Source: Prochlorococcus sp. AG-402-K10 (GTDB taxonomy: Bacteria > Cyanobacteriota > Cyanobacteriia > PCC-6307 > Cyanobiaceae). Taken from it: a stretch of 64,000 nucleotides of DNA. The notes beneath the pieces were generated by a model, which saw only the letters and a program-made list of their open reading frames with translations, did not search any database and was not told where the DNA came from. The stretch covers positions 62,001 through 126,000 of the forward strand of contig QCIF01000004.1 in the NCBI GenBank assembly GCA_003216835.1. The letters are read 5' to 3'. Of this stretch, positions 1 through 64,000 are shown piece by piece. The position numbers were made by a program, and so were the translations under genes. The stretch's first letter is position 1. Each line of letters begins with the position of its first letter.

Positions 1-516
1 ATTTCTAACTCCCCATTTATTGTTTTGCATTTTTAATGATTTATCAAATAAATCGTTACTTTGACTTATATGTTCATTACCAATTTTAAATGGTCCATAT
101 AACATCAAATATTTTCCATTACTAAGCAATTTGCCAGACTCTTTAAATAGTGATCTCGTACAATTCCAAGATGATATATGAATCAAATTAATCGCAACAA
201 TTACTTGAAGAGATAAAACTAGCTCTGGTGAAATTTCCCAAGGGGTAATCTCAACATCTAGTTCCAAAGGTTGAGGCATTTTCATATTTAATTTTTCATG
301 AAGAATCCAAGAACTTATACTTTGCCTATGGCGTAAATCTCGATCACTAGTTTGCCATATTGTTTTTGGGAAGCGTTTTTGAAAACTTACTCCATGTTCT
401 CCACTACCACTTCCAATTTCTAAAATAGATCCATTGTTTTGAATAATTCTTGATAAAACATCCCCTATATAAGTTCTATTTCTCTTAGTAGCAGGAAAAA
501 AAAGTCTATTATCCAA
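1..516 (-). CDS. DUF938-family SAM-dependent methyltransferase (C-terminus beyond window)
   Basis: The reverse strand reads open from position 516 to the window edge (172 codons). The protein begins LDNRLFFPATKRNR and then shows LEIGSGSGEHGVSF, a class I SAM-binding glycine motif, followed by WQTSDRD, LIHISSW, LYGPFKIG and WGVRN. This motif series is typical of the DUF938 methyltransferase family, whose substrate is not established to my knowledge. The ORF track missed it because the start codon is TTG (514-516) and the stop lies outside the window. The TTG start is chosen because family members begin near M-D-x-R-L. The gene is near full length but lacks its last residues here. Confidence 0.8.
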   Translation of the reverse strand, partial: MDNRLFFPATKRNRTYIGDVLSRIIQNNGSILEIGSGSGEHGVSFQKRFPKTIWQTSDRDLRHRQSISSWILHEKLNMKMPQPLELDVEITPWEISPELVLSLQVIVAINLIHISSWNCTRSLFKESGKLLSNGKYLMLYGPFKIGNEHISQSNDLFDKSLKMQNNKWGVRN

Positions 517-572
517 ACTAAAATCACTTGAAAAGATGCAGTAAAATAAAATTAAATCATATACTTAGATTA

Positions 573-737
573 TTACTTAGCTCTTCTTAATTTAGGAGCT
601 TTATAAAACATTATTTTCAAACTAAAGAATAATATTGACACTGTTAGAGCAGGTAATAAATACAGGATCCAATCAGAACTAAATAAAGAAGGAATACTTG
701 AAAAAACTAAATGCATGTAATAAGTAGGAAAGGACAT
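573..737 (-). CDS. small membrane protein, 54 aa
   Basis: This short reverse-strand ORF starts MSFPTYYMHLVF and ends KAPKLRRAK. A hydrophobic stretch of about 20 residues (WILYLLPALTVSILFFSL) followed by a basic tail suggests a single-pass membrane protein with a cytoplasmic C-terminus. The open frame extends further upstream without a stop, so a non-ATG start giving a longer N-terminus is possible. I do not recognise the family. It lies upstream of the methyltransferase gene in the same orientation, about 57 bases away. Confidence 0.45.
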   Translation of the reverse strand: MSFPTYYMHLVFSSIPSLFSSDWILYLLPALTVSILFFSLKIMFYKAPKLRRAK

Positions 738-1081
738 AAGTCTTGTAAAATTAATTACTTCATTAATAGCAATTATTAAAAATAAAAAATATTCTTTTTC
801 ACAAAAAGCCCAAACCTTAATAAATCAAGAGACGTCTTTATACTTGAAGACTGTCCTTAAAATATATATTTTTGAAAACTTAAACTAATATATAATTTCA
901 TAATTAATTTGAGAAGAAATTTAAATCTTAGAATAACTTTCAGGGACATAAGATAGGCATAAAGAATACACATATGTATCAGAAATGTCTAGACAAATCC
1001 AAAGTCGTACCTATAACGGATATTTTCTTCACGTATTTATATAAATGTGTTATATTTATTTACATAATTTATTTAAAAAAA

Positions 1082-1189
1082 ATGACTCCTGAAGCAGAAA
1101 AGTTTAATGGTTGGGCAGCAATGCTCGGTTTCGTAGCAGCCGTTGGTGCATATGTAACAACTGGTCAAATCATTCCTGGCTGGTTCTAA
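1082..1189 (+). CDS. hli: high-light-inducible protein (HLIP), 35 aa
   Basis: This is a one-helix chlorophyll-binding-like protein of the thylakoid membrane. Such proteins protect photosystems and pigment intermediates under high light and other stress, and in Prochlorococcus islands they are multi-copy. The core FNGWAAMLGFVAAVGAYVTT plus GQIIPGWF is diagnostic. The ORF track starts at 974, but the first ATG that gives an HLIP-sized protein (MTPEAEKFNG) is at 1082; the upstream extension is low-complexity. The stop overlaps the start of the next hli gene (TAATG), indicating translational coupling. A near-identical paralogue lies at 25048-25155 on the other strand. Confidence 0.93.
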   Translation: MTPEAEKFNGWAAMLGFVAAVGAYVTTGQIIPGWF

Positions 1190-1329
1190 TGAAAAACACT
1201 AAAACTAAATTAGTTGAAAAAGAGAAAATTGTAGCTGAAAAACTAAATGGTAGATTTGCCATGATGGGTTTTCTTGCACTTGTTGGAGCATATGTAACAA
1301 CAGGTCAAATAATACCAGGATTTATCTAA
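1189..1329 (+). CDS. hli: high-light-inducible protein (HLIP), 46 aa
   Basis: This is the second gene of a two-gene hli operon; its ATG overlaps the stop codon of the first. A short charged N-terminus (TKLVEKEKIVAEK) precedes the HLIP helix LNGRFAMMGFLALVGAYVTT and the ending GQIIPGFI. The Glu and Asn/Arg residues of the ExxNGR motif are present. It is closest in this window to the hli gene at 24573-24839, which has the same charged lead-in plus an extra membrane segment. It probably acts with its neighbour as a hetero-oligomer, which is inference. Confidence 0.93.
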   Translation: MKNTKTKLVEKEKIVAEKLNGRFAMMGFLALVGAYVTTGQIIPGFI

Positions 1330-1620
1330 ATAATTTATTTTTTATTGGAATTAAATTTATAGTTATTTTTAAATTAATATATTAATTTATTTAGTAAAAA
1401 ATATAAGGGAATTTTTTTTAAAGAGATTACAAATAATTTTGAATCTTAAATTAGGTTACTTAGAGTATTTTATTTAATTAGTTTAGTAAAATAAATTTTT
1501 TTTATGGTCAATAATATATCCATATAAACCTAAAGTAAAAAGCTAATAAATCAGTATAAAAACTCTATCCCCCCCAAAAAAAAAGTATTAGACTAAGAGA
1601 AATGATTGGAGGTAAATCAA

Positions 1621-1722
1621 ATGTCCAACATCGGTTTAGAATTAGTATTCTGGCTAATCTTCATAACATATCTTATAGCAAGACTTACACAAACCAAGAA
1701 AGGTTATAAACAACAATATTAA
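1621..1722 (+). CDS. small membrane protein, 33 aa (paralogue of 25974-26075)
   Basis: This 33-residue ORF begins MSNIGLELVFWLIF and ends KKGYKQQY. It has one hydrophobic segment and a basic tail. Below the ORF-track length cut, it is supported by a good GGAGG ribosome site just upstream and by a clear paralogue at 25974-26075 with the same length and the same pattern (LELVFWLIFITYL versus IEILFWTILISYL, ending KKQY in the paralogue). Both copies sit beside a member of the C-x3-P-x4-C-x2-[YF]-CD mini-protein family, although the gene order is swapped. The function is unknown. Confidence 0.7.
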   Translation: MSNIGLELVFWLIFITYLIARLTQTKKGYKQQY

Positions 1723-1738
1723 TTAAGGGTATATAATA

Positions 1739-1888
1739 ATGGCTTTAAATGATAAATTCATTATTCCAAATAACAATAAGCAAAACTTCAAAAATGATTT
1801 AGAAGCAAAATCTGTTTTAGAAAGTTATTGGGATGATGTATGCAAAAAGAATCCATCTAAGAAAGAATGTCTAGTTTATTGCGACTAG
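1739..1888 (+). CDS. small cysteine protein, 49 aa (C-x3-P-x4-C family)
   Basis: The protein begins MALNDKFIIPNN and ends with WDDVCKKNPSKKECLVYCD. Paralogues in this window are 25735-25887 (MALNDTFTI ... WNNECKQHPSNNHCKIFCD) and 17780-17962 (ending FWDKECRQKPTTQNCLIYCD). The shared C-terminus is W-[DN]-x2-C-x3-P-x4-C-x2-[YF]-C-D, with three conserved cysteines and a terminal CD. The protein is soluble and has no signal peptide. It starts 16 bases after the stop of the small membrane gene, so the two are probably co-transcribed. The function is unknown; the cysteines may bind metal or form disulfides. Confidence 0.72.
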   Translation: MALNDKFIIPNNNKQNFKNDLEAKSVLESYWDDVCKKNPSKKECLVYCD

Positions 1889-1977
1889 ATTTATTTATTT
1901 TAATTAAAAAGTTTTCTTAAAAACTAAAATTAGTTTTTAAGAAAGTGCTAAATTGATTTATGTATTTACAGGAAAAC

Positions 1978-2106
1978 ATGAGGGTAAAGCTTGAACCTGA
2001 AACAGCCTTTATAGGAAGAAAATTTGCATATATATTTCTAGCAGGAATTTTCGGACTTAATGCAATAGCCTTTATTTGGTTCTTCTTTTTTTCAAATTTA
2101 ACCTAG
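1978..2106 (+). CDS. small membrane protein, 42 aa
   Basis: The ORF reads MRVKLEPETAFIGRKFAYIF and then a hydrophobic helix ending in FIWFFFFSNLT. The ATG at 1978 is preferred because AGGAAAAC precedes it at ribosome-site distance; an in-frame ATG at 1960 would add six residues. It is a single-pass membrane protein with a short acidic/basic N-terminus. The family is not recognised. It follows the cysteine mini-protein gene in the same direction, about 90 bases downstream. Confidence 0.6.
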   Translation: MRVKLEPETAFIGRKFAYIFLAGIFGLNAIAFIWFFFFSNLT

Positions 2107-2298
2107 CTCAATTGAATTATAATTTATTTATAGATCTTGGTATAACCTACAAGTGGTTATTCTGTTGTCATTAATGATAAAATTATATTGTGATTTAGAA
2201 TCTAAAAGAGAGAAGAAATTGCTAAAAAATATTTATTTTTGTCAATATTGAATATATCTTCCTCACTAAGGCTGTAATTTTATTTACTTAATTAATAA

Positions 2299-2403
2299 TT
2301 AAGGAGTATAAGGGACTGAAGCCTCTTTTAATGATTCTCCATAATAATTTTCAGCTGATCTCAATAAAATCCAATAAAAAAAATTGGCTAGTTTTTTCTG
2401 CAT
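2299..2403 (-). CDS. small conserved-looking protein, 34 aa
   Basis: This reverse-strand ORF, too short for the track, reads MQKKLANFFYWILLRSAENY and ends YGESLKEASVPYTP. An amphipathic aromatic N-terminal half followed by a polar proline-containing tail looks like a real mini-protein rather than random AT-rich sequence. I believe similar short proteins occur in marine cyanobacteria but cannot name the family. It overlaps nothing else except the doubtful forward ORF at 2409, which I left out. Confidence 0.45.
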   Translation of the reverse strand: MQKKLANFFYWILLRSAENYYGESLKEASVPYTP

Positions 2404-3114
2404 TTTGAATGTTTAGGTTACTTTTTATTCAAAAACATCCCAGAGATAAAAACAACGTTAAAAATACTCATTTGGAATTTACTTACCAACTATTTAATAA
2501 TTCACATCAAAATATCTCCCTTTGTATTCTCAACGTTTTGATGGCTAAAAGAAAAATAAATTTCAAATATAAACTAATCCTAGAAAAATAGATTATAAAC
2601 CTTGCAATATTTCCTATTAGAACTGGCCTAAAGATCAAAGCAAGTATTTATACCCACACTAAGTATTTTTACTTACTATAATAATTAAAAGCATTTAGGA
2701 ATTGCTTGGCTGGATAAACTCATTCGTTATGAATTTACCTAATAAGTCACGAGAGTTTGCTAGTAGGGATACAAGCAAGCTTTTTTACTATTTTAAGTAA
2801 TGATTATTTTCACATGAAATAGGCAATCTTTTTCTTCCGCATAGATTGTCTTAAAACCTAAAATAGCTCTCAGAAGAATCATTATTTCACCTCAGAAAAT
2901 ATATCAAAAAAAAAATCTAGTTACATTTCATTCTTATTTCTTAAAGCACCCAAATATATTATTTTGCTTAAAGTCTTTTGAAATATTATGGTTTTAAATT
3001 TCAATATGAAATCAAGGAAAGATTTGGATTAATAACGTAAGAATTTATATTGGTCTCTAATTCATTAATATTTTATAATCTAGAAAAAGTTAGTAAAAAT
3101 TAAATAAAGTACTT
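2404..3114. other. gene-poor interval
   Basis: These 0.7 kb are AT-rich with no convincing gene. A 60-residue forward ORF at 2409 has low-complexity composition and no family features. A 23-codon ORF begins at 2729 (MNLPNKSREF) and ends near a poly-T run after AGCAAGC. A small RNA is possible around 2690-2800 but cannot be shown by eye. The promoter of the permease gene must lie at the right end. Confidence 0.4.
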
Positions 3115-4314
3115 TTGAAATTTCCAAATAAATCACTAATAAAAAGAACTTTTAATCAAATCATTGCTCCTTGGCATTCAATACCTTTATTAGATAGATG
3201 GTTGTTAGGGCAAATAACGCCTCCAATGCTATTTGCCATTTCCGCTTTTACTGTAATTTCATTATCCGTTGGGGTGATGTTTGATCTAATAAGAAAAATA
3301 GTGGAATTTGGATTGCCACTATTCTTAGCGTTGAAAGTTCTTTTTTTTAGTTTACCAAGCTTTCTCGTTTTATCTTTCCCCATGGCAGTTTTACTTTCTA
3401 CTCTATTAGCTTATGGAAAACTGTCAGGCAACTCTGAATTATTAGCATTGAAATCTTTAGGGATAAAAACCTCAAGAATCATTGCACCAGCAATCGCTCT
3501 TTCCATATTTATGACGGGATTAACTTTTTATTTTAATGATAATTTAGTCCCTAAAAGCAATAAGTTAGCAGAAGCAACGTTAAGAGCTGGAATTGGAAGT
3601 TCCTTTAGCGGAGAAAAAGGGAAAGATAATATTATGTTTTCTAGATATGGTTCGAGGATAAATTCATCAAATAAGCCAACTAAAACAAATACCTACCTAA
3701 CTCATATATTTTATGCCTCATGGTATGAAAATAACATAATGCAAGGCGTTACATTATTAGATTTTTCTAGAGAAGATTTACAACAAATTTTAAAAGCAAA
3801 TAGTGCAAGATTTGATAAGGATAACTCCTCTTGGATCTTCTCTGAGGGAAGTATTGTTTCTATTGATAAAAGCGGACAAACTACAAATATTCAATTTAAA
3901 GAGTATACCTACCCATTTGTAGAAGGCCCCTTAGAATTAGCAAGAATTCCCAGAGATGCCACTGAAATGTCATTGAAACAAGCCTTAAAAGCTGAACAAA
4001 TATATAAAAAAACCGGCAATCTAAAAGAGATAAGAAGAATTCAAGTGCGTATACAAGAAAAATTTACTCTGCCCTGTGCATGCTTAGTTTTTGGCTTAAT
4101 AGGAAGTAGTTTGGGATCTAAATCTAATTTAAGATCTTCGAAGAGCCAAGGATTTGGATTAAGCGTAATTCTAATATTAATTTATTATGTAATGTCATTT
4201 GTATTTAGTTCATTTGGAGTCAAAGGTTTATTGCCTCCAATAATTGCAGCATGGTTACCTGTCTTAATTTCTCTAGGGGGTGGAATTTATTTATGTAAAA
4301 AATCAAATTCATAA
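3115..4314 (+). CDS. LptF/LptG-family (YjgP/YjgQ) permease
   Basis: This 399-residue integral membrane protein has the layout of the LptF/LptG family, the inner-membrane part of the lipopolysaccharide export ABC transporter. It has an N-terminal block of three helices (LLDRWLLGQITPPMLFAISA onward), a periplasmic beta domain of about 160 residues, and three C-terminal helices ending LPVLISLGGGIYLCKK. Cyanobacteria usually carry a single such protein, so it may act as a homodimer. The start is TTG (3115-3117), the first in-frame initiation codon before the conserved region. The length is normal for the family. No other lpt gene is adjacent. Confidence 0.85.
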   Translation: MKFPNKSLIKRTFNQIIAPWHSIPLLDRWLLGQITPPMLFAISAFTVISLSVGVMFDLIRKIVEFGLPLFLALKVLFFSLPSFLVLSFPMAVLLSTLLAYGKLSGNSELLALKSLGIKTSRIIAPAIALSIFMTGLTFYFNDNLVPKSNKLAEATLRAGIGSSFSGEKGKDNIMFSRYGSRINSSNKPTKTNTYLTHIFYASWYENNIMQGVTLLDFSREDLQQILKANSARFDKDNSSWIFSEGSIVSIDKSGQTTNIQFKEYTYPFVEGPLELARIPRDATEMSLKQALKAEQIYKKTGNLKEIRRIQVRIQEKFTLPCACLVFGLIGSSLGSKSNLRSSKSQGFGLSVILILIYYVMSFVFSSFGVKGLLPPIIAAWLPVLISLGGGIYLCKKSNS

Positions 4315-4600
4315 TAAAATTGAAAAGTCTGGAAAATTAACAATCTTCTTAAATTTGAATAGATTAGAAGTAAAGAAAATAAATAGAAAAAATAATGCGA
4401 AATGTTAGTTAAGATTCTTAAAGGGAAGCATAATTTAACCAAAGATCTATTTTGTTTTTTTAATCATTTTCCATAGTGATAAATAGTTTTCAAAATCAAA
4501 ACTTATTTTATTGCTTTTATAGCTTGACTATAGTTTTTACTTACATGAAAGTGATCAATCAAAAAAAGGGTAGTTACTTTTAATCCTCTCTTCTTTTCGT
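4315..4600. other. intergenic, nothing recognised
   Basis: These about 285 bases between convergent genes are AT-rich. I see no clear hairpin terminator, repeat or small ORF. Confidence 0.4.
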
Positions 4601-5179
4601 CTATTCATAATCTTTGTCTATTCTCATATACCCAAACCAATCAGGACAGGTTGTTTCTTCAATCAAAATATTTTCTAGAGTTAATTCTATTTCCCAATTG
4701 CCTATGTCTTTTATAACTTCACAATCATCTATATCACTAATCATATTTAAGCAAGCAATATCATCTTTGTGCTTTCTTTTACAGCCAATTAGCCATTTTG
4801 ATTTAGCTTTATTTTTTGCCTCTGTTGAAGTTTCGGCGACTACGAAACCAAATTCATGTTTCTCTTGCATACAACTTGGATCATAGCCTCCAATATTAAC
4901 GAACCATAATTTTTTTCTGAGATATTTCTCTTTATTTAAATGCTTATTTTGTTTGTCATTTTTTTTTAAATTTATCTTAAAACCATCAATCGAACTAATT
5001 TTCTTATAACTATCTATATGCAAACCTTTAATAGATCCAAACCAACTCTTTCTCAAATCATCAAATGTTTCCTCAATTGTTGAACCTATAACCCATCGAA
5101 CATCATGTAGTTCTATATTTGCTTTAGGGGCTCTACCTCCAACAACAACCAAGAAAAGATATTTTTTATTATTGTCCAT
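4601..5179 (-). CDS. tandem DUF1543 protein
   Basis: This 192-residue protein has two copies of a ~60-residue unit. The first begins KYLFLVVVGGRAPKANIELHDV and the second KLWFVNIGGYDPSCMQEKHEF. Each is followed by a V-[IV]-[AG]-x-[ST] strand and a helix (EETFDDLRKSWFG; STEAKNKAKSKWL). This matches the DUF1543 family, in which the domain is often duplicated. The function is unknown. It has no signal peptide and no membrane segment. The C-terminal part contains acidic stretches and a CPDWFGY element. Confidence 0.7.
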   Translation of the reverse strand: MDNNKKYLFLVVVGGRAPKANIELHDVRWVIGSTIEETFDDLRKSWFGSIKGLHIDSYKKISSIDGFKINLKKNDKQNKHLNKEKYLRKKLWFVNIGGYDPSCMQEKHEFGFVVAETSTEAKNKAKSKWLIGCKRKHKDDIACLNMISDIDDCEVIKDIGNWEIELTLENILIEETTCPDWFGYMRIDKDYE

Positions 5180-5293
5180 TAATTCTTATCAATCTAGGTA
5201 AAAGTATTTTACGCAAATTATATTAACTTGCTATTTTTTTAAAAAAAATGCCATCATAAATGTACCTGCTTTCTATCAAGTTTTAATTCTCAA

Positions 5294-5770
5294 TTAAAAG
5301 AGACTATTAAATTCCTTTTTTAAATTTTTATATTCTGAATCTATATTGTTAATTAAGCTATCTAGGCCATCTTTGATATCTTTAAATTCATTAATTCTTT
5401 TTTTACTTTTCTCAAAAATTATTTTTTCAAATATTCCTGGCTTTGCATTCTCCATCCAATATCCTCCAAAACAATAAAATTGATTAGGGACAATATTGAT
5501 TAAGAAATTATTCTTAGAATTTTTATATTGATCAATCATCTTATTTATAAAGGCACCTCTAGTTTTTCTAATCCCTAATTTTGAAACATCTTTTGAAACA
5601 GATTTAATTCTTAAGGATAAGGTTTTTCTTTGTTCAATTGAATTACGAACTAGTATTTTTTCTAGAGAGTAACAGTAACTAAATAATTGTGTATTTTCTT
5701 TTTTTGAAGGATATATAACACTCAATAAACTGAATATAATAGAAGTGGTTAAAAGTAGTTTTCTAAACAT
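5294..5770 (-). CDS. predicted secreted protein, unknown
   Basis: This 158-residue protein begins with a plausible signal peptide or anchor (KLLLTTSIIFSLLSVIYP). A charged, mostly helical domain follows, with two or three cysteines (FSYCYSLE, NQFYCFGGYW) and a lysine-rich C-terminal coiled-coil-like stretch. The family is not recognised. It has its own AT-rich upstream region and no operon partner. Confidence 0.6.
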   Translation of the reverse strand: MFRKLLLTTSIIFSLLSVIYPSKKENTQLFSYCYSLEKILVRNSIEQRKTLSLRIKSVSKDVSKLGIRKTRGAFINKMIDQYKNSKNNFLINIVPNQFYCFGGYWMENAKPGIFEKIIFEKSKKRINEFKDIKDGLDSLINNIDSEYKNLKKEFNSLF

Positions 5771-5984
5771 TTTTAAGTAAATACACTTTAAATTCTACAT
5801 CTAATTTACTTAATTATTTATTAAATATTTGATATAAACTCATAATAATTTGCTTTTATTGCAGAAAATTTATTGAGAATAAAAAATTGATTTTATTACA
5901 ATTAGTTTGATCTCAATACTCAATAAAAAGTTTAGCTTTTAATCTAAAAGTATAACTCTGATTACTATTTTTAAATCAATTTTT

Positions 5985-6245
5985 ATGAATTTTAAAAAAG
6001 CTTTTATCTTCTCACAATTTTTGCTGATAACTTTTCTAGTTGGCTGTACTTCAAAAGTTGAGGAAACAAAAACTCCTGCACTATTTGACACCAAAAGAGA
6101 AGCTAAAAAAGCTGCCAAAAGTTTCAATTGCACTGGAGCTCATAAGATGGGAGATAAGTGGATGCCATGTGCTACGCATCAATTGCATAAGAGCGCTAAT
6201 GCAAAACAAAAAAAGAATCACAATCATAAACACCATAACCATTAA
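5985..6245 (+). CDS. DUF3721 lipoprotein, His-rich tail
   Basis: An N-terminal signal peptide ends in a lipobox-like LVGC, so the mature protein is probably a lipoprotein. The C-terminal half carries the DUF3721 signature, AKSFNCTGAHKMGDKWMPCA, in which two cysteines and two histidines are spaced in a way that suggests metal or cofactor binding. The last 20 residues are His/Lys/Asn-rich. The paralogue at 22011-22220 shares the CTSKVEE-PALF-REA-KAAKSFNCTGAHKMG core. It is followed after 7 bases by another DUF3721 gene, so the pair is probably an operon. The function of DUF3721 is unknown. Confidence 0.78.
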   Translation: MNFKKAFIFSQFLLITFLVGCTSKVEETKTPALFDTKREAKKAAKSFNCTGAHKMGDKWMPCATHQLHKSANAKQKKNHNHKHHNH

Positions 6246-6252
6246 AACTTAA

Positions 6253-6696
6253 ATGCAAGATTCAAAGGATACGAATAAGAATATAAATGATGGTCCTGCG
6301 CATTGCGGAAGCAAGCCAAAAAAGATTGCAATTGGGATAGCTCCTCTTGGATATATATCAATTGGAATAGTTCCCATGGGCATTGTCACCATTGGAATTG
6401 TTCCAATGGGAGTAGTTTCTCTTGGTGTAGTTGCAATGGGGGTAATAAATGCATCCATCGTTGGAATGGGTGTTTTCTCAGCGGGAGTAACCACTATGGG
6501 GCTAAAGGTTTGGACTCCTGTTGGACCAACTTTGGAACAAAGTACTAGACAAAATAACTCTTCAGATTCAAGAAATATTTATGCATATCCCACAAAAGCC
6601 AAAGCTATTGAAGAAGCCAAAAAACTTGGATGCAAAGGGGTTCATAAAATGGGTGATTTATGGATGCCTTGTGCAATTCATGGCTTAGGCAAATAA
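6253..6696 (+). CDS. Gly/Met-rich repeat protein with C-terminal DUF3721
   Basis: Residues ~25-85 consist of near-perfect 10-residue repeats such as IGIVPMGIVT, IGIVPMGVVS and LGVVAMGVIN, with the consensus [IL]-G-[IV]-V-x-M-G-[IV]-x-x. This hydrophobic glycine-spaced array could form a compact beta-roll or a membrane-embedded structure. The C-terminus (KKLGCKGVHKMGDLWMPCAI) is a DUF3721 motif. There is no classic signal peptide; the N-terminus is polar and contains HCG. The arrangement (repeat array plus DUF3721) directly follows a DUF3721 lipoprotein gene. The function is unknown. Confidence 0.75.
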   Translation: MQDSKDTNKNINDGPAHCGSKPKKIAIGIAPLGYISIGIVPMGIVTIGIVPMGVVSLGVVAMGVINASIVGMGVFSAGVTTMGLKVWTPVGPTLEQSTRQNNSSDSRNIYAYPTKAKAIEEAKKLGCKGVHKMGDLWMPCAIHGLGK

Positions 6697-6744
6697 AATA
6701 ATTGAAGTTAATATAAATACAGGTAAATTAGTATTTAATTATTA

Positions 6745-6858
6745 ATGGAATTATTACACCAAATTTTCCCTAAATGGCATATCTATTTAGATATGTTCTT
6801 ACTTGGTCTGGGAACTTATATTTACCTAAGAATTACTAAAAAAATAAAAACAAAATAA
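6745..6858 (+). CDS. small membrane protein, 37 aa
   Basis: The ORF reads MELLHQIFPKWHIYLDMFLL, then GLGTYIYLRI and a basic tail. It has one membrane helix. It lies 48 bases downstream of the DUF3721 repeat protein gene and could be in its operon. A similar layout (short amphipathic lead, one helix, R/K-rich end) is seen at 12708-12854. The family is unknown. Confidence 0.5.
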   Translation: MELLHQIFPKWHIYLDMFLLGLGTYIYLRITKKIKTK

Positions 6859-6983
6859 TTAAATTAAACTTCACTTTACTAAGTAAAACCTAAATGGATA
6901 AAAGATTCAAATAACACATTTAACAAAAATTATATTGATTGACAGTGCATTTGAAAGTATAAAGATAATAATCTCTTTTTTTT

Positions 6984-7241
6984 ATGTCACTACATAATAG
7001 TCCCAATATTATTAAATACTGCGTAATTACTTCTACAGCAGCAATAGTTCTGATAGCTGTTTCTTTGATTCCAGTTTCAAGAAAAGCTGCTTACTGGAAT
7101 CGTTGCCTTGATAAAACTGTAAGGTGGATTAATCAAAACGAAACCGATTTAAAAGGTTGGACTAAAGAAGCAAAAGAAAGTCTTGGTGTAGCAGTATGCA
7201 ATGGTGCTGTTTATGAACCTAAATTTAAAATAATTAAGTAG
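6984..7241 (+). CDS. small membrane-anchored protein, 85 aa
   Basis: One N-terminal hydrophobic helix (YCVITSTAAIVLIAVSLIPV) is followed by a soluble domain with two cysteines (WNRCLDKTVRWINQ and LGVAVCNGAVYEPKF). It could be a membrane-tethered periplasmic protein with a disulfide. A TTGATTGACAGT element, related to the dispersed TTGACAGTCGATC motif of the island, lies about 40 bases upstream of the ATG and may be the -35 region. The family is not recognised. Confidence 0.6.
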   Translation: MSLHNSPNIIKYCVITSTAAIVLIAVSLIPVSRKAAYWNRCLDKTVRWINQNETDLKGWTKEAKESLGVAVCNGAVYEPKFKIIK

Positions 7242-7439
7242 TCTAAAAAGATTAGCCAATATTGCAGTATTTCAAAAGCTCAATAGAAGCTTGGGAAGAT
7301 AAAATTTAAAATTACAAAATCTAGAAGATCTATTAGATTACCTTTTTAATTGTTTAAATATGAATCTAAATTATTCTATTCTTGTATTATTCTTTTATTT
7401 AAGTAAGAATATCAAAAATAAAAGAAACTATATCTATTA

Positions 7440-10400
7440 ATGGCTTTTCCTAATAGAAAATATTTAAGATATAAAACCGTCGAATTAATAGAGGCAGGAG
7501 AAAGTTTTTTAAAGGAAAATAATATTATAGAATTAAAAGAAATTCAATATGAAATATTTTGTAGGAAAAGACCTTATACGGCAAGAAAGCTTGAAGATAT
7601 AAAAACAAAAATAACTTTAATTTTAGAAAATAATTTGAAGGAAAATAAAATTTCTAATAATAGTACTATTAAAAAAGAAGCTAATAATTCAATAGATAAT
7701 TATCTGGAAAATATTCTTCCAGAGAAAGAAGAAGTTGAATTAAATAATAATTATTCATCAATCGAAAAGAAATATATAGAAGAAGATAATAAAGTAATTA
7801 TTAATGAATTACAGGAAGAAATATTTTCAAAAGAATCTTTTATTCCAGAAGGTTTTAATTCAGTAAAAGAGTATTTGCAAGATAAATTAGATAATTCTAA
7901 ATCTTCTAAGGACTATGAATATACAGGAGAGGAAATCTCTGACTATGAAACAACAGAAATTCAAAAAAATATTTTAAAGAGATTTGATTATTGGGCAGAA
8001 CAATTAGTTGATTTAACAGGAAGAAATGATTTGATTTGTTTTAGACAGACTAAAAATTCTTCTTATATTCCAACAGAGGAAATTGTTCAATCTCTTTTAA
8101 ATGGAAATTCTATAAGTGTATCGGAGTTAGAAGAACTTGAAGCAGAAGGTAATATTCAGGGCTCAGTAAAAGAAGCGATTGAAAACTTTGATCAGTTTGG
8201 AATAGAAGTTTTCAGCTTGATATCAGGTTTTGCTATTTGGGAATCTGATCTTTTAAATAATGCATATTCTCCATTACTTTATTACAAGTTATCTATTAAT
8301 AATCCAAAGGAAAGAAGAATAAAAAACATCACATTTTCTATTAAAAATAATGAGCCTGAAATTAATCCAGCATTAGTTCTTTATCTTAAAAGGAAAATGG
8401 GCGAGGAAATTAACGAAGACTTATTAAAGTTAGCTCAAGCCGAGGGAGAGAAAATGGTGAGAGCTTATTTATTAGAAGAAATATCAGATGTGTTGGAATT
8501 TCGGATTGAAGATGGTTATGCGATGAAAAATCTGCGATATTTAAAATTCCCTATGGTGAAGGATCTTTTATCAGCTGGAGATGCGTTAATGAATAATATT
8601 TTAATTACCGCTTTAGCAGGTGACGAAAAATCAATAAGATTTTTAAGAGATGATGTCAAAGAAATTGACATTTCAGAGCCAGACTATATTCCTCCAGAAA
8701 ATGAATTTTTAGTATTAGATGCAGACTCTAGTCAACAATTTGCTATTAATGCAGCGCTAAAAGGACAGAATCTTGTTATAGAGGGTCCTCCTGGGACAGG
8801 GAAAAGTCAAACTATTACAAACTTAATTTCAAGTTTTATAGCGCAAGGTAAAAGTGTCCTTTTTGTCGCAGAAAAAAGACCTGCAATTGATGCTGTAAAG
8901 AAAAGAATTAACAAGGTTGGATTAGAAGATTATTTCCTTGATCTGCATTCAATAGACTCATTTATAAAAAAACCTGCAGAATCATTTAGGCAGCAATTTG
9001 AATTTATAACTGAATATAGAGAGAGAGATGTTCTTCAAAATAATGATTTAACAAGATCCAGAGATATTCTTGTCTCAAGAAGTGATGTTATGAAAAACGA
9101 AAATAATATTTGGAATACAACTTATACGGATGTTCTTAATTTATGTATTGAAGCAAAGAAAGATAATAATCATTTTTATCAAATTGATGAAAATGAAATT
9201 GATAATCTAAATCCAAAGGTATTAAAAAATTTAAAAGATTTATTATATGAACTCTCAAGATATTCAATGAATATATTTGCAGGTCTTGCATTTCCGATGA
9301 GAAAATCATTTCTTGAATCAAAAATTCAGACACCAAATCATGTCCAAACGATAATTAGTTCGATAGACAATATTAAAAAACATCTTGTACAAGTTGATGG
9401 TTGGATATCTTTTCAGGAAAATTGTCGTGCTAATGATAAAGATTCATTAGAAAAGATATATCAACTCGAAAGTTCTATAGCCGAAGTATTAGCAAATGAC
9501 CTTTTAGATTTAAGTAAAGAATATGTCCTTGATAAGGAAAAATTAGATTATCTAAAATTAATTTTTAATAAAAATATAATCTTCAGATGGTATTCATATT
9601 TAAAAGATAAAGAATACAAAAATTATTTATCCATATTTAAAAAAATTATAAATAAAGGCGAAGCTAAGAACTATGAAAATATTTTAAAAGGTTTAAATAT
9701 TTTAAAAAGCAAGAAAATACTTGATGGTAAAAAAATACAAATACTTAAGTTTGAAACAGATATTTTTAAGGAAATAAATGCTTTATTTTCTAATTTGAAT
9801 GTACTTAATCAATTTCTTGATGATGAATTAGATGAGAAATCTAATATTCAAAAATTGAAGAAAACGATTTCAATTTTATTAAAACATAGGGATATCCTTC
9901 CAAATATTATTAAAGTCAATGAATTGTTAAATAGCCTATTGAATTTAGGTTTATCAGAAAATGGCCTATTTGAAGAAATATTAATTGACTTTGAAAACAA
10001 TATAGATTACTCAAAAATATTTCAAAGAGCTTCATTAGCTTGGTGTGATTCCGTAGAAGAATTAATGAGAATTAATAATCCTGAAATTGCTTCTTTTGAT
10101 AGAGATTATCTAGATGATATCGTTGAAGAATTTAGAGAAAATGATCAAAAACATATAGAGACTTCGTATGAAAGAATCAGTACAATTTTGAATAATAATG
10201 CTTTAAAGGCTTTCAATACTTTTCCAAATGAAGCTCAAATTTTAAGACAAGAATTAGCAAGGTCAAGAAAATTTAAACCTGCCAGGGAATTATTTGAAAA
10301 AGTTTCTAATGTTGCAAAAAAACTGAAACCTTGTTGGGCAATGAGTCCTTTGGTGGTATCTAAAGTGATGCCATCTAAGGAACCTTTCTTTGATGTCGTT

Positions 10401-11657
10401 ATTTTCGATGAAGCCAGTCAAATAGTCCCTCACGATGCAATAACTTCAATACTCAGAGGTAAGCAGACAATAGTTGCTGGAGATTCTAAGCAATTATCAC
10501 CAACCTCAACAGCATTTTTTGCCTCTAGTGGTGATAGTGATCTAGGCAATGATTTTAATGATGAAGAATTTAGTGCCGCTGATGAAACTGAGTCACTGTT
10601 AGAAGCAGTTAAACAAGCTTTACCTCCAGTTTATGGAACAAAAACTCTCTTATGGCATTATCGTTCTGAAGATGAAAGACTAATATCTTTTTCTAATTGC
10701 CACCCAGAACTTTATAACAAAAAACTGATAACTGCTCCATCAGTTACATCTACCCCACCTTTTAAATACCATTTAGTTACAGGAGAATTTAAAGAAATTA
10801 GTGGAGTTTCTCCTGAGGCTGAATGTAGAAAGACTATCGAATTAGTCATTAATAATTTAAAAAATAAGCCAGAAGAAAGTGTCGCTGTCATAGCATTTGG
10901 TATAGAACATGCTAGAAGATTAAAAAATGAATTTACTAAACAAGTAGGCGAAGAGAGTGATTTAGCTGATTATCCAGAAGATAAACCTGAAGAAAAATTT
11001 ATTATTAGGCATTTAGAAAATATTCAAGGAGATGAGAGAGATGTTATTTTCTTGTCTACTGGATATGGTCCACAAAATCAAAATAGCTTGAGACAATTTT
11101 TTGGTCCTTTAAATTATGATAATCCTAAATTTTTTGGTCTTAGAAGATTAAATGTAGCAATAACGAGAGCCAGAAAGAGAGTAGAAGTTATTTCTACAAT
11201 AGATCCATATAAATATGATGATAATGAATTAGGTCAACAAGTTAGTAAAAAAGCTTTTATTCAATACCTGAGATATGTAAAAAGTAAAGGATCAGATTTA
11301 GGGGATTTATCAATAAATCAAGTTCCAATGAATCCCTTTGAACAAGATATTTATGATTCTTTGCTAGAAAAAGGAGTTGGTTTAGTTCCTCAATATGGAG
11401 TTTCAGGTTATAGGTTGGATTTTGCAGTTCAACATCCTGAAGAAAAAGGAAGATATGTATTGGCTTTAGAGGTAGATGGTGCATCTTATCATTCTTCTGA
11501 AACTGCAAGAGATAGAGATCGGATTAGGCAATCGCATCTAGAAAAACTTGGATGGAAATTCCATAGGATATGGTCTCAAAGATGGTTCAGGCATAAAGAA
11601 GAAGAAATTGAAATTGCCTTAATAGCTATTCAACAAGCAATTAATTCTCTTCAATAA
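7440..11657 (+). CDS. SF1 DNA/RNA helicase with DUF4011-like N-terminus and C-terminal Vsr/DUF559-type nuclease
   Basis: This 1405-residue protein probably unwinds and cuts nucleic acid. Residues ~180-210 (FDYWAEQLVDLTGRNDL) resemble the start of DUF4011-type helicase proteins. Helicase motifs follow in order: Walker A GPPGTGKSQTITNL (~450), VIFDEASQ (~990), GDSKQLSPT, HYRSEDERLISFSN, NIQGDERDVIFLSTG and NVAITRARKRVEV. The last ~100 residues contain YRLDFAVQH, LALEVDGASYH, RDRDRIRQ and LGWKFHRIWS, the D...E-x-DG-x-x-YH signature of the Vsr/MTES_1575/DUF559 endonuclease fold. Single-gene proteins of this type are often found in defence islands, and it stands alone here. An anti-phage role is inference. 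Confidence 0.82.
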   Translation: MAFPNRKYLRYKTVELIEAGESFLKENNIIELKEIQYEIFCRKRPYTARKLEDIKTKITLILENNLKENKISNNSTIKKEANNSIDNYLENILPEKEEVELNNNYSSIEKKYIEEDNKVIINELQEEIFSKESFIPEGFNSVKEYLQDKLDNSKSSKDYEYTGEEISDYETTEIQKNILKRFDYWAEQLVDLTGRNDLICFRQTKNSSYIPTEEIVQSLLNGNSISVSELEELEAEGNIQGSVKEAIENFDQFGIEVFSLISGFAIWESDLLNNAYSPLLYYKLSINNPKERRIKNITFSIKNNEPEINPALVLYLKRKMGEEINEDLLKLAQAEGEKMVRAYLLEEISDVLEFRIEDGYAMKNLRYLKFPMVKDLLSAGDALMNNILITALAGDEKSIRFLRDDVKEIDISEPDYIPPENEFLVLDADSSQQFAINAALKGQNLVIEGPPGTGKSQTITNLISSFIAQGKSVLFVAEKRPAIDAVKKRINKVGLEDYFLDLHSIDSFIKKPAESFRQQFEFITEYRERDVLQNNDLTRSRDILVSRSDVMKNENNIWNTTYTDVLNLCIEAKKDNNHFYQIDENEIDNLNPKVLKNLKDLLYELSRYSMNIFAGLAFPMRKSFLESKIQTPNHVQTIISSIDNIKKHLVQVDGWISFQENCRANDKDSLEKIYQLESSIAEVLANDLLDLSKEYVLDKEKLDYLKLIFNKNIIFRWYSYLKDKEYKNYLSIFKKIINKGEAKNYENILKGLNILKSKKILDGKKIQILKFETDIFKEINALFSNLNVLNQFLDDELDEKSNIQKLKKTISILLKHRDILPNIIKVNELLNSLLNLGLSENGLFEEILIDFENNIDYSKIFQRASLAWCDSVEELMRINNPEIASFDRDYLDDIVEEFRENDQKHIETSYERISTILNNNALKAFNTFPNEAQILRQELARSRKFKPARELFEKVSNVAKKLKPCWAMSPLVVSKVMPSKEPFFDVVIFDEASQIVPHDAITSILRGKQTIVAGDSKQLSPTSTAFFASSGDSDLGNDFNDEEFSAADETESLLEAVKQALPPVYGTKTLLWHYRSEDERLISFSNCHPELYNKKLITAPSVTSTPPFKYHLVTGEFKEISGVSPEAECRKTIELVINNLKNKPEESVAVIAFGIEHARRLKNEFTKQVGEESDLADYPEDKPEEKFIIRHLENIQGDERDVIFLSTGYGPQNQNSLRQFFGPLNYDNPKFFGLRRLNVAITRARKRVEVISTIDPYKYDDNELGQQVSKKAFIQYLRYVKSKGSDLGDLSINQVPMNPFEQDIYDSLLEKGVGLVPQYGVSGYRLDFAVQHPEEKGRYVLALEVDGASYHSSETARDRDRIRQSHLEKLGWKFHRIWSQRWFRHKEEEIEIALIAIQQAINSLQ

Positions 11658-11782
11658 AAATATTTCTTAGCTAATTATTTCCAACTCTTTCAGTCTTAAT
11701 TAAGCCAAAAATAATTAGAATAATAATTCGGATTAGTGGAAGTATAAATAGGCAGAAAATCAGTAATTTTTTTCCATATTTT

Positions 11783-12049
11783 TTATTTCTTAGGATTATT
11801 CTTTAATAAATTAATTCCAGATACCACAGAGATTATCGAAGAAATACCAATAAATATCGAATAAAATGGCTGCAAATTAAAAATCCCAAAATTACCGGTA
11901 TGCCATTTGATCAACCAAAACGGATCTACTCCAAATAGCTGTAGAAAACTATAGATAGTACCAGAAATAATAGTAACTAATAAAGGGATTGCAGAAAGTG
12001 CTGCTACTTTTCTATGTATTTTAGTTTTATCCATTTCCAAGCTTTGCAT
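11783..12049 (-). CDS. small PepSY-TM-like membrane protein, 88 aa
   Basis: Two hydrophobic helices (ALSAIPLLVTIISGTIYSF and FYSIFIGISSIISVVSG) flank the loop LIKWHTGNFG. The K-x-H-R-x3-A pattern before helix 1 and the WHTG motif between the helices recall the short PepSY-associated TM proteins of cyanobacteria. The ATG comes immediately after the stop of the upstream DUF3721 gene, so the two are translationally linked. An in-frame ATG six codons in (MDKTKIH) could be the true start. Confidence 0.6.
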   Translation of the reverse strand: MQSLEMDKTKIHRKVAALSAIPLLVTIISGTIYSFLQLFGVDPFWLIKWHTGNFGIFNLQPFYSIFIGISSIISVVSGINLLKNNPKK

Positions 12050-12283
12050 TTATTTTCTTAAGTACTTATGTAATTGCTTTTCGTTCTCACATGGAAGCCA
12101 TTTATCTTGATTTTTGTGTGTCCCTATGCAACCAAGTTCTAATGATTTTTTTGCAGCTTTTTGTTCAGAAGAAAATGTACCTTTCATATGTGCATAAGAA
12201 AAAGAATTGAAATTAAGAAAAAAATAAAAGAAAATAATTGATATTTTAAACTTTCTAAAAACAGAATTTCTTTTCAATTTCAT
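12050..12283 (-). CDS. DUF3721 secreted protein
   Basis: The signature is LGCIGTHKNQDKWLPCENE, a divergent DUF3721 motif in which the usual HKMG is HKNQ. The start at 12283 gives a basic n-region and hydrophobic core (FKISIIFFYFFLNFNSFSYA) typical of a signal peptide; the ORF-track start at 12325 would bury that signal. The mature protein is about 45 residues with two cysteines. It is followed without a gap by the PepSY-like membrane gene. This is one of four DUF3721 genes in the window. Confidence 0.68.
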   Translation of the reverse strand: MKLKRNSVFRKFKISIIFFYFFLNFNSFSYAHMKGTFSSEQKAAKKSLELGCIGTHKNQDKWLPCENEKQLHKYLRK

Positions 12284-12707
12284 TTTCTTACTGTTTACAT
12301 ACACTAATAAATTTATTTTAAACAAAACAATTTAAGAGTAAGCAAACTACATCTTTTTTGATATTTATACTTTCTCTTATGCACATAGTCAATCTAAATA
12401 TCGACTAATAAAAAGTGGGCATTTAGGCATGGCAATTTTTTCAACTTTACTCACTACTTTTTCTAGAAAAGTTCTAGTTAAAAAATAAATATATAGATTC
12501 TATAAAAGGATATAAATTGAATAATATATAGTCTATTTTATAAACTATATATTGAACCTGATTTTGCAAAGTTTGTTATTGCAAAGTAGACAACATTTTT
12601 ACAAAATTTTCCTCAGAAATATTATTCAAGACAAGTTTAACGTGCATTTTATACTTAGAATTGATTGATTTAAAGCAATAAAAATTTGATGACTAAGATA
12701 TAGTTCT
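12284..12707. other. intergenic, nothing firm
   Basis: This AT-rich stretch lies between divergently oriented small genes and must contain both promoters. A 19-codon ORF (MAIFSTLLTTFSRK) near 12430 is the only other item and is unsupported. Confidence 0.35.
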
Positions 12708-12854
12708 ATGAAATTATTTACAAAATTATTGGAAAACTTTAGTTTCTCTGAATACTTAAATTCAATATCATTGCATCCGCCTGTAATGATAATAACTACA
12801 ATATTATTTTTTTATATAAGAAGAAGAATTTTATTCGCTGGCAAAAAAAAGTAG
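12708..12854 (+). CDS. small membrane protein, 48 aa
   Basis: The ORF begins MKLFTKLLENFSFSEYLNSI, continues into one membrane helix (PVMIITTILFFYI) and ends RRRILFAGKKK. The strongly basic C-terminus fits the positive-inside rule. It is too short for the ORF track. The family is unknown; its layout resembles the 37-residue protein at 6745. Confidence 0.5.
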   Translation: MKLFTKLLENFSFSEYLNSISLHPPVMIITTILFFYIRRRILFAGKKK

Positions 12855-12955
12855 AAAAATTAATTTATTTGTTATTTAATATTTAAATCCTTGAACGAAT
12901 CAAAGATGAAAAGAATGATGCAAGTTAAAAAGACTAAAGTATATATTGATTCCAT

Positions 12956-13324
12956 TTAATTTACTGTTGTAATAGAGCTACTTAATCCGTAAGTAATAAA
13001 CATAAAAGTTGCAAAAGAAACTCCGATCATTACAGTTGTATATAATTTATTTAATTTAAAATCCTTTTTAAAAGAGGAAAAATCAGCTATAACAAAGTTT
13101 TTCATTGAATATTTTTCTCTACTTTTTAAAGTATTAATTTTAACTAAATCACCAAGAATAGGTTCCAAAGTATTAGGTTTATCGTCAACAATAAAAGAAT
13201 CTAGATCTTTATCTTCTTTAAAAAAAGTTGGGAACATATATGTATGCCATAAAGCTATGACTGAAACCCAAAAGATCAAACTAACTCCCGCAATACCAAA
13301 AAGTAGAAATCTAAATGTATCCAT
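12956..13324 (-). CDS. two-helix membrane protein, unknown
   Basis: This 122-residue protein has an N-terminal helix (RFLLFGIAGVSLIFWVSVIA) and a C-terminal helix (YTTVMIGVSFATFMFITYGL) separated by a ~65-residue charged loop. The family is not recognised. It is transcribed divergently from the PsbY/PsbF-like gene. Confidence 0.6.
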   Translation of the reverse strand: MDTFRFLLFGIAGVSLIFWVSVIALWHTYMFPTFFKEDKDLDSFIVDDKPNTLEPILGDLVKINTLKSREKYSMKNFVIADFSSFKKDFKLNKLYTTVMIGVSFATFMFITYGLSSSITTVN

Positions 13325-13532
13325 AGATTTATTGAAATTAATTCAAATCTACACCAGATAAATTTATTGAATTATTAAAAATATACTTTGACTAAAACAA
13401 TAAATCATTTTCTATTGTGATCAATGATCATCATCTATGTTTTTAATTGTTTTTACTTAAATATAAGTTAAATATTGAATCTTAAGTTAATTAATTAAAG
13501 TCAAAATAGATATCAAAATTAATTATTTAAAA

Positions 13533-13829
13533 ATGGATTTTAGAGTCGTATTAGTAATTACTCCAATTATTTTTGCCTGGATCTTTACAGTATTTTGGTT
13601 AGGAAAATGGGATGTTTTTAGATTGTCACCTGTAGGGACACCTAAAAGAGGAATCGCTCCTTTTAAAAATTATCAAGTATGGGAAGACTCGGCTATTGTT
13701 CCTAATACTGGGAGACCTAAAGAGGGATACCCTGTTTTTACTGTAAGGACATTAGCAGTTAATGCTTTAGGAATTCCAACTGTTTTCTTTCTAGGAGGAA
13801 TTATGGCAATGCAATTTAAGGGTTATTAA
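13533..13829 (+). CDS. PsbF-like (cytochrome b559 beta-like) membrane protein with PsbY-like N-terminal helix
   Basis: The C-terminal ~35 residues ([20 protein letters not shown] ending [13 protein letters not shown]) align by eye with photosystem II PsbF (YP-x-FTVR-x-LAVH-x-L-x-[VI]-PT-x-FFLG). The haem-ligand His of the AVH motif is Asn here (AVN), so the helix cannot ligate haem in the usual way. The N-terminus, [18 protein letters not shown], resembles PsbY (MDWRV-x-V). The middle (~res 35-65) is soluble. I infer a thylakoid two-helix protein that may associate with PSII or assembly intermediates. The next gene is an N-terminal paralogue. Confidence 0.72.
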
Positions 13830-13842
13830 TATTATTTTTAAT

Positions 13843-14028
13843 ATGGATATAAGATTCTTTATTGTCGGTTTTCCTTTTATTCTTGCTTTTATTTACACTT
13901 TATTTTGGCTTAATAAATGGGGAGCTTTTAAATCATCTATTTATAATCACTCAAAAAAAATGAATATAAAAGATGATCCAAATAAGAGAAACTTTGTTAT
14001 AGAAAATATCTTCCTCACAAAGAATTAA
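13843..14028 (+). CDS. small membrane protein, paralogous to N-terminus of the PsbF-like protein
   Basis: The N-terminal helix MDIRFFIVGFPFILAFIYTL ending FWLNKWGAF matches the neighbour's [20 protein letters not shown] ending FWLGKWDVF. The remaining ~30 residues are polar and lack the PsbF-like helix. It starts 13 bases after the neighbour's stop, so the two are probably one operon. It probably arose by tandem duplication and loss of the C-terminal half. The function is unknown. Confidence 0.62.
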   Translation: MDIRFFIVGFPFILAFIYTLFWLNKWGAFKSSIYNHSKKMNIKDDPNKRNFVIENIFLTKN

Positions 14029-14052
14029 TTACTCAATAGTTTATAAATTACT

Positions 14053-14151
14053 ATGATCCCATTAGAACAATTTTTGTTTTTTGCCGTTTCTCTATACGCT
14101 TTCTTTCAACTTTCAATGAGTCTTGTAAATATTTTAATTAGTTTTCAATAA
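14053..14151 (+). CDS. small membrane protein, 32 aa
   Basis: The ORF encodes MIPLEQFLFFAVSLYAFFQL plus SMSLVNILISFQ, almost entirely a single hydrophobic helix. It lies 24 bases after the PsbY-like gene in the same direction and may be a third gene of that operon. It is too short for the ORF track. The family is unknown. Confidence 0.45.
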   Translation: MIPLEQFLFFAVSLYAFFQLSMSLVNILISFQ

Positions 14152-14300
14152 AACTAATTTAATAAAATTTTAGACACCTAGTTGTATAAATTAAATCTTC
14201 ACTAAATTATAAACTCAATGTATAAATATAAAAGTAGAAATTAGAGTAATCTACTAGCCGTTAGCTTTGATAAGCGGTTTAAATGAGAACCTCTCTTTGA

Positions 14301-14335
14301 CCTCATTTTCTTTTTTGCAATCTTAGAAAATGAGG
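14301..14335. terminator. hairpin, possible terminator or structured RNA
   Basis: CCTCATTTTC and GAAAATGAGG form a perfect 10-bp inverted repeat around a 15-base loop. The preceding GAGAACCT recurs at 14501-14508. It lies in a ~450-base gene-free interval after the PsbY/PsbF-like operon. There is no long T run directly after it on the forward strand, so a structured RNA is also possible. Confidence 0.4.
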
Positions 14336-14517
14336 TTTCAAATTATTTTAAGAAAGAAGTTTAATCCTGTATTAAAAACAACTTTTATAATTAAAAATTA
14401 CTCACGTATTTGTATATTATTTACTTTAAAAAAAATCGATTTTTGTTTATAAAGTTAATGTAGCTTTTGGCAAATCTACATCGGTATCAAAACCGTCTTT
14501 GAGAACCTAGCCAAGAA

Positions 14518-14567
14518 AATATTCCTAATTACTTTTTAGTTATTTTGGTAGTTAGGAATATTTTTAA
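14518..14567. terminator. strong hairpin terminator
   Basis: AATATTCCTAATTAC and GTAGTTAGGAATATT pair over about 15 bases with one mismatch, followed by TTTTT on the forward strand. This is a good intrinsic terminator. It does not directly follow an annotated gene (the nearest stop is 360 bases upstream), which suggests an untranslated or short RNA gene between 14160 and 14520. Confidence 0.55.
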
Positions 14568-14603
14568 AATATTGAACTTTTTATTTTGACTAATTGAAAA
14601 TAA

Positions 14604-15017
14604 ATGATTGATAAATTAGTAAAAGAAAAGACTTTAGAAAATATCTATAAAGATTTAGAATCTGGCATGCCAGAGAATAAATCTATTAAAGAATATGCAA
14701 TTCCTAATGCAAGACAGTGGCTGGGTGGCCGCTATTTTGCTATTTGGGTTTTGCCTATTTTTTTTATTAGAAAAATTTCAAAGTTCTTAAAATCATCTTC
14801 TTTTGTTAAACCTTACTCAAGTTCAAAAATATCGCCTTCTTATAAACAGCCCGAAACGTTATATACCACTCTGAAACATGTTTTTAAAGGTAATGATAAT
14901 TTAAGATTTTTTGATCATAGATTTATTGGTATTTGGGTATTACCTTTTGCACTAACTGGAATAGTATTTGAGATCTTATTTATAGCTCCTACAAATAACA
15001 CTTCACCTTTTCATTAA
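14604..15017 (+). CDS. membrane protein with internal duplication, 137 aa
   Basis: Two related segments occur, RYFAIWVLPIFFIRKI (~res 48) and RFIGIWVLPFALTGIVFEI (~res 110), both built on R-[YF]-x-[AG]-IWVLP. Each is a membrane helix, separated by a polar basic loop. The N-terminal 40 residues are charged. The family is not recognised; the duplication suggests fusion of two copies of a one-helix protein. Confidence 0.6.
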   Translation: MIDKLVKEKTLENIYKDLESGMPENKSIKEYAIPNARQWLGGRYFAIWVLPIFFIRKISKFLKSSSFVKPYSSSKISPSYKQPETLYTTLKHVFKGNDNLRFFDHRFIGIWVLPFALTGIVFEILFIAPTNNTSPFH

Positions 15018-15205
15018 TCAGTTATTTTCTTCTATAAGTAGAAATAAACTCTCTTAAATAATATAATTTTAAAAAATTGATGCTGGCAATCTATACTTAA
15101 AATCAATTTTGATATTTTTTTAGTTCTTCTAAATTGGGTATTTATTTCAGGTAGTAAAAGTGATTTTCTTAGCAAGAATAGGTATATGCAAATCTAATCT
15201 TTCTC

Positions 15206-15430
15206 ATGACTATGCCTTTTGTGATTATTTCTGGAACAACTAATTGGATTCCTCCTTATTCACTGATCTATATTGTTTTAATCATTGGTGCTCTACTTAC
15301 AGCTGGTGTCGCCATGTCAGCTTTTACATTTTACGAAGATTACTATTGGGGGGATAAGGATTTTAGAGATCAGCTTAGATTTATTAATCTAAAAAGGAAT
15401 TCATCCAATCGAAAAGCTCAAAAAATATAA
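15206..15430 (+). CDS. small membrane protein, 74 aa
   Basis: One long hydrophobic helix (LIYIVLIIGALLTAGVAMSA) is followed by an acidic/aromatic region (YEDYYWGDKDFRDQLRF) and a basic tail. An ATG at codon 3 (MPFVII) is an alternative start. The family is unknown. It stands alone with a ~190-base upstream region. Confidence 0.55.
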   Translation: MTMPFVIISGTTNWIPPYSLIYIVLIIGALLTAGVAMSAFTFYEDYYWGDKDFRDQLRFINLKRNSSNRKAQKI

Positions 15431-15527
15431 GCTAACTAAAAAACTTCAATAAGTTAAATCTATTACTGACAAGTTTTTAAAAATTAAATATTATTAGTCT
15501 AAATTTTTAATTTTAGGAATTAACTTC

Positions 15528-15956
15528 ATGATAAAGAATTTATTAATAGCATTTGCTTTTGCATTGATTCTTATCAACCCAAGCATTTCATTAGCTGCAG
15601 AATCACCTGTCGATATACAAGAAGTTTTTGTTGGTTCTCAGACTATGGATGGGGATACTCTTAAATATCCAAAAGGAAAAGCCGAAATAAGATTGCAAAG
15701 AGTCAAGTTAGCAGAAGGAGGAATAGTCCCACTCCACTCTCATCCAATTCCATTAGTAGGCAATGTTGAACAAGGTACTATTGTTGTCAAAAGACAAGGG
15801 ATGGAAGATCTTACCTATACAGCAGGGGATTCTTTTATAGTTGGTCCAAAGACACCAAAACATACAATGGGCAATGCAAAAACTGATGACGCAATAGTTT
15901 GGTTTGCAGCAATAGGAGCAAAAGATGTTCCAATTCTAATTCCCGCCGAAGGATAA
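15528..15956 (+). CDS. secreted cupin-domain protein
   Basis: A signal peptide (LLIAFAFALILINPSISLAA) precedes a single cupin barrel of ~115 residues. Cupin motif 1 is VPLHSHPIPLVGNVEQG, with the HxH pair and a downstream Glu; motif 2 includes GDSFIVGPKTPKHTMGN, with the third His. All metal ligands of a typical Cupin_2 fold therefore appear present. The substrate is unknown; location is the periplasm. Confidence 0.82.
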   Translation: MIKNLLIAFAFALILINPSISLAAESPVDIQEVFVGSQTMDGDTLKYPKGKAEIRLQRVKLAEGGIVPLHSHPIPLVGNVEQGTIVVKRQGMEDLTYTAGDSFIVGPKTPKHTMGNAKTDDAIVWFAAIGAKDVPILIPAEG

Positions 15957-16039
15957 TTTTTAACTTTAAATCAATTATTTTTGATTGACAGTCGGACAAA
16001 AAAATAAAATCATTTCTGATCTGTATTAATAGATGATTT

Positions 16040-16141
16040 ATGGAAAGTTTATTTCCTGATTTAGCAGTTGATGATCCTATTGCTAAAATATTTTGCCTAA
16101 TAGAACAAACTTTTTGTAGAAAAAAATATTTTTCAACTTAA
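16040..16141 (+). CDS. possible mini-protein, 33 aa
   Basis: The ORF starts MESLFPDLAVDDPIAKIFCL and ends IEQTFCRKKYFST. Two cysteines lie in an amphipathic helix. A TTGATTGACAGTCGG element lies ~55 bases upstream, similar to that before other small genes here. No convincing ribosome site is seen, so confidence is low. Confidence 0.35.
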   Translation: MESLFPDLAVDDPIAKIFCLIEQTFCRKKYFST

Positions 16142-16200
16142 TACAAGCCATAACAAATTTTTTTCATGCTTAAATATTTCAGGTACTCTTAACTAAGTAA

Positions 16201-16503
16201 ATGGCTTATTCAGAAACTAAAGTGATAATAGGTGGTTTAGCACACGTTCCTATTCTTATTTTTATCCTTAATTTAATTAAAGGTAATTTTGAAACTAAAA
16301 CGGATGATACCAAAGAAATTAAAGTTAAAAAAGAGCCAATAAAAGTTATAGAATTAAAAGAAAGTGAAGTTAGAAAAGAAGAAGTAAAAGGTGTCGAAGA
16401 ACTCACAAATAATCTAGAAGAAATTGAAAATAAAACCGAAGAGGTTAATAAAAAAGTTAAGAAGAAAAAGAAAAAGAAAAAGAAAAACATGAAAAGAGAT
16501 TAA
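16201..16503 (+). CDS. membrane-anchored charged protein with poly-Lys tail
   Basis: One N-terminal helix (VIIGGLAHVPILIFILNLI) is followed by ~70 residues of alternating Glu and Lys likely to form a coiled coil, ending in a run of about ten lysines encoded by AAG/AAA repeats. The repeated codons make length variation by slippage likely. The family is unknown. The perfectly complementary reverse ORF in the track is a shadow. Confidence 0.5.
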   Translation: MAYSETKVIIGGLAHVPILIFILNLIKGNFETKTDDTKEIKVKKEPIKVIELKESEVRKEEVKGVEELTNNLEEIENKTEEVNKKVKKKKKKKKKNMKRD

Positions 16504-16710
16504 CTGATTCTTTCCAGCTAGAGATTGACTTAATAATTTTTCTATCTAATGAAAAGTTAGTATTCATTATTTAAGAATGTATATAAAGTATTTATAATAA
16601 TTTTTTTAAACTCTTTTCAAACTTTTTTATTGATTGACAGTCAATCTAAAATAAAAACATATAAGCTTCTTTTTTAAGGAACTGAATTTGTACAAAATTA
16701 TTAGAAAAAA

Positions 16711-17349
16711 ATGTGTGGCAGATTCGAATTAAAAACTAAGTTTAATGATTTGCCAAAGATTTTAAAACAAGATTACCCAATTGGACTTGATACTAAATAC
16801 GAGTCTCAGAGTTTGATTAGACCTACTAATCCAGTTCTGGTAATGAAAAATGAAGGGAAGATGAAAACAACCTTTATGACATGGGGGTTTATTTCACCTT
16901 GGGCTAAAGACCCATTTGATAAAGGGAGAGCAAGACCATTTAATGCAAGGTCAGAAACTGTTGAGGAAAAAAAATTATTTAGTGGAAGCTGGAAACACAA
17001 AAGGTGCTTAATACCCGCAAGTGGTTTTTTTGAAAAAAAATATCTTATCCGAAAAGAGAATTATGAAACTTTTTGGTTAGGAGGGATTTGGAGCAAATGG
17101 ACTTCACCTGATGGAGCAGAATTAGAGAGTTGCTGTGTTTTAACAACCGATCCTAATAGTCTCGTTAAACCTTTACATCACCGTATGCCTGTTGTTGTAC
17201 CTGATGGATATGAGGAGCAATGGACTGAACAGGTTAAAGATTCTAATGAATTAAGAGCTTTAAAGCCAATCATGATGGGTTGGTCACCTGATGGATGGTT
17301 ATCAGAAGAAATTAATAAAAAACAAAATGATCAAATGAGTTTATTTTAG
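16711..17349 (+). CDS. SRAP-domain protein (YedK/HMCES family)
   Basis: This family forms a covalent DNA-protein crosslink with abasic sites in single-stranded DNA and so protects them. The catalytic Cys2 is present (MCGRFEL), as are the Asn in RPTNPVLV, the Glu in ASGFFEKK and the His in LHHRMPVVV. The length (212 residues) is normal for a bacterial SRAP protein. The ATG start is fixed by the need for Cys at position 2. A TTGATTGACAGTCAATCTAA element lies about 80 bases upstream. It is not part of an operon. Confidence 0.92.
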   Translation: MCGRFELKTKFNDLPKILKQDYPIGLDTKYESQSLIRPTNPVLVMKNEGKMKTTFMTWGFISPWAKDPFDKGRARPFNARSETVEEKKLFSGSWKHKRCLIPASGFFEKKYLIRKENYETFWLGGIWSKWTSPDGAELESCCVLTTDPNSLVKPLHHRMPVVVPDGYEEQWTEQVKDSNELRALKPIMMGWSPDGWLSEEINKKQNDQMSLF

Positions 17350-17779
17350 ATAGTAATTAATTTTCTTTAAAAGTTCTTAGTTGGACTTTATACGCGTAAA
17401 ATTTAAGTGAGATAAAACCCAAGATACTCATCTTTGTCCTAAAAAGTAAATTTGATGAATAATAAATTTATATATATAAAATTATTCACACGTTATTAAA
17501 AAAATATAATTTTATCCACTTCGATTGATGATAATGAATAAGGGTTGTAGATTATCAAGAATAATCGGGATTAATTTTATAAAGGATCTAAAAGATTCGT
17601 GATATTTTAGTCAAACTTTTTGTAATTACACTCAATATAAAATAGCAAAAAAATAATAGGCTTTTTGTGATGATTGCTATAACTTTAATTGTTTTTGGTT
17701 TATTAGTTTATTAGATTTATTTGATTATTAATAAAGATGGCATTTCATCTTAAAGTGACTAAATTAATTAACTAATTGA
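17350..17779. other. gene-free interval with possible very old EVE-promoter scar
   Basis: No gene is supported in these 430 bases. The sequence TTTGATGAATAATAAATTTATA near 17451 closely resembles the TTTGATGGATAATAAATTTATA block found at the left of the island scars, so it could be an even older, degraded insertion boundary. The downstream recombination core is not recognisable. Confidence 0.3.
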
Positions 17780-17962
17780 TTAGTCGCAATAGATTAAACA
17801 ATTTTGAGTAGTTGGTTTTTGCCTACATTCTTTATCCCAGAAATTTTGAACCTCAGGAGTACATTTCTCAAGTTCTTTTGGAGTTTCATTAAGATTTAAC
17901 CCTGCATAGTTAAATGCAGTTAAGTATCTTGGAAGGATATTGAATTGATTAAATAGTTTCAT
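17780..17962 (-). CDS. small cysteine protein, 60 aa (C-x3-P-x4-C family)
   Basis: This is a third member of the mini-protein family also seen at 1739 and 25735; its C-terminus FWDKECRQKPTTQNCLIYCD has the full signature. The N-terminal half (LFNQFNILPRYLTAFNY) differs from the other two, so only the C-terminal cysteine module is conserved. A ribosome site GGAGG lies just upstream of the ATG. The function is unknown. Confidence 0.7.
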   Translation of the reverse strand: MKLFNQFNILPRYLTAFNYAGLNLNETPKELEKCTPEVQNFWDKECRQKPTTQNCLIYCD

Positions 17963-18356
17963 AAGACCTCCTAGATCTATACTTCTATTATCCTGCCATT
18001 ACCTTAAATTACTAGAGTATTATTACCTGAATAGAAGTGCTTTGTGGATTTGATCACTATCTTTGTTATGCAATTCTATTAGAAATAATTTAGGAGTCAG
18101 AAGTAACTTTTTGAATTTGTTGATAGCAATTTGCATAAAACTAAAATAGGTCATAAATAAGTGATTTTTATATCGACTTAATTTGTTTACTATCTAATTG
18201 CCCTAGATAATTATGCATTCCTCAACAAGACTTTGAATTTATATTTATCATTAATTAATGTTGGAAGAGGATTTTTTTGAAGCCTCTACAACTTTTAAAT
18301 TATAGAAATTAATTAATTGTCTATTGCAAAAAACAATTTGATTGTTAATTTGGCAC
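17963..18356. other. intergenic, nothing recognised
   Basis: These ~390 AT-rich bases lie between divergent small genes. No convincing repeat, hairpin or ORF was seen. Confidence 0.35.
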
Positions 18357-18596
18357 ATGAAGAAATTTATTAAATTGCTTAAAATGATTTATTTAGATCA
18401 TTTTAATTCGATTGAAGACAAAGAACTCAAATCAATAGATGAGTTAAAGGCTTTAAGTATACGTAAACAAAGAATTGAAAATGATAAAAAATTCAGGAAA
18501 TATATCTTGGATATAAATCAAAGATATAGGGTAATGACAGACAAAAAGAGTAAGCATTCATTTAAGAAAATTAACCCTTTTAGAAGAGCTGCTTAA
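18357..18596 (+). CDS. small basic protein, 79 aa (INQRY family)
   Basis: The C-terminal half, from IRKQRIENDKKFRKYILDIN through QRYRVMTDKK and ending RRAA, matches the paralogue at 26311-26517 (IEKEKEFRAYVSAINQRYDK). The shared pattern is K-x-FR-x-Y-x3-INQRY-x2-MT-x2-K. The protein is helical, basic and soluble. The start at ATG 18357 is chosen over the TTG at 18342 because MKKFIKLLK is the natural beginning. The function is unknown. Confidence 0.65.
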   Translation: MKKFIKLLKMIYLDHFNSIEDKELKSIDELKALSIRKQRIENDKKFRKYILDINQRYRVMTDKKSKHSFKKINPFRRAA

Positions 18597-18783
18597 ATTT
18601 AGAAAGAAATTTAGGAGTTAAAAAATAAGTAAGCACTTGAAATCTTTGAAGAGTACTTTCTAAACAGATACTTGGAGGTGTAGATAAGTATGATACTCAG
18701 ATTGAAGAACCTAGCAAAAGAAGAGTCCCTCTAGATTAAACGGAATAAAGCATAGCAATTATTTTCAAGGACAAATAAACCTG

Positions 18784-18831
18784 TTGACTCTTACCCTTTT
18801 CAGTTGCTATAAATAATAGTACACTTGTACT
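18784..18831 (+). promoter_or_regulatory. promoter with LexA-like operator
   Basis: TTGACT (18784-18789) and TATAAA (18808-18813) are spaced by 18 bases, a good sigma-70-type promoter. Directly downstream is the perfect palindrome AGTACACTTGTACT (18818-18831). It matches the cyanobacterial LexA box as I recall it (AGTACWNWTGTWCT). It lies 10 bases before the ATG of the next gene, where a repressor would block initiation. Confidence 0.6.
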
Positions 18832-18841
18832 ATATAAAATT

Positions 18842-19069
18842 ATGGAGGACTGGCAGGAATGGGATTATTTAGAGGAAGAGACATTAACAAGAAAACGAAC
18901 AAAGATTTGTATTACTTGCAATCACTTCAGGTACAGCACGACAAACTCTTGTGCAACCATCCTTACTTGTCCGTTTCATCAAAAGCTTATTCCTCAAGGA
19001 GATCATCTCATTAAGGGATGTAGATACTGGAGAAATAACAGCAGAATATTCGCTCCAGAAGTAGCTTAA
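18842..19069 (+). CDS. cysteine-rich small protein, candidate SOS gene
   Basis: This 75-residue protein has the motifs CITCNHF, SCATILTCPFHQKLIPQGD and GCRYW, giving five or six cysteines plus histidines in zinc-ribbon-like spacing. I believe similar small proteins occur in other marine picocyanobacteria but cannot name the family. The promoter carries a LexA-like palindrome, so expression is probably induced by DNA damage (inference). Confidence 0.65.
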   Translation: MEDWQEWDYLEEETLTRKRTKICITCNHFRYSTTNSCATILTCPFHQKLIPQGDHLIKGCRYWRNNSRIFAPEVA

Positions 19070-19181
19070 AAAGATGATACTATCCTTAAACAAGTTCCTA
19101 TCTGGGGAGCTCTCGCAATAACTTAAGAAAAGAAAATTAATGTAGATTTTCAAATTAATAGTTTTTACTGTCATAAAAAAA

Positions 19182-19203
19182 AGAGGGATAAACCCTCTTT
19201 CAG
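19182..19203. terminator. bidirectional hairpin terminator
   Basis: AGAGGG-ATAA-ACCCTCT is followed by TTTC on the forward strand and preceded by a run of A (T run on the reverse strand). It lies between the convergent genes ending at 19069 and 19220. The same stem is part of the dispersed island repeat. Confidence 0.65.
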
Positions 19204-19219
19204 ATAAGAAAATCAAAAT

Positions 19220-19450
19220 CTAAACTTTTTTCTTAGAAGGTTCAATAGCTTTTAGTTCAGTTTTTAACTCTTTTTCTCTGTCATCAAGATGTTTGACTTG
19301 AGCTTTGTATGCTTCTTCAAGTCTTTTCTTTTGATGACGAATTTCTTCAAGTTCATCTTGATTTTTTGTTCTTTGTAACTCCTTCATCTCACTATCAGAG
19401 ATTACATATACTGGTCTATATACAGGAGTATCAAAGAATAGATCAAACAT
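19220..19450 (-). CDS. small coiled-coil protein, 76 aa
   Basis: A short hydrophobic N-terminus (MFDLFFDTPVYRPVYVIS) is followed by a long charged heptad-like helix (ELEEIRHQKKRLEEAYKAQV and DDREKELKTELKAIE). The start at 19450 is preferred over 19459 as it begins directly at MFDLFFD. The protein is probably an oligomeric coiled coil. The family is not recognised with certainty. AAAACCGAA repeats lie in its upstream region. Confidence 0.6.
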   Translation of the reverse strand: MFDLFFDTPVYRPVYVISDSEMKELQRTKNQDELEEIRHQKKRLEEAYKAQVKHLDDREKELKTELKAIEPSKKKV

Positions 19451-19519
19451 TGAATACATTGTTTACCTCTGAATTAGTACATATCTATCTTTATATGATT
19501 AAGCAATGTTTGTAATGTT

Positions 19520-19596
19520 AAAAACCGAATGATTATATAGGGCAAATACACCGAACTTCGGTTTACACGTCAAAACCGAATCGTAAAAACCGAAAA
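19520..19596. repeat. AAAACCGAA repeat cluster, possible operator
   Basis: AAAACCGAAT occurs at 19521 and 19572 and AAAACCGAAA at 19586. A CCGAACTTCGG palindrome lies between them (19551-19561). Spacing is 51 and 14 bases. It lies ~70-145 bases upstream of the reverse-strand coiled-coil gene, so it could be a regulator-binding region. Confidence 0.4.
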
Positions 19597-19763
19597 TTCA
19601 TTTTAATAAAATATAGTTTTACTCCTAACTCTCCTATTAAAACTATTGGAACAATTTTGCTGAAACTTGGCATTATTCCAAAAATAAAGACTAGGTACTT
19701 TACCTTACATTTGACTTTATTAGGAAATATTTGCTAAAGAAAGAGAAATTTAAAGGTGTAATT

Positions 19764-19931
19764 ATGAAAAAAAATATTTATTCAAACATTAAAGATACAG
19801 AAGCTTTGGAAAGTTTTTTTGAATGCATAACTTCTTGCAGTATTGATAGTGAGGGTTTGGATTGCACAAACACTTGTTATACAAAATATCTTGAACCAGC
19901 AAATGTTAATTATCCTTTGAAATTTTTATAA
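19764..19931 (+). CDS. twin-cysteine mini-protein, 55 aa
   Basis: The start at 19764 (MKKNIYSNIKD) follows an AAAGGTG ribosome site; the track start at 19731 is upstream and unsupported. The motif FFECITSCSIDSEGLDCTNT plus CYTKYLEP gives a C-x3-C ... C-x3-C pattern. The same pattern is seen at 23632-23817 (YDCIRSC ... CVVKCTRPL). The protein is soluble with no signal peptide. The cysteine pairs suggest a disulfide hairpin or metal site. The function is unknown. Confidence 0.68.
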   Translation: MKKNIYSNIKDTEALESFFECITSCSIDSEGLDCTNTCYTKYLEPANVNYPLKFL

Positions 19932-20040
19932 GACAATAAATTAAACGCTAACTATTTCAATAAATATATAACCTCTAAAATAAGTAAGAAAATATTCCTA
20001 ACTTCAAAGTTAATTAATTATAGCTTTGAAGAAGACTATC

Positions 20041-20658
20041 CTAAATATATACATCACTAATCACTCGAGCGCCTTTTTCACGGATAAGTTTTTCTGAAGG
20101 GAAATTACTATTAGAACAACAACATTGTCCTTTTTCTGAATTATTAATCCAATTAATTATTCCTGTTCTTATCGGAGAAGGACACATTTCACTCTCCTTA
20201 AGAGAATTCATTTCATCAGGATTAAGTGCGTCTCCATGATCTATAAAAAGAATCTCTTTTAATCTAAGTGAACATCTTTCATTCCATTTATCAAAGCAAT
20301 TCAAATGACTCAAAAGGTCATGCCAAGCATCTGTTGGGGAATTATATTTTTTTCTCTTGACTTCTTTTTTGAAAATAGCTTTAACAAAATCGTTGAAATT
20401 CTCTGCTTCTTCAGGGGTGAAATATGAGATCTTTTTATTTTTCTTTATATCTAACAGCATATTTTCTTCTATAAATTTCAGTCTCTTTTCATGATTACGT
20501 AATCTTATTTCTACATCAACTGAGACATCATGATCTAGATGATTTCTAAAAAAATCATTTACATAATCAACTAAAGTTTTCCCTGATTTTCTTGCACTTG
20601 CTTTTATTTCTTTTAAAAGATTGGGATCAATATTAACATTAAGTTGAGTCCTTTTCAT
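20041..20658 (-). CDS. RHH-domain DNA-binding protein, 205 aa
   Basis: Residues 1-45 (RTQLNVNIDPNLLKEIKASA onward to TLVDYVNDFFRNHL) form a ribbon-helix-helix domain of the Arc/CopG type, which binds operators as a dimer. The remaining ~160 residues are helical and polar, with a cysteine-rich KGQCCCSNSN segment near the C-terminus. This large C-terminal extension is unusual for an RHH repressor and is not recognised. There is no operon partner. Confidence 0.7.
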   Translation of the reverse strand: MKRTQLNVNIDPNLLKEIKASARKSGKTLVDYVNDFFRNHLDHDVSVDVEIRLRNHEKRLKFIEENMLLDIKKNKKISYFTPEEAENFNDFVKAIFKKEVKRKKYNSPTDAWHDLLSHLNCFDKWNERCSLRLKEILFIDHGDALNPDEMNSLKESEMCPSPIRTGIINWINNSEKGQCCCSNSNFPSEKLIREKGARVISDVYI

Positions 20659-20793
20659 CTGAAAATCAACTAATAAATTAAAAGCTAATCATTTATATAA
20701 TAACCCAATTATTTATTCTTAAGGAATGTCAAAATAGAATCATTTTATACACTTCCAAACTTTCCAAAATATCCTGAATAGATTTTCATCTAA

Positions 20794-21936
20794 TTAGAAT
20801 TTAAAACTAGTTTTCACTAAAGCTCCTGTTACATCATCAGCTCCATCTTTCTGAACTGAAAAAATTGAGGGTGTAATTGAAATACTGTCGTTAACTTGTA
20901 CCTGATAAAAAGCCTCCCACGCTAAAGGATTATCATAACCAGTGTCATCCCTATGGGTTTCCGCTGTTCCAATAGCGAATCCTAAGTTACTTCCTTCCTT
21001 AAATGCATTTTCCCAGTGCATTGCAATTGTCCATGTATTTCCATCTTCAATATTTGAATTATCGTCAACCTTGTCAGGATTCTTCCATCCAAAACCAGCA
21101 CTTATTGTAGAAGGGAAAACATCAGACTGATTCAAGAAATTATAAGTACCATTTATTCCATACGATGAATAATCATTAGCATCAGCACTATTATCTGTAT
21201 TTCCACCATCAGAATTTGTATAAGCAAAGGCTAGAGAATATGAATCATCTACCCATGCAATCTGCGAAGTAATAATGTCACTTCCTTCCTTCGTTAAAAG
21301 ACCTTTAGTAGTAGAGGCGTCTTCTGAAACCAGAACAGTGCTTGCAATGAATTTATCTTTAGAATAAGTAACTCCTGCTCCTGCTCCCATTTTTTTTGAA
21401 TAGGTGTCATTAGCACCAGTTTGATTTAAAAGAAATAAAATGCCATCATCATCTGGATAAGAAGTAGGCTTAACGCCAAGTAAATCATCTTGACGAAGTT
21501 TAGGACCCAAAGTAACTGTGAAATTATCACTTACAGGAAACTTATAAAACAACTTGTGAACTTCGAGATTATCACTACTATTAAATGCTGTATCTAGCCT
21601 AGAAGCTCCCATCATTCCAAAGGGGTCCATCCCATTAAAATTACCAGAACGAATAGCGGTCATCAACATATCTTCACCTGTAAAGCTAGTCATTCCCATT
21701 AACTTTAAGTCGTAATTAAAAGTCACTGCTTCTTTTCCTGTTACACCATCAACCCCTCCTAAGACAAAGGTACTCTTCCCCATAAACATTGTTGATGGGA
21801 ACGAGTCAGTCATATTCATATGAGAATCATTATGCATAAGATGATCATGATGATTCCTCCCTCCAGCATGAACAGAAAGAGGGATAATAGCTCCAACTAA
21901 TGTGGGCACAAATAATTTCTGAGTGGCAAGCTTCAT
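20794..21936 (-). CDS. outer-membrane porin with His/Met-rich N-terminus
   Basis: This 380-residue protein has a signal peptide, then GGRNHHDHLMHNDSHMNMTD (rich in His and Met), then alternating beta strands with Gly/Asn/Asp loops, ending in LVKTSFKF with the C-terminal Phe typical of outer-membrane barrels. It resembles cyanobacterial OprB/Som-type porins but lacks the N-terminal SLH domain usual in that group. The metal-binding-like N-terminus suggests interaction with metal ions (inference). It has its own upstream promoter region. Confidence 0.78.
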   Translation of the reverse strand: MKLATQKLFVPTLVGAIIPLSVHAGGRNHHDHLMHNDSHMNMTDSFPSTMFMGKSTFVLGGVDGVTGKEAVTFNYDLKLMGMTSFTGEDMLMTAIRSGNFNGMDPFGMMGASRLDTAFNSSDNLEVHKLFYKFPVSDNFTVTLGPKLRQDDLLGVKPTSYPDDDGILFLLNQTGANDTYSKKMGAGAGVTYSKDKFIASTVLVSEDASTTKGLLTKEGSDIITSQIAWVDDSYSLAFAYTNSDGGNTDNSADANDYSSYGINGTYNFLNQSDVFPSTISAGFGWKNPDKVDDNSNIEDGNTWTIAMHWENAFKEGSNLGFAIGTAETHRDDTGYDNPLAWEAFYQVQVNDSISITPSIFSVQKDGADDVTGALVKTSFKF

Positions 21937-22010
21937 TAAAATAAATTCCTAGGTTATCTAGATTTTCTAGTAATTTAATACTAATATCAATCTAGATATC
22001 GGCAACTCTA

Positions 22011-22220
22011 TTGAATAAAACTTTTAGATTATCTCCATTATTCCTAATAACTCTTATATTTGGAGTTGGCTGCACTTCAAAGGTTGAAGAGAAAAGAATG
22101 CCCGCTCTTTTTGAAACCAGAAGAGAAGCTGAAAAAGCTGCCAAAAGTTTCAATTGCACTGGAGCACATAAAATGGGTAATAAGTGGATGCCTTGTGCAA
22201 CACATGGGCTAGCAAAATAA
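22011..22220 (+). CDS. DUF3721 lipoprotein, 69 aa
   Basis: The start is TTG (22011). A signal peptide ends at the lipobox-like GVGC; then come TSKVEEKRMPALFETRREAE and AKSFNCTGAHKMGNKWMPCA. This is a close paralogue of 5985-6245, lacking its His-rich tail. It lies directly beside the first EVE scar, so it may mark the outer edge of the island or be the oldest cargo. Confidence 0.75.
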   Translation: MNKTFRLSPLFLITLIFGVGCTSKVEEKRMPALFETRREAEKAAKSFNCTGAHKMGNKWMPCATHGLAK

Positions 22221-22440
22221 GCCTATACCAAAAATTACTTTCCTAAGTAAGAACTTTGATGGATAATAAATTTATAACCAAAACGCTTGAATAACACCTT
22301 ATGGGAAACTAAAAATTCGCCCGAATTCTTTGATATGACTGTATAAAATTTCTTGCTAATGGAACATGAGTATTAATGTATTGAAAGGAGTCTCGAGAAT
22401 CTTTGAAAAAATGTTCACGATTTTTACAGCTAAAATTAAT
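22221..22440. repeat. EVE-gene insertion scar S1 (class B)
   Basis: A ~200-base block matches the other scars: CTTTGATGGATAATAAATTT, then TTTGATATGACTG, then TGCTAATGGAACATGAGTAT and AAAAATGTTCACGATTTTT. The ATGACTG and the following codons correspond to a decayed 5' end of the EVE gene (compare MTDxNYWLMKSE at 51614), now with an internal stop. One copy of the class B 11-mer AAATGTTCACG remains. It is interpreted as the left boundary of an old integrated element. Confidence 0.7.
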
Positions 22441-22458
22441 TGAAAAGATTTGAGAATA

Positions 22459-22851
22459 ATGGCAATAATTAGCCTACTAATTTCTTTAATAAGTATTCCA
22501 TTTTCAGCTTATGGAGCTTTACCAACCACAATCATCCAAAGTTGCTATGACGGCGATACCTGTACAGCAATTGATGGAGAAAAAATAAGACTTGCTTGTA
22601 TAGATACTCCAGAATTAAAAGGTAGGAAAGCTGATCCTATTGCAGCTAAAAAAGCTAGAGATTTTCTAAATGATTTATTAGTTAATGAAGAAGTTTATAT
22701 TAAAAGAATTACTCATGACAGATATAGGAGAACAGTTGCTGAATTATATAAAAATGGTATTAATGTTCAAGAACTAATTGTTCAAAAAGGATATGGAAAG
22801 ATATATAAAAGATATGCATATCAATGTGAATGGACTAGATCATTAAATTAA
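22459..22851 (+). CDS. secreted thermonuclease-family (SNase-like) protein
   Basis: This protein hydrolyses DNA/RNA phosphodiester bonds if it behaves like staphylococcal nuclease. A signal peptide ends near SAYGA, followed by QSCYDGDTCTAIDGEKIRLA, CIDTPE and HDRYRRTVAEL, which supply the catalytic Arg, Asp/Glu and Arg positions. The length of ~110 mature residues is compact. Four or five cysteines suggest disulfides in the periplasm. The ATG at 22459 gives the best signal peptide. A decayed fragment of the same gene lies at 31150-31317. This is the first gene after scar S1. Confidence 0.82.
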   Translation: MAIISLLISLISIPFSAYGALPTTIIQSCYDGDTCTAIDGEKIRLACIDTPELKGRKADPIAAKKARDFLNDLLVNEEVYIKRITHDRYRRTVAELYKNGINVQELIVQKGYGKIYKRYAYQCEWTRSLN

Positions 22852-22880
22852 TGGCTTAATTAATCAATGATGCTTTAATC

Positions 22881-23063
22881 ATGGAATTATTTTTCGCATT
22901 AGGATTACCCATAGTCTTATTAATTGGATTAACCCTGCTTTTTATGTCAGATGGTATTCCAACTTGGGTTCAACAATTCAATAGAAACAGTTCAACTCTT
23001 TGGAACTTTGGTATTGTCGCAATGGGAACTATGACAGTAATAATTTACTTAGCTAAAAGATGA
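22881..23063 (+). CDS. two-helix membrane protein, 60 aa
   Basis: Two hydrophobic helices (FFALGLPIVLLIGLTLLFM and TLWNFGIVAMGTMTVIIYLA) are joined by a polar loop SDGIPTWVQQFNRNSS. It starts 29 bases after the nuclease gene and may share its transcript. The family is unknown. Confidence 0.6.
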   Translation: MELFFALGLPIVLLIGLTLLFMSDGIPTWVQQFNRNSSTLWNFGIVAMGTMTVIIYLAKR

Positions 23064-23323
23064 TGAAAGCTACACTATTTCACTAACTCGCATTGACAGC
23101 CGCTCTACAGGATAAACTCCATTTTATTATTAATGAAATTACAGTTCGCAAAAAAAAGAAGAATTAGAAAAAATTATATTTTAATTAGAAAAATGAGATA
23201 ATAACCCCTAGAGTTTCTAGAAATTTAATAAATAAATTTTATTCGTTATCTTATAAAAACTTTACATTATTTTTGTGAATTTTAAATAAATATGCTATTA
23301 AATTAGCCCTGACCTTAAAAGTC

Positions 23324-23515
23324 ATGAGAAAAAAATCAACAACCTCATCTCAACCTAAAACTACTCTTAAGTGGAACATGAATGGAGAGCTATCTTCTAT
23401 TGATATGGCAAGAATAATTGATGTTCTCTCAGTCAAAGAATTAAGCGAGTGTGAGCTTGCATGTAATAGAGTTAATAGAGATAAAAAAAATTTAAATCTT
23501 TCTATGTGGTGGTAA
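23324..23515 (+). CDS. small protein, 63 aa, unknown
   Basis: The N-terminus is polar and basic (RKKSTTSSQPKTTLKWNM); the middle, SSIDMARIIDVLSVKELSEC, is helical, and the end is LACNRVNRDKKNLNLSMWW. Two cysteines occur in the C-x3-C form (CELAC), as in the twin-cysteine family members nearby, but there is only one pair. The function is unknown. Confidence 0.55.
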   Translation: MRKKSTTSSQPKTTLKWNMNGELSSIDMARIIDVLSVKELSECELACNRVNRDKKNLNLSMWW

Positions 23516-23631
23516 AATATGCAGCCTTAACATATACCAAAATATTATTTCATAGTATTTAAATAGAGTATTTGTGCTCTATGCAAAGCATTTGATCTCT
23601 CATAAATTAATCTCACTCTTAAGTGATCGAC

Positions 23632-23817
23632 ATGACAACATTTAGAGATAAACATTTTAAGAATACACTAGATCCAAAAGCTGCTTATTATGATTGCATT
23701 AGAAGCTGTGAATTAAAAACTTCTACTGAACAAGGTGTAGAAAATTGTGTTGTTAAATGCACAAGACCGTTGGCAGTATCAGAGGGATATAGATATCTAA
23801 AAGCAGGATTGGTTTAG
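23632..23817 (+). CDS. twin-cysteine mini-protein, 61 aa
   Basis: The start at ATG 23632 (MTTFRDKHFKN) is preferred to the upstream GTG. The motif YYDCIRSCELKT then ENCVVKCTRPLAV has the C-x3-C ... C-x3-C pattern shared with 19764-19931. The C-terminus YRYLKAGLV parallels that paralogue's YPLKFL ending. The protein is soluble and its function is unknown. It lies just before scar S2. Confidence 0.66.
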   Translation: MTTFRDKHFKNTLDPKAAYYDCIRSCELKTSTEQGVENCVVKCTRPLAVSEGYRYLKAGLV

Positions 23818-23831
23818 CCAATTATGAATGA

Positions 23832-23935
23832 GATTGAACTGAGTGGCTAATGAAAAGTGAGCATTTAGTAATTGCAAGGAATCTCGAAAATCATTGGAAA
23901 ATGTTCACGATAAGTTCACCATCTTTAAAGATGGA
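23832..23935. repeat. EVE-gene insertion scar S2 (class B)
   Basis: The recombination core GGCTAATGAAAAGTGAGC is intact at 23844-23861, followed by the class B flank (ATTTAGTAATTGCAAGGAAT, then AAAATGTTCACG with a degenerate second copy ATAAGTTCACC). The upstream EVE promoter block is missing here, so only the core and the element side survive. Confidence 0.72.
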
Positions 23936-23971
23936 ATAAAAAAAGCTTGCCTATATCCCTATCAGCAAGCT
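23936..23971 (-). terminator. terminator of the reverse-strand hli operon
   Basis: Read on the reverse strand, AGCTTGC and GCAAGCT pair around a 14-base loop and are followed by a run of T (AAAAAAA on the forward strand). It lies 25 bases after the stop of the last gene of the six-gene hli operon. Confidence 0.7.
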
Positions 23972-23995
23972 CATGACGATTTTATGTGTAAGAAT

Positions 23996-24175
23996 TTATG
24001 CCGGCAATCTACAATCAATCTCAACTATTCCTTCATCCATTAAGCGACCAATTTTTATAACTAGTGCCATATCTAATCTTGAAAATTCTGATTGATGGTT
24101 AGTAATCCAATCCAATTCAGATAAAGTTATTACTCCTGAAGTATTAACTTTGAGAAAAAGAAGTCCTAAATTCAT
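23996..24175 (-). CDS. small protein, 59 aa, last gene of hli operon
   Basis: The protein reads MNLGLLFLKVNTSGVITLSE, then LDWITNHQSEFSRLDMALVI and KIGRLMDEGIVEIDCRLPA. It is a compact soluble alpha/beta sequence resembling a small winged-helix-like or regulatory domain, with no membrane segment. The ATG overlaps the stop of the coiled-coil gene upstream (ATGA), so it is translationally coupled. It was missed by the ORF track. The function is unknown, but I recall small genes of this kind accompanying hli genes in Prochlorococcus. Confidence 0.7.
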   Translation of the reverse strand: MNLGLLFLKVNTSGVITLSELDWITNHQSEFSRLDMALVIKIGRLMDEGIVEIDCRLPA

Positions 24176-24411
24176 TTTTTGATCTGTAAATTTTTTAAAT
24201 CCTGCTCTATTTTTTCTAATTTTTGATTAATTTCTTTTTGCTCCCTCAACAAAGCTTTTTTCTTTGTTTGAAGTTCTTTGTTGAGGGGGGAATTAAAATA
24301 TTTTTGATAAGCAAGAAAATAAACAGCCAGTGCCACCAAAATACCTAACGCTCCTATTATTAGTAAAGGAGAAGATGGAAAATCGTAAAAAGGTATAGAC
24401 AGTAAAAGCAT
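24172..24411 (-). CDS. membrane-anchored coiled-coil protein, 79 aa
   Basis: The start at 24411 (MLLLSIPFYDF) is chosen because the ORF-track start lies inside the upstream hli gene. One helix (PLLIIGALGILVALAVYFLA) is followed by a charged coiled coil (LQTKKKALLREQKEINQKLE and onward). The ATG is one base after the stop of the hli gene, and the stop overlaps the next start. It may scaffold HLIPs at the thylakoid membrane (inference). Confidence 0.7.
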   Translation of the reverse strand: MLLLSIPFYDFPSSPLLIIGALGILVALAVYFLAYQKYFNSPLNKELQTKKKALLREQKEINQKLEKIEQDLKNLQIKK

Positions 24412-24412
24412 T

Positions 24413-24541
24413 TTAAAAAATACCTGGAATGATCCAGCCAAAAAGACCGTAGTTTACTATTAATGCGAAGAAGCCCATCATTGCCATCCTTCCATTAGTA
24501 ATTTCAGCATTTTGCCAAAAGTTAGGTTGTGATTTCTCCAT
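24413..24541 (-). CDS. hli: high-light-inducible protein, 42 aa
   Basis: The protein reads MEKSQPNFWQNAEITNGRMA and then MMGFFALIVNYGLFGWIIPGIF. The E-x-x-NGR-x-AMMGF chlorophyll-binding motif is present, but the usual GAYVTTGQ is replaced by VNYGLFGW, so it is the most divergent HLIP of the cluster. It is absent from the ORF track because of its length. It is the fourth gene of the operon. Confidence 0.88.
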   Translation of the reverse strand: MEKSQPNFWQNAEITNGRMAMMGFFALIVNYGLFGWIIPGIF

Positions 24542-24572
24542 TTTATTTGTGTTAAGTGTTTTAAGTTTTTGG

Positions 24573-24839
24573 TTAAACAAAGCCTGGAATAATTTGTCCA
24601 GTAGTTAGATATGCGCCAATAGCAGCCATAAGACCAAGCATTGCAAATCTACCGTTGATAGTTTCCGCAACTACTTTCTCCTTTTCAATTGTTTTTGTTT
24701 TAGTGCTTGAGTTTGTTTTTGTCATTTGATTTTGGTTTGAATAAATTAAATTCTCTTCTTGAAATTGTTTTGTTAAATATGCAATCAGTAATGCGGTTAT
24801 GGATACAATGAAAACCAGAAAACCTGTAAGAAGGCTCAT
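24573..24839 (-). CDS. hli: two-helix HLIP: extra N-terminal membrane segment plus HLIP domain, 88 aa
   Basis: The ATG at 24839 overlaps the stop of the preceding hli gene and gives MSLLTGFLVFIVSITALLIA, a membrane helix, then a polar linker, then KEKVVAETINGRFAMLGLMA with the ending TTGQIIPGFV. If translation instead began at the internal ATG before TKTNSSTKTK, a standard 51-residue HLIP would result. The continuous frame and overlap favour the longer, two-helix form, though both may be made. Confidence 0.8.
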   Translation of the reverse strand: MSLLTGFLVFIVSITALLIAYLTKQFQEENLIYSNQNQMTKTNSSTKTKTIEKEKVVAETINGRFAMLGLMAAIGAYLTTGQIIPGFV

Positions 24840-25048
24840 TAAAAAATACCTGGAATAATTTGACCAGTAGTAACGTATGCACCTAGCAATGCAACGAAAC
24901 CAACCATTGCCCAACGGCCATTAACTTTTTCAGCATTTTGAGGGTAACCCTCGTATGAAACAGACTCATCTATGTATGGACGAGTTTCTGAAGGAAACAT
25001 ATTTTGTCTTCCATCAGATTCAGTTGTTATGTATGAAGAATTTGTCAT
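24839..25048 (-). CDS. hli: high-light-inducible protein, 69 aa
   Basis: A ~35-residue hydrophilic N-terminus (MTNSSYITTESDGRQNMFPS) precedes the HLIP helix EKVNGRWAMVGFVALLGAYV and TTGQIIPGIF. The start at 25048 overlaps the stop of the first hli gene by one base. It is the second gene of the operon. Confidence 0.92.
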   Translation of the reverse strand: MTNSSYITTESDGRQNMFPSETRPYIDESVSYEGYPQNAEKVNGRWAMVGFVALLGAYVTTGQIIPGIF

Positions 25049-25155
25049 TAGAACCAACCTGGGATGATTTGACCAGTTGTTACGTAGGAACCAACAGCTG
25101 CTACGAAGCCAAGCATTGCTGCCCAACCATTAAATCTTTCTGCTTCGGGTGTCAT
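25048..25155 (-). CDS. hli: high-light-inducible protein, 35 aa
   Basis: The protein reads MTPEAERFNGWAAMLGFVAA and VGSYVTTGQIIPGWF, differing from the copy at 1082-1189 at only two positions. It is the first gene of a six-gene reverse-strand operon whose members overlap by one to four bases or are closely spaced. The promoter must lie in the 25160-25250 region. Confidence 0.93.
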   Translation of the reverse strand: MTPEAERFNGWAAMLGFVAAVGSYVTTGQIIPGWF

Positions 25156-25359
25156 AATTAGAAAAATTAGTATGTAAAGAAATATAACACATGTATTAAT
25201 CAATGTAAAGGAAATTATCTTTATTTCTATATAATTCAGTTTATCTATACGAATCTGTCACATTATTGTATAAATACTGTTGATTTCAGGTGATTGTTTT
25301 ACAAGGAAGATTTATAATCACTTATATCAATCTATAGGTCATGAAGATTAACTCCAGGC
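25156..25359. other. upstream region of hli operon
   Basis: The region is AT-rich and contains the hli operon promoter, which I cannot place exactly. No gene is supported. Confidence 0.35.
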
Positions 25360-25575
25360 CTCCTGCCACTTTTCTAAATATGAACTTTGAAGGATAATAA
25401 ATTCACACAAGAAAATTGGGTAACACCTAATGGGAATCCAAAAAATTGCCCAAATCTCTTGATATAAATAATAAGATTTTTAGATAATGAGTATGACACA
25501 CGTCAAGTTATTACTGGGATCTAAAGGACTAAAATTTTTTATCCAAACTGTACCCAAACTTTTTTAAATTTTAAA
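25360..25575. repeat. EVE-gene insertion scar S3 (class A)
   Basis: The block CTTTGAAGGATAATAAATTC, TTGATATAAATAATAAG, TAGATAATGAGTATGACACA and TTATCCAAACTGTACCCAAA follows the scar order: EVE promoter region, decayed first codons, decayed core, then two class A 11-mers (TTATCCAAACT, and GTACCCAAACT as a variant). Much of the core has mutated, consistent with an old insertion. Confidence 0.62.
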
Positions 25576-25734
25576 TTAATAGCTTTGAAGATATTCGTCT
25601 GGTCATTATTTTTAATTTGAGAGTTTTTTTTGATCCTTAATCCGTACAATTTTGTTCCTCTAACCGCACACATAAAACTTGAAATTAACTATTCAAATGA
25701 ATTAGAACATTAGTGTAGTCAAGAGGTAAGTCTT

Positions 25735-25887
25735 ATGGCACTAAACGACACATTCACTATCCAAAAGATGGTCTTGGAAACAAAATATTTTTCATACGAT
25801 ATTAAGGAAAAAGAATTCGAAGCTTACTGGAATAATGAATGCAAACAGCATCCTAGTAATAACCATTGCAAAATCTTTTGCGATTAA
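25735..25887 (+). CDS. small cysteine protein, 50 aa (C-x3-P-x4-C family)
   Basis: The protein begins MALNDTFTIQKMV and ends WNNECKQHPSNNHCKIFCD. It is a paralogue of 1739-1888 (shared MALND start and C-terminal signature) and of 17780-17962. A small membrane protein gene follows after 86 bases, as near 1.7 kb, but in the opposite order. The function is unknown. Confidence 0.7.
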   Translation: MALNDTFTIQKMVLETKYFSYDIKEKEFEAYWNNECKQHPSNNHCKIFCD

Positions 25888-25973
25888 TACTTCCACTTTT
25901 TAGGTATTCTTACGCTTGATATTTATATATCATCCGTACTAAATCATGGTCAGATAAAAAGGAGGACAAGGAA

Positions 25974-26075
25974 ATGAATAGTTTAACTATAGAGATTTTA
26001 TTTTGGACAATTTTAATTTCTTATCTAGGATTAAGATTTTCTCAAAGTTGGTATAGCGTCAAAAAGCAGTATTAA
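25974..26075 (+). CDS. small membrane protein, 33 aa
   Basis: The protein reads MNSLTIEILFWTILISYLGL and RFSQSWYSVKKQY. It is a paralogue of 1621-1722, with a strong AAGGAGG ribosome site ~10 bases upstream. It has a single membrane helix with a basic end. The conserved pairing with the cysteine mini-protein suggests a functional link. Confidence 0.68.
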   Translation: MNSLTIEILFWTILISYLGLRFSQSWYSVKKQY

Positions 26076-26091
26076 TTAGGAGAAAGTCATC

Positions 26092-26115
26092 AGGCAATAC
26101 AAAAAATAGATTGCC
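26092..26115. other. hairpin after the small membrane gene
   Basis: AGGCAAT and ATTGCCT pair around a 10-base A-rich loop, 17 bases after the stop of the 33-residue protein gene. There is no T run, so it may be an mRNA-stabilising stem rather than a full terminator. Confidence 0.4.
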
Positions 26116-26310
26116 TAACATTGATTTACAAAGAAGCTTTGCACCTTTACCTAGTGTTCTCAAAACAGAGGGACCGATCAAGCTATAACAAGCATCTCAC
26201 GTTATAGAAAGGATCTGGGGCAAATCTTCAGGAGTGTTAGCGAAGATGCGTCTTCTTCCTTTAGTTATATTTCTCTATTGCTATCTCCCTTGATATTGTT
26301 AGGTTGGTAC

Positions 26311-26517
26311 ATGAAAAATCCTTTTAATAAACTAAATCTTTTCAAATCCAAAGAAAAGAATAATCTCCCTAACATTGCTGAGCAGAGAGAGCTAGAAATT
26401 CAGAAAGAAAAAATTGAAAAAGAAAAAGAGTTTAGAGCTTATGTATCAGCAATAAATCAAAGATATGACAAGATGACTAATACAAAGAGAAAGAATTTTT
26501 TTAGAAACGCTGCATAA
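26311..26517 (+). CDS. small basic protein, 68 aa (INQRY family)
   Basis: ATG 26311 gives MKNPFNKLNLFKSKEKNNLP and then a helical region ending VSAINQRYDKMTNTKRKNFF and RNAA. It is a paralogue of 18357-18596. The N-terminal half is charged and probably coiled. The upstream part of the track ORF is untranslated sequence. The function is unknown. Confidence 0.65.
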   Translation: MKNPFNKLNLFKSKEKNNLPNIAEQRELEIQKEKIEKEKEFRAYVSAINQRYDKMTNTKRKNFFRNAA

Positions 26518-26520
26518 TAT

Positions 26521-26560
26521 TTGTCAATCGATCTAAACTATAGGGATAAAACCCTCTTTC
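26521..26560. repeat. dispersed GTCGATCTAA-hairpin element, copy 1
   Basis: GTCAATCGATCTAAACTATA is followed by the stem GGG-ATAAAA-CCC with flanking T-rich sequence. It is a partly decayed member of the family at 29638, 39816, 41676 and 43661. It directly follows the stop of the INQRY gene, where it can serve as terminator. Confidence 0.6.
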
Positions 26561-26563
26561 TAA

Positions 26564-26713
26564 ATGGATAAAGATATTCCTTCTTATGTGGGTTACCTAA
26601 TCCCTTCCATTGCTACTTACAATCAAGCAATTAATAATTATAAGCGTGGAATAAAAGCTGGGGACTTTTACGAAGAGCCTATAGGTGAAGATTTTCGTTA
26701 TCCTGACTGGTAG
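26564..26713 (+). CDS. small protein, 49 aa
   Basis: The protein reads MDKDIPSYVGYLIPSIATYN, then QAINNYKRGIKAGDFYEEPI and GEDFRYPDW. It is soluble, aromatic and acidic at the end. The ATG comes 4 bases after the dispersed hairpin element. I do not recognise it. It is followed by three tiny membrane genes in the same direction. Confidence 0.55.
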   Translation: MDKDIPSYVGYLIPSIATYNQAINNYKRGIKAGDFYEEPIGEDFRYPDW

Positions 26714-26734
26714 ATGGCTATTAAGTATTAAAAG

Positions 26735-26827
26735 ATGGGAAGCTTACCAAAATTAATTGCACTTGCTATGGTCTTGCTACTTGTAGGAAGCACATTTGTT
26801 GGTGGGATTATTTATTTTATTAGATAA
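26735..26827 (+). CDS. single-helix membrane peptide, 30 aa
   Basis: The ORF encodes MGSLPKLIALAMVLLLVGST and FVGGIIYFIR, a glycine-containing membrane helix. It lies 21 bases after the previous gene and 4 bases before the next, so it probably belongs to an operon of mini-proteins. Confidence 0.5.
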   Translation: MGSLPKLIALAMVLLLVGSTFVGGIIYFIR

Positions 26828-26831
26828 AACA

Positions 26832-26933
26832 ATGAAGAACCCAATAAACATATTTAAAAGGTGGTTACTAGACTTACTTGTTCCATATATAGAAGGAACT
26901 AATAAAAAAAAGAAAGATAAAAAGAATGATTAA
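26832..26933 (+). CDS. small basic amphipathic protein, 33 aa
   Basis: The protein reads MKNPINIFKRWLLDLLVPYI and EGTNKKKKDKKND: an amphipathic helix followed by a lysine-rich tail. The next ATG starts immediately after its stop (TAAATG). The function is unknown. Confidence 0.45.
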   Translation: MKNPINIFKRWLLDLLVPYIEGTNKKKKDKKND

Positions 26934-27035
26934 ATGACTCATATGTATGGAATAGCAATTACTTATGCAGTCGCTAGTTTGTTATTACTTGGTGGCTTTG
27001 CATATATGACATTCAAGATGACCTCTAAAAGATGA
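26934..27035 (+). CDS. single-helix membrane protein, 33 aa
   Basis: The protein reads MTHMYGIAITYAVASLLLLG and GFAYMTFKMTSKR. It has one helix with a basic C-terminus. It begins directly after the previous stop codon, so it is the last gene of the mini-protein operon. Confidence 0.5.
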   Translation: MTHMYGIAITYAVASLLLLGGFAYMTFKMTSKR

Positions 27036-27068
27036 ACAGATCACTACTTGCAACGCGATATTAAATAC

Positions 27069-27190
27069 GATTGAAAGTTGATCTAAATTAAATATTAGAA
27101 ACATAAATACATCATGGATAAAAGAGGAGCTAAAGGTTATTGGATCTCAACGGCAAGAATAATTAATCAGGAATTATTTGATGAGCCAAT
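27069..27190 (+). pseudogene. truncated duplicate of the DUF1330 gene and its promoter
   Basis: The ~50-base leader (GATTGAAAGTTGATCTAAATT onward) and the first 25 codons (MDKRGAKGYWISTARIINQE) are almost identical to 30241-30356. Homology stops after LFDE, and the frame runs to a stop nine codons later. It is a recent partial duplication of the intact DUF1330 gene at 30286-30627. Confidence 0.82.
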
Positions 27191-27343
27191 AATTAAATTC
27201 TTTGATGAGAGTTTATAGAATTTCTCATGAACTGATTCAGTAAATTCAGTCTCATTTAAATAATTGACTAAATCTAATGGGTCGATATTTACATCAAACC
27301 ATTCATCGTAATTTATATAATTTGGCTCGGCATAATAAGTCAT
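27167..27343 (-). CDS. small acidic protein, 58 aa
   Basis: The reverse frame reads MTYYAEPNYINYDEWFDVNI, then DPLDLVNYLNETEFTESVHE, ending IIGSSNNS. The composition is like a genuine soluble protein. Its last codons overlap the truncated DUF1330 duplicate, so its true C-terminus may have been replaced when the duplication formed. It was missed by the ORF track. The family is unknown. Confidence 0.45.
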   Translation of the reverse strand: MTYYAEPNYINYDEWFDVNIDPLDLVNYLNETEFTESVHEKFYKLSSKNLIIGSSNNS

Positions 27344-27834
27344 TCCTTATTGGTAGCAATAGGATTTCTAATAAAAAGTACAAATACTACAAAAATGATT
27401 ATTTAACTAGATAATTGGGTGACTAGCGGAACTTTACTACCTACTGAATAACCAGTAACACAAAAAATTAAAAGAGGTCTTTTACATAAAGAAGGTAAGA
27501 CCACGAGACCTAGCAGGAAACCTTGGAACGGGTTGTGCTTAATTAATTAATAACTTTGATAAAATTCTAAAGATGTAATAACAAGTACAAAAACAAATCT
27601 TGATGGAATTTCCAAACATTATCGGTAATTAAATAAAACGCTCACTACTTGCACAACTCCTTTTGGGGTGTGTTCCTATTGGGATTTATTCTATTAAGTA
27701 GTGTCTGATACTTTATAAGCGAAGCTAATCATAGTTATAGTTTTTGCCTATTAAATAGATTATTTATTGGTATAGCTTGTAACCAGAAATAAAGATAAAA
27801 ATAATTAACTTATAACTAACTTCTATTTATGACT

Positions 27835-27891
27835 ATGAAACCTATTTCAGAAGATCTTTATAAGAAATTAGTGGAGGGTTATAAAAAATGA
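27835..27891 (+). CDS. micro-ORF, 18 aa, conserved in both copies of the duplicated segment
   Basis: The ORF encodes MKPISEDLYKKLVEGYKK; the second copy (40460) encodes MHPISEELYKKLVEGSKK. Differences are mostly conservative, and the frame and length are kept, which argues for translation. Its stop overlaps the next ATG (ATGA). The function is unknown. Confidence 0.5.
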   Translation: MKPISEDLYKKLVEGYKK

Positions 27892-27968
27892 AAAGGCTAT
27901 TTGAGTTATTGGCTACTTTCCTAGCTTTTGATATAGGTCTTATTTTTCATGTCTTTATGACATATTAA
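27888..27968 (+). CDS. micro membrane protein, 26 aa, partner of the 18-aa ORF
   Basis: The ORF encodes MKRLFELLATFLAFDIGLIF plus HVFMTY, matched at 40513 by MKRRNKLLVAFLAFDIGVNL. It is a short hydrophobic helix with a basic start. The overlap with the upstream 18-residue ORF and conservation of both in two copies resemble a two-peptide module; a toxin-antitoxin or regulatory role is speculation. Confidence 0.48.
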   Translation: MKRLFELLATFLAFDIGLIFHVFMTY

Positions 27969-27988
27969 ATCGCATCTTCAAATCTATT

Positions 27989-28240
27989 CTAGGGGAATGC
28001 TTCTTTTTGCTCTGCTTGTCGTTTTTTTAACATTGCATAAGCTTGTGAAGCCCATTCTCGATGTACTCGTAAATTGTCATCATCCCACGCAAAATAATCA
28101 TCTAACTTCTTTTTAAGTGATTTTCTTATTTTAAATACTTCTTCGACTCCTAGATAAATTATTACCAGCACCTTAACTACGTTTACTGCAACAGCTGCTA
28201 TATTTTCAATTCTTTGATCATATTGCATTTGGTCTTCCAA
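27989..28240 (-). CDS. small protein with one helix, 83 aa
   Basis: The N-terminal part (IENIAAVAVNVVKVLVIIYL) could be membrane-associated, followed by a charged helix (RKSLKKKLDDYFAWDDDNLR) and KKRQAEQKEAFP. The family is unknown. It is convergent with the micro-ORF pair. Confidence 0.55.
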   Translation of the reverse strand: MEDQMQYDQRIENIAAVAVNVVKVLVIIYLGVEEVFKIRKSLKKKLDDYFAWDDDNLRVHREWASQAYAMLKKRQAEQKEAFP

Positions 28241-28378
28241 TTTCTTAATTAAGTTTTAGCTGTTTTACTATTAGCCAATTGCAACTAGCGATACTTTTTA
28301 AAATATTCTATAAATCCCAGAAAAAAACAAAAAAAATTATTTCATATAAAATAAAACTAAACTTTCTAACTAAGAAAT

Positions 28379-28507
28379 ATGCTCTTCGCACAAACTGGAC
28401 AAGGTGTTGATATTTTTTCTCCACTAGGGATTTTGATTCTTGTTATTGGAGTTGTTTTTACTGTTGGGATACCTGTCGCAATGATTAAGTTCGGCAGAGA
28501 GAGCTGA
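28379..28507 (+). CDS. small membrane protein, 42 aa
   Basis: The protein reads MLFAQTGQGVDIFSPLGILI, then LVIGVVFTVGIPVAMIKFGR and ES. It has one membrane helix with a G-x-P-V-A turn reminiscent of small photosystem or cytochrome b6f subunits (PsbZ has a similar VGVPVA), but the match is too short to assign. It was missed by the track. A real gene is likely from its composition and isolated position. Confidence 0.55.
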   Translation: MLFAQTGQGVDIFSPLGILILVIGVVFTVGIPVAMIKFGRES

Positions 28508-28560
28508 ATTAGATAATAGATTTCTGAAGGGGTTTGTAGAAAGATAATGGTTTTTATTAT

Positions 28561-28755
28561 TTAAGGACTCTGAATATTTTCTGAACTAACAATATCTTGC
28601 ATTAAGCTCTCTGATGAATGATGAAATCCATTTTGCTCTAAAAAAGACTTAACCTTTTCAAATTTTTTCTGAATTTTTTTTGTATGTGGAGTGGTCATCA
28701 AATAATCATCTTTTTCTGTTAAATAGTTCATTTGATTAACTAATTGCTTGTACAC
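28561..28755 (-). CDS. small soluble protein, 64 aa
   Basis: The protein is polar, with KKIQKKFEKVKSFLEQNGFH and LMQDIVSSENIQSP; it is helical and basic. An ATG at codon 9 or 20 could be the real start. The family is unknown. Confidence 0.42.
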   Translation of the reverse strand: MYKQLVNQMNYLTEKDDYLMTTPHTKKIQKKFEKVKSFLEQNGFHHSSESLMQDIVSSENIQSP

Positions 28756-28861
28756 TCAAATTTTGCAAAATTTCCAATTGGTAGTGAAGTTATAAATATT
28801 ACATAAATAATTTAATAGTAATAAATACTTAAAAGATTTTTGTCTGAGATCAATATTGTGC

Positions 28862-28975
28862 CTAGATGTAATTAATGAAAAGCTTAATATTTGCACCGCT
28901 ATAAATTCCCTTGATAAAATCCATTTTTCTTCTTTCTTTATTAAAGATTGAAAATGGTGATTTTAATACATTCAT
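28862..28975 (-). CDS. possible truncated paralogue, 37 aa
   Basis: The protein begins MNVLKSPFSIFNKERRK, similar to MNLKKSPFAIQDKNARD of the next gene upstream on this strand; the rest diverges. It probably represents a decayed tandem duplicate. Support is weak. Confidence 0.3.
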   Translation of the reverse strand: MNVLKSPFSIFNKERRKMDFIKGIYSGANIKLFINYI

Positions 28976-28995
28976 AACTACCTATTCTTAATAAA

Positions 28996-29160
28996 CTAAC
29001 CAAGAGAATCTAAATCTCTTCTATAGTGGACTATCTTTGTGTCTTTGTTGGATACATTCTGTTCTCTCATTAAATCAGCAATAGTTGGATAATCATTTGC
29101 ATTATCAATATCCCTTGCGTTTTTATCTTGAATTGCGAATGGTGATTTTTTTAAATTCAT
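28996..29160 (-). CDS. small soluble protein, 54 aa
   Basis: The protein reads MNLKKSPFAIQDKNARDIDN, then ANDYPTIADLMREQNVSNKD, ending RRDLDSLG. It is hydrophilic. It starts 11 bases after the stop of the 61-residue gene, so the two form an operon. The N-terminal KSPF-x-I is repeated in a neighbouring fragment. The function is unknown. Confidence 0.52.
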   Translation of the reverse strand: MNLKKSPFAIQDKNARDIDNANDYPTIADLMREQNVSNKDTKIVHYRRDLDSLG

Positions 29161-29171
29161 GAATAATTACC

Positions 29172-29357
29172 CTAAAATTTTTGTTGAATTCTGATTACAG
29201 AGCCAGGATGGTCATGTAAGTAAGAGTTAAATTCTTTCGCAAGCATCAGGCAATCGTATGCATCGCGAGCATAGAAGCCAACTTGATGTGTATTATTAGA
29301 TGAATCTTTGTAACTCAACAAATATTTATTACAAGATTTGATGGGTGTTGAAGGCAT
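29172..29357 (-). CDS. small soluble protein, 61 aa
   Basis: The protein contains KYLLSYKDSSNNTHQVGFYA, RDAYDCLMLAKEFNSYLHDH and VIRIQQKF. It looks like a compact beta-beta-alpha-beta domain. The G-F-Y-A-x4-A pattern also occurs in the 40-residue protein at 39630-39752 (LGFYATYMEAVQL). The family is unknown. Confidence 0.55.
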   Translation of the reverse strand: MPSTPIKSCNKYLLSYKDSSNNTHQVGFYARDAYDCLMLAKEFNSYLHDHPGSVIRIQQKF

Positions 29358-29603
29358 TTAAACTTATTAATACTGCAACTACTTTCTAACTAAGCACATC
29401 AAGGAATAGACGTTTAAGAATGTACGGTTTGAAGTACAACCATATACGGATAGAGGACCAACAATTAAATTTGAAAATGGATAAAATGATCAAGTCATAA
29501 TTAGAAAAAAATAAATAATATATCCTTATCCATATACCTCTCAAAACTTTATTCCTTTTATTATGGGAGCTATATTTTTAATCTTCAAAGTAAAGAAATT
29601 AGA
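29358..29603. other. intergenic, nothing recognised
   Basis: The region is AT-rich and holds the promoter of the reverse-strand pair. There is no supported ORF. Confidence 0.35.
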
Positions 29604-29685
29604 GACTTTTTTACCCAAACTTTACCCAAACTTTTAGCGATTAACAGTCGATCTAACATAGAGGGATAAAACCCTCTTTTTCGTT
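29604..29685. repeat. insertion scar S4 (class A, arms only) plus dispersed hairpin element
   Basis: Tandem 11-mers TTACCCAAACT occur at 29611-29621 and 29622-29632, followed by TAGCGATTAACAGTCGATCTAA and the stem AGAGGG-ATAAAA-CCCTCT with a T run. The EVE 5' fragment and core are gone. The sequence is almost identical to 43634-43703, so the two junctions share the same deletion endpoint inside the element. Confidence 0.72.
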
Positions 29686-29862
29686 ATTTACTCTTCAATG
29701 AAAGATGTCGTGGATAAATTTTTGATTTATGTAGAAAATATCTAGAAGAAATCCCACCTCAAGAGATCGCAGCAATTTAAAGGCATTACGCTGATAGATT
29801 AGATGGTTGAAAAAGTTAAAAGAAAAACCTAGATTAAATAAGTAAATTTTAAGCAGAATTAA
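29686..29862. other. short remnant region
   Basis: A 15-codon ORF (MKDVVDKFLIYVENI) begins at 29698 and ends early; it may be the start of a decayed gene. The ribosome-site region of the DsrE gene lies at the right end. Confidence 0.3.
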
Positions 29863-30240
29863 ATGTCAATCATTGCCGACAATAAAGTACTAGTTAATAT
29901 TTACAGTGGTTTAAAATCCAAAAATAAAGTAACTTTAGGTTTATTGGCTGCCCTTACTGCAGAAAACGAAGGGCATCAAGTAACTCTTTTTCTAGAGGGA
30001 GAAGGAGTAAACATACTAAATTGCAAAACAGCTGGTGAAATAGTTGGCAAAGGTACTGGAGATTTATACGAACATCTTGAAAATTTAAAGAATTCAAACG
30101 TTACTATATATGTCTCAGAAATGTCGGCTCAATCGAGGGGTTACGATAAGACACTTCTGAATGGATATAAGGCAGAGTTTGTAATGCCCAATGTACTAAT
30201 TGAAGAGTCAATTAAAGCGGATAGCGTTCTTTGCTATTAG
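29863..30240 (+). CDS. DsrE/DsrF-like protein
   Basis: This 125-residue protein has the Rossmann-like DsrE fold pattern: VLVNIYSGLKSKNKVTLGLL (strand-helix), GHQVTLFLEGEGVNIL and NVTIYVSEMSAQSRGYDKTL. DsrE-family proteins act in sulfur transfer or as peroxiredoxin-like small proteins. The Cys in LNCKT and the terminal VLCY are candidate reactive residues, but the position of the canonical DsrE cysteine cannot be fixed by eye. The next gene follows within 45 bases via a TTGACAGTCGATCTAA element. Confidence 0.75.
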   Translation: MSIIADNKVLVNIYSGLKSKNKVTLGLLAALTAENEGHQVTLFLEGEGVNILNCKTAGEIVGKGTGDLYEHLENLKNSNVTIYVSEMSAQSRGYDKTLLNGYKAEFVMPNVLIEESIKADSVLCY

Positions 30241-30258
30241 TATTGACAGTCGATCTAA
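30241..30258 (+). promoter_or_regulatory. dispersed TTGACAGTCGATCTAA element, promoter-like copy
   Basis: ATTGACAGTCGATCTAAATT lies 28 bases before the DUF1330 ATG; here the hairpin is absent. TTGACA is a perfect -35 hexamer, with TATTAG ~17 bases downstream as a candidate -10. The same leader precedes the truncated DUF1330 duplicate. Confidence 0.5.
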
Positions 30259-30285
30259 ATTGAATATTAGAAACATAAATACATC

Positions 30286-30627
30286 ATGGATAAAAGAGGA
30301 GCTAAAGGTTATTGGATCTCAACGGCAAGAATAATTAATCAGGAGTTATTTGATGAATATGTAAAAAAAGTTGGTCCATGGCTAAAAGAGGTTGGTGGAC
30401 AAGTTTTTGCAAAAGATACAGAGCCACAAGGAAAGGAGAGGACGGAGGATGCTAATTTAGCAGTTATTTGTGAATTCCCTACCATGAGAGCAGCTGTTGA
30501 AGCCTATGAATCTGAAGAATATAGAGAACTTTCAAAACTAAGACAAAAAGCTACTGAAAATTCTACATTTACAATTATGGAAGGATTAGATGAGGCTGCG
30601 AAGCTAAGAAAAGCAATGGGTATGTAA
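30286..30627 (+). CDS. DUF1330 protein
   Basis: The protein begins GAKGYWISTARIINQELFDE and continues YVKKVGPWLKEVGGQVFAKD, EFPTMRAAVEAYESEEYREL and REKATENSTF-like sequence. This is the dimeric alpha/beta-barrel (ferredoxin-like) DUF1330 fold: G-Y-W-[IV]-x4-[IV] ... E-F-P-[TS] ... A-x3-Y-x-S-x-E-Y. The enzymatic role is unknown. A truncated recent duplicate lies at 27069-27190. Confidence 0.85.
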   Translation: MDKRGAKGYWISTARIINQELFDEYVKKVGPWLKEVGGQVFAKDTEPQGKERTEDANLAVICEFPTMRAAVEAYESEEYRELSKLRQKATENSTFTIMEGLDEAAKLRKAMGM

Positions 30628-30760
30628 GACATATCAAATTATTTATTGTTCTTACATAGCTAATAAAGAGTTAGGATAAGAACAATGGAAGCATTTGATT
30701 GGAGATAACTTCACTAGTCCAAAGCAACTATTTTTACATTCACTAAAAGATTTTAAAGCA

Positions 30761-31045
30761 ATGACTATTTTTATTGGAAATTTATCTTGGGAAACTGAAG
30801 TTGAAGATCTTGAACAACTTTTTAGTAATTATGGAGTAGTAAAGAAATGTTATTTACCCCTTGATAGAGAAACAGGAAGAAAAAGAGGTTTTGCTTTTGT
30901 AGATTTAAATGATCAAAATTCCGAGAAAAAAGCTATTGATGATCTTCAAGATGTTGAATGGATGGGAAGAGAGATAAGGGTTAATGAAGGTGAAAAAAGA
31001 AACCGACCCAATAATAAAAAACGCAATAAGTATGATAAAAATTAA
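30761..31045 (+). CDS. RRM-type RNA-binding protein (Rbp), 94 aa
   Basis: This is a single RNA-recognition motif. RNP2 is IFIGNLSWET and RNP1 is RKRGFAFVDL; a short basic tail (RNRPNNKKRNKYDKN) replaces the glycine-rich tail of many cyanobacterial Rbps. The start at 30761 (MTIFIGNLS) is the usual RRM start; the ORF-track extension is not conserved-looking. It is likely involved in mRNA binding or cold/stress response. Confidence 0.88.
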   Translation: MTIFIGNLSWETEVEDLEQLFSNYGVVKKCYLPLDRETGRKRGFAFVDLNDQNSEKKAIDDLQDVEWMGREIRVNEGEKRNRPNNKKRNKYDKN

Positions 31046-31149
31046 ATGGCTAATCCAGATCAAAAAACAATTAGTCCCTTCCAAAATTATTTAATGATTA
31101 ATAAAAAGTTTCTATATGAAGAGGTTTGAATAATATATAGAAAAGATTA

Positions 31150-31317
31150 GATAATGATTTATTAGTTAATGAAATAGTTTATATTAAAAGAATTACTAAT
31201 GACAGGTATGGGAGAACTGTTGCTGAGTTATTTAAAAATGATATTAATATTCAAAAACTTATAGTTTATAAAGGCTATGTGAAGATCTATAAAAAATCTT
31301 CATATCAATGTGATTAA
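31150..31317 (+). pseudogene. 3' fragment of a thermonuclease-family gene
   Basis: The fragment encodes DNDLLVNEIVYIKRITNDRY, GRTVAELFKNDINIQKLIVY and KIYKKSSYQCD, closely matching residues ~70-125 of the nuclease at 22459-22851 (NDLLVNEEVYIKRITHDRYR). The 5' half including DGDT is missing. It is evidence that the nuclease cassette was inserted in this island more than once. Confidence 0.8.
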
Positions 31318-31410
31318 AAACTTGAATCATAACCAAAATAATTTGAGGGTGATTTACATATAAAGTAAAAGTCCCACAAATGATTAAAATAAATCTAATT
31401 ATTAAAATTT

Positions 31411-33246
31411 ATGCGTTCATTATTAATACTTCCATTAATACTGACATTTTCTTCACCTGTTAGAGCATCTTGGTGGAACTTTTCTAATGAATGCGACAAA
31501 AAAGAATATACAACAAAAGTTCTAACGGAAAAATCAAAACCTGGAGTTTTGATGATTAATACAGATAAAGCTACAGGGAGTGGCTTTGTAGTAAGTCATT
31601 TAAAAAATAAAACTTTGATTCTTACTAATAGTCACGTGATTGAAGGTGCAAAGACAATCTCCGTCCAGTGGCTTGATGGTAATCAGGATAAGGCAAAAGT
31701 TGTCTTAGATGCCGGGGGAGATTCGACACTAACTGATTTAGCACTTTTAGAGGTTTATGGCAAAGAAGGAAAAGTTCTTAAACTTAAGAAAAAACAAGCC
31801 ATAGTTGGGGGAGATGTAATTGCTATCGGTTCACCAAGAGGCTTAGGTTTTACTCTTACTAAAGGAGTTATTAGCAGCTTGAGGGAAGAAGGTAAAATTG
31901 TTCAGACAGATACCGCAATAAATCCAGGAAGCTCGGGTGGTCCATTAATAAATACATCTGGATGCGTAGTCGGAGTTAATACATTTAAAAGCATTCAAGA
32001 AGGCGATGAAGGTCTTAATTTTGCAATTTCTAGCCAAACCGCTCAACGTTTTATTAATAAGTATCTAGGGTCTAATAAAAAAGAAAACAATATTGAAGAC
32101 TTTAAAGATGAAAATATTTCTAAAGAAAACAATAATAAACCCACCGTGTTTGGAATTTCCACAATACAAAATTCTGAAAATCATCGTGAGGTATTATTTA
32201 TTCTCAAAAATTCAGGTGCGGAAAAAGCTGGTTTAAAAATAAATGATATTATTTTATCTATCGATGGCAAACCAACTAAAAATTTATCCAAGAATGAATG
32301 GTTTTATTTAAGTAAAGGTAAAATTGGTTCTAAAGCCAAACTAAAAGTAAGACGTAATAACAAAGATATAAAACTTGTAATAACTAGAAAAGATATTTCA
32401 AATTTGAATTCGGATCCAGATCACTATGAAAATAAAGGATTAGCTTATCTTATGAAAGGTTACATTATGCTTATATCCGAAAAGAATAAACGAGCGATAA
32501 CAAATTATGAAAAAGCACTTGAGTTTGATTTGCCAAATGAGAAAAAGATCTCTGCATATTCAGGTATTGCTTTCGCAAAAGGTAAATTAAAGGATTTTAA
32601 AGGTGCACTTTATGCAGCAAAAAATGCTTTAAAACTTGACCCGACAGAAAAAGACTCTTTTTTATATCAACTAATGGGCCAAATCAAATTAGATCTGAAA
32701 GATAATCAAGGTGCTCTAGATGACTTTAATCTAGCTCTTGAATTTAATGAGACAGATGACAGAGCAGCTATGATATATGCTAATCGAGGATTGGCAAAAG
32801 CTAATTTAAAAAATTATAAAGGAGCTATTAAAGATTTAGAAAAGGCTTTTGAGCTCGAGATTGCATCTGAACAACAGGTATCGATATTGACTCAACTTGG
32901 TCGTATAAAAGGAGAAATAGGAGACCATCAAAAAGCTATAAATAGTATTTCAGAAGCAATCAAATTGAGTACAAATAAAGATCAAATTGCAATTTTATAT
33001 AATGGTCGATGTTGGAATAATTTAAAGCTAAAAATTTATCAATCAGCGATAGATGATTGTAACGAGGCTATCAAGATTAATCCCAATAACTTTATGGCAT
33101 TTGCAAATAGAGGTTCTGCATTTTCAGCAATATTTATGCATAGAGAAGCCTGTTTTGATTATAAAAAATCTCATGCGTTAGGTAATCAATTAGCGGGAGA
33201 ATGGCTAAATTCGAGACAAGGCAAATGGTGTAGAAACATGTACTAA
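31411..33246 (+). CDS. secreted HtrA-like serine protease with PDZ and TPR repeats
   Basis: This 611-residue protein has a signal peptide ending near VRASWW; a chymotrypsin-fold protease with His in LTNSHVIEGA, Asp in STLTDLALLEV and Ser in AINPGSSGGPLIN; a PDZ domain around residues 240-320 (LFILKNSGAEKAGLKINDII); and about seven TPR repeats to the C-terminus (ITNYEKALEFD, ALDDFNLALEFN, AIDDCNEAIKINP). The catalytic triad appears intact. HtrA-PDZ is usual, but the long TPR tail is less common and probably recruits partners in the periplasm. A frameshifted relative lies at 44409-45663. Confidence 0.88.
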   Translation: MRSLLILPLILTFSSPVRASWWNFSNECDKKEYTTKVLTEKSKPGVLMINTDKATGSGFVVSHLKNKTLILTNSHVIEGAKTISVQWLDGNQDKAKVVLDAGGDSTLTDLALLEVYGKEGKVLKLKKKQAIVGGDVIAIGSPRGLGFTLTKGVISSLREEGKIVQTDTAINPGSSGGPLINTSGCVVGVNTFKSIQEGDEGLNFAISSQTAQRFINKYLGSNKKENNIEDFKDENISKENNNKPTVFGISTIQNSENHREVLFILKNSGAEKAGLKINDIILSIDGKPTKNLSKNEWFYLSKGKIGSKAKLKVRRNNKDIKLVITRKDISNLNSDPDHYENKGLAYLMKGYIMLISEKNKRAITNYEKALEFDLPNEKKISAYSGIAFAKGKLKDFKGALYAAKNALKLDPTEKDSFLYQLMGQIKLDLKDNQGALDDFNLALEFNETDDRAAMIYANRGLAKANLKNYKGAIKDLEKAFELEIASEQQVSILTQLGRIKGEIGDHQKAINSISEAIKLSTNKDQIAILYNGRCWNNLKLKIYQSAIDDCNEAIKINPNNFMAFANRGSAFSAIFMHREACFDYKKSHALGNQLAGEWLNSRQGKWCRNMY

Positions 33247-33426
33247 CTATTCATTGAATCAACAAATCCTTTGACCAGTATTTAAAGTTGCAAATTTTTA
33301 TTCCAAAAAAACGAATCTAATACAAATCTCATAATTAAATTAGGATTAGACTAAGTTATTTGTTAAAAAAGAAAAAATAGAATTATCTTGTATTTCGCAA
33401 TAATATGTATTTAAATTTTTAAATCC

Positions 33427-33852
33427 TTGGCAAAAGATTTTCGCAATATTGAATACCATACAAATCAAGATGGAGATGGAGTTAGATATTATGCCTGCTC
33501 AACATTAAATACCAAACGGAAAGAGTTAATATTTCATAAAAACAAAGGTGCTATTGTTCAAGTGAGATGGGAATTAGATGTAGATAAGGATATTAAAAAT
33601 CTTAGTGAAACTTTCAACTTTACTCCTGAATTTGGAGAGTTTGTTAAATATCAAAATTTATTTGATTACATAAATCAATTATGTCGCAAAGAAAAAATTA
33701 ATATGAAAATTGTTGATCTCCAAGTTTCCTGGCAGAAAGATTTTGTATTCAAAATAAACCCACTGACGCTAGAACTTGGACACTTATGGGTATGGGATGA
33801 AGAAAGAACAAAGAACTATAAATGGGATGAAAATGAATGGATTGAAAATTAA
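33427..33852 (+). CDS. unknown soluble protein, 141 aa
   Basis: The start is TTG. The protein has an N-terminal RNIEYHTNQDGDGVRYYACS, a middle helix region and the C-terminus HLWVWDEERTKNYKWDENEW followed by IEN. It is an alpha/beta mixture with no membrane part. A copy of the last ~9 codons (GGATGAAAATGAATGGAT) recurs at 34194, a trace of a deleted paralogue. The family is not recognised. Confidence 0.55.
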   Translation: MAKDFRNIEYHTNQDGDGVRYYACSTLNTKRKELIFHKNKGAIVQVRWELDVDKDIKNLSETFNFTPEFGEFVKYQNLFDYINQLCRKEKINMKIVDLQVSWQKDFVFKINPLTLELGHLWVWDEERTKNYKWDENEWIEN

Positions 33853-33929
33853 GTTTTTTTAAAAGTTTATGCATACAAAATTAGAGGTGTCATATTGAAA
33901 TCCCTAATTAGAAAATATTTCTAGATTAA

Positions 33930-34175
33930 ATGACTAATATTGATAAATCTGAAAAGGAAGAAAAATGGGAACTAATTCTATCTAAGGTTGAATTAACATC
34001 AGTAAAAATGTTACTTAGTCAGCAAGCAGAACTTGCTAGTTTTAATTCGAATAAAGTTGAAATAGCATTTTCTTCAACTTGGTTCAATATGATTGAGATG
34101 AGAAGATTAATAATTGAGAATGCAGTTAAAAAAGTATTTAGCGAACAAACAATTGTTGAATTTCATATGAGATGA
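33930..34175 (+). CDS. orphan DnaX (gamma/tau) C-terminal domain-like protein
   Basis: The protein reads KWELILSKVELTSVKMLLSQ, then QAELASFNSNKVEIAFSSTW and EMRRLIIENAVKKVFSEQTI. This resembles the C-terminal region of cyanobacterial DNA polymerase III tau, with its W-x2-[IV]-L-x4-L-x-S-x-[RK]-MLL-x-QQA pattern. No AAA+ ATPase part is present, and the ORF has its own ATG. A free-standing tau tail could interact with the replisome or polymerase of the host or a phage (inference). Confidence 0.62.
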   Translation: MTNIDKSEKEEKWELILSKVELTSVKMLLSQQAELASFNSNKVEIAFSSTWFNMIEMRRLIIENAVKKVFSEQTIVEFHMR

Positions 34176-34190
34176 ATATCTGATTCCTCA

Positions 34191-34222
34191 AACGGGATGA
34201 AAATGAATGGATAGAAGTTTAA
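34191..34222 (+). pseudogene. tail fragment of a paralogue of the 33427 gene
   Basis: CGGGATGAAAATGAATGGAT AGAAGTTTAA encodes ..DENEWIEV-stop, matching the last codons of 33427-33852 (DENEWIEN-stop). It shows that a second copy once ended here, next to scar S5. Confidence 0.4.
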
Positions 34223-34234
34223 ATATGAAATCAT

Positions 34235-34465
34235 ACAAAAAACCCCATACCACCCATCACTTTCCTAATTAGGAACTTTGATGGATAATAAATTTATACC
34301 CAAAAAAGTTTGGATAACACGTCCTCCAAGCTTAAAAAATCGCTGAGATCCCTTGATATGACTGAAGAAAATTTTTGGCTAATGAAAAGTGAGCGCGACT
34401 AGCTATAACTGCGATCTCAAGGAATCGTAATTTTTTACTCAAACTTTACTCAAACTTTTACTTTA
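34235..34465. repeat. EVE-gene insertion scar S5 (class A)
   Basis: This is one of the best preserved scars: CCATACCACCCATCACTTTC, CTTTGATGGATAATAAATTT, GAGATCCCTTGATATGACTG, then TGGCTAATGAAAAGTGAGC and GACTAGCTATAACTG. Translation from ATG 34358 gives MTEENFWLMKSERD-stop, a true EVE N-terminus joined to element sequence. Tandem class A arms (TTACTCAAACT twice, 34434-34455) follow. The DnaB-like gene begins ~120 bases later. Confidence 0.82.
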
Positions 34466-34587
34466 CGTATCAACCTCGCCTGATATTAGATATTTTTCAT
34501 AATCTATCTCAAATTAGTTAAGTTTTTTTAAATAGCTTTGCATCAAATTTTAATCTGGGATTTGATAAGAGTCCTAATAAAAAAATA

Positions 34588-35478
34588 ATGTTTAATCCAG
34601 AAGATAACAAAGGAACGCAACTTATCTCAGAAGTACTTACTACTAATTACAACGATATGGAAAATATTAGTCTAGGGAAAAAAGTAAAAGGAATTAATTC
34701 AGGATTCTATGATTTTGATTATCTAACTCAAGGGTTGCATAGAGGAGATTTAATTGTCTTAGGAGGCAGACCAGCAATGGGTAAAACATCTATATCGTTA
34801 AACATTGCTCGAAATATTGCTGAAATGCATAATTTACCTGTATGTATATTTAGTCCAGAGATAAGTAAGGAGCAGATGACTTATAGATTAATGTCTATGG
34901 AATCAGGAATTGAAAATGGAAAATTAAGGTCAGCAACATTACAACAAGATGAATGGTCTGAGTTAGCAGAAGCAATAGAAAATATTGGACAAAGAAAAAT
35001 TTATATTAATGATAAACCAACAATAAGCATTGGAGAAATACGAGATATTTGTCTTAATATCAAAGATAAATCTGAAAATCAGAAATTAGGTTTAATCCTT
35101 ATTGACTGCATTCAATTAATTGAATTTGATCCAAATGCAAAAGATATATCAAGAGATGATGAGCTAACCAAAATAGCAATTAAATTAAAAAAACTTGCAA
35201 TAGAACTAGATGTTCCTTTGCTGGTCACATCACAACTTGATAGCGAAATAGAAAAGAGGATTCATAAAAGACCAATGTTAAGTGATCTTAGAGAGACTAC
35301 TGCTCTTGAGGGGTTCGCAGATATCATTACCATGATTTATAGAGACGAATACTATGACCCTGAGACAGAAGATAGAGGAATTGCTGAGCTAATTACTTGC
35401 AAACACCGAAATGGTCCTATTGGAACAGTTAAATTACTTTTTGAACCTCAGTTCACTAGGTTTAGAAATTTAGTTTAG
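34588..35478 (+). CDS. DnaB-type replicative helicase, C-terminal ATPase domain only
   Basis: This 296-residue RecA-fold helicase domain has GLHRGDLIVLGGRPAMGKTS (Walker A), LILIDCIQLI (Walker B region, usually DYLQL), SQLDSEIEKRIHKRPMLSDL and CKHRNGPIGTVKLLFEPQFT. The DnaB N-terminal domain that binds primase is absent, as in some phage and plasmid helicases. The substitution of Tyr by Cys-Ile in the Walker B element and LEGFAD for the usual IEQDAD is unusual. Its location directly after a scar suggests it was the replication gene of an older element. Confidence 0.85.
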   Translation: MFNPEDNKGTQLISEVLTTNYNDMENISLGKKVKGINSGFYDFDYLTQGLHRGDLIVLGGRPAMGKTSISLNIARNIAEMHNLPVCIFSPEISKEQMTYRLMSMESGIENGKLRSATLQQDEWSELAEAIENIGQRKIYINDKPTISIGEIRDICLNIKDKSENQKLGLILIDCIQLIEFDPNAKDISRDDELTKIAIKLKKLAIELDVPLLVTSQLDSEIEKRIHKRPMLSDLRETTALEGFADIITMIYRDEYYDPETEDRGIAELITCKHRNGPIGTVKLLFEPQFTRFRNLV

Positions 35479-35544
35479 GAACTTTTAAAAAACAAATTGC
35501 TTAAGGTATTTAAGGTTAATTTCATATAAGAAATTAACTTTCAT

Positions 35545-35985
35545 TTAAAAAATAATACCTTTGGCTTTTGTTTTAGAACATTTGCCTTTTGACTCAAAAT
35601 AGGTTCCATCATATAAATCACTTTTTCTTAAATAAGTTCCATCTGACCTATTTATTAAAAATTCCCATTTACTACTTCTATCAGTAAAGGAATAAGTTCT
35701 TTCCTTGGTAAAAAATATAAAGTTAGGAGAAAAACTTACTGAATCTAATCTATGCATTCTTCCTGTATTGGTGGTATAAAAAATTGATCCAATCATATTA
35801 TTTTCAATAAGGGTAACTTCGAAGTCTGAAGGACCGCGACGAGATTTCTTCCATTCACCAGGGTTCAAATCAAGTTCACTAGTCATCCTTCTAAATTGAT
35901 ATTCTTCGCACTTTAAGTAGAGTGTTGTAGCTTTGGACTCGTTTTGAAAAAGCAATAAAAAGAATAATAATAAAATGTACCTCAT
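35545..35985 (-). CDS. predicted secreted protein, 146 aa
   Basis: A signal peptide (RYILLLFFLLLFQNESKATT) is followed by LYLKCEEYQFRRMTSELDLN, GEWKKSRRGPSDFEVTLIEN and a C-terminal GKCSK. It is a small beta-rich periplasmic protein with two cysteines. The L-x-V-K-C ... G-x-WK ... E-V-x-L pattern is shared loosely with 36264-36779. The function is unknown. Confidence 0.6.
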   Translation of the reverse strand: MRYILLLFFLLLFQNESKATTLYLKCEEYQFRRMTSELDLNPGEWKKSRRGPSDFEVTLIENNMIGSIFYTTNTGRMHRLDSVSFSPNFIFFTKERTYSFTDRSSKWEFLINRSDGTYLRKSDLYDGTYFESKGKCSKTKAKGIIF

Positions 35986-36060
35986 AAGTTTTTCACATTA
36001 AATACAAAATCAAATAATTTCTTTTTTAAGATTCTTTTTTAATTTAATCCCCTGAAGTCT

Positions 36061-36261
36061 CATATTACGAGACAATACAAAATTGCAATTTCTGACTTTA
36101 ATAAAACCTTACAAATAACGCCCAATGATGAAGGGGTAATTGCCAGTCGTGGATTTGCAAAATTTTACTTATATGATAGGAAGGGTGCTTGTTCTGATTG
36201 GAGAAAAGCATACTCTCTTGGTTTTGAAAAGATTACGTCGACTTTAAGAAAGATATGTTAG
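36061..36261 (+). pseudogene. C-terminal TPR fragment of a secreted protease/TPR gene
   Basis: The open frame reads IAISDFNKTLQITPNDEGVI, ASRGFAKFYLYDRKGACSDW and RKAYSLGFEK before a stop. This matches the final TPR of 31411-33246 (AIKINPNNFMAFANRGSAFS ... CFDYKKSHALG) in pattern. No start codon or protease domain is present. It is a relic of another HtrA-TPR or TPR gene. Confidence 0.65.
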
Positions 36262-36263
36262 AG

Positions 36264-36779
36264 ATGAAAACTAATACTCTACAAATAGTTCATACAAACA
36301 CACGGTATCTTTTGCCAATCTTTTTTAAAATAAAAAACCTTTTTTTCTTTTTTTTGTGTTTATTTTTTTCACCCACTTATGCAAATGATTTTATAGTAAA
36401 AGTAAAATGTGATGTTAATCAATCTGCACTTTCTTCTGAGAAAGGGCAATGGAAACGAGGAAAAATATCTTGGGAATTAGGAGTTAATCTTCAAAAGAAA
36501 ACTCTAACAAAGAAAAACTTCTTTGATGTAGGAGATAAAACATATACTTTGCAGGAAAAGTTTAAAGTTCTTAGTCATTCGAAGAATGGTTTAGTTGCCT
36601 TAAGTGAAGAATTGAAATCTCAATTTACAGGAGAACCCTCAGTTGCAACGATTACTCTTGATAATTTTATTGATAATTTGCTATCAGACTCAAATGGTTC
36701 AGTTGGGGTAACTTATACATTGCATTCACAATCAAATAATGAAGATGTTTTTCTTGTTGAATATGGTCAATGTAAATAG
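36264..36779 (+). CDS. predicted secreted protein, 171 aa
   Basis: The protein starts MKTNTLQIVHTN; a hydrophobic signal core (LFFFFLCLFFSPTYA) precedes DFIVKVKCDVNQSALSSEKG, QWKRGKISWELGVNL and the C-terminal VEYGQCK. Two cysteines probably form a disulfide between the first and last strands, as in 35545-35985. The function is unknown. The start is set at the ATG three codons into the track ORF. Confidence 0.55.
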   Translation: MKTNTLQIVHTNTRYLLPIFFKIKNLFFFFLCLFFSPTYANDFIVKVKCDVNQSALSSEKGQWKRGKISWELGVNLQKKTLTKKNFFDVGDKTYTLQEKFKVLSHSKNGLVALSEELKSQFTGEPSVATITLDNFIDNLLSDSNGSVGVTYTLHSQSNNEDVFLVEYGQCK

Positions 36780-36862
36780 AAGTTTGTTTACATACCAATG
36801 ATTTAAATTAAGGAACTAATCGTATTTTTAGTTAATCCTCAGCTTATCTTTCTTATATAAAT

Positions 36863-37279
36863 TTAAAACTTAAGTTCACAAGTTTTTTTTAATGCTTTCC
36901 CCCAAGGTGAATCATAAGCTGGATATTTCCATTCAGGATTTTTTACGTATAGTAATTGTGGTTCTTCTAAAAACCAATTCAATTGGAAATCATATGATTT
37001 TTTAGAAAATAGACCTTTATCCCATTTAATTGAAAACTTTTCACAATCACCTTTCATATATAAATAAGAAGACAAATTACCTCCAGGTGTTTTTTCTTTA
37101 TGATTTGCTAAAACTTGAAAAATTACTAAATTTTCTTTTTTAGAAGTATATTCGGGGTCAAAATAATACTCTATACCTATCTGATTTTCAGCTATCTTTA
37201 TCCATTCTGCATGAGAAGGCAATTGAATAAAAAATATACCAATAGTAAAAATACTAAAACTTTTTATAAGTTTTCTCAT
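36863..37279 (-). CDS. predicted secreted protein, possibly Adhesin_E-like
   Basis: A signal peptide ends at LPSHA; the mature start is EWIKIAENQIGIEYYFDPEY, then NLVIFQVLANHKEKTPGGNL, CEKFSIKW and SPWGKALKKTCELKF. The W-[IV]-x-[IV] ... [YF]-[YF]-D-P ... V-x-F-x-[VL] ... C pattern resembles the surface-adhesin E-like fold of small secreted proteins, but the assignment is tentative. It overlaps the upstream 109-residue membrane gene by four bases (ATGA). Confidence 0.58.
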   Translation of the reverse strand: MRKLIKSFSIFTIGIFFIQLPSHAEWIKIAENQIGIEYYFDPEYTSKKENLVIFQVLANHKEKTPGGNLSSYLYMKGDCEKFSIKWDKGLFSKKSYDFQLNWFLEEPQLLYVKNPEWKYPAYDSPWGKALKKTCELKF

Positions 37280-37605
37280 CTTTCAATATTTTTAATTTCT
37301 GCATCGAAGGCTTTATTTTTATTCTTAAGTGCTTCTTCCTTCATTTTTTTTGTCAAATCAAAAGAATAATATCCACCTACAAGTTGAAGTGGGATCAATA
37401 TTTCTTGTTGTAATGGATTTTTTCTTGCTAAATACAGAATTATTAATCCAACTACAAATACAAATAAATATGGGAATAGAGCAAGTTTCAATGATCTTTG
37501 CCTAATCCCCCAAATTACAGATGATAGGGGAGAAATAATTCCAACAAATATACCTATTAGGGTTGGGTTACATTTTTCTCTTCTCTCAGTTGGTGTTTGT
37601 CTCAA
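37276..37605 (-). CDS. two-helix membrane protein, 109 aa
   Basis: Helices are PTLIGIFVGIISPLSSVIWG and LFPYLFVFVVGLIILYLA, followed by a charged C-terminus rich in Lys. The family is unknown. It is the first gene of a two-gene operon with the secreted protein downstream. Confidence 0.58.
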   Translation of the reverse strand: MRQTPTERREKCNPTLIGIFVGIISPLSSVIWGIRQRSLKLALFPYLFVFVVGLIILYLARKNPLQQEILIPLQLVGGYYSFDLTKKMKEEALKNKNKAFDAEIKNIER

Positions 37606-37626
37606 TTTTATAAATTATGATTTAAT

Positions 37627-37821
37627 TTAAAACCCATTAATGCCTAAAGCTATTAACAGAATACCCACAATCGAATAAAAAATTCTTGCTCCTTTTTTCC
37701 CTCTACACATAGATAAAACTCCCTTAGCTCTCGGATGATTCCAAAACCAATTCCAATTACTTCGCGCTGCTAACAAAGTAAAAAAACCTCCAAAAATACA
37801 AAATAATTGATCTATTTCCAT
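37627..37821 (-). CDS. Imm17-like small membrane protein, 64 aa
   Basis: Two helices (LFCIFGGFFTLLAARSNWNW and RIFYSIVGILLIALGINGF) flank the loop FWNHPRAKGVLSMCRGKKGA. This arrangement (helix, NW-x-WF, basic loop with R-x-x-R, helix ending G-[IV]-x-G) resembles the immunity protein 17 family. No toxin gene is recognised next to it, so an immunity function is unproven. Confidence 0.55.
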   Translation of the reverse strand: MEIDQLFCIFGGFFTLLAARSNWNWFWNHPRAKGVLSMCRGKKGARIFYSIVGILLIALGINGF

Positions 37822-37900
37822 TGCTTATTATTTTTAAGATATTTAATTTTAATTTATAAGATAAATACCTCTTGGTAAGTAAATATATACACACTTAAAC

Positions 37901-37993
37901 ATGCGTGCTAGTTCTCCCAAAAGCACAAGGGATGTTTTTCAAGAGATTTTAAGAACTTTTGTTATTACTGAGGATTTATGTGATTGTGGATAA
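37901..37993 (+). CDS. possible mini-protein, 30 aa
   Basis: The ORF encodes MRASSPKSTRDVFQEILRTF and VITEDLCDCG. It is soluble with a terminal C-x-C. Only composition and a clean ATG support it, in a 290-base gap. Confidence 0.28.
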   Translation: MRASSPKSTRDVFQEILRTFVITEDLCDCG

Positions 37994-38112
37994 TGCTTGA
38001 GACAGGAAAGGGGAATTAATATTGCTTGAAATAGAATGATATTAGTCAGGAGGGTCTCTTCAATAAACTAGTGCTTTATGACACTTGGGATCTCAATTTG
38101 TGAACTCAAAAT

Positions 38113-38451
38113 TTATTTCAAAATTATTTCTTTGCATGATGAATATTTAGAATTATTTTTTTCTACCAAAACTGTTATGCCTAAGTTCAATCCTGTCCCA
38201 ACCAGTTGATAATCTCTAATAGCTTCTGGTCTATTCCATTCACTCATATAGCCGTCTCGAAACTCTAATGCTCTATTAATACTGATATCTTTAAAAACAG
38301 TTAATTCACATAAAGTTGTTCCTAAAGAAAAACCTCCCCCAAATAACAAGTGATCTGCATTATCTTTTGGAACCCCTGCAATAATATTGGGAATAAATAA
38401 AAAATTAAAAATAAAAATACTAGAAGGAAATGATAACTTTTTTATTTTCAT
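38113..38451 (-). CDS. predicted secreted protein, 112 aa
   Basis: The signal segment (FPSSIFIFNFLFIPNIIA) is followed by NADHLLFGGGFSLGTTLCEL, EFRDGYMSEW and NLGITVLVEKNNSKYSSCKE. Two cysteines are present. The glycine-rich F-G-G-G-F-S-L-G-T motif is distinctive, but the family is unknown. Confidence 0.55.
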   Translation of the reverse strand: MKIKKLSFPSSIFIFNFLFIPNIIAGVPKDNADHLLFGGGFSLGTTLCELTVFKDISINRALEFRDGYMSEWNRPEAIRDYQLVGTGLNLGITVLVEKNNSKYSSCKEIILK

Positions 38452-38485
38452 GTTTATTGGGACCCCCTAAGACTTATTTATTAGT

Positions 38486-39100
38486 TTAAATATATGAAAA
38501 ACCATCATAATATTTTTTGCAAATTTTCTCTCTTATAAGATCTCCAACAAACATTTTTCCTGATTTAAAGACATAAGGCTTTTCCTTGACCATCTCTTCA
38601 TAGGAATCATCATATTTAAGAATAAGTAACTTTATCCAAGGATCTAAGTTATCTCTAATACATAAAACGGTAGAGGTTTTAAGTGGGGTTTTATTTTTGT
38701 TCAAGTCTATAAAAATTGGTCTAAATTTGATTTCTTTATAAATAATCTCATCATCTAATTTTAATTTTTCAACTGAATTCTTTTCTGCTCTAAAATATCC
38801 TGTTTCATAGGAATAAAACTGACTTTTGCAAAATCCTTCAAATCTTCTTTCTGAATTATGACAACCTGCAATAAAATATTGCTTTTCCTCTTTCTGCCTT
38901 CCTTTTTCAATTAAATCGATTAAATCTGATTTACCACCCTTATCCGAAACTATTAAAGTGGATTCTTTAATAACAAATTTATGTCCCAAATTAGTTTTAA
39001 CAGTAAGGTCATTATTCCAAGGGAAAGCTTTTACATATGAAATATTTAAAGTAGCTAATAGAATTAAAAGTATTTTTTTAGGAAATTTCAAAACAATCAA
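38486..39100 (-). CDS. predicted secreted protein, 204 aa
   Basis: An N-terminal hydrophobic signal (KILLILLATLNISYVKA) is followed by a beta-rich domain with six cysteines (FIAGCHNSERRFEGFCKSQF, VLCIRDNLDPW, REKICKKYYDG). It is probably a disulfide-stabilised periplasmic protein. The family is not recognised. It lies 34 bases upstream of the 112-residue secreted protein gene in the same orientation, suggesting an operon. Confidence 0.58.
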   Translation of the reverse strand: MIVLKFPKKILLILLATLNISYVKAFPWNNDLTVKTNLGHKFVIKESTLIVSDKGGKSDLIDLIEKGRQKEEKQYFIAGCHNSERRFEGFCKSQFYSYETGYFRAEKNSVEKLKLDDEIIYKEIKFRPIFIDLNKNKTPLKTSTVLCIRDNLDPWIKLLILKYDDSYEEMVKEKPYVFKSGKMFVGDLIREKICKKYYDGFSYI

Positions 39101-39332
39101 TTAAAAAAGTTCAAAGCACTTTAGTATTTAGTAAGTATAAATTTATTCTTTATTTTGGCAATTATCCAAAAAAGTAAGCAGACATCTTTTCAGATAAATA
39201 TTTAATTCAAAAAAAATATTATAAATTTCTCTCAGGGTTTACATATAGGAAGGGCGAAGGAGTTGCCCCCATACCCATACCGCCCATCTCAAACTCAGGG
39301 AGGGATATAAAAACAATTAATTATCAATACAA
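39101..39332. other. intergenic with polypurine/pyrimidine tract
   Basis: No gene is seen. The sequence CCCCCATACCCATACCGCCC around 39268-39287 resembles the start of the EVE promoter block (CCCCATACCACC), but the remainder of a scar is absent. Confidence 0.3.
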
Positions 39333-39557
39333 ATGGACAGAACGCAACAAATAAAAGAAGCTCATCCTTGGCTCAGCTACGACGAAGCAGTAAAGGTTCT
39401 TCTTTATCATCATCAGGGTTCAATATGGATAAAGAAACTCGAAAGAGAAACACTTGAGAGGTCGATGGAAGCATTCACAAAGCTCGTTAAATCAAAGAGT
39501 AAGAAAGCTCTTGAACCCTTCGTAGAGTACGTTCTAAACGTTTACTCCAAGACATAA
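39333..39557 (+). CDS. small helical protein, 74 aa
   Basis: The protein reads QQIKEAHPWLSYDEAVKVLL, then RETLERSMEAFTKLVKSKSK and PFVEYVLNVYSKT. It is soluble, all-helical and fairly basic. Codon use (TAC, GAC, CTC, AAC) is less AT-biased than that of its neighbours, which suggests a different origin, perhaps a phage. The family is unknown. Confidence 0.55.
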   Translation: MDRTQQIKEAHPWLSYDEAVKVLLYHHQGSIWIKKLERETLERSMEAFTKLVKSKSKKALEPFVEYVLNVYSKT

Positions 39558-39576
39558 ATTGACTTTATATAGTACG

Positions 39577-39632
39577 AGTCAATTTAATAACCTCTCTGGT
39601 AGTTGGAATTTCTGGAGGGGTTTCTTGTTTTA
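39577..39632 (+). terminator. terminator after the 74-aa gene
   Basis: AACCTCTCTGG and TCTGGAGGGGTTT form an imperfect hairpin, followed by CTTGTTTT. It lies between convergent genes. Confidence 0.45.
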
Positions 39633-39752
39633 AGCAGGTAGTTGATTTGAAATTGGGATAATTTTAACTCTTCTAATTTTTGATACTAATTGGACTGCTT
39701 CCATATAAGTTGCGTAGAAGCCAAGTGCCAGATAAACAATAAACTTAAGCAT
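39630..39752 (-). CDS. mini-protein, 40 aa
   Basis: The protein reads MLKFIVYLALGFYATYMEAV and QLVSKIRRVKIIPISNQLPA. A short hydrophobic stretch precedes a basic segment. The G-F-Y-A-x4-A element resembles part of 29172-29357. It was not in the ORF track. The function is unknown. Confidence 0.42.
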   Translation of the reverse strand: MLKFIVYLALGFYATYMEAVQLVSKIRRVKIIPISNQLPA

Positions 39753-39815
39753 TTAATAAATTCTTCTATATATATAAAAACGAATCTATGCCAACAAGCA
39801 ATAGGGTTTAAATTA

Positions 39816-39863
39816 GATTGAAAGTCGATCTAACATAGAGGGGTAAAACCCTCTTTTTTTTCT
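39816..39863. repeat. dispersed TTGA-AGTCGATCTAA-hairpin element, copy
   Basis: GATTGAAAGTCGATCTAACAT is followed by the stem AGAGGGG-TAAAA-CCCTCT and a long T run. It is a near-complete family member with one base change in TTGACA. It acts as a good intrinsic terminator on the forward strand. Confidence 0.75.
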
Positions 39864-39949
39864 TTGTTCACGAGATTATTATCTAGTAGCCTTATATACA
39901 ATAGAGGTTTCTTAAAAAAAATAAGATTGAATTAAATCTAAGTAAAATA

Positions 39950-40171
39950 ATGCCTAAAAATCCCTTTCAACTTGGATGGAATAAAGGTTGGGATTTTCTC
40001 TTATTTCTTGAGGGAGGAACTCCTAAAATTGAAGCGAGTGGATTTGGCATTACGATGACAACGGATATTAAGAAAGGAGAATCCCCTTCACAAACAGCAG
40101 ATAGATTAGTTTTTAAAGAACAACGAAATCGCAAATCAATCTACTATTCTTGGCTTAAATCAATAAGTTAA
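39950..40171 (+). CDS. small soluble protein, 73 aa
   Basis: The protein reads MPKNPFQLGWNKGWDFLLFL, then EGGTPKIEASGFGITMTTDI and EQRNRKSIYYSWLKSIS. It is a basic beta/alpha mixture. The family is unknown. Confidence 0.5.
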   Translation: MPKNPFQLGWNKGWDFLLFLEGGTPKIEASGFGITMTTDIKKGESPSQTADRLVFKEQRNRKSIYYSWLKSIS

Positions 40172-40459
40172 AAAGCAGTAAAAAAATACAGATCCAGAAT
40201 TTGTCATTGCTATATGTTTGATTCCTTTGCTTGGAAGAATAAGCCTAGATTGATTTAATTAAATACTTACTACTTGCACCACTCCTGTTGATGTGTGTTC
40301 CTCTTGGGATTTAATCTATTAAGTAGTGTCTGATACGCTATAAGAAAAGCTAATCATAGTTATAGTTTTTGCATATTAAATAGATTATTTATTCGTATAG
40401 CTTGTAACCAGAAACAAGGATAAAGATAATTAACTTGTAAGTAACTTCTATTTAAGATT

Positions 40460-40516
40460 ATGCACCCTATCTCAGAAGAACTTTATAAGAAATTAGTAGA
40501 GGGTTCTAAAAAATGA
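40460..40516 (+). CDS. micro-ORF, 18 aa (copy 2)
   Basis: The ORF encodes MHPISEELYKKLVEGSKK, differing from the first copy by a few mostly conservative changes. In this copy the upstream alternative ATG is lost, so initiation is at this ATG. Its stop overlaps the next start. Confidence 0.48.
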   Translation: MHPISEELYKKLVEGSKK

Positions 40517-40596
40517 AAAGGAGAAATAAGCTATTGGTTGCTTTTCTAGCTTTTGATATAGGAGTGAATTTATCCCATCTTTACGTCTTCACTTAA
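40513..40596 (+). CDS. micro membrane protein, 27 aa (copy 2)
   Basis: The ORF encodes MKRRNKLLVAFLAFDIGVNL and SHLYVFT. The central LL-x-[AT]-FLAFDIG is identical to copy 1 at 27888. It has a basic start and a hydrophobic core. Confidence 0.46.
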   Translation: MKRRNKLLVAFLAFDIGVNLSHLYVFT

Positions 40597-40732
40597 TTCT
40601 CAAATTTACATTAGATTAAATCATTTTTTAATTTGATCTTATTTAATTTTTAATTAATCCTTAAACCTGCTTATTTAATTTAAATGTGCTTCTTTAAGCT
40701 TCCCCACACAGATATCTTAAAGAAGTAAGCTT

Positions 40733-40822
40733 ATGCAAACAGATCAGAAGGCTTTATTTCGGATAGCGGTTGCAATTAACATACTTATGTTGCTGGTAAT
40801 AATATATCTGGCTTCAACTTAA
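40733..40822 (+). CDS. single-helix membrane peptide, 29 aa
   Basis: The ORF encodes MQTDQKALFRIAVAINILML and LVIIYLAST. It is a membrane helix with a polar start. A hairpin-like CTTCTTTAAG / CTTAAAGAAG pair (40690-40726) lies just upstream. The family is unknown. Confidence 0.45.
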   Translation: MQTDQKALFRIAVAINILMLLVIIYLAST

Positions 40823-40852
40823 TTACTATTTATAGTTCTTTTGACAAAATAG

Positions 40853-41194
40853 ATGCGGTTTCGTTGTGCATTGGACGACCGTCTCCTCTTAATTACCTCT
40901 TTGATCTCTTACTCACTTATATTTCTACAGAAATTTGTGAGGTTATAATTTAACTATGTAGAACGGTCGAATATACCCCATACCACCTTTCACTTTCCTA
41001 AATAGGAACTTTGATGGATAATAAATTTATATCTGAACGAGTTATTCTAACTTAATTCGAACTTGAAACTTTCGCCGAGATCCCATGGTAAAACAGGAAC
41101 CTAGCTACTGGCTAATGAACCATGAGCATTGAGTTATTGCAAGTGGTTTCAAAGACACCCAAAAAAATGTTCACGAAATGTTCACGATTTTTTA
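40853..41194. repeat. EVE-gene insertion scar S6 (class B), long version
   Basis: The block from GATGCGGTTTCGTTGTGCAT through CCCCATACCACCTTTCACTT and CTTTGATGGATAATAAATTT to CGCCGAGATCCCATGG is paralleled at 45735-45975. ATG 41088 gives MVKQEPSYWLMNHEH-stop, a decayed EVE N-terminus with core CTACTGGCTAATG. Perfect tandem class B arms AAATGTTCACG lie at 41165-41175 and 41176-41186. Confidence 0.8.
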
Positions 41195-41395
41195 ATGGCT
41201 TCACCTTCGAGTTGGGAATTCTATAAAGAAGATCAAACAAAGATTTTATGGGTCCATATTTGTGCCCAAGATTTAACAGGAGTAGCTATTTCAATTAATA
41301 AATGGTGGAAGACAAGATATCCAGAATACAAAATGCGAGTAGTTTCTAAAAAAGAGTTTGAACAAGTAAAAATACAAGAGCAGAAAAAGCAGTAA
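41195..41395 (+). CDS. small soluble protein, 66 aa
   Basis: The protein reads MASPSSWEFYKEDQTKILWV, then HICAQDLTGVAISINKWWKT and a charged tail. The start at 41195 follows scar S6 directly; the ORF-track extension reads through the scar and is not real protein. It sits where the class B integrase would have begun, but the sequence is not integrase-like. The family is unknown. Confidence 0.5.
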   Translation: MASPSSWEFYKEDQTKILWVHICAQDLTGVAISINKWWKTRYPEYKMRVVSKKEFEQVKIQEQKKQ

Positions 41396-41474
41396 GAAAA
41401 TTAATCTTTGGTAAATTTTGATGCTGAATATTTTATTTATGCAGCTAATATAATTTCAGTACATTGATCAATAA

Positions 41475-41630
41475 ATGAATTCCGCATTTTCAAAAGTTTC
41501 AAATTTGAAAGTTAACAGGGTTTCTAAAATAGCCATTACTCTCGCATCATCAACTTTCTTCTTATACGCATTAGGTCAAGCACCAATTTTTAAAAATATT
41601 CTTGCAGGTGCTTTCTCTTGTTCTGGCTAA
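41475..41630 (+). CDS. small membrane protein, 51 aa
   Basis: The protein reads MNSAFSKVSNLKVNRVSKIA, then ITLASSTFFLYALGQAPIFK and NILAGAFSCSG. It has one hydrophobic helix and a terminal C-x-G. It was missed by the track. The family is unknown. Confidence 0.48.
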   Translation: MNSAFSKVSNLKVNRVSKIAITLASSTFFLYALGQAPIFKNILAGAFSCSG

Positions 41631-41675
41631 AATAAATTCGCATTTTAGGCAAAGCAAAGTTCTAAAATAGAGAAT

Positions 41676-41720
41676 GATTGACAGTCGATCTAACATGGAG
41701 GGATAAAACCCTCTTTTTTA
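41676..41720. repeat. dispersed TTGACAGTCGATCTAA-hairpin element, full copy
   Basis: GATTGACAGTCGATCTAACAT is followed by GGAGGG-ATAAAA-CCCTC and TTTTTT. It is a perfect match to the family consensus except for one base in the stem. It functions at least as a terminator. Confidence 0.78.
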
Positions 41721-41727
41721 ATGATTA

Positions 41728-41800
41728 ATGAGAAGCAAAAGTATTCGAACCTGCGACCTAGTGCTCCAAAAACACTGCACACCCAATTAGCATTACTAGG
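41728..41800 (-). pseudogene. tRNA-like remnant (possibly tRNA-Gln)
   Basis: On the reverse strand, AGTGT-TTTTGGA-GCACT forms a 5-bp anticodon-like stem with a 7-base loop reading TTG, followed by AGGTCGCAGGTTCGAATACT, which carries the T-loop consensus GGTTCGAAT. The T-stem 3' half and both acceptor strands do not pair well, so it is not a functional tRNA. It may be a relic of a tRNA-targeting element. Confidence 0.35.
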
Positions 41801-41898
41801 TTTTAAGCTATAACTTATTTCTTGCGTAGTATTTCTCAGCTTATCTAGTCAAATCTATGCAAAAATTTTACCGTAATTTGACCTAATATTTACTTTTA

Positions 41899-43482
41899 TT
41901 ATCTATACCGTCTTCCTTTTTGTAAATCTGTCCAGTCACATGTGTAACCTTTAGATGATGGGAGCTTTTGGCTCCAAGTTTTTGGGCTTATTTGAGAAGT
42001 CTCCCTGACAATAGTAAAACCACTTTGCTGATTAATCTTTCCGATACGCAACTTTTGTTTGATGTGATGATTTGGCATTATTTGAATAGACCCTTGTGGT
42101 GCATTAAATCTAATTCCAACAAGAGCTTTTCTGACTTCTGCAGGAACAAATGTATTGGCTTTTTCTACTCCTTTTTTCCATAGGTAAACCATGTTATATG
42201 CTGACTCTTGAGGATCAGTAACAAGACGATCAGACCCATATCTTTTTTTAAAATTACTTACAAATTTTCTAGAGGCTGAAGTATTAATATTCTGCATATA
42301 GTTCCATGCAGCATAGTGTCCTTTGATTGATTGATTCCCAATAAGATTAGATAATACAGTGATTTCTTCTTCAGTAATTGAGTAATTCATGACATAGTAT
42401 CCATTACTCGTAGTTAAGTCTCTATCCCTAAGTTGTTGAAAAAAACTAATAAGTTGGTTCCCATTGAGGGTATTTATTATTACTCCCCCATTAGGTAATG
42501 TTTTCTTGATTTTAGAAATGATAGGAGCAACCTCCGTATTACCTAGTGGTAAATAATCCTCACCTACAACTTTTCCACCTATTTTCTTAAGGTGATTTTT
42601 TGTAATAGTATTTACCACTCGCGGGAATATATAATCTGAGCCAACTAAGTAAAAGGGCTTTCCTGCAGCAGGAGAATCCCTAAACATAAACTCTGCTGCT
42701 GGTACAGCTTGTTGATTGGGTGTGGCACCAGTGTAGAAAATATTTTTAGAGCATTCTTGACCTTCATAAACTATTGGATAAAAAAGCAATGAATTCCTTG
42801 ATTCAAATACTGGTAGCATGGCTTTCCTGCTTGCGGATGTCCAACCACCAAATACAACAGGGACTCCATCAAAATCTATAAGACTTTTAGACTTTTTAGC
42901 AAAAGTTGGCCAATCAGACTTACCATCTTCGATTATGTATTCAATTTTATATTTTTTATCACCAACTTTCACTCCGCCAGACTCATTTATTTCTGCAATA
43001 GCCATCTTTTCGACATCAACAAGAGTGGACTCCGAGATTGCCATTGTCCCACTTAATGAATGTAAAATACCTACGGTTACCCAATCATCAAATATTGGAT
43101 CTTTTTGAGTTTGGTGTTTCTTCTTATTTCTGATTTTTAAATTTTCATTATTTTTATATTCATTTTTCAAATCCTCGTTATCAACTTTGAATTGATTTGT
43201 TTTATCGCTACTAATAAAAAGAATTAATAAAAAAACTAGTGGAATAACAAAAAATAAATTACTTTTTTTTAGATCTTTAGTCTTTAAGTTTTGCCATGAA
43301 AGATTTTTAAAGGATGATATAAAGCTTTTGATTTTGAGGTAATTATTATTTTCTAGATAATTAACGGTGCCACAGAAATCACATTTAATGTGATCAGAAG
43401 ATCTATCCCATTGGATTGGTGCTCCACAGTTTATGCATTTATATGGGACATTTCTTCTCACAATAAATTTAAATTTTTTCAA
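41899..43482 (-). CDS. zinc-ribbon / transmembrane / UrtA-like periplasmic-binding-domain protein
   Basis: This 527-residue protein has three parts. Residues 1-45 are a treble-clef zinc ribbon with two CxxC knuckles (YKCINCGAPIQW and IKCDFCGTVNYL). Residues ~75-92 are a membrane helix (LFFVIPLVFLLILFIS). From ~130 to the end it is a type I periplasmic binding domain close to UrtA/AmiC urea- or amide-binding proteins (VTVGILHSLSGTMAISESTL, DVEKMAIAEINESGGV, PVVFGGWTSASRKAMLPVFE, NSLLFYPIVYEGQECSKNIF). UrtA is normally a secreted or lipid-anchored protein of an ABC transporter; here a cytoplasmic zinc ribbon is fused to it. A sensor role is inferred. No urt permease genes are adjacent. Confidence 0.82.
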   Translation of the reverse strand: MKKFKFIVRRNVPYKCINCGAPIQWDRSSDHIKCDFCGTVNYLENNNYLKIKSFISSFKNLSWQNLKTKDLKKSNLFFVIPLVFLLILFISSDKTNQFKVDNEDLKNEYKNNENLKIRNKKKHQTQKDPIFDDWVTVGILHSLSGTMAISESTLVDVEKMAIAEINESGGVKVGDKKYKIEYIIEDGKSDWPTFAKKSKSLIDFDGVPVVFGGWTSASRKAMLPVFESRNSLLFYPIVYEGQECSKNIFYTGATPNQQAVPAAEFMFRDSPAAGKPFYLVGSDYIFPRVVNTITKNHLKKIGGKVVGEDYLPLGNTEVAPIISKIKKTLPNGGVIINTLNGNQLISFFQQLRDRDLTTSNGYYVMNYSITEEEITVLSNLIGNQSIKGHYAAWNYMQNINTSASRKFVSNFKKRYGSDRLVTDPQESAYNMVYLWKKGVEKANTFVPAEVRKALVGIRFNAPQGSIQIMPNHHIKQKLRIGKINQQSGFTIVRETSQISPKTWSQKLPSSKGYTCDWTDLQKGRRYR

Positions 43483-43564
43483 AAACTAATTATATTCAGA
43501 AAAATATTAAATTCAAAATTAATTCATAACATTTGACCGTTTTCGCTACGGTCATTTTTAAACA
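43483..43564. other. upstream region of the UrtA-like gene
   Basis: The region contains the palindrome GACCGTTTTCGCTACGGTC (43533-43551), a possible operator or hairpin between the divergent segments. No ORF is present. Confidence 0.35.
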
Positions 43565-43705
43565 ATAACTGTCTTCTCCAATGAAAAGTGAGCGCGACTA
43601 GCTATTACTGGGATCTCAAGGATTCGAGATTTTTTACCCAAACTTTACCCAAACTTTTAGCGATTGACAGTCGATCTAACATAGAGGGATAAAACCATCT
43701 TTATA
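43565..43705. repeat. EVE-gene insertion scar S7 (class A) plus dispersed hairpin element
   Basis: The partial core AATGAAAAGTGAGCGCGACTA continues into AGCTATTACTGGGATCTCAA; perfect tandem arms TTACCCAAACT lie at 43634-43644 and 43645-43655. Then comes TAGCGATTGACAGTCGATCT followed by the stem AGAGGG-ATAAAA-CCATCT, in which one base has mutated. It is nearly identical to scar S4 over the arms and beyond. Confidence 0.8.
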
Positions 43706-43817
43706 TATTATTTATATTGAGAAAAAAAGAAATACAAACTTTAAGAAGTCGACTCTGAAGGAAAATTTATTTTGAGATTACTGGTAAATTATCAAAAGCA
43801 ACTTAACAATTAATTCT

Positions 43818-44360
43818 TTGACTGAAATTCATAGAAAGACATTACTAAATCTTATAAAAGAAAGAGCATACAAGAAAGGTAAATTTACCTTATCTTCTGG
43901 TAAAGAATCAGAGCATTACATTAACTGTAAACCTGTTAGTTTATCCTGTGAGGGAAATGCACTTATATCCCATTTGATGCTTGAACATATAGAAGATAAA
44001 TCTGCAGCAGTTGGTGGACTTACACTAGGTGCTGATCCTTTAGTTTGTGGTATCGCACAGAAAGCATACTACTCAAATAAACATATTGATGCTTTGATCA
44101 TAAGAAAGAATCCGAAAGGATATGGAACAAAAGAAGTTATTGAAGGTAATAAGCCACCTAAAGGATCTATCGTTACAGTATTAGAAGATGTAACTACAAC
44201 AGGTAGTAGTGCCATCAAAGCCGTAAATGTTTTACGTGATGCAGGTTACATTGTGAATCGTGTTGTTGCAATCGTTGATAGAATAGAGGATCAAATTGTA
44301 TGGAAAAATAACAAGATAGAATTTATTTCTCTATACAAATTAGAGGATATTATTGAATGA
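43818..44360 (+). CDS. pyrE: orotate phosphoribosyltransferase
   Basis: PyrE converts orotate and PRPP to OMP in pyrimidine synthesis. The 180-residue sequence has FTLSSGKESEHYINCKPVSL, GGLTLGADPLVCGIAQKAYY, IIRKNPKGYGTKEVIEGNKP and the PRPP-binding motif VTVLEDVTTTGSSAIKAVNV, all typical. The start codon is TTG. Being island cargo between scars S7 and S8, it may be a second copy or a transferred housekeeping gene; phage and element-borne pyrE genes are known to me in general terms only. Confidence 0.88.
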   Translation: MTEIHRKTLLNLIKERAYKKGKFTLSSGKESEHYINCKPVSLSCEGNALISHLMLEHIEDKSAAVGGLTLGADPLVCGIAQKAYYSNKHIDALIIRKNPKGYGTKEVIEGNKPPKGSIVTVLEDVTTTGSSAIKAVNVLRDAGYIVNRVVAIVDRIEDQIVWKNNKIEFISLYKLEDIIE

Positions 44361-44387
44361 ACTTTTGGCAATTTACACCTCTAATAA

Positions 44388-44405
44388 TTATTGACAGTCG
44401 ATCTA
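44388..44405 (+). promoter_or_regulatory. dispersed TTGACAGTCGATCTAA element, promoter-like copy
   Basis: TATTGACAGTCGATCTAACA ends immediately before the ATG of the protease pseudogene (44409). With the start so close, the element cannot supply a -10 box for a leadered mRNA here. It may act as an end of the upstream cassette or as a leader instead. Confidence 0.45.
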
Positions 44406-44408
44406 ACA

Positions 44409-45663
44409 ATGAGAAAATATTTTCAAAATAAGTGTCTTGTCTTTTTATCAGCATTCTTTACGTTTCTTTCTCCTATAGAATTAAAAGCATCTCTTAGCTT
44501 ACCAAGTTGTGGCTGGAATAATTATTCCGTAGATCGTATAAACAAAGTAGCTCTACCTGGAGTAGTCATAATTAAGCATAAATAAGGGATTCGGTAGTGG
44601 ATTTGTTATCAGTCATAGTCGAAATAAAACATATATTCTTACTAATCATCATGTTGTTGATCTTTTAAGGAATGTAAAAGTACTTTGGCCTGATGGTACA
44701 GAACATAGAGCTCAAGTTCTTTTTTCTGCTACAAACAGTCTTTTTGCTGATCCAATTAAAGACTTAACTTTATTAGTTATTCAGGAAAAAAAAGGTAAAC
44801 CTTTACCTCTTCAAACAAAGAATCTATCAATAGGTAGTGACGTTGTTGCTATTGGATCACCAAAAGGATTCCGCTTTACAGTTACAAAAGGGATAATAAG
44901 TAGCCTTAGAGATCAGGGAAGAATTGTACAAACTGATGTTGCTCTTAATCCTGGCAATTCTGGTGGACCACTTCTAGATAAAAGAGGCTGTGTAGTAGGA
45001 GTCAATACAAGTTCTCGTTTAGACAGTATTGGCTTAAACTTTGCAGTTTCAAGTAATAGGATAAAAGAGTTTCTTAATGAATACCTTGTCTTCAATAAAG
45101 AGCTTCAAAAATCGAAAGACTCTCGGTTAATAGGACGAAATCATTTCCCATCCTCTTGGGATCTCTTAGATTCGGGACCATCAGCATTAAAAAATCGTGG
45201 CCAACTTGATTCAATTGATAAAGTAAGTACCAAGATTAGATTTACAAGTTCGCTAAGAGAAGCATGTCGTCGGTGGGAAAAGTCTTATAAAAATGCAGAC
45301 GCTAGTGACGAGGCATATGACAAAATAGCAGACCCAGCTTTTAATGATTACATAAAAGGTTTAATTACTGAAGATGAGTATATGTCTAGAACAAAAATGG
45401 CAGGCGATATACAACGGCTTGACAGACAACGGGAATTTGCAAACTCTCTTGAGGTTTTAAGACAAGTTGGGCATGATGATTGGTATATTTACTCTCGATT
45501 TGACGTGTACGGAGTCCGGGATTTGCTGCGGAAAATGGCTATCGAAAATAAACTAGGAATTCCGCAAACTGATATTGCTGAATCTGTTCAGGATAGGTAT
45601 TCCGCAGCATCCGTATTCCTAGCTGCTGATGATATATGTAGTGATTATGGCTATGGAAAATGA
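44409..45663 (+). pseudogene. HtrA-like secreted serine protease, single frameshift
   Basis: Frame 1 reads MRKYFQNKCLVFLSAFFTFL, a signal peptide, to ALPGVVIIKHK and a stop at 44583. The protein continues in the next frame with GFGSGFVISHSRNKTYILTN (His in NHHVVD), IKDLTLLVIQEKK (Asp), LNPGNSGGPLL (Ser) and VNTSSRLDSIGLNFAVSSNR, then ~200 residues of helical C-terminus to GYGK. One base too many near the A/G run at 44580-44588 explains the break. The catalytic triad is otherwise intact, so the loss is recent or a sequencing error. The C-terminal domain differs from the PDZ-TPR of 31411. Confidence 0.75.
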
Positions 45664-45729
45664 TATTTCAGAAAAAGTTTATGCTGATTAAATTGTTCCA
45701 ATTATTAGCTGATCTAAATTACAAAAAGA

Positions 45730-46083
45730 TTAGGAGATGGATGCGGATTCCGTTGGGAATTGGACGGCAGTCTCCTCCTAATTACCTATTTGCATTTCTT
45801 ACCCACTTATATTTCTATAGACATTTATGAGATCGAATATATACGTACATGCAAGGACGATTGACCCCATACCACCCGTTACTTTCCTAAATAGGGACTT
45901 TGATGGATAATGAATTTATATCTGAACGAGTTATTCTAACTTGATTCGAACCTGAAATTTTCGCCGAGATCCCTTGATATGACTGACGTTAACTACTGGC
46001 TAATGAAAAGCGAGCCGGACTAGCTATAATTGGGATATCAAGGATTCATCCTTTTTTATCCAAACTTTATCCAAACTTTTACC
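45730..46083. repeat. left boundary of the intact element: EVE 5' copy, attL core and integrase arms (S8)
   Basis: The block contains the ancestral EVE promoter (CCCCATACCACCCGTTACTT, CTTTGATGGATAATGAATTT), then ATG 45979 giving MTDVNYWLMKSEPD-stop, which matches the first 14 residues of the intact EVE protein (MTDCNYWLMKSEPD). The core AACTACTGGCTAATGAAAAG CGAGCC is at 45991-46016. Element sequence follows (GGACTAGCTATAATTGGGAT), then tandem arms TTATCCAAACT at 46056-46066 and 46067-46077, six bases before the integrase ATG. Confidence 0.88.
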
Positions 46084-47664
46084 ATGCCACAAATGGCAGA
46101 AAAAGCCAAAGTTCTCAACGGGAGAGGAACAGTATTTTGCTACTCAACGGGAACCCAAGCAGGAAAATATTTTTATAGAGAACTAAAAGAAGGTACAAAG
46201 CTTTATAGAACAAAGCTAATAGAAGGAGCAGCGAATCTAGAACAAGCTAAAGAGATGGCTATGGAAGTAGCTCTTGAAATGAGAGAGTCAGAACCACATC
46301 ACAGATCAAGCGATTTAACTTTGAAGCAAAAAGATGATGGTCTTTCATTACTTGAAAGAGAAGAGAAACTTGTAAGGAAAAAGGAAAGACTAGCTAGAGC
46401 AGAGAAGCAAAGAAACAACCCCAAGATGACCATAGAGAAAGCTCTTGAGGATTGGCTAGAAGGCATTAAGAAGAGAGTTGATGCGGGTGCTTTAGAACAG
46501 TCATCTTATGAGTTCAAAGGGTTCTGTATGCGTCATGTGATGAACTATTTAAAAGAGAAGAAAGTCACAATAACTGCTCAAATAAACGAGTCAACATTTG
46601 ATGATTATGTTTCATTCAGACTAGGACAAACAGCAAGAAGGATACCAGTCCAGAAAGAACTTCAAACACTTGGAGAGTTTATTAAAAGCTACCTAGTTAA
46701 ACATAGATATATCCCTGCTCGTCTTTGGTTAGATGGACAATTCCTCCCAAAGATCGAAATAAGACAAACCGATAGAGATGCAAACCCCGCAATCAATTCT
46801 GAAGACTGGAACACAATCATTACTCATATAAGAACAACTTGGAGAAAGGATGCTTATAAGATCAAAACACTAATGAATCACGGGACTCTATGTGAAAGAA
46901 AACCTGAGCAGAAAAATATATGGTATAGAAACATGTTCTGGCATTGGGTATTAGTTGCAAAGAATAGCGGTATGTCTCCTGAAGAAATCTGCAAGCTTAA
47001 ATGGAAGAATATTGAAATTATTGACGTTGGAAGGGTTTCAAATACCAAAGCTCAGGAAGAATGGGAGCAAGTAATGGGCGAAGCACAAGAAGAAGGAATT
47101 GACCTAGATATACAAGCACCTGACTTAAAAGACCCCTCAGAATGGGCGGCCAAAGGTACTGAATGGGGTAGAGAAGAGAGACTGATTGCATACATAACAA
47201 CCATGAGAGCGAAAACTCAGGAATACAGAGAGATACCAACTACATTGGGTTCAACGTTCAAGAGATGGAAGGATTTTTTAAGCAATGAGATGAATTACAA
47301 AATAAAAGGAGATGACTACGTTTTCGGCCAAATATTCAACAACTGCAAACAACCAGACCAAAGAAAAATAGGTCAGAATTGGAGATTGATTTGTGATTAT
47401 TTGATGTCTACAGGTAAGCTTCAAGGACACAAATTTAGCGATCGTCCATACACCTTGTATTCAATGCGTTCAACGTTCATAGAGAACCATATCTTGAGAG
47501 GTACTGATGCGTATTTGTTAGCTCGTATATGTGGAAACTCAGTAGCAACAATCATGCAAACCTATGAAAGAATTGACATAAGAAAACGAACAAAAGAGTT
47601 AACTGATATTCCATTTGGAAACAAAAAAGAAACCCCTGAAACTATCAAATTATTTGACGAATAA
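46084..47664 (+). CDS. int: tyrosine recombinase (integrase) of the element
   Basis: The start at ATG 46084 (MPQMAEKAKVLNGRGTVFCY) is preferred because the track start would translate the arm repeats. Residues ~1-75 are an arm-binding-like domain; ~115-230 is the helical core-binding domain (MTIEKALEDWLEGIKKRVDA). The catalytic domain includes NSGMSPEEICKLKWKNIEII, MRAKTQEYREIPTTLG (beta-hairpin Lys), YTLYSMRSTFIENHILRGTD, CGNSVATIMQTYERI (Tyr nucleophile). Arg of the second box and the Tyr are present. The first-box Arg (usual G-[LM]-R) reads Ser (GMS), and the second-box His positions are Tyr/Ser, so activity should be checked. Confidence 0.85.
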   Translation: MPQMAEKAKVLNGRGTVFCYSTGTQAGKYFYRELKEGTKLYRTKLIEGAANLEQAKEMAMEVALEMRESEPHHRSSDLTLKQKDDGLSLLEREEKLVRKKERLARAEKQRNNPKMTIEKALEDWLEGIKKRVDAGALEQSSYEFKGFCMRHVMNYLKEKKVTITAQINESTFDDYVSFRLGQTARRIPVQKELQTLGEFIKSYLVKHRYIPARLWLDGQFLPKIEIRQTDRDANPAINSEDWNTIITHIRTTWRKDAYKIKTLMNHGTLCERKPEQKNIWYRNMFWHWVLVAKNSGMSPEEICKLKWKNIEIIDVGRVSNTKAQEEWEQVMGEAQEEGIDLDIQAPDLKDPSEWAAKGTEWGREERLIAYITTMRAKTQEYREIPTTLGSTFKRWKDFLSNEMNYKIKGDDYVFGQIFNNCKQPDQRKIGQNWRLICDYLMSTGKLQGHKFSDRPYTLYSMRSTFIENHILRGTDAYLLARICGNSVATIMQTYERIDIRKRTKELTDIPFGNKKETPETIKLFDE

Positions 47665-47670
47665 ACCACC

Positions 47671-48270
47671 ATGAAACAAACCACAATAACAAGGAATAAC
47701 AACCCTGCTAAAACACCTCAAGGAGCGGCTCAGAAGAGGAATCAAACCCCAAGAAAGACTTTGTCTATAAGAGTCAATTCAAGTGCATATGAGCGACTTA
47801 AAGAGCTATCTGAGAGGGATTCAATGACCCAATGGGAGATGCTAAATCGAATCATCCAAAATGGGATACCTCAAGTCTATGAAGTAGCAACAAGTCAATA
47901 TAAATCTATGACGAATAGTATGGCTGCGTCTAAAAGATACGATTGGAATAAAGAGTTACTCAAAGACAAAACAATAGGGAAGAAATATAAAGGTTCAAAA
48001 GGTAGTTATCAACTAAAACACAAGATATATATAACTGCTTGGAATGACCTTGAATGCTTGAGCAATGAGATCAAGCTATCAAAAGCAAGGATAATACAGA
48101 CCTTAATAGATAAATACAAACCAATGAGCAAGGAAGCTAGAGAGAAAGCAAAAGAATATAAACGATTAAGAAACGAATATAACGAAGAATACAGTTATAC
48201 CCCTATAGAACTAACTGAAGAAGAAAAAACAAAGTATCAAGAAGCTATTAAAAAATACTTTGGTGGGTAA
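47671..48270 (+). CDS. double ribbon-helix-helix DNA-binding protein, candidate iteron-binding protein
   Basis: This 199-residue protein has two RHH-like modules. The first is TLSIRVNSSAYERLKELSER followed by DSMTQWEMLNRIIQNGI (res ~31-68). The second is HKIYITAWNDLECLSNEIKL followed by SKARIIQTLIDKYKP (res ~112-150). Each is a beta strand followed by two helices, so a single chain could form a pseudo-dimer. N- and C-terminal tails are basic and acidic. The ATG follows the integrase stop by 6 bases, and the iteron array begins 7 bases after its stop. Binding to the iterons is the natural hypothesis (Rep, partition or excision control). Confidence 0.72.
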   Translation: MKQTTITRNNNPAKTPQGAAQKRNQTPRKTLSIRVNSSAYERLKELSERDSMTQWEMLNRIIQNGIPQVYEVATSQYKSMTNSMAASKRYDWNKELLKDKTIGKKYKGSKGSYQLKHKIYITAWNDLECLSNEIKLSKARIIQTLIDKYKPMSKEAREKAKEYKRLRNEYNEEYSYTPIELTEEEKTKYQEAIKKYFGG

Positions 48271-48277
48271 GTAATCG

Positions 48278-48490
48278 TTTCCCTAAGAAAACCCAAGTGA
48301 TTAAATTACATTTCCCTAAGAAAACCCCTTTTAAATAACTATTGTTTCCCTAAGAAAACCCTGCTGAATAGATAACATTTCCCTACAAAACTCTAGTGAT
48401 ATAGATAATGTTTCCCTAAAAAACCATTGCTAAATAATTATTGTTTCCCTAAGAACCCCGTGTTAAATAGATATATTGTTCCCTCTTTCC
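48278..48490. repeat. 33-bp iteron array, ~6.5 units
   Basis: The unit TTTCCCTAAGAAAACCC plus a TTAAATA-rich spacer begins at 48278, 48311, 48345, 48378, 48411, 48444 and, as a half copy, 48479, a period of 33-34 bases. Spacers are themselves related (GTGTTAAATAGATATATTG type), so this is a tandem repeat and not a CRISPR. Period, AT-rich spacers and position beside a DNA-binding-protein gene fit a plasmid-type replication origin or partition site. Confidence 0.85.
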
Positions 48491-48492
48491 AA

Positions 48493-48625
48493 CCGCTCGC
48501 TTCGCTCGCTTTTTATTGACTGCTGAAAGCAGCCAAAGGTTTGCTACGTTCAACTATCAAGCAGAAACTACGGACACTATGGGGTGTCCTTCGTTTACTC
48601 GCTTTGCTCGTTAGCTTGATAAAGA
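48493..48625. other. GC-rich short repeats between the two arrays
   Basis: CGCTCGCTT occurs twice in a row at about 48497-48514, and CTCGCTTTGCTCG follows at 48598. GACTGCTGAAAGCAGCC (48519-48535) forms a hairpin (GCTG / CAGC). This is locally GC-rich compared with the ~30% GC background and may be part of an origin. Confidence 0.5.
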
Positions 48626-48719
48626 TATCTAGAGATATATGACCAGATATTCGACACGAATACGATCCGTGTCTTATAGAGATATATATACTGCCATGAC
48701 TAGATAATTTTGATGACGG

Positions 48720-49500
48720 ATGTATACAGGGAGAAGTAACCACCACCTTATACAGGAGGAGAAAACTAAACCCTTATTTCTAAAGGGATCTAACCGATAC
48801 GACCCTTATACAGGGGGAGAGAGAATCTAATCCGACATGTATACAGGGAGAGATACCGATCGCCACCTAATACAGGAGGAGAAAAACCCTGAAATAACTA
48901 GGAATTTTCCAACCACTACCCTATACAGGGAGAGGGAACTCCCACATATCAATAAACAACCATTACTAAATAAAGGTTGAGAGGTTAACCGCCAACGTAT
49001 ACAGGGAGAAACCGATCCGACATCTATACAGGGAGAAAAAATCCTCACAATAACTAGGAATTTTTCGATGACACATGTATACAGGGAAAAATACTGGTAT
49101 GACTAGAAATTTTCCAAGGAGACCCTTATACAGGGGGAGAGAAAATAACGATCACTACCCTATACAGGGAGAAATACTGCTATGACTAGGAAATTTGCGA
49201 TCCCTGATGTATACAGGGGGAGAGACCGATCCCACATCTATACAGGAAGAAGAGAACCCTTATGAATAAAGGGGTTTGACCGACCCCCTACGTATACAGG
49301 GGGAGAGCGATCCGACATCTATAAGAGGGAGAAACCTAAACCCTTATGGATAAAGGGATCTGACCAATCCGACCCGTATAAGGGGGGAGAGAAGTTTTAA
49401 CCCCCGATGTATAAGGGAGAAGAGAACTCCCACAAATAAGGTATTAAGACTCTCTATATCAAGTTAGAAGGTTAACCACTACCTAATACAGGGAGAAAAA
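48720..49500. repeat. mosaic non-coding repeat array, ~18 copies of TATACAGGGRGA
   Basis: The motif [TA]ATACAGGGRGARA or close variants (TATAAGGG near the right end) begins around 48722, 48749, 48806, 48840, 48869, 48922, 48999, 49026, 49078, 49125, 49162, 49210, 49240, 49292, 49320, 49377, 49410 and 49480. Spacing is irregular, 27-77 bases. Two other motifs are interleaved: TGACTAGGAATTTTYC (five copies) and CCCTTAT-NN-ATAAAGGG (three, self-complementary). All TATACAGGG copies point the same way. No coding potential fits; the reverse ORFs in the track only reflect the repeat. Confidence 0.82.
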
Positions 49501-49689
49501 GACAACCTTACCTATACTTATGTCCCATTAATGGACATACTTATAGAACTTTTTAATACCTTCCCTACTTTCTAAAGGGGTTCAACGAAAGCGAATCAAG
49601 TTAATACATAGCCATCCATAAGTGATGGCTCATTATTAAACCTATTCTACTTAAGCTGAATCCCTCACAATAACTACTACTACTTACTT
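49501..49689. other. leader of the four-gene operon
   Basis: The region contains GTCCATTAATGGAC, a perfect palindrome (49522-49535), and AGCCATCC-ATAAGTG-ATGGCT (49610-49629), a hairpin. These are candidates for an operator and an mRNA stem upstream of the cargo operon. Confidence 0.45.
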
Positions 49690-49956
49690 ATGACACAAGC
49701 TAAAGGTTTAACTCTAAAGGATTTTAATTACATAAATAGCACTTGCAAATCTATTGCTAAATGCGAAAGATATGGCGTTAAAACTAAAGAACTAAGACAA
49801 CAAATTTACATGTTAGGACTATTTACCTTTAGACAATTCCATAAAGCAGGTTTACCTATTGATTTTTCTAGACCTGAATTAAGCCAACCTTCAATAAAAC
49901 TAAATGAATACGCTAGTAAGAATTCGAGGATACATAACTGCAATTCAACTATTTAA
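49690..49956 (+). CDS. element operon gene 1, unknown, 88 aa
   Basis: The protein reads MTQAKGLTLKDFNYINSTCK, then KCERYGVKTKELRQQIYMLG and LFTFRQFHKAGLPIDFSRPE. It is soluble, mostly helical and basic. Its 3' end overlaps the next gene by 53 bases in another frame, a phage-like compactness. The family is not recognised. Confidence 0.6.
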   Translation: MTQAKGLTLKDFNYINSTCKSIAKCERYGVKTKELRQQIYMLGLFTFRQFHKAGLPIDFSRPELSQPSIKLNEYASKNSRIHNCNSTI

Positions 49957-50365
49957 ACCTCTTCAACACCTAATTGATAACGAACCAAAGTACACGTTAT
50001 TACTTCAACCTGAAAATCCCTATATTTTAAATGAGCTTGAAGATCAAATATACCAACTTAGGCAAGACAACATTAGAAATTATGAAAACTCATACAGAGC
50101 TGATGGCTCAAGATGGATAGAACACTACGAATCAAGAGTAATAAACAATAGCGAAGTTTACGTTGAATCCCTATTCAAACCTGACTTACAAGGAGAGCTT
50201 GCTAACTACCACAATGACGACCAGTTCCTTGGACGATTTGTACAGTCGGTTGGCCATCTCTATATCCATGAAACAGGAATAGTTTGTCTTTCTTCGCACA
50301 TCCTTGAATCTGCCTATCAACCAAATAATGAATTTGAACCTTATGAAATCCATCAAGCACAATAA
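49904..50365 (+). CDS. element operon gene 2, unknown, 153 aa
   Basis: The protein begins NTLVRIRGYITAIQLFKPLQ and EPKYTLLLQPENPYILNELE and ends FVQSVGHLYIHETGIVCLSS. The [VR]-x-R-G-x-[IV]-x-x-x-x-LFKP ... P-K-Y-x-[LV]-x-[LI] pattern loosely recalls phage single-stranded DNA-binding (OB-fold, DUF2815-like) proteins, but this is a weak guess. It has no membrane segment. It overlaps both neighbours. Confidence 0.6.
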   Translation: MNTLVRIRGYITAIQLFKPLQHLIDNEPKYTLLLQPENPYILNELEDQIYQLRQDNIRNYENSYRADGSRWIEHYESRVINNSEVYVESLFKPDLQGELANYHNDDQFLGRFVQSVGHLYIHETGIVCLSSHILESAYQPNNEFEPYEIHQAQ

Positions 50366-50699
50366 AGATATCTTGAACCTCAAGAACAAACCCAAGAATC
50401 ACAATAAAAATAAAACCATTGACTTCCCTAGAGGACGAGAAGCTCTTAGGGATTGGGAGAAGAAAGGTTTATTACCTTATCTCGCTCCTCAAACTAAATA
50501 CGTTCTCGCTAGACATATTGATCTAACCAAGGGAGAAGACATCCCAGACATAGAAACCATGTTCAAAAACATGAAAGAAGGTAATGACGGAGCGTATGGA
50601 GACTTTAATGAATTTACTACCACTCTTTTTGCTAGCTACCACTACGACAGAAGACTGGACGAACTTACAAGAGCAGCTTATCCAACAATCAAAAAATAA
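50343..50699 (+). CDS. element operon gene 3, unknown, 118 aa
   Basis: The start at ATG 50343 (MKSIKHNKDILNLKNKPKNH) overlaps the end of gene 2 by 23 bases; the track ORF start is further inside gene 2. The basic N-terminus precedes REALRDWEKKGLLPYLAPQT, ARHIDLTKGEDIPDIETMFK and FNEFTTTLFASYHYDRRLDE. It is soluble and helical. The family is not recognised. Confidence 0.6.
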   Translation: MKSIKHNKDILNLKNKPKNHNKNKTIDFPRGREALRDWEKKGLLPYLAPQTKYVLARHIDLTKGEDIPDIETMFKNMKEGNDGAYGDFNEFTTTLFASYHYDRRLDELTRAAYPTIKK

Positions 50700-50701
50700 A
50701 A

Positions 50702-51160
50702 ATGCCATTAACTAATCACAATTTCGCCAAAGAGTCTGAAGAAATAGTCAAAGAAATCAATAAATTAAGTCCGAGAAAACTTACTAAAGCTACTAGCGAC
50801 TTTATACAGAACCTTCTATCCGTAATAGATCAGAACATAATAAAAGGATTAGTCCAACACGACCCCGCTCAATACAATCAAGTAATTGATTACATAGACT
50901 ATTACACAAGAAACGGAGATGAAGATGCGGCGGTTATGGTACTCAAAACCTTAGACGAACACAAAGCAAACGGACTTAAATTACAGATGGCAAATAACAT
51001 CCACAAGATGTTCGCAGAAGGGTCTCCAACGTACAACAAACTAAAGCGAGAGCAAGAACAAACCCAAGAAAAGAAGAAGGATATAGACGCTCCTAAAGCT
51101 CTTAAAGTGGAATTATTAAACGACTTAAATCATTTAGTAAATGAGCGGATATACCAGTAA
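50702..51160 (+). CDS. element operon gene 4, unknown, 152 aa
   Basis: This is an all-helical protein: FAKESEEIVKEINKLSPRKL, TSDFIQNLLSVIDQNIIKGL, QYNQVIDYIDYYTRNGDEDA and AVMVLKTLDEHKANGLKLQM, with a charged tail. Length and helical makeup would be compatible with a small terminase-type or other DNA-binding oligomer, but no motif proves it. It starts two bases after gene 3 ends. Confidence 0.6.
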   Translation: MPLTNHNFAKESEEIVKEINKLSPRKLTKATSDFIQNLLSVIDQNIIKGLVQHDPAQYNQVIDYIDYYTRNGDEDAAVMVLKTLDEHKANGLKLQMANNIHKMFAEGSPTYNKLKREQEQTQEKKKDIDAPKALKVELLNDLNHLVNERIYQ

Positions 51161-51613
51161 GTCCGTTAAAATCTGAAAAAAAAAATTATTTCATATAGAG
51201 CGTTGGATTCCGAGACAAATGTCTGCAGCGTTCTATATATTCTCTACACCACACTTGAACCCCCATTAGACCCGTTTGGAAATTATTTATTGCTAAGAAA
51301 AAGAACGCTACTCTCCTATAGTAAGAGTGAGCCGGACTAGCTATAACTGGGTTTTACTTACTGAGTTTGGATAAACATAAATAATAGTTTGGATAACCAC
51401 TAAACCCTTTTCATAATAAGTCAGTAATAGACTAGGTTTCTCAATAAGTAACTATTAATGAGAACAGATCTGTTACGTGACAACAATATCTAAGGTAAAA
51501 TTCAAATAATTAGGGATTCAATGCAGGCTAAAAGCTAGAAGCTGAATCCCTCAGAAATTTAAAAGTTATCCAAACTTTATCCAAACCACCCATTTTCGCC
51601 GAGACTCTAGATT
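51161..51613. promoter_or_regulatory. right end of the element: arm-type repeats and new EVE promoter
   Basis: The integrase 11-mer occurs here in both orientations: inverted AGTTTGGATAA at 51364-51374 and 51386-51396, and direct TTATCCAAACT at 51566-51576 with TTATCCAAACC at 51577-51587. GTGAGCCGGACTAGCTATAA at 51328-51347 duplicates the inner flank of the left end. CATTTTCGCCGAGACTCTAG, just before the EVE ATG, replaces TTTTCGCCGAGATCCCTTGA of the left copy. This region therefore supplies the EVE promoter and probably the P' arm. Confidence 0.72.
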
Positions 51614-52075
51614 ATGACAGATTGTAACTACTGGCTAATGAAAAGTGAGCCTGATGCTTACAGCATAGACACCCTAAAGAATGATGGAGTCACCTTATGG
51701 GATGGGATTAGAAATTATCAAGCTCGTAATTTTATGAGAAAGATGAATATAGGAGATAAAGTCTTCTTTTATCATTCAAACTGCAAACCACCTGGAATTG
51801 TAGGTCTAATGGAGGTGATTGATTTAAATATTATTGATCCTTCTCAATTTGACAAAGAATCAAAGTATTTTGACCCTAAGTCTAAACCTGACAATCCAAG
51901 ATGGGATTGCGTGAAAGTAAAATATCTATTTAAATCAAATAAAAAATTAAGTTTACCTGACTTAAAGATTTTATTTAATCAAGATGAGTTATTAGTAGTT
52001 AAGAAAGGCAATAGATTATCTATTTTACCAGTAAAAAATAATATAGCTAAAATACTCTTAGAAAAAATTAAATAA
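51614..52075 (+). CDS. EVE-domain protein, integration target gene
   Basis: This 153-residue single EVE (PUA-like, formerly DUF55) domain has YWLMKSEPDAYSIDTLKNDG, TLWDGIRNYQARNFMRKMNI, GDKVFFYHSNCKPPGIVGLM and NPRWDCVKVKYLFK. The family binds modified bases in DNA or RNA through an aromatic pocket. It is complete and intact. Codons 5-13 form the recombination core of the adjacent element, so its first codons and promoter are element-derived. It is convergent with the DUF2811 gene (6 bases). Confidence 0.92.
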   Translation: MTDCNYWLMKSEPDAYSIDTLKNDGVTLWDGIRNYQARNFMRKMNIGDKVFFYHSNCKPPGIVGLMEVIDLNIIDPSQFDKESKYFDPKSKPDNPRWDCVKVKYLFKSNKKLSLPDLKILFNQDELLVVKKGNRLSILPVKNNIAKILLEKIK

Positions 52076-52081
52076 ACCTAT

Positions 52082-52333
52082 TTAATTCTCAAAGTTTATT
52101 GAAAACATATTCCCAATATAAAGTCTTGTAAGATCTCTATTTTGAAAGCCTTTCTGCATCAAAAAACCTGCAATTGCTGCCTGCAATATTCTGTATTGAT
52201 CCCAATTAGGATGATCCTCAACAAATTCATTCAAAGCATGTTGGAGATTCTCGTGAAGTTCACATTTGAAACTAATTATTTCATCTTTCTTACTTGCAGA
52301 TCTAGGATTTAAATCACAATTTAACTTTTGCAT
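52082..52333 (-). CDS. DUF2811 protein
   Basis: The protein contains EIISFKCELHENLQHALNEF, EDHPNWDQYRILQAAIAGFL, MQKGFQNRDLTRLYIGNMFS. This is the cyanobacterial DUF2811 signature (hPnWDQYR ... R-x-x-TRLY-x-x-x-MF). The start at 52333 is preferred; the ten-residue upstream extension in the track lies before the family start. The function is unknown. Confidence 0.82.
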   Translation of the reverse strand: MQKLNCDLNPRSASKKDEIISFKCELHENLQHALNEFVEDHPNWDQYRILQAAIAGFLMQKGFQNRDLTRLYIGNMFSINFEN

Positions 52334-52642
52334 CTTCAAATTAATCGTAAAATATAGAGACAAGCTCTAGTGTTCTTTAAAAACGCTAAATCGTCAACAA
52401 TAACTATTACAAAATAGTCTCAGATATTAGAATGATGAGATTCATTTAAGGAAAAGGTTTCTTAAAGAAATTAATTTTAGGTTATTAAATCTTAGATAAA
52501 TATTAAAAATTGTATATAAATAGAAGTTTTCCACATCTTTTAGTTCTTTAAATAATTATCAAAAATTTCTTGTGGAAAAGATGTTAAAAAAAAATTCTTA
52601 AGGGGGGAATTTTTAAAAAAAATTTCCAATTTTATTAATTTT
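52334..52642. other. intergenic with inverted DnaA-box-like pair
   Basis: TTTTCCACA (52527-52535) and its reverse complement TGTGGAAAA (52571-52579) are perfect matches to the cyanobacterial DnaA-box consensus as I recall it, in inverted orientation 35 bases apart, within AT-rich sequence. There is no ORF. It could be a DnaA titration or regulatory site. Confidence 0.45.
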
Positions 52643-53014
52643 TTAATCCATTGATTCCCACATTTTTTTTATTTCATAAAATAAATTTTGCGCTATTGGT
52701 ATAGGCCAATACATTTCAAAAGATCGAGTATGCTCTTGACTTTCAAAAACTAACCTTAAATTCCATTCATTCTTTTTCCCTTCCAATTCAATATACCAAG
52801 GTGATTGTTCTATCTCTAAAGAAATTAATTCTTCATCCATCAATTGATTTGTAATCTCTAATAATTGGTCATTAAGTCTTATAAGTAAAAGATACAGTAA
52901 ATTAAATTCACTTTTTTGTAACTCAATAGCCCAATTATTTGCACCAATCAAAAAACAAAATTTCCCTTTTTTTAAATCTTTACTTAATCTCCAATTCTTT
53001 TCCTCTCTTAACAA
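52643..53014 (-). CDS. DUF1818 protein
   Basis: This 123-residue cyanobacterial protein has NWRLSKDLKKGKFCFLIGAN, NWAIELQKSEFNLLYLLLIR, SPWYIELEGKKNEWNLRLVF and MYWPIPIAQNLFYEIKKMW. These match the DUF1818 family as I know it. The start is TTG (53012-53014), two bases after the rpoZ stop, giving an operon with rpoZ. The function is unknown. Confidence 0.78.
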   Translation of the reverse strand: MLREEKNWRLSKDLKKGKFCFLIGANNWAIELQKSEFNLLYLLLIRLNDQLLEITNQLMDEELISLEIEQSPWYIELEGKKNEWNLRLVFESQEHTRSFEMYWPIPIAQNLFYEIKKMWESMD

Positions 53015-53016
53015 AA

Positions 53017-53253
53017 TTATCCAGGAAGTAAATCTGGCTGGTCTTGTTCATCACTTAGTTCAATAATGGATCTTTGAACTGGTTTAATAGAAGATTCCTC
53101 CAATAAACCATCAAAATCATCAAAGCGTCTTTGTTTAGCTCTGAAAGCAATTCTTACCGTAGTTAAATATCTATTAGTTGATTTTCTTATTAAACTCTCA
53201 CCTCTCTTGGCAAGATCATTAGAATCAACAACAGAATTATTTGATATGTTCAT
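53017..53253 (-). CDS. rpoZ: RNA polymerase omega subunit
   Basis: Omega stabilises the beta' subunit and helps assemble RNA polymerase. The 78-residue cyanobacterial form has [34 protein letters not shown] and [17 protein letters not shown], near-canonical for the group. The ATG start and length are normal. It is co-directional with DUF1818 downstream. Confidence 0.92.
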
Positions 53254-53356
53254 AAAAACTTTTTTTTAAATTATACAATAAAGTTTACAAGTTATTTGAT
53301 CCTTTCAAACCATAAAATCACAAAACGAACTTAATTGATTAAGAACAAAGTAAATT

Positions 53357-54922
53357 ATGAAAAATATTCTATCAGGAACACTTGCTGTTGATTTAGGAAA
53401 TACGAATACTGTTATTGCTTTTCAAGATGAACAAAATATAAATCCCCTTCTCATAGAGATACCCGATATTACTTCTAAACCAGGGGTTATACCTACAGTA
53501 GTGTGGTTCGAAGAAGGATCAGAAATAACAAAAATTGGCGAAAGTGCCTTAAAGATGAAAAACAAAGTTAATTCAGATTTATTCTTTCATTCAAATTTCA
53601 AACGATTAATTGGAAATCCTTTTGAAAAGAATACCCATAAAATTTTAAGTCCTACTGAATCTGGTGCAAAGTTTTTCGAGGTTTTATGGAAAAATATTCC
53701 TGGAGAATATGACATCAAAAGACTTGTTTTGACAGCTCCAATAGATACATACAAAGGTTACCGGGAATGGTTACTAAGTCTCTCTGAAGAATTAACCGTA
53801 GAGGAAATAGCCCTAGTAGATGAGCCTACTGCAGCAAGTTTAGGAATTAATGTGCCTTTTGGATCCAAACTTATGACTATAGATATTGGTGGGAGCACAA
53901 TAGATATGAACATAATCCAAATAGAAGGTGGAGAGGGAAAATCTGGACCAATAGCAGAACTTTTAAAGTTTCAAGGAAATGATGTTAGCGCAATTTCAAA
54001 ACAAAAATTAAGATGTGCTGAAATAATAAGCAAAACAGGTTCTAAAATTGGTGGCAAAGATTTAGATCAATGGATTCTCAATTATTTTCTCCCTGGTAAT
54101 CAAGATACAAGGAATTTATTAATAGCAGAAGAAATCAAATGTAAACTCAGCTCTCCTGAAATCAAATATGAAAAAAAACACCCCGTAAATTTTTATATTG
54201 AGGGATATGAAGAAAAAGAATTTCTTTTAAGTAAAGAAATATTTGAAAGAATTCTAATAGAAAATAATCTACTGAATCATTTAAACTCCTTGCTAAAAGA
54301 TCTATTAAATGAAGCAAGAGGAAAGTTTTGTAATGTAAATGATTTGAATTCAATTATTTTGGTTGGGGGTGGAACACAGATTCCATTAATTAAAGAATGG
54401 TTAACAAAAAAAATTTCTGACATCCCAATCAATGCACCTCCCCCTATCGAATCAATAGCATTAGGTGCTTTGGCTATGACCCCAGGAGTTAAAATTAAAG
54501 ATATATTAAATAAGGGAATATCTATCAGGTTATTTAATAGGAGAGAAAAAAAACATTTCTGGCATCCTATTTTCTGCAGAGGGCAAACCTGGCCAACAGA
54601 GAACCCCTTTAAATTAGTACTTCAAGCTAGTAAAAATGGTCAAAACACATTTGAGATAATAATAGGTGAAACCAAACTGGAAAAAGAGTATGATGTAATA
54701 TTTGAAAATGGTTTACCAAAATTAGCAGAAGTTCAAAGTGAAGAAGAAATTATTAGATGGAAGAAAAAACCACTAAAAATAACCCTGCTAAATAAATGTC
54801 AACTTGGTGAGGACTGCTTAAAAATCTTCTTCAGAATCACTGATAAAGGTGATCTTTATATGAAATGTTTTGATCTTGAGGAGAAGTTTTTAGGAGAATT
54901 TAAATTAGGAAATATTTTTTAA
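53357..54922 (+). CDS. Hsp70-family (DnaK-like) ATPase domain protein
   Basis: This 521-residue protein has the actin/Hsp70 ATPase fold: LAVDLGNTNTVIAFQDEQ (phosphate 1), ALVDEPTAASLGI (connect 1), LMTIDIGGSTIDMNIIQIEG (phosphate 2), GGKDLDQWI and IILVGGGTQIPLIKEWL (adenosine). The substrate-binding domain after ~res 385 is short and atypical (RLFNRREKKHFWHPIFCRGQ), without the normal lid. It may be a specialised cyanobacterial Hsp70 rather than the main DnaK. It is convergent with pyrR. Confidence 0.82.
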   Translation: MKNILSGTLAVDLGNTNTVIAFQDEQNINPLLIEIPDITSKPGVIPTVVWFEEGSEITKIGESALKMKNKVNSDLFFHSNFKRLIGNPFEKNTHKILSPTESGAKFFEVLWKNIPGEYDIKRLVLTAPIDTYKGYREWLLSLSEELTVEEIALVDEPTAASLGINVPFGSKLMTIDIGGSTIDMNIIQIEGGEGKSGPIAELLKFQGNDVSAISKQKLRCAEIISKTGSKIGGKDLDQWILNYFLPGNQDTRNLLIAEEIKCKLSSPEIKYEKKHPVNFYIEGYEEKEFLLSKEIFERILIENNLLNHLNSLLKDLLNEARGKFCNVNDLNSIILVGGGTQIPLIKEWLTKKISDIPINAPPPIESIALGALAMTPGVKIKDILNKGISIRLFNRREKKHFWHPIFCRGQTWPTENPFKLVLQASKNGQNTFEIIIGETKLEKEYDVIFENGLPKLAEVQSEEEIIRWKKKPLKITLLNKCQLGEDCLKIFFRITDKGDLYMKCFDLEEKFLGEFKLGNIF

Positions 54923-54929
54923 AATCAGA

Positions 54930-55466
54930 CTACTCAAGGAAAACACCCTCTTCACCATCAAGATTTTTAAGACGCAAATTTATACACTCATTTTTGCTTG
55001 TTGGAACTTTCCTTCCACAAAAATCTGGCTGTATTGGCAACTCTCTATGACCTCTATCTACCATAACTAATAACATCACTCTTTTAGGTCTACCCCATGA
55101 GTAAAGCGAATCCATTGCTGCTCTTATTGTTCTCCCGGTGTAAATAACATCATCTATTAAAATAATTACTTTTTTCTCAATAGGAGTTGGGATATCAGTT
55201 GCTTTTATTAAACGAGTCTCAACCCTATCTTGATCATCTCTATAAAAAGTTGGATCTATAGTTCCTTTGCTGATTTTTAAACCTATTTTAGAATAAATTT
55301 CTTTTTCTAAAACTTCCGCAAGATGAACGCCTCTAGTGGGAATACCAACCAAAAGAAGGTCATTTAAGTTTGTTACTTTCTCAATAATTTCAGAAGTTAA
55401 ACGTGAGAGGGTTTTACCTAGCTCAGCTTCATTAAGTATGACAATTCTTTTTTCTGTATTGGACAT
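54930..55466 (-). CDS. pyrR: PyrR-type uracil phosphoribosyltransferase/regulator
   Basis: PyrR converts uracil and PRPP to UMP and in many bacteria binds pyr mRNA leaders. The sequence has VGIPTRGVHLAEVLEKEI, GTIDPTFYRDDQDRVE, VIILIDDVIYTGRTIRAAMD (PRPP loop) and LLVMVDRGHRELPIQPDFCG. The length (178) is normal. It is convergent with the Hsp70 gene and divergent from gpmI. Confidence 0.9.
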   Translation of the reverse strand: MSNTEKRIVILNEAELGKTLSRLTSEIIEKVTNLNDLLLVGIPTRGVHLAEVLEKEIYSKIGLKISKGTIDPTFYRDDQDRVETRLIKATDIPTPIEKKVIILIDDVIYTGRTIRAAMDSLYSWGRPKRVMLLVMVDRGHRELPIQPDFCGRKVPTSKNECINLRLKNLDGEEGVFLE

Positions 55467-55604
55467 GATTTATTTAAAATAAAATTTGTTCAATATGTTT
55501 TTAAATTAGCAAAAGCTAACTATAGTAAATATAAATTGTTAAAGAGTAGCTTTTAAAGCTAAATTTAATATTGGATCAGTTAGAAAGGGGATTTTGATCT
55601 AAAT

Positions 55605-57227
55605 ATGTCAAACATTAGCAGCAAAAATATAAATAAATTAAGCACCCCTCAAAGTCCAGTAGTACTTGCGATACTAGATGGCTGGGGATATAGAGAAGAA
55701 ATATCAGATAATGCAATAAAAACTGCCGATACTCCTATTATGGATTCATTATGGAATGCTTATCCTCACACGCTGATAAGTGCTAGTGGCGCTGATGTAG
55801 GGCTTCCAGATGGACAAATGGGTAATTCAGAAGTAGGGCACCTTACTATTGGATCTGGAAGAATCATTCAACAAGAATTGGTAAGGATTACAAATATTGT
55901 AAAAAATAATCAATTAAATCAAGTTGATGAGTTAAAAAAAATAGCTGATTCTTTAAAGAAAAATAATTCAACTTTGCATATTACTGGATTGTGTTCCGAT
56001 GGTGGGGTTCATAGTCATATTGATCATTTATTAGGATTAATAAAATGGGCATCTGAGATTGGAATACAAAAAGTTGCTATTCATATTATTACTGATGGTA
56101 GAGATACTCCAGCCAAAAGTGCCTCAAAATATTTAAATCAAATAGAAGAATGTATAAAAAAATATAAAACAGGTGAAATAGTATCTATATGCGGCAGGTA
56201 TTGGATAATGGATAGAAATCTTTTATGGGAGAGAACAGAAAGAGCATTTAGAAATTTAACTGATCCTAACGTCAAAATAAGCAATATTTCCCCACAAGAT
56301 TACTTAACTAAAAGTTATAACAAAAAAATCACGGATGAATTTTTAGAACCCATACGAATATCTAATAATTTTTTAAAAGATGGAGATAGTTTAATTTGCT
56401 TTAATTTCCGTCCAGATAGAGCCAGACAAATAATTAAATCACTTTCTGAAAAAAAATTCTCAGGGTTTGAAAGAAAAATTGTTCCTAATTTAGATGTTGT
56501 TACGTTCACTCAATATGAGGCAAATTTACCCGTTAAGGTAGCATTTCCTCCTGAATCTCTAAATAATTTTATTGGCAAAATAGTTTCAGAAAATGGACTT
56601 AAACAGTATAGAACTGCAGAAACAGAGAAATATCCTCACGTTACTTATTTTTTTAATGGAGGAGTAGAAATCCCCTTACCAGGAGAAGAGAGAAACTTAA
56701 TTCCATCTCCAAGAGTCGCTACTTATGATATGGAACCCGAAATGTCTGCTGAAGAATTAACAATGAGTTGCGCTCAAGCAATTAAAAGTGGAGAGTATGC
56801 TTTTGTTGTCATAAATTTTGCCAACCCCGATATGGTTGGTCATACAGGCAACATGAATGCGACAATCAAAGCGATTGAAACGGTTGATAAATGCATAGGT
56901 AAGATAGTAAATGCTACGGGAGAAATGGGAGGTAGTATTCTTATAACAGCTGACCATGGAAACGCAGAAGTTATGAAAGGTCCTTCAGGAGAACCGTGGA
57001 CTGCCCACACTATAAATAAAGTTCCATTAATCTTTATCGAAGGAGAAAAAAGAAAAATCCCAAACATGGGCAATGAGATTCTTTTAAGAGATAATGCTGG
57101 TTTAGCAGATATTGCACCTACTTTGCTGCAATTATTAAATCTCCCCATTCCAAAAGAAATGACTGGGGAATCTCTTATTAAAGAAATCGAATTTAAGGGC
57201 TATAATAAAGTTGTACAACATGTTTAA
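55605..57227 (+). CDS. gpmI: 2,3-bisphosphoglycerate-independent phosphoglycerate mutase
   Basis: This enzyme interconverts 3- and 2-phosphoglycerate in glycolysis and is Mn-dependent. The 540-residue protein has [32 protein letters not shown] (catalytic Ser in NSEVGH), [53 protein letters not shown] and [13 protein letters not shown]. All metal-binding motifs are present. Length is normal. It is followed by secG after 23 bases. Confidence 0.95.
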
Positions 57228-57250
57228 ACTCAATAAAAACAATCACAACA

Positions 57251-57478
57251 ATGAGTCAAATTTTAAGTTGGATATGGTTATTTTCTGGAATTCTACTAAT
57301 ACTTTTAGTTTTACTCCATAGTCCAAAAGGTGACGGTATGGGAGGAATAGCCGCTAGTGGAAGTTCAATGTTTACTAGCGCCAGTAGTGCCGAAGCATCG
57401 CTAAATAAAATAACTTGGACTATATTGATAATATTTTTATCTCTTGCAATTATTCTAAGTGCTGGTTGGATTTCCTAG
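57251..57478 (+). CDS. secG: preprotein translocase subunit SecG
   Basis: SecG is a two-helix subunit of the SecYEG channel. ILSWIWLFSGILLILLVLLH is helix 1; the cytoplasmic loop SPKGDGMGGIAASGSSMFTS has the SecG motif (K-G-D-x-x-G); helix 2 is TWTILIIFLSLAIILSAG. The length (75) is typical. It is in an operon with gpmI. Confidence 0.9.
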   Translation: MSQILSWIWLFSGILLILLVLLHSPKGDGMGGIAASGSSMFTSASSAEASLNKITWTILIIFLSLAIILSAGWIS

Positions 57479-57490
57479 AATCTAATTATA

Positions 57491-57520
57491 AAAAAAGGGG
57501 TTATTATAATAACCCCTTTT
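57491..57520. terminator. bidirectional terminator between secG and groL
   Basis: AAAAAAGGGGTTATT-AT-AATAACCCCTTTT is a near-perfect hairpin with A run on the left and T run on the right, serving both convergent genes. Confidence 0.9.
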
Positions 57521-57549
57521 ATATATTTGATTATTAAATAATTATATAT

Positions 57550-59202
<1,653 letters not shown>

Positions 59203-59239
59203 TTAATAATAAGTTTTAATAATTTTTGAAACAAATAAT

Positions 59240-59551
59240 TTAGCTTACGACAGCTAAAATATCCTTTTCTGAAAGTAAGACGTACTCATCTCCTCCCAAT
59301 TTAATGTCTGTTCCAGCATATTTGCTGTACAAGACTTTATCGCCAATACTCACTTCAGGAGTTTGTCGAGAACCATCGTCATTAAGTTTCCCAGGTCCTA
59401 CCTGAGCAACTTCTCCTACCTGTGGTTTTTCCTTAGCTGTATCAGGCAAAAGAATGCCTCCAGCAGTTTTTTCCTCAGATGCGGAAACTTTGATAAAAAT
59501 TCTATCTCCCAGTGGTTTAACTGTAGAGACTGTAAGTGAAACAGCTGCCAT
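59240..59551 (-). CDS. groS: co-chaperonin GroES (10 kDa)
   Basis: GroES caps the GroEL chamber. It is 103 residues with [52 protein letters not shown] and [14 protein letters not shown]. It is the first gene of the groESL operon. No perfect CIRCE element was seen upstream. Confidence 0.96.
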
Positions 59552-61232
<1,681 letters not shown>

Positions 61233-61272
61233 ATTATAAATATATAATTTCAACTCTCAAAAACTCAAATTA

Positions 61273-61677
61273 ATGGCAATTTCACTTAAGGTTTTAGCTC
61301 CTAATCAAAATGTTTACGAAGGAGAAGCAGAAGAGGTAATTCTTCCAAGTACAACAGGTCAAATTGGGGTGCTTCCAGGCCATATCTCATTAGTTACAGC
61401 TATTGATATTGGTGTTCTAAGGTTAAGAATGAATTCTCAATGGAAGTCTATAGCGTTAATGGGAGGCTTCGCCGAAATTGAATCAGATGAAGTCATTGTT
61501 TTAGTGAACAATGCTGAAATTGGTTCTGACATTAATGTTCAAGATGCTGAGAAAGATCTCACAGAAGCAAAACTAGCAATTAGTAAATTTTCTGAAACTG
61601 AAAAAAGTCCAGAAAAGATTAAAGCTCTTAACGAAGTTTCAAAGGCCGAGGCGAGGATTCAAGCCGCAAAAAATTAA
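61273..61677 (+). CDS. atpC: F1F0 ATP synthase subunit epsilon
   Basis: This is a rotor subunit and inhibitor (atpE in plastid nomenclature). It is 134 residues: [60 protein letters not shown] and a helical C-terminus. It is co-transcribed with atpD and convergent with the ycf65 gene, four bases away. Confidence 0.95.
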
Positions 61678-61681
61678 ATTT

Positions 61682-62158
61682 TTAGGCAGTTCCACAAAAA
61701 GTAACTTCAGGAAATTTTAACTTTGCCTCTTCTAAATTTTTCGTTTTACCTTCTTCTTGCCAGTAATTTATTACTTCAGTAGCCTTATTTAATATTTCAA
61801 CCCTCTCATTATCTGTAATCCAACCTTTATTCTCAAGTTCACTTTTTAATTTTTCCCATGCATCATCCCTTGGCCAGAAATAATAAGCAGTAAGAGGACT
61901 AGCACCTCCACCCACAATTTGGTCTACAGCCAATGCAACGTTATCAGGCAACCACAATATTTTAATAATGAACCTTCCTTCATCAGGTTTAGGTGTATAA
62001 CCAGATGGCACTCCATCTTCATCTATCGTTGCAGCAGCAAGTACTGCTGTTGCACCCATCATCCCTGCATTTGGGGAAGAAGTTTTTGATGTTTGAAGAT
62101 CACTTTTTTGTTCCTGATGTTTAGTTGAATTCTGATTTTCCCTATCTGATGAAGTCAT
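61682..62158 (-). CDS. ycf65: Ycf65/PSRP-3 ribosomal protein
   Basis: This plastid-specific ribosomal protein 3 homologue is associated with the 30S subunit in cyanobacteria and chloroplasts. The conserved block runs [60 protein letters not shown] and [17 protein letters not shown]. An N-terminal ~60-residue polar extension (Gln/Ser-rich, then [16 protein letters not shown]) precedes the domain. Confidence 0.9.
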
Positions 62159-62265
62159 TCACTTTTTTATATTTAGTTAACAATTTATCAGCTTATGGTC
62201 ACTTTTTGATCAATTTATTCAAAAATTCCTGATTTTGTTTATGGATAAAAATTAAGTTGACGATT

Positions 62266-62424
62266 TTATCTATCATTACTTATTTGATAAAAATCATAAA
62301 TTGTTGCTTCTAATTTATCCCAAAGATCTTTAGGGATATCATTTTCTTCTGCGAACATACCAAGTTGGCTAGCCAAACCTCTTGCTTGAGAGAGTTTTGA
62401 ATCATATGAATCTTTTTTGTCCAT
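62266..62424 (-). CDS. small soluble protein, 52 aa
   Basis: The protein reads MDKKDSYDSKLSQARGLASQ, then LGMFAEENDIPKDLWDKLEA and TIYDFYQISNDR. It is a compact helical protein and was missed by the ORF track. It lies between ycf65 and pepP on the same strand (57 bases after pepP's stop). The function is unknown. Confidence 0.65.
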   Translation of the reverse strand: MDKKDSYDSKLSQARGLASQLGMFAEENDIPKDLWDKLEATIYDFYQISNDR

Positions 62425-62481
62425 TTTAAAAGTTTTAGTGATATTGAAAAAATAAATCTATTAACTTAATAAGTCAATCAT

Positions 62482-63807
62482 TTAAAATTCTAAATCAGCA
62501 ATTTCTTTAAGTGCAGAAATACTTAGAATTTCTGGTTCTTTATCTGTTACCAAAATATCATCTTCAATTCTTATACCAATACCTTTCCATTTCTCATCAA
62601 TACTGGGCTGACCATCTGGAACAGGGATTCTATCACTGATATAAATACCAGGTTCAACAGTAAGAATCATCCCATACTGCAAGGGAACTTCATAGTCACC
62701 CATTCTGTACGCCCCAACATCATGAACATCTAAACCCAGCCAATGTCCAGTTCTATGCATATAGAGATGTTTATATAATCCATTGTCAATAATCTCTTCA
62801 GTACTACCTCTAAGCAAGCCAATTTCTTTTAATCCCTCTACAAGAGTTTTCAGAGCAACATTATGGACAGTACTAGAGTTAGAGCCTATTACAGCACTGT
62901 TAATGGCATTTTTCTGAGCATCTAAAACAATTTCATAAATATATTTTTGCTCTTTAGAAAATTTTCCTCCAATAGGAATAGTTCTTGTTATGTCTCCATT
63001 GTAATAATCAGTTAATGAGCAACCTGCATCAACTAATAATAAATCTCTCTTATTTAAGGGTGAATTGTTTGATGTGTAATGCAAAACACATGCATTATCT
63101 CCTGAAGCAACAATAGAATTATATGCAGGTCCTCTAGCACCTTTTTCAAGAAAGAATCCTTCTATTAGTCCTTGAATCTGTCTTTCATTGTTCTTTAATG
63201 AAATAGACTCTCTAACTAATTCATGAGCCTCCGCCGAAATTTGAATAGCTTCTCTCATTCTATTAATTTCAAATTCACTTTTGATTAATCTCATCTCATT
63301 TAAATAACTTTCAGGAGATTTTATAGAATTTCCACCAATCCCTACTCTTGAGCGATTTTCAAGTTGTTGAGTAAATATCTCCAAGACTACTTTCTCAATT
63401 CTTGGATGTTTCCCAATTGAAAAAACAATTTCGTCAGAACCCTCAATATAAATAGGCAATAATTCTTTTATATCATAAATTGAATGAGCCTTATCAGCTT
63501 TAAACTTTTGTTCAGCTCCCTCTATACCCCATCTGAAGCCATGCCAAACTTCACTAACAACATCTTTAGGAGAAACAAACAAAATAAATCTCTCTCCCTT
63601 TGGCTTATGCGATAAGAAAAGAGCGATTGCATCTGGCTCATCAAAACCAGTGAGATACCAAAAATTACTATCTTGCCTGAAAGGATATTCACAATCTGCA
63701 TGATGTTTTACAAGGCTAGCAGCAGGAATAATAGCCGCCTTACCATCTAACTTATTTAAGAAAGTTTCTCTTCTTTTCTCAAAAATTTTATTATTAAGAT
63801 TAAACAT
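62482..63807 (-). CDS. pepP: Xaa-Pro aminopeptidase P
   Basis: This metallopeptidase removes an N-terminal residue before proline. The N-terminal domain has AAIIPAASLVKHHADCEYPF, RQDSNFWYLTGFDEPDAIAL; the pita-bread domain has the metal ligands Asp in LLVDAGCSLTDYYNGDITRT, His in HRTGHWLGLDVHDVGAYRMG, Glu in LTVEPGIYISDRIP and Glu in GIRIEDDILVT. The length (441) is typical. Confidence 0.95.
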   Translation of the reverse strand: MFNLNNKIFEKRRETFLNKLDGKAAIIPAASLVKHHADCEYPFRQDSNFWYLTGFDEPDAIALFLSHKPKGERFILFVSPKDVVSEVWHGFRWGIEGAEQKFKADKAHSIYDIKELLPIYIEGSDEIVFSIGKHPRIEKVVLEIFTQQLENRSRVGIGGNSIKSPESYLNEMRLIKSEFEINRMREAIQISAEAHELVRESISLKNNERQIQGLIEGFFLEKGARGPAYNSIVASGDNACVLHYTSNNSPLNKRDLLLVDAGCSLTDYYNGDITRTIPIGGKFSKEQKYIYEIVLDAQKNAINSAVIGSNSSTVHNVALKTLVEGLKEIGLLRGSTEEIIDNGLYKHLYMHRTGHWLGLDVHDVGAYRMGDYEVPLQYGMILTVEPGIYISDRIPVPDGQPSIDEKWKGIGIRIEDDILVTDKEPEILSISALKEIADLEF

Positions 63808-63879
63808 AAATTTCTTGTTGGCGATTTTTATAAAAAATGGAAGAATGAATTAACCAGATTTTCAAACTAATCTATTTTA

Positions 63880-64000
63880 ATGGAACCAAATATCTACGTT
63901 CTAATTTTACTGATAATAATTATTTTAGTTGGGTCAGCATGCTGTTCAGGAGTAGAAGCATCTTTTTTAGCTGTGAATTCGATAAGGGTTTTAGAATTAG
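63880..64000 (+). CDS. CorC/HlyC-type DUF21 membrane protein (start only)
   Basis: Forty codons are present: MEPNIYVLILLIIIILVGSA, then CCSGVEASFLAVNSIRVLEL. A first membrane helix followed by S-G-x-E-A-[SA]-F-x-A-x-N-x-x-R is the usual beginning of the CNNM/DUF21 transport domain found with CBS domains in CorC/HlyC proteins. The rest lies beyond the window. It is divergent from pepP. Confidence 0.7.
   Translation, partial: MEPNIYVLILLIIIILVGSACCSGVEASFLAVNSIRVLEL

What the first reader, a model, noticed from the sequence alone, without database searches (positions are those of the whole stretch)
7440..11657. Stand-alone 1405-residue helicase-nuclease, candidate single-gene anti-phage system
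DUF4011-like N-terminus, complete SF1 motifs and a C-terminal Vsr/DUF559 nuclease with intact D...E-x-DG-x-x-YH residues are joined in one protein with no partner genes. Proteins of this make-up are enriched in defence islands. In a streamlined genome a 4.2-kb accessory gene is expensive and suggests strong selection.
Basis: partly seen in the sequence, partly recalled or inferred. Interest (0 to 1): 0.58.

Follow-up and report, generated by a model that had tools for sequence, protein, structure and literature searches.

The report
Mobile helicase-nuclease defence gene in Prochlorococcus
A rare ocean cyanobacterium gene encodes one large protein that joins a DNA-moving motor to a DNA-cutting domain; it belongs to a known class of suspected virus-defence proteins, and close relatives ride on an island that inserts at a tRNA gene which in other strains carries other virus-defence systems.

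Summary
Window 7440-11657 is an intact 1405-aa ORF under purifying selection: a divergent DUF4011 region, a complete Upf1-type SF1 helicase and a Vsr-like (MTES_1575) nuclease, with catalytic residues invariant in 12 aligned sequences. It best matches PADLOC's single-gene defence candidate PDC-S37. It is a distant relative of the anti-phage proteins Hhe and ProA, but falls far below their NCBIfam cut-offs.

A close relative has the same flanks without the gene and carries its 87% copy beside tRNA-Thr(GGT). Other orthologs sit in islands flanked by duplicated tRNA-Thr, with an intact integrase. Near-identical integrases at that site accompany Mza-type systems in near-complete genomes and a second PDC-S37 gene; DISARM and BREX genes also occur there.

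New here: the window clade lacks the C-terminal tail of its relatives and carries a ~66-aa N-terminal module. The same module heads a different, Mokosh-like helicase-PLD nuclease in Prochlorococcus and another genus.

Best reading: a mobile, single-gene DNA-degrading defence protein; the phage target is inferred. It is a new variant of a known kind.

The parts
7440..11657 (+). whole helicase-nuclease gene, 1405 aa (PDC-S37 type)
   Evidence: ORF; PADLOC PDC-S37 E=1.6e-213; dN/dS 0.18
7440..7637 (+). N-terminal module, residues 1-66, predicted three helices at low confidence; shared with a Mokosh-like helicase-PLD protein
   Evidence: HMM of 7 orthologs finds G136 at 1.0e-12 and G216 at 6.1e-6; shuffled controls; family search; model
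7638..7973 (+). fast-evolving linker, residues 67-178
   Evidence: dN/dS about 0.44-0.76 against the 85-87% orthologs, very low model confidence
7974..8699 (+). divergent DUF4011-like region, residues 179-420, with W..xLxDLTxRNxLIxF signature at 185-201
   Evidence: Pfam sub-threshold; alignment; hhalign 95%, 3.6e-8
8700..8999 (+). RecA1 first half with Walker A GPPGTGKS (residues 449-456, nt 8784-8807)
   Evidence: AAA_11 3.6e-15; PDB relatives SMUBP-2/Upf1/Sen1
9000..10229 (+). large helical insertion, residues 521-930, between the halves of RecA1
   Evidence: AF2 model all-helical, low confidence; dN/dS about 0.2-0.3
10230..11309 (+). rest of the SF1 helicase core: motif II DEAS (nt 10407-10418), motif VI RRLNVAITRAR (from nt 11142)
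   Evidence: AAA_12 8.6e-9; invariant motifs
11337..11612 (+). C-terminal Vsr-like nuclease, MTES_1575, residues 1300-1391
   Evidence: Pfam 1.2e-32; fold match to I-Bth0305I catalytic domain, TM 0.73 over 96 columns
7295..7439 (+). upstream stretch that is conserved with the gene at its other genomic site, probably its promoter
   Evidence: DNA homology with L028 runs 7295-11665 and stops there
6984..7241 (+). left neighbour, 85-aa generic island gene, not a partner
   Evidence: Similar DNA occurs in strains without the gene, e.g. G144, G065, G137
11783..12049 (-). right neighbour, convergent 88-aa generic gene, not a partner
   Evidence: Similar DNA occurs in many strains without the gene

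Best explanation
The gene is a mobile single-gene defence protein of the PDC-S37/Hhe class. Shown: one protein carries a DUF4011-like region, an intact Upf1-type SF1 motor and an intact Vsr-like nuclease; it is conserved by selection, patchy, and travels between sites, in some strains as cargo of an integrase-bearing tRNA-Thr island at a site that otherwise often holds defence systems. Inferred: the motor loads on DNA with exposed single strands, such as replicating or recombining phage DNA, translocates 5' to 3' as related SF1B helicases do, and brings the nuclease along to cut it. The N-terminal module, linker and DUF4011 region probably sense or dock to a trigger, or restrain the enzyme until infection.
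For: PADLOC PDC-S37 1.6e-213, Hhe 8e-115; NCBIfam ProA 1.9e-205 and Hhe 4e-157. Catalytic residues invariant, including in an annotated Hhe. Purifying selection. Patchy occurrence and relocation. Intact integrase and 96-bp tRNA-Thr direct repeats around the ortholog in L034, duplicated tRNA-Thr in L035. The same tRNA-Thr site holds a C5 methyltransferase with Mza-type genes in 9 of 20 examined genomes, DISARM and BREX elsewhere. Relatives next to PglZ/BrxL, HsdMSR, GmrSD and cas1/cas2. Motor kin are SMUBP-2, Upf1, Sen1, Dna2. Published phylogeny puts Hhe, MkoA and MkoC together in SF1_Upf1 (PMC10925250). A helicase-nuclease defence effector acting on ssDNA-containing replication intermediates has precedent in Druantia III DruE (PMC13192584).
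Against: No experiment. Curated Hhe and ProA cut-offs are missed by a wide margin. Upf1-type helicases also act on RNA, so the substrate is not settled. The window copy itself has no integrase, tRNA or defence neighbour. The mechanism order (sensing, translocation, cutting) is by analogy.
Confidence: 0.75

Rival explanations
1. It protects the island or host against competing mobile elements and incoming DNA (plasmids, satellites, other islands at the same tRNA site) rather than against lytic phages.
For: Carried as island cargo beside an integrase; different islands use one tRNA-Thr site.
Against: Closest named relatives (Hhe, ProA) are annotated as anti-phage; neighbours at the site are BREX, DISARM and Mza genes, which are phage-defence systems.
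Confidence: 0.12
2. It is a DNA repair or replication helicase-nuclease like Dna2, kept for housekeeping.
For: Upf1/Dna2-type helicase plus nuclease.
Against: Absent from over 90% of genomes of the genus, including complete ones; not syntenic; integrase-associated.
Confidence: 0.04
3. It is a function of the mobile element itself (element replication, excision or transfer) that persists as a remnant in the window.
For: Lies between the tRNA-Thr repeats next to the integrase in L034/L035.
Against: The same integrase (87-90% identical) occurs with quite different cargo and no such helicase; the window, L027 and L030 copies persist under selection without any element.
Confidence: 0.05
4. It acts by abortive infection, degrading host nucleic acid after sensing phage, rather than degrading phage DNA directly. 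This is a rival to the mechanism, not to the defence role.
For: Fast-evolving N-terminal part could be a trigger sensor.
Against: No toxin-like regulation or partner seen; a motor-coupled nuclease is more typical of direct processing (inference).
Confidence: 0.2

Closest known systems
PDC-S37 (PADLOC single-gene phage defence candidate)
   Same: Best library match, 1.6e-213, helicase and nuclease covered
   Different: Window clade lacks the C-terminal tail seen in L031, L036, L115 and has an added N-terminal module; its wider clade sits on a long branch, 1.33 changes per site
Hhe (DUF4011-helicase-Vsr anti-phage protein)
   Same: Same domain order and invariant catalytic residues as a Klebsiella plasmid protein annotated hhe, 26% identity
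   Different: About 500 aa shorter, 525 bits against a cut-off of 2000, separate branch of the tree
ProA (NCBIfam NF058533 anti-phage protein)
   Same: E=1.9e-205 over helicase and nuclease
   Different: 685 bits against a cut-off of 1500; 1405 aa against a 1903-position model
Mokosh type II MkoC
   Same: Upf1-type helicase fused to a nuclease; its Prochlorococcus relatives carry the same N-terminal module
   Different: PLD nuclease instead of MTES_1575; no DUF4011
Tycheposons and other tRNA-integrated islands of Prochlorococcus
   Same: tRNA gene, tyrosine recombinase and cargo
   Different: Described cargo is mainly nutrient genes (PMC10872708); the 330-aa integrase here was not shown to be the tycheposon type, and the window copy is outside any such element

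Membership tests
PDC-S37 (PADLOC) | Match to the PDLC05009 profile along the protein | tested here: met
   E=1.6e-213, 710 bits, 3 stretches; PADLOC's own coverage threshold was not available
Hhe | Score at or above the NCBIfam NF042953 cut-off (2000 bits) | tested here: not met
   525 bits
Hhe | DUF4011 + SF1 helicase + Vsr-like nuclease in one protein | tested here: met
   DUF4011 only by profile comparison
ProA | Score at or above the NCBIfam NF058533 cut-off (1500 bits) | tested here: not met
   685 bits
DUF4011 (PF13195) | Pfam gathering score 22.2 | tested here: not met
   13.8 bits; remote homology supported by hhalign
MTES_1575 nuclease (PF18741) | Pfam gathering score 38.2 and intact active site | tested here: met
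   112.3 bits; invariant D1327, E1344, D1346, H1351
SF1 Upf1-type helicase | Complete SF1 motifs, nearest relatives in the Upf1 subfamily | tested here: met
Mokosh (MkoC) | PLD nuclease fused to the helicase | tested here: not met
   No PLD domain in the window protein
Anti-phage defence system | Reduces phage infection in a host | not testable with these tools
   Needs an experiment
Tycheposon cargo | Present in an element with tyrosine recombinase and tRNA attachment repeats | tested here: inconclusive
   Met for orthologs L034/L035; not for the window copy; recombinase type not tested

The most novel reading that the evidence does not exclude
The ~66-aa N-terminal module is a plug-in shared by two different Upf1-type helicase-nuclease defence proteins of marine picocyanobacteria (PDC-S37 type and Mokosh-like), giving both the same trigger or location. 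One integrase family at tRNA-Thr(GGT) swaps whole defence systems (Mza, PDC-S37) in and out of streamlined Prochlorococcus genomes.
Probability: 0.4. Interest if true: 0.68.

Novelty: new variant of a known kind. Interest (0 to 1): 0.5.

Why it matters
The helicase-nuclease make-up is already catalogued. The value lies in the setting: a large defence gene maintained in one of the most streamlined free-living genomes, moved by an island whose tRNA-Thr site carries other defence systems in other strains. That makes intracellular phage defence in Prochlorococcus directly testable, and it points to a shared N-terminal module whose function is unknown.

Tried and rejected
No homolog was found in viral contigs with patterns from the single protein; only with the family alignment. 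Only two weak phage-record matches, unannotated faecal scaffolds. A clean empty site was looked for in G061; the flanks match but 873 bp of unrelated AT-rich DNA lies between them, so it is a gene-less allele, not a scar-free empty site. The 355-aa/151-aa pair beside orthologs was considered as a partner and rejected: 8 of the 14 genomes with the 355-aa gene have no helicase-nuclease next to it, and it is absent from the window's genome. Promoter and terminator scans gave no more than chance. The fold search with the N-terminal model found nothing meaningful (model pLDDT 54). PDC-S37 as a name is not in the searched papers; papers on Hhe or ProA in their own right were not found in the library. 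The original tycheposon paper was not available.

Full report
What is there. The ORF at 7440-11657 (+) is intact and 1405 aa long. Pfam finds an SF1 helicase (AAA_11 3.6e-15, AAA_12 8.6e-9) and a C-terminal MTES_1575 nuclease (1.2e-32); DUF559 and DUF4011 stay below their cut-offs. Aligned with 11 relatives, including a Klebsiella plasmid protein annotated as Hhe, all helicase motifs and the nuclease residues D1327, E1344, D1346, Y1350, H1351 are invariant. The motor's nearest solved relatives are SMUBP-2, Upf1, Sen1 and Dna2. The nuclease part of the model superposes on the I-Bth0305I catalytic domain (TM 0.73 over 96 columns, Foldseek E 0.02), a Vsr-like fold by my knowledge. The models are poor overall (pLDDT 54), so only the RecA and nuclease cores are used. 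The DUF4011 region is real but divergent: profile comparison with the 1670-aa Prochlorococcus cousins gives 95% and 3.6e-8, and one of those cousins has a clear DUF4011 (6e-25). dN/dS against the AG-436-C05 ortholog is 0.18 overall, 0.04 in RecA1 and 0.07 in the nuclease, but 0.32 and 0.44 in the N-terminal module and linker.

What family. PADLOC's PDC-S37, a single-gene defence candidate, is the best match (1.6e-213), then Hhe (8e-115). NCBIfam's ProA and Hhe models match strongly but far below their cut-offs (685 vs 1500, 525 vs 2000 bits). In a tree of the shared C-terminal part the window falls with Prochlorococcus, Synechococcus AG-679-D13 and a Rhodopirellula MAG on a long, fully supported branch, apart from Hhe and from the 1670-aa cousins. 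The deep placement next to the Cylindrospermopsis row is flagged by the program as a possible long-branch artefact. Within that clade, the G003 and Synechococcus proteins begin at about window residue 174 and keep a C-terminal tail that the window type lacks.

Distribution. In 200 Prochlorococcus genomes, nine (own included, one in two pieces) have this type and seven a roughly 30%-identical cousin, mostly about 1670 aa; in the 66 genomes at least 90% complete, four have this type. Absences in draft genomes may be gaps. Copies at 93-94% identity (AG-363-P06, AG-409-A22) share the window's locus. Copies at 85-87% (AG-436-C05, AG-436-O11) lie elsewhere; DNA homology with the AG-436-C05 copy is limited to 7295-11665, the gene and about 145 bp upstream. 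AG-436-C05 (G061) also has the window's flanks at 81-90% DNA identity with no gene between them.

Mobility. The AG-436 copies lie beside tRNA-Thr(GGT) next to aroQ (aroQ named from its sequence by my knowledge). In G161 (L034) and G122 (L035) the gene lies at that tRNA between two identical copies of it, 11.4 and 14.5 kb apart, with an intact 330-aa tyrosine integrase (PF00589 6e-19 for L034) beside one of them. In G143 the integrase is broken and the second tRNA copy partial. In G067 the 1670-aa cousin sits at the same tRNA with an 88%-identical, disrupted integrase. The Synechococcus copy is next to serine recombinases and the planctomycete MAG contig carries a tyrosine integrase.

The slot often holds defence genes. 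I examined the first 16 kb beyond tRNA-Thr in 19 near-complete genomes chosen without regard to this gene (G136 and G022-type genomes had appeared in earlier searches, G136 for its N-terminal module) plus the window's genome. Nine hold a C5 methyltransferase with Mza-type or PDC-M33A-type genes (scored on representative proteins: MzaB 3e-75, MzaC 2e-107, MzaE 1e-76, PDC-M33A 2e-62), and seven of them carry the same integrase (87-90% identity among representatives). Nine, the window's genome among them, go straight into core genes, and two hold something else. In genomes picked through a neighbour gene the site held DISARM DrmABC (L181), BREX BrxBC (L186), a Schlafen/AAA pair (L183) and an RNase-H-like helicase (L188); that second set is biased by how it was chosen. 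Elsewhere, relatives lie next to PglZ/BrxL, HsdMSR and GmrSD in viral contigs and about 3 kb from cas1/cas2 on a cyanobacterial plasmid. No control sites were scanned, so enrichment at tRNA-Thr over other islands is not proven.

A shared N-terminal module. A profile of residues 1-76 from seven orthologs finds two other Prochlorococcus proteins, in G136 (1.0e-12) and G216 (6.1e-6). They are orthologs of each other (52%) and consist of a Upf1-type helicase with a PLD nuclease, closest to Mokosh proteins (MkoA 3e-58, MkoC 2e-37 for G136). An updated profile finds the module in two more genera: a full-length relative of the same protein in G421 and a 304-aa protein with apparent membrane segments in G425. 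Against 10,000 shuffled sequences G136 (45 bits), G421 (27.7), G425 (24.4) and G216 (19.3) all exceed the best shuffle (13.3). Published work places Hhe, MkoA and MkoC in one helicase subfamily, SF1_Upf1 (PMC10925250), so the module occurs on two nuclease-fused lines of related motors. Its function is unknown; a docking or trigger-sensing role is inference.

Verdict. The family is known as a defence candidate; the variant, its travelling habit and the shared module are the additions. Anti-phage activity has not been shown for this protein.

Noticed in passing
L034:5315-16838, L035:3432-17891, L211, L214-L218, L222, L224, L225, L181, L186: The tRNA-Thr(GGT)/aroQ site of Prochlorococcus alternately holds Mza-type, DISARM, BREX and PDC-S37 genes; near-identical 330-aa integrases accompany the Mza and PDC-S37 islands.
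   Followed up: partly
L167:4238-7654 (-), L201:4663-8130 (-), L208:5552-9025 (-): Mokosh-like helicase + PLD nuclease proteins (about 1138-1157 aa) that begin with the same N-terminal module as the window protein.
   Followed up: partly
L209:7162-8076 (-): 304-aa protein with apparent membrane segments that begins with the same N-terminal module.
   Followed up: no
L033, L034, L035, L041, L042, L043, L181-L188: A conserved pair (about 151-aa membrane-like and 355-aa secreted-like protein) recurs beside helicase-nuclease and other defence genes, but also without them (355-aa gene in 14 of 200 genomes).
   Followed up: partly
L041:5473-10464, L042:6579-11591; next to the gene that corresponds to window 51614-52075: A second insertion place for the 1663-1670-aa cousin; another strain (L185) holds a sacsin/TmtA-like gene there and two others (L182, L184) no large gene.
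   Followed up: partly
L181:11925-13274, L183:7627-8976, L186:10955-12304, L220:141-1481, L037:5415-6611, L208:12309-13697: A second, divergent recombinase-like family (about 400-460 aa, barely or not seen by Pfam) at defence-bearing sites, also near a window-type copy (L037) and a Mokosh-like gene (L208).
   Followed up: partly
window 2689-2777 and 39513-39608: Cyanobacterial small RNAs Yfr20 and Yfr13 by Rfam.
   Followed up: no
window 16711-17349: SRAP (SOS-associated peptidase) gene within the same island stretch, about 5 kb from the helicase-nuclease.
   Followed up: no
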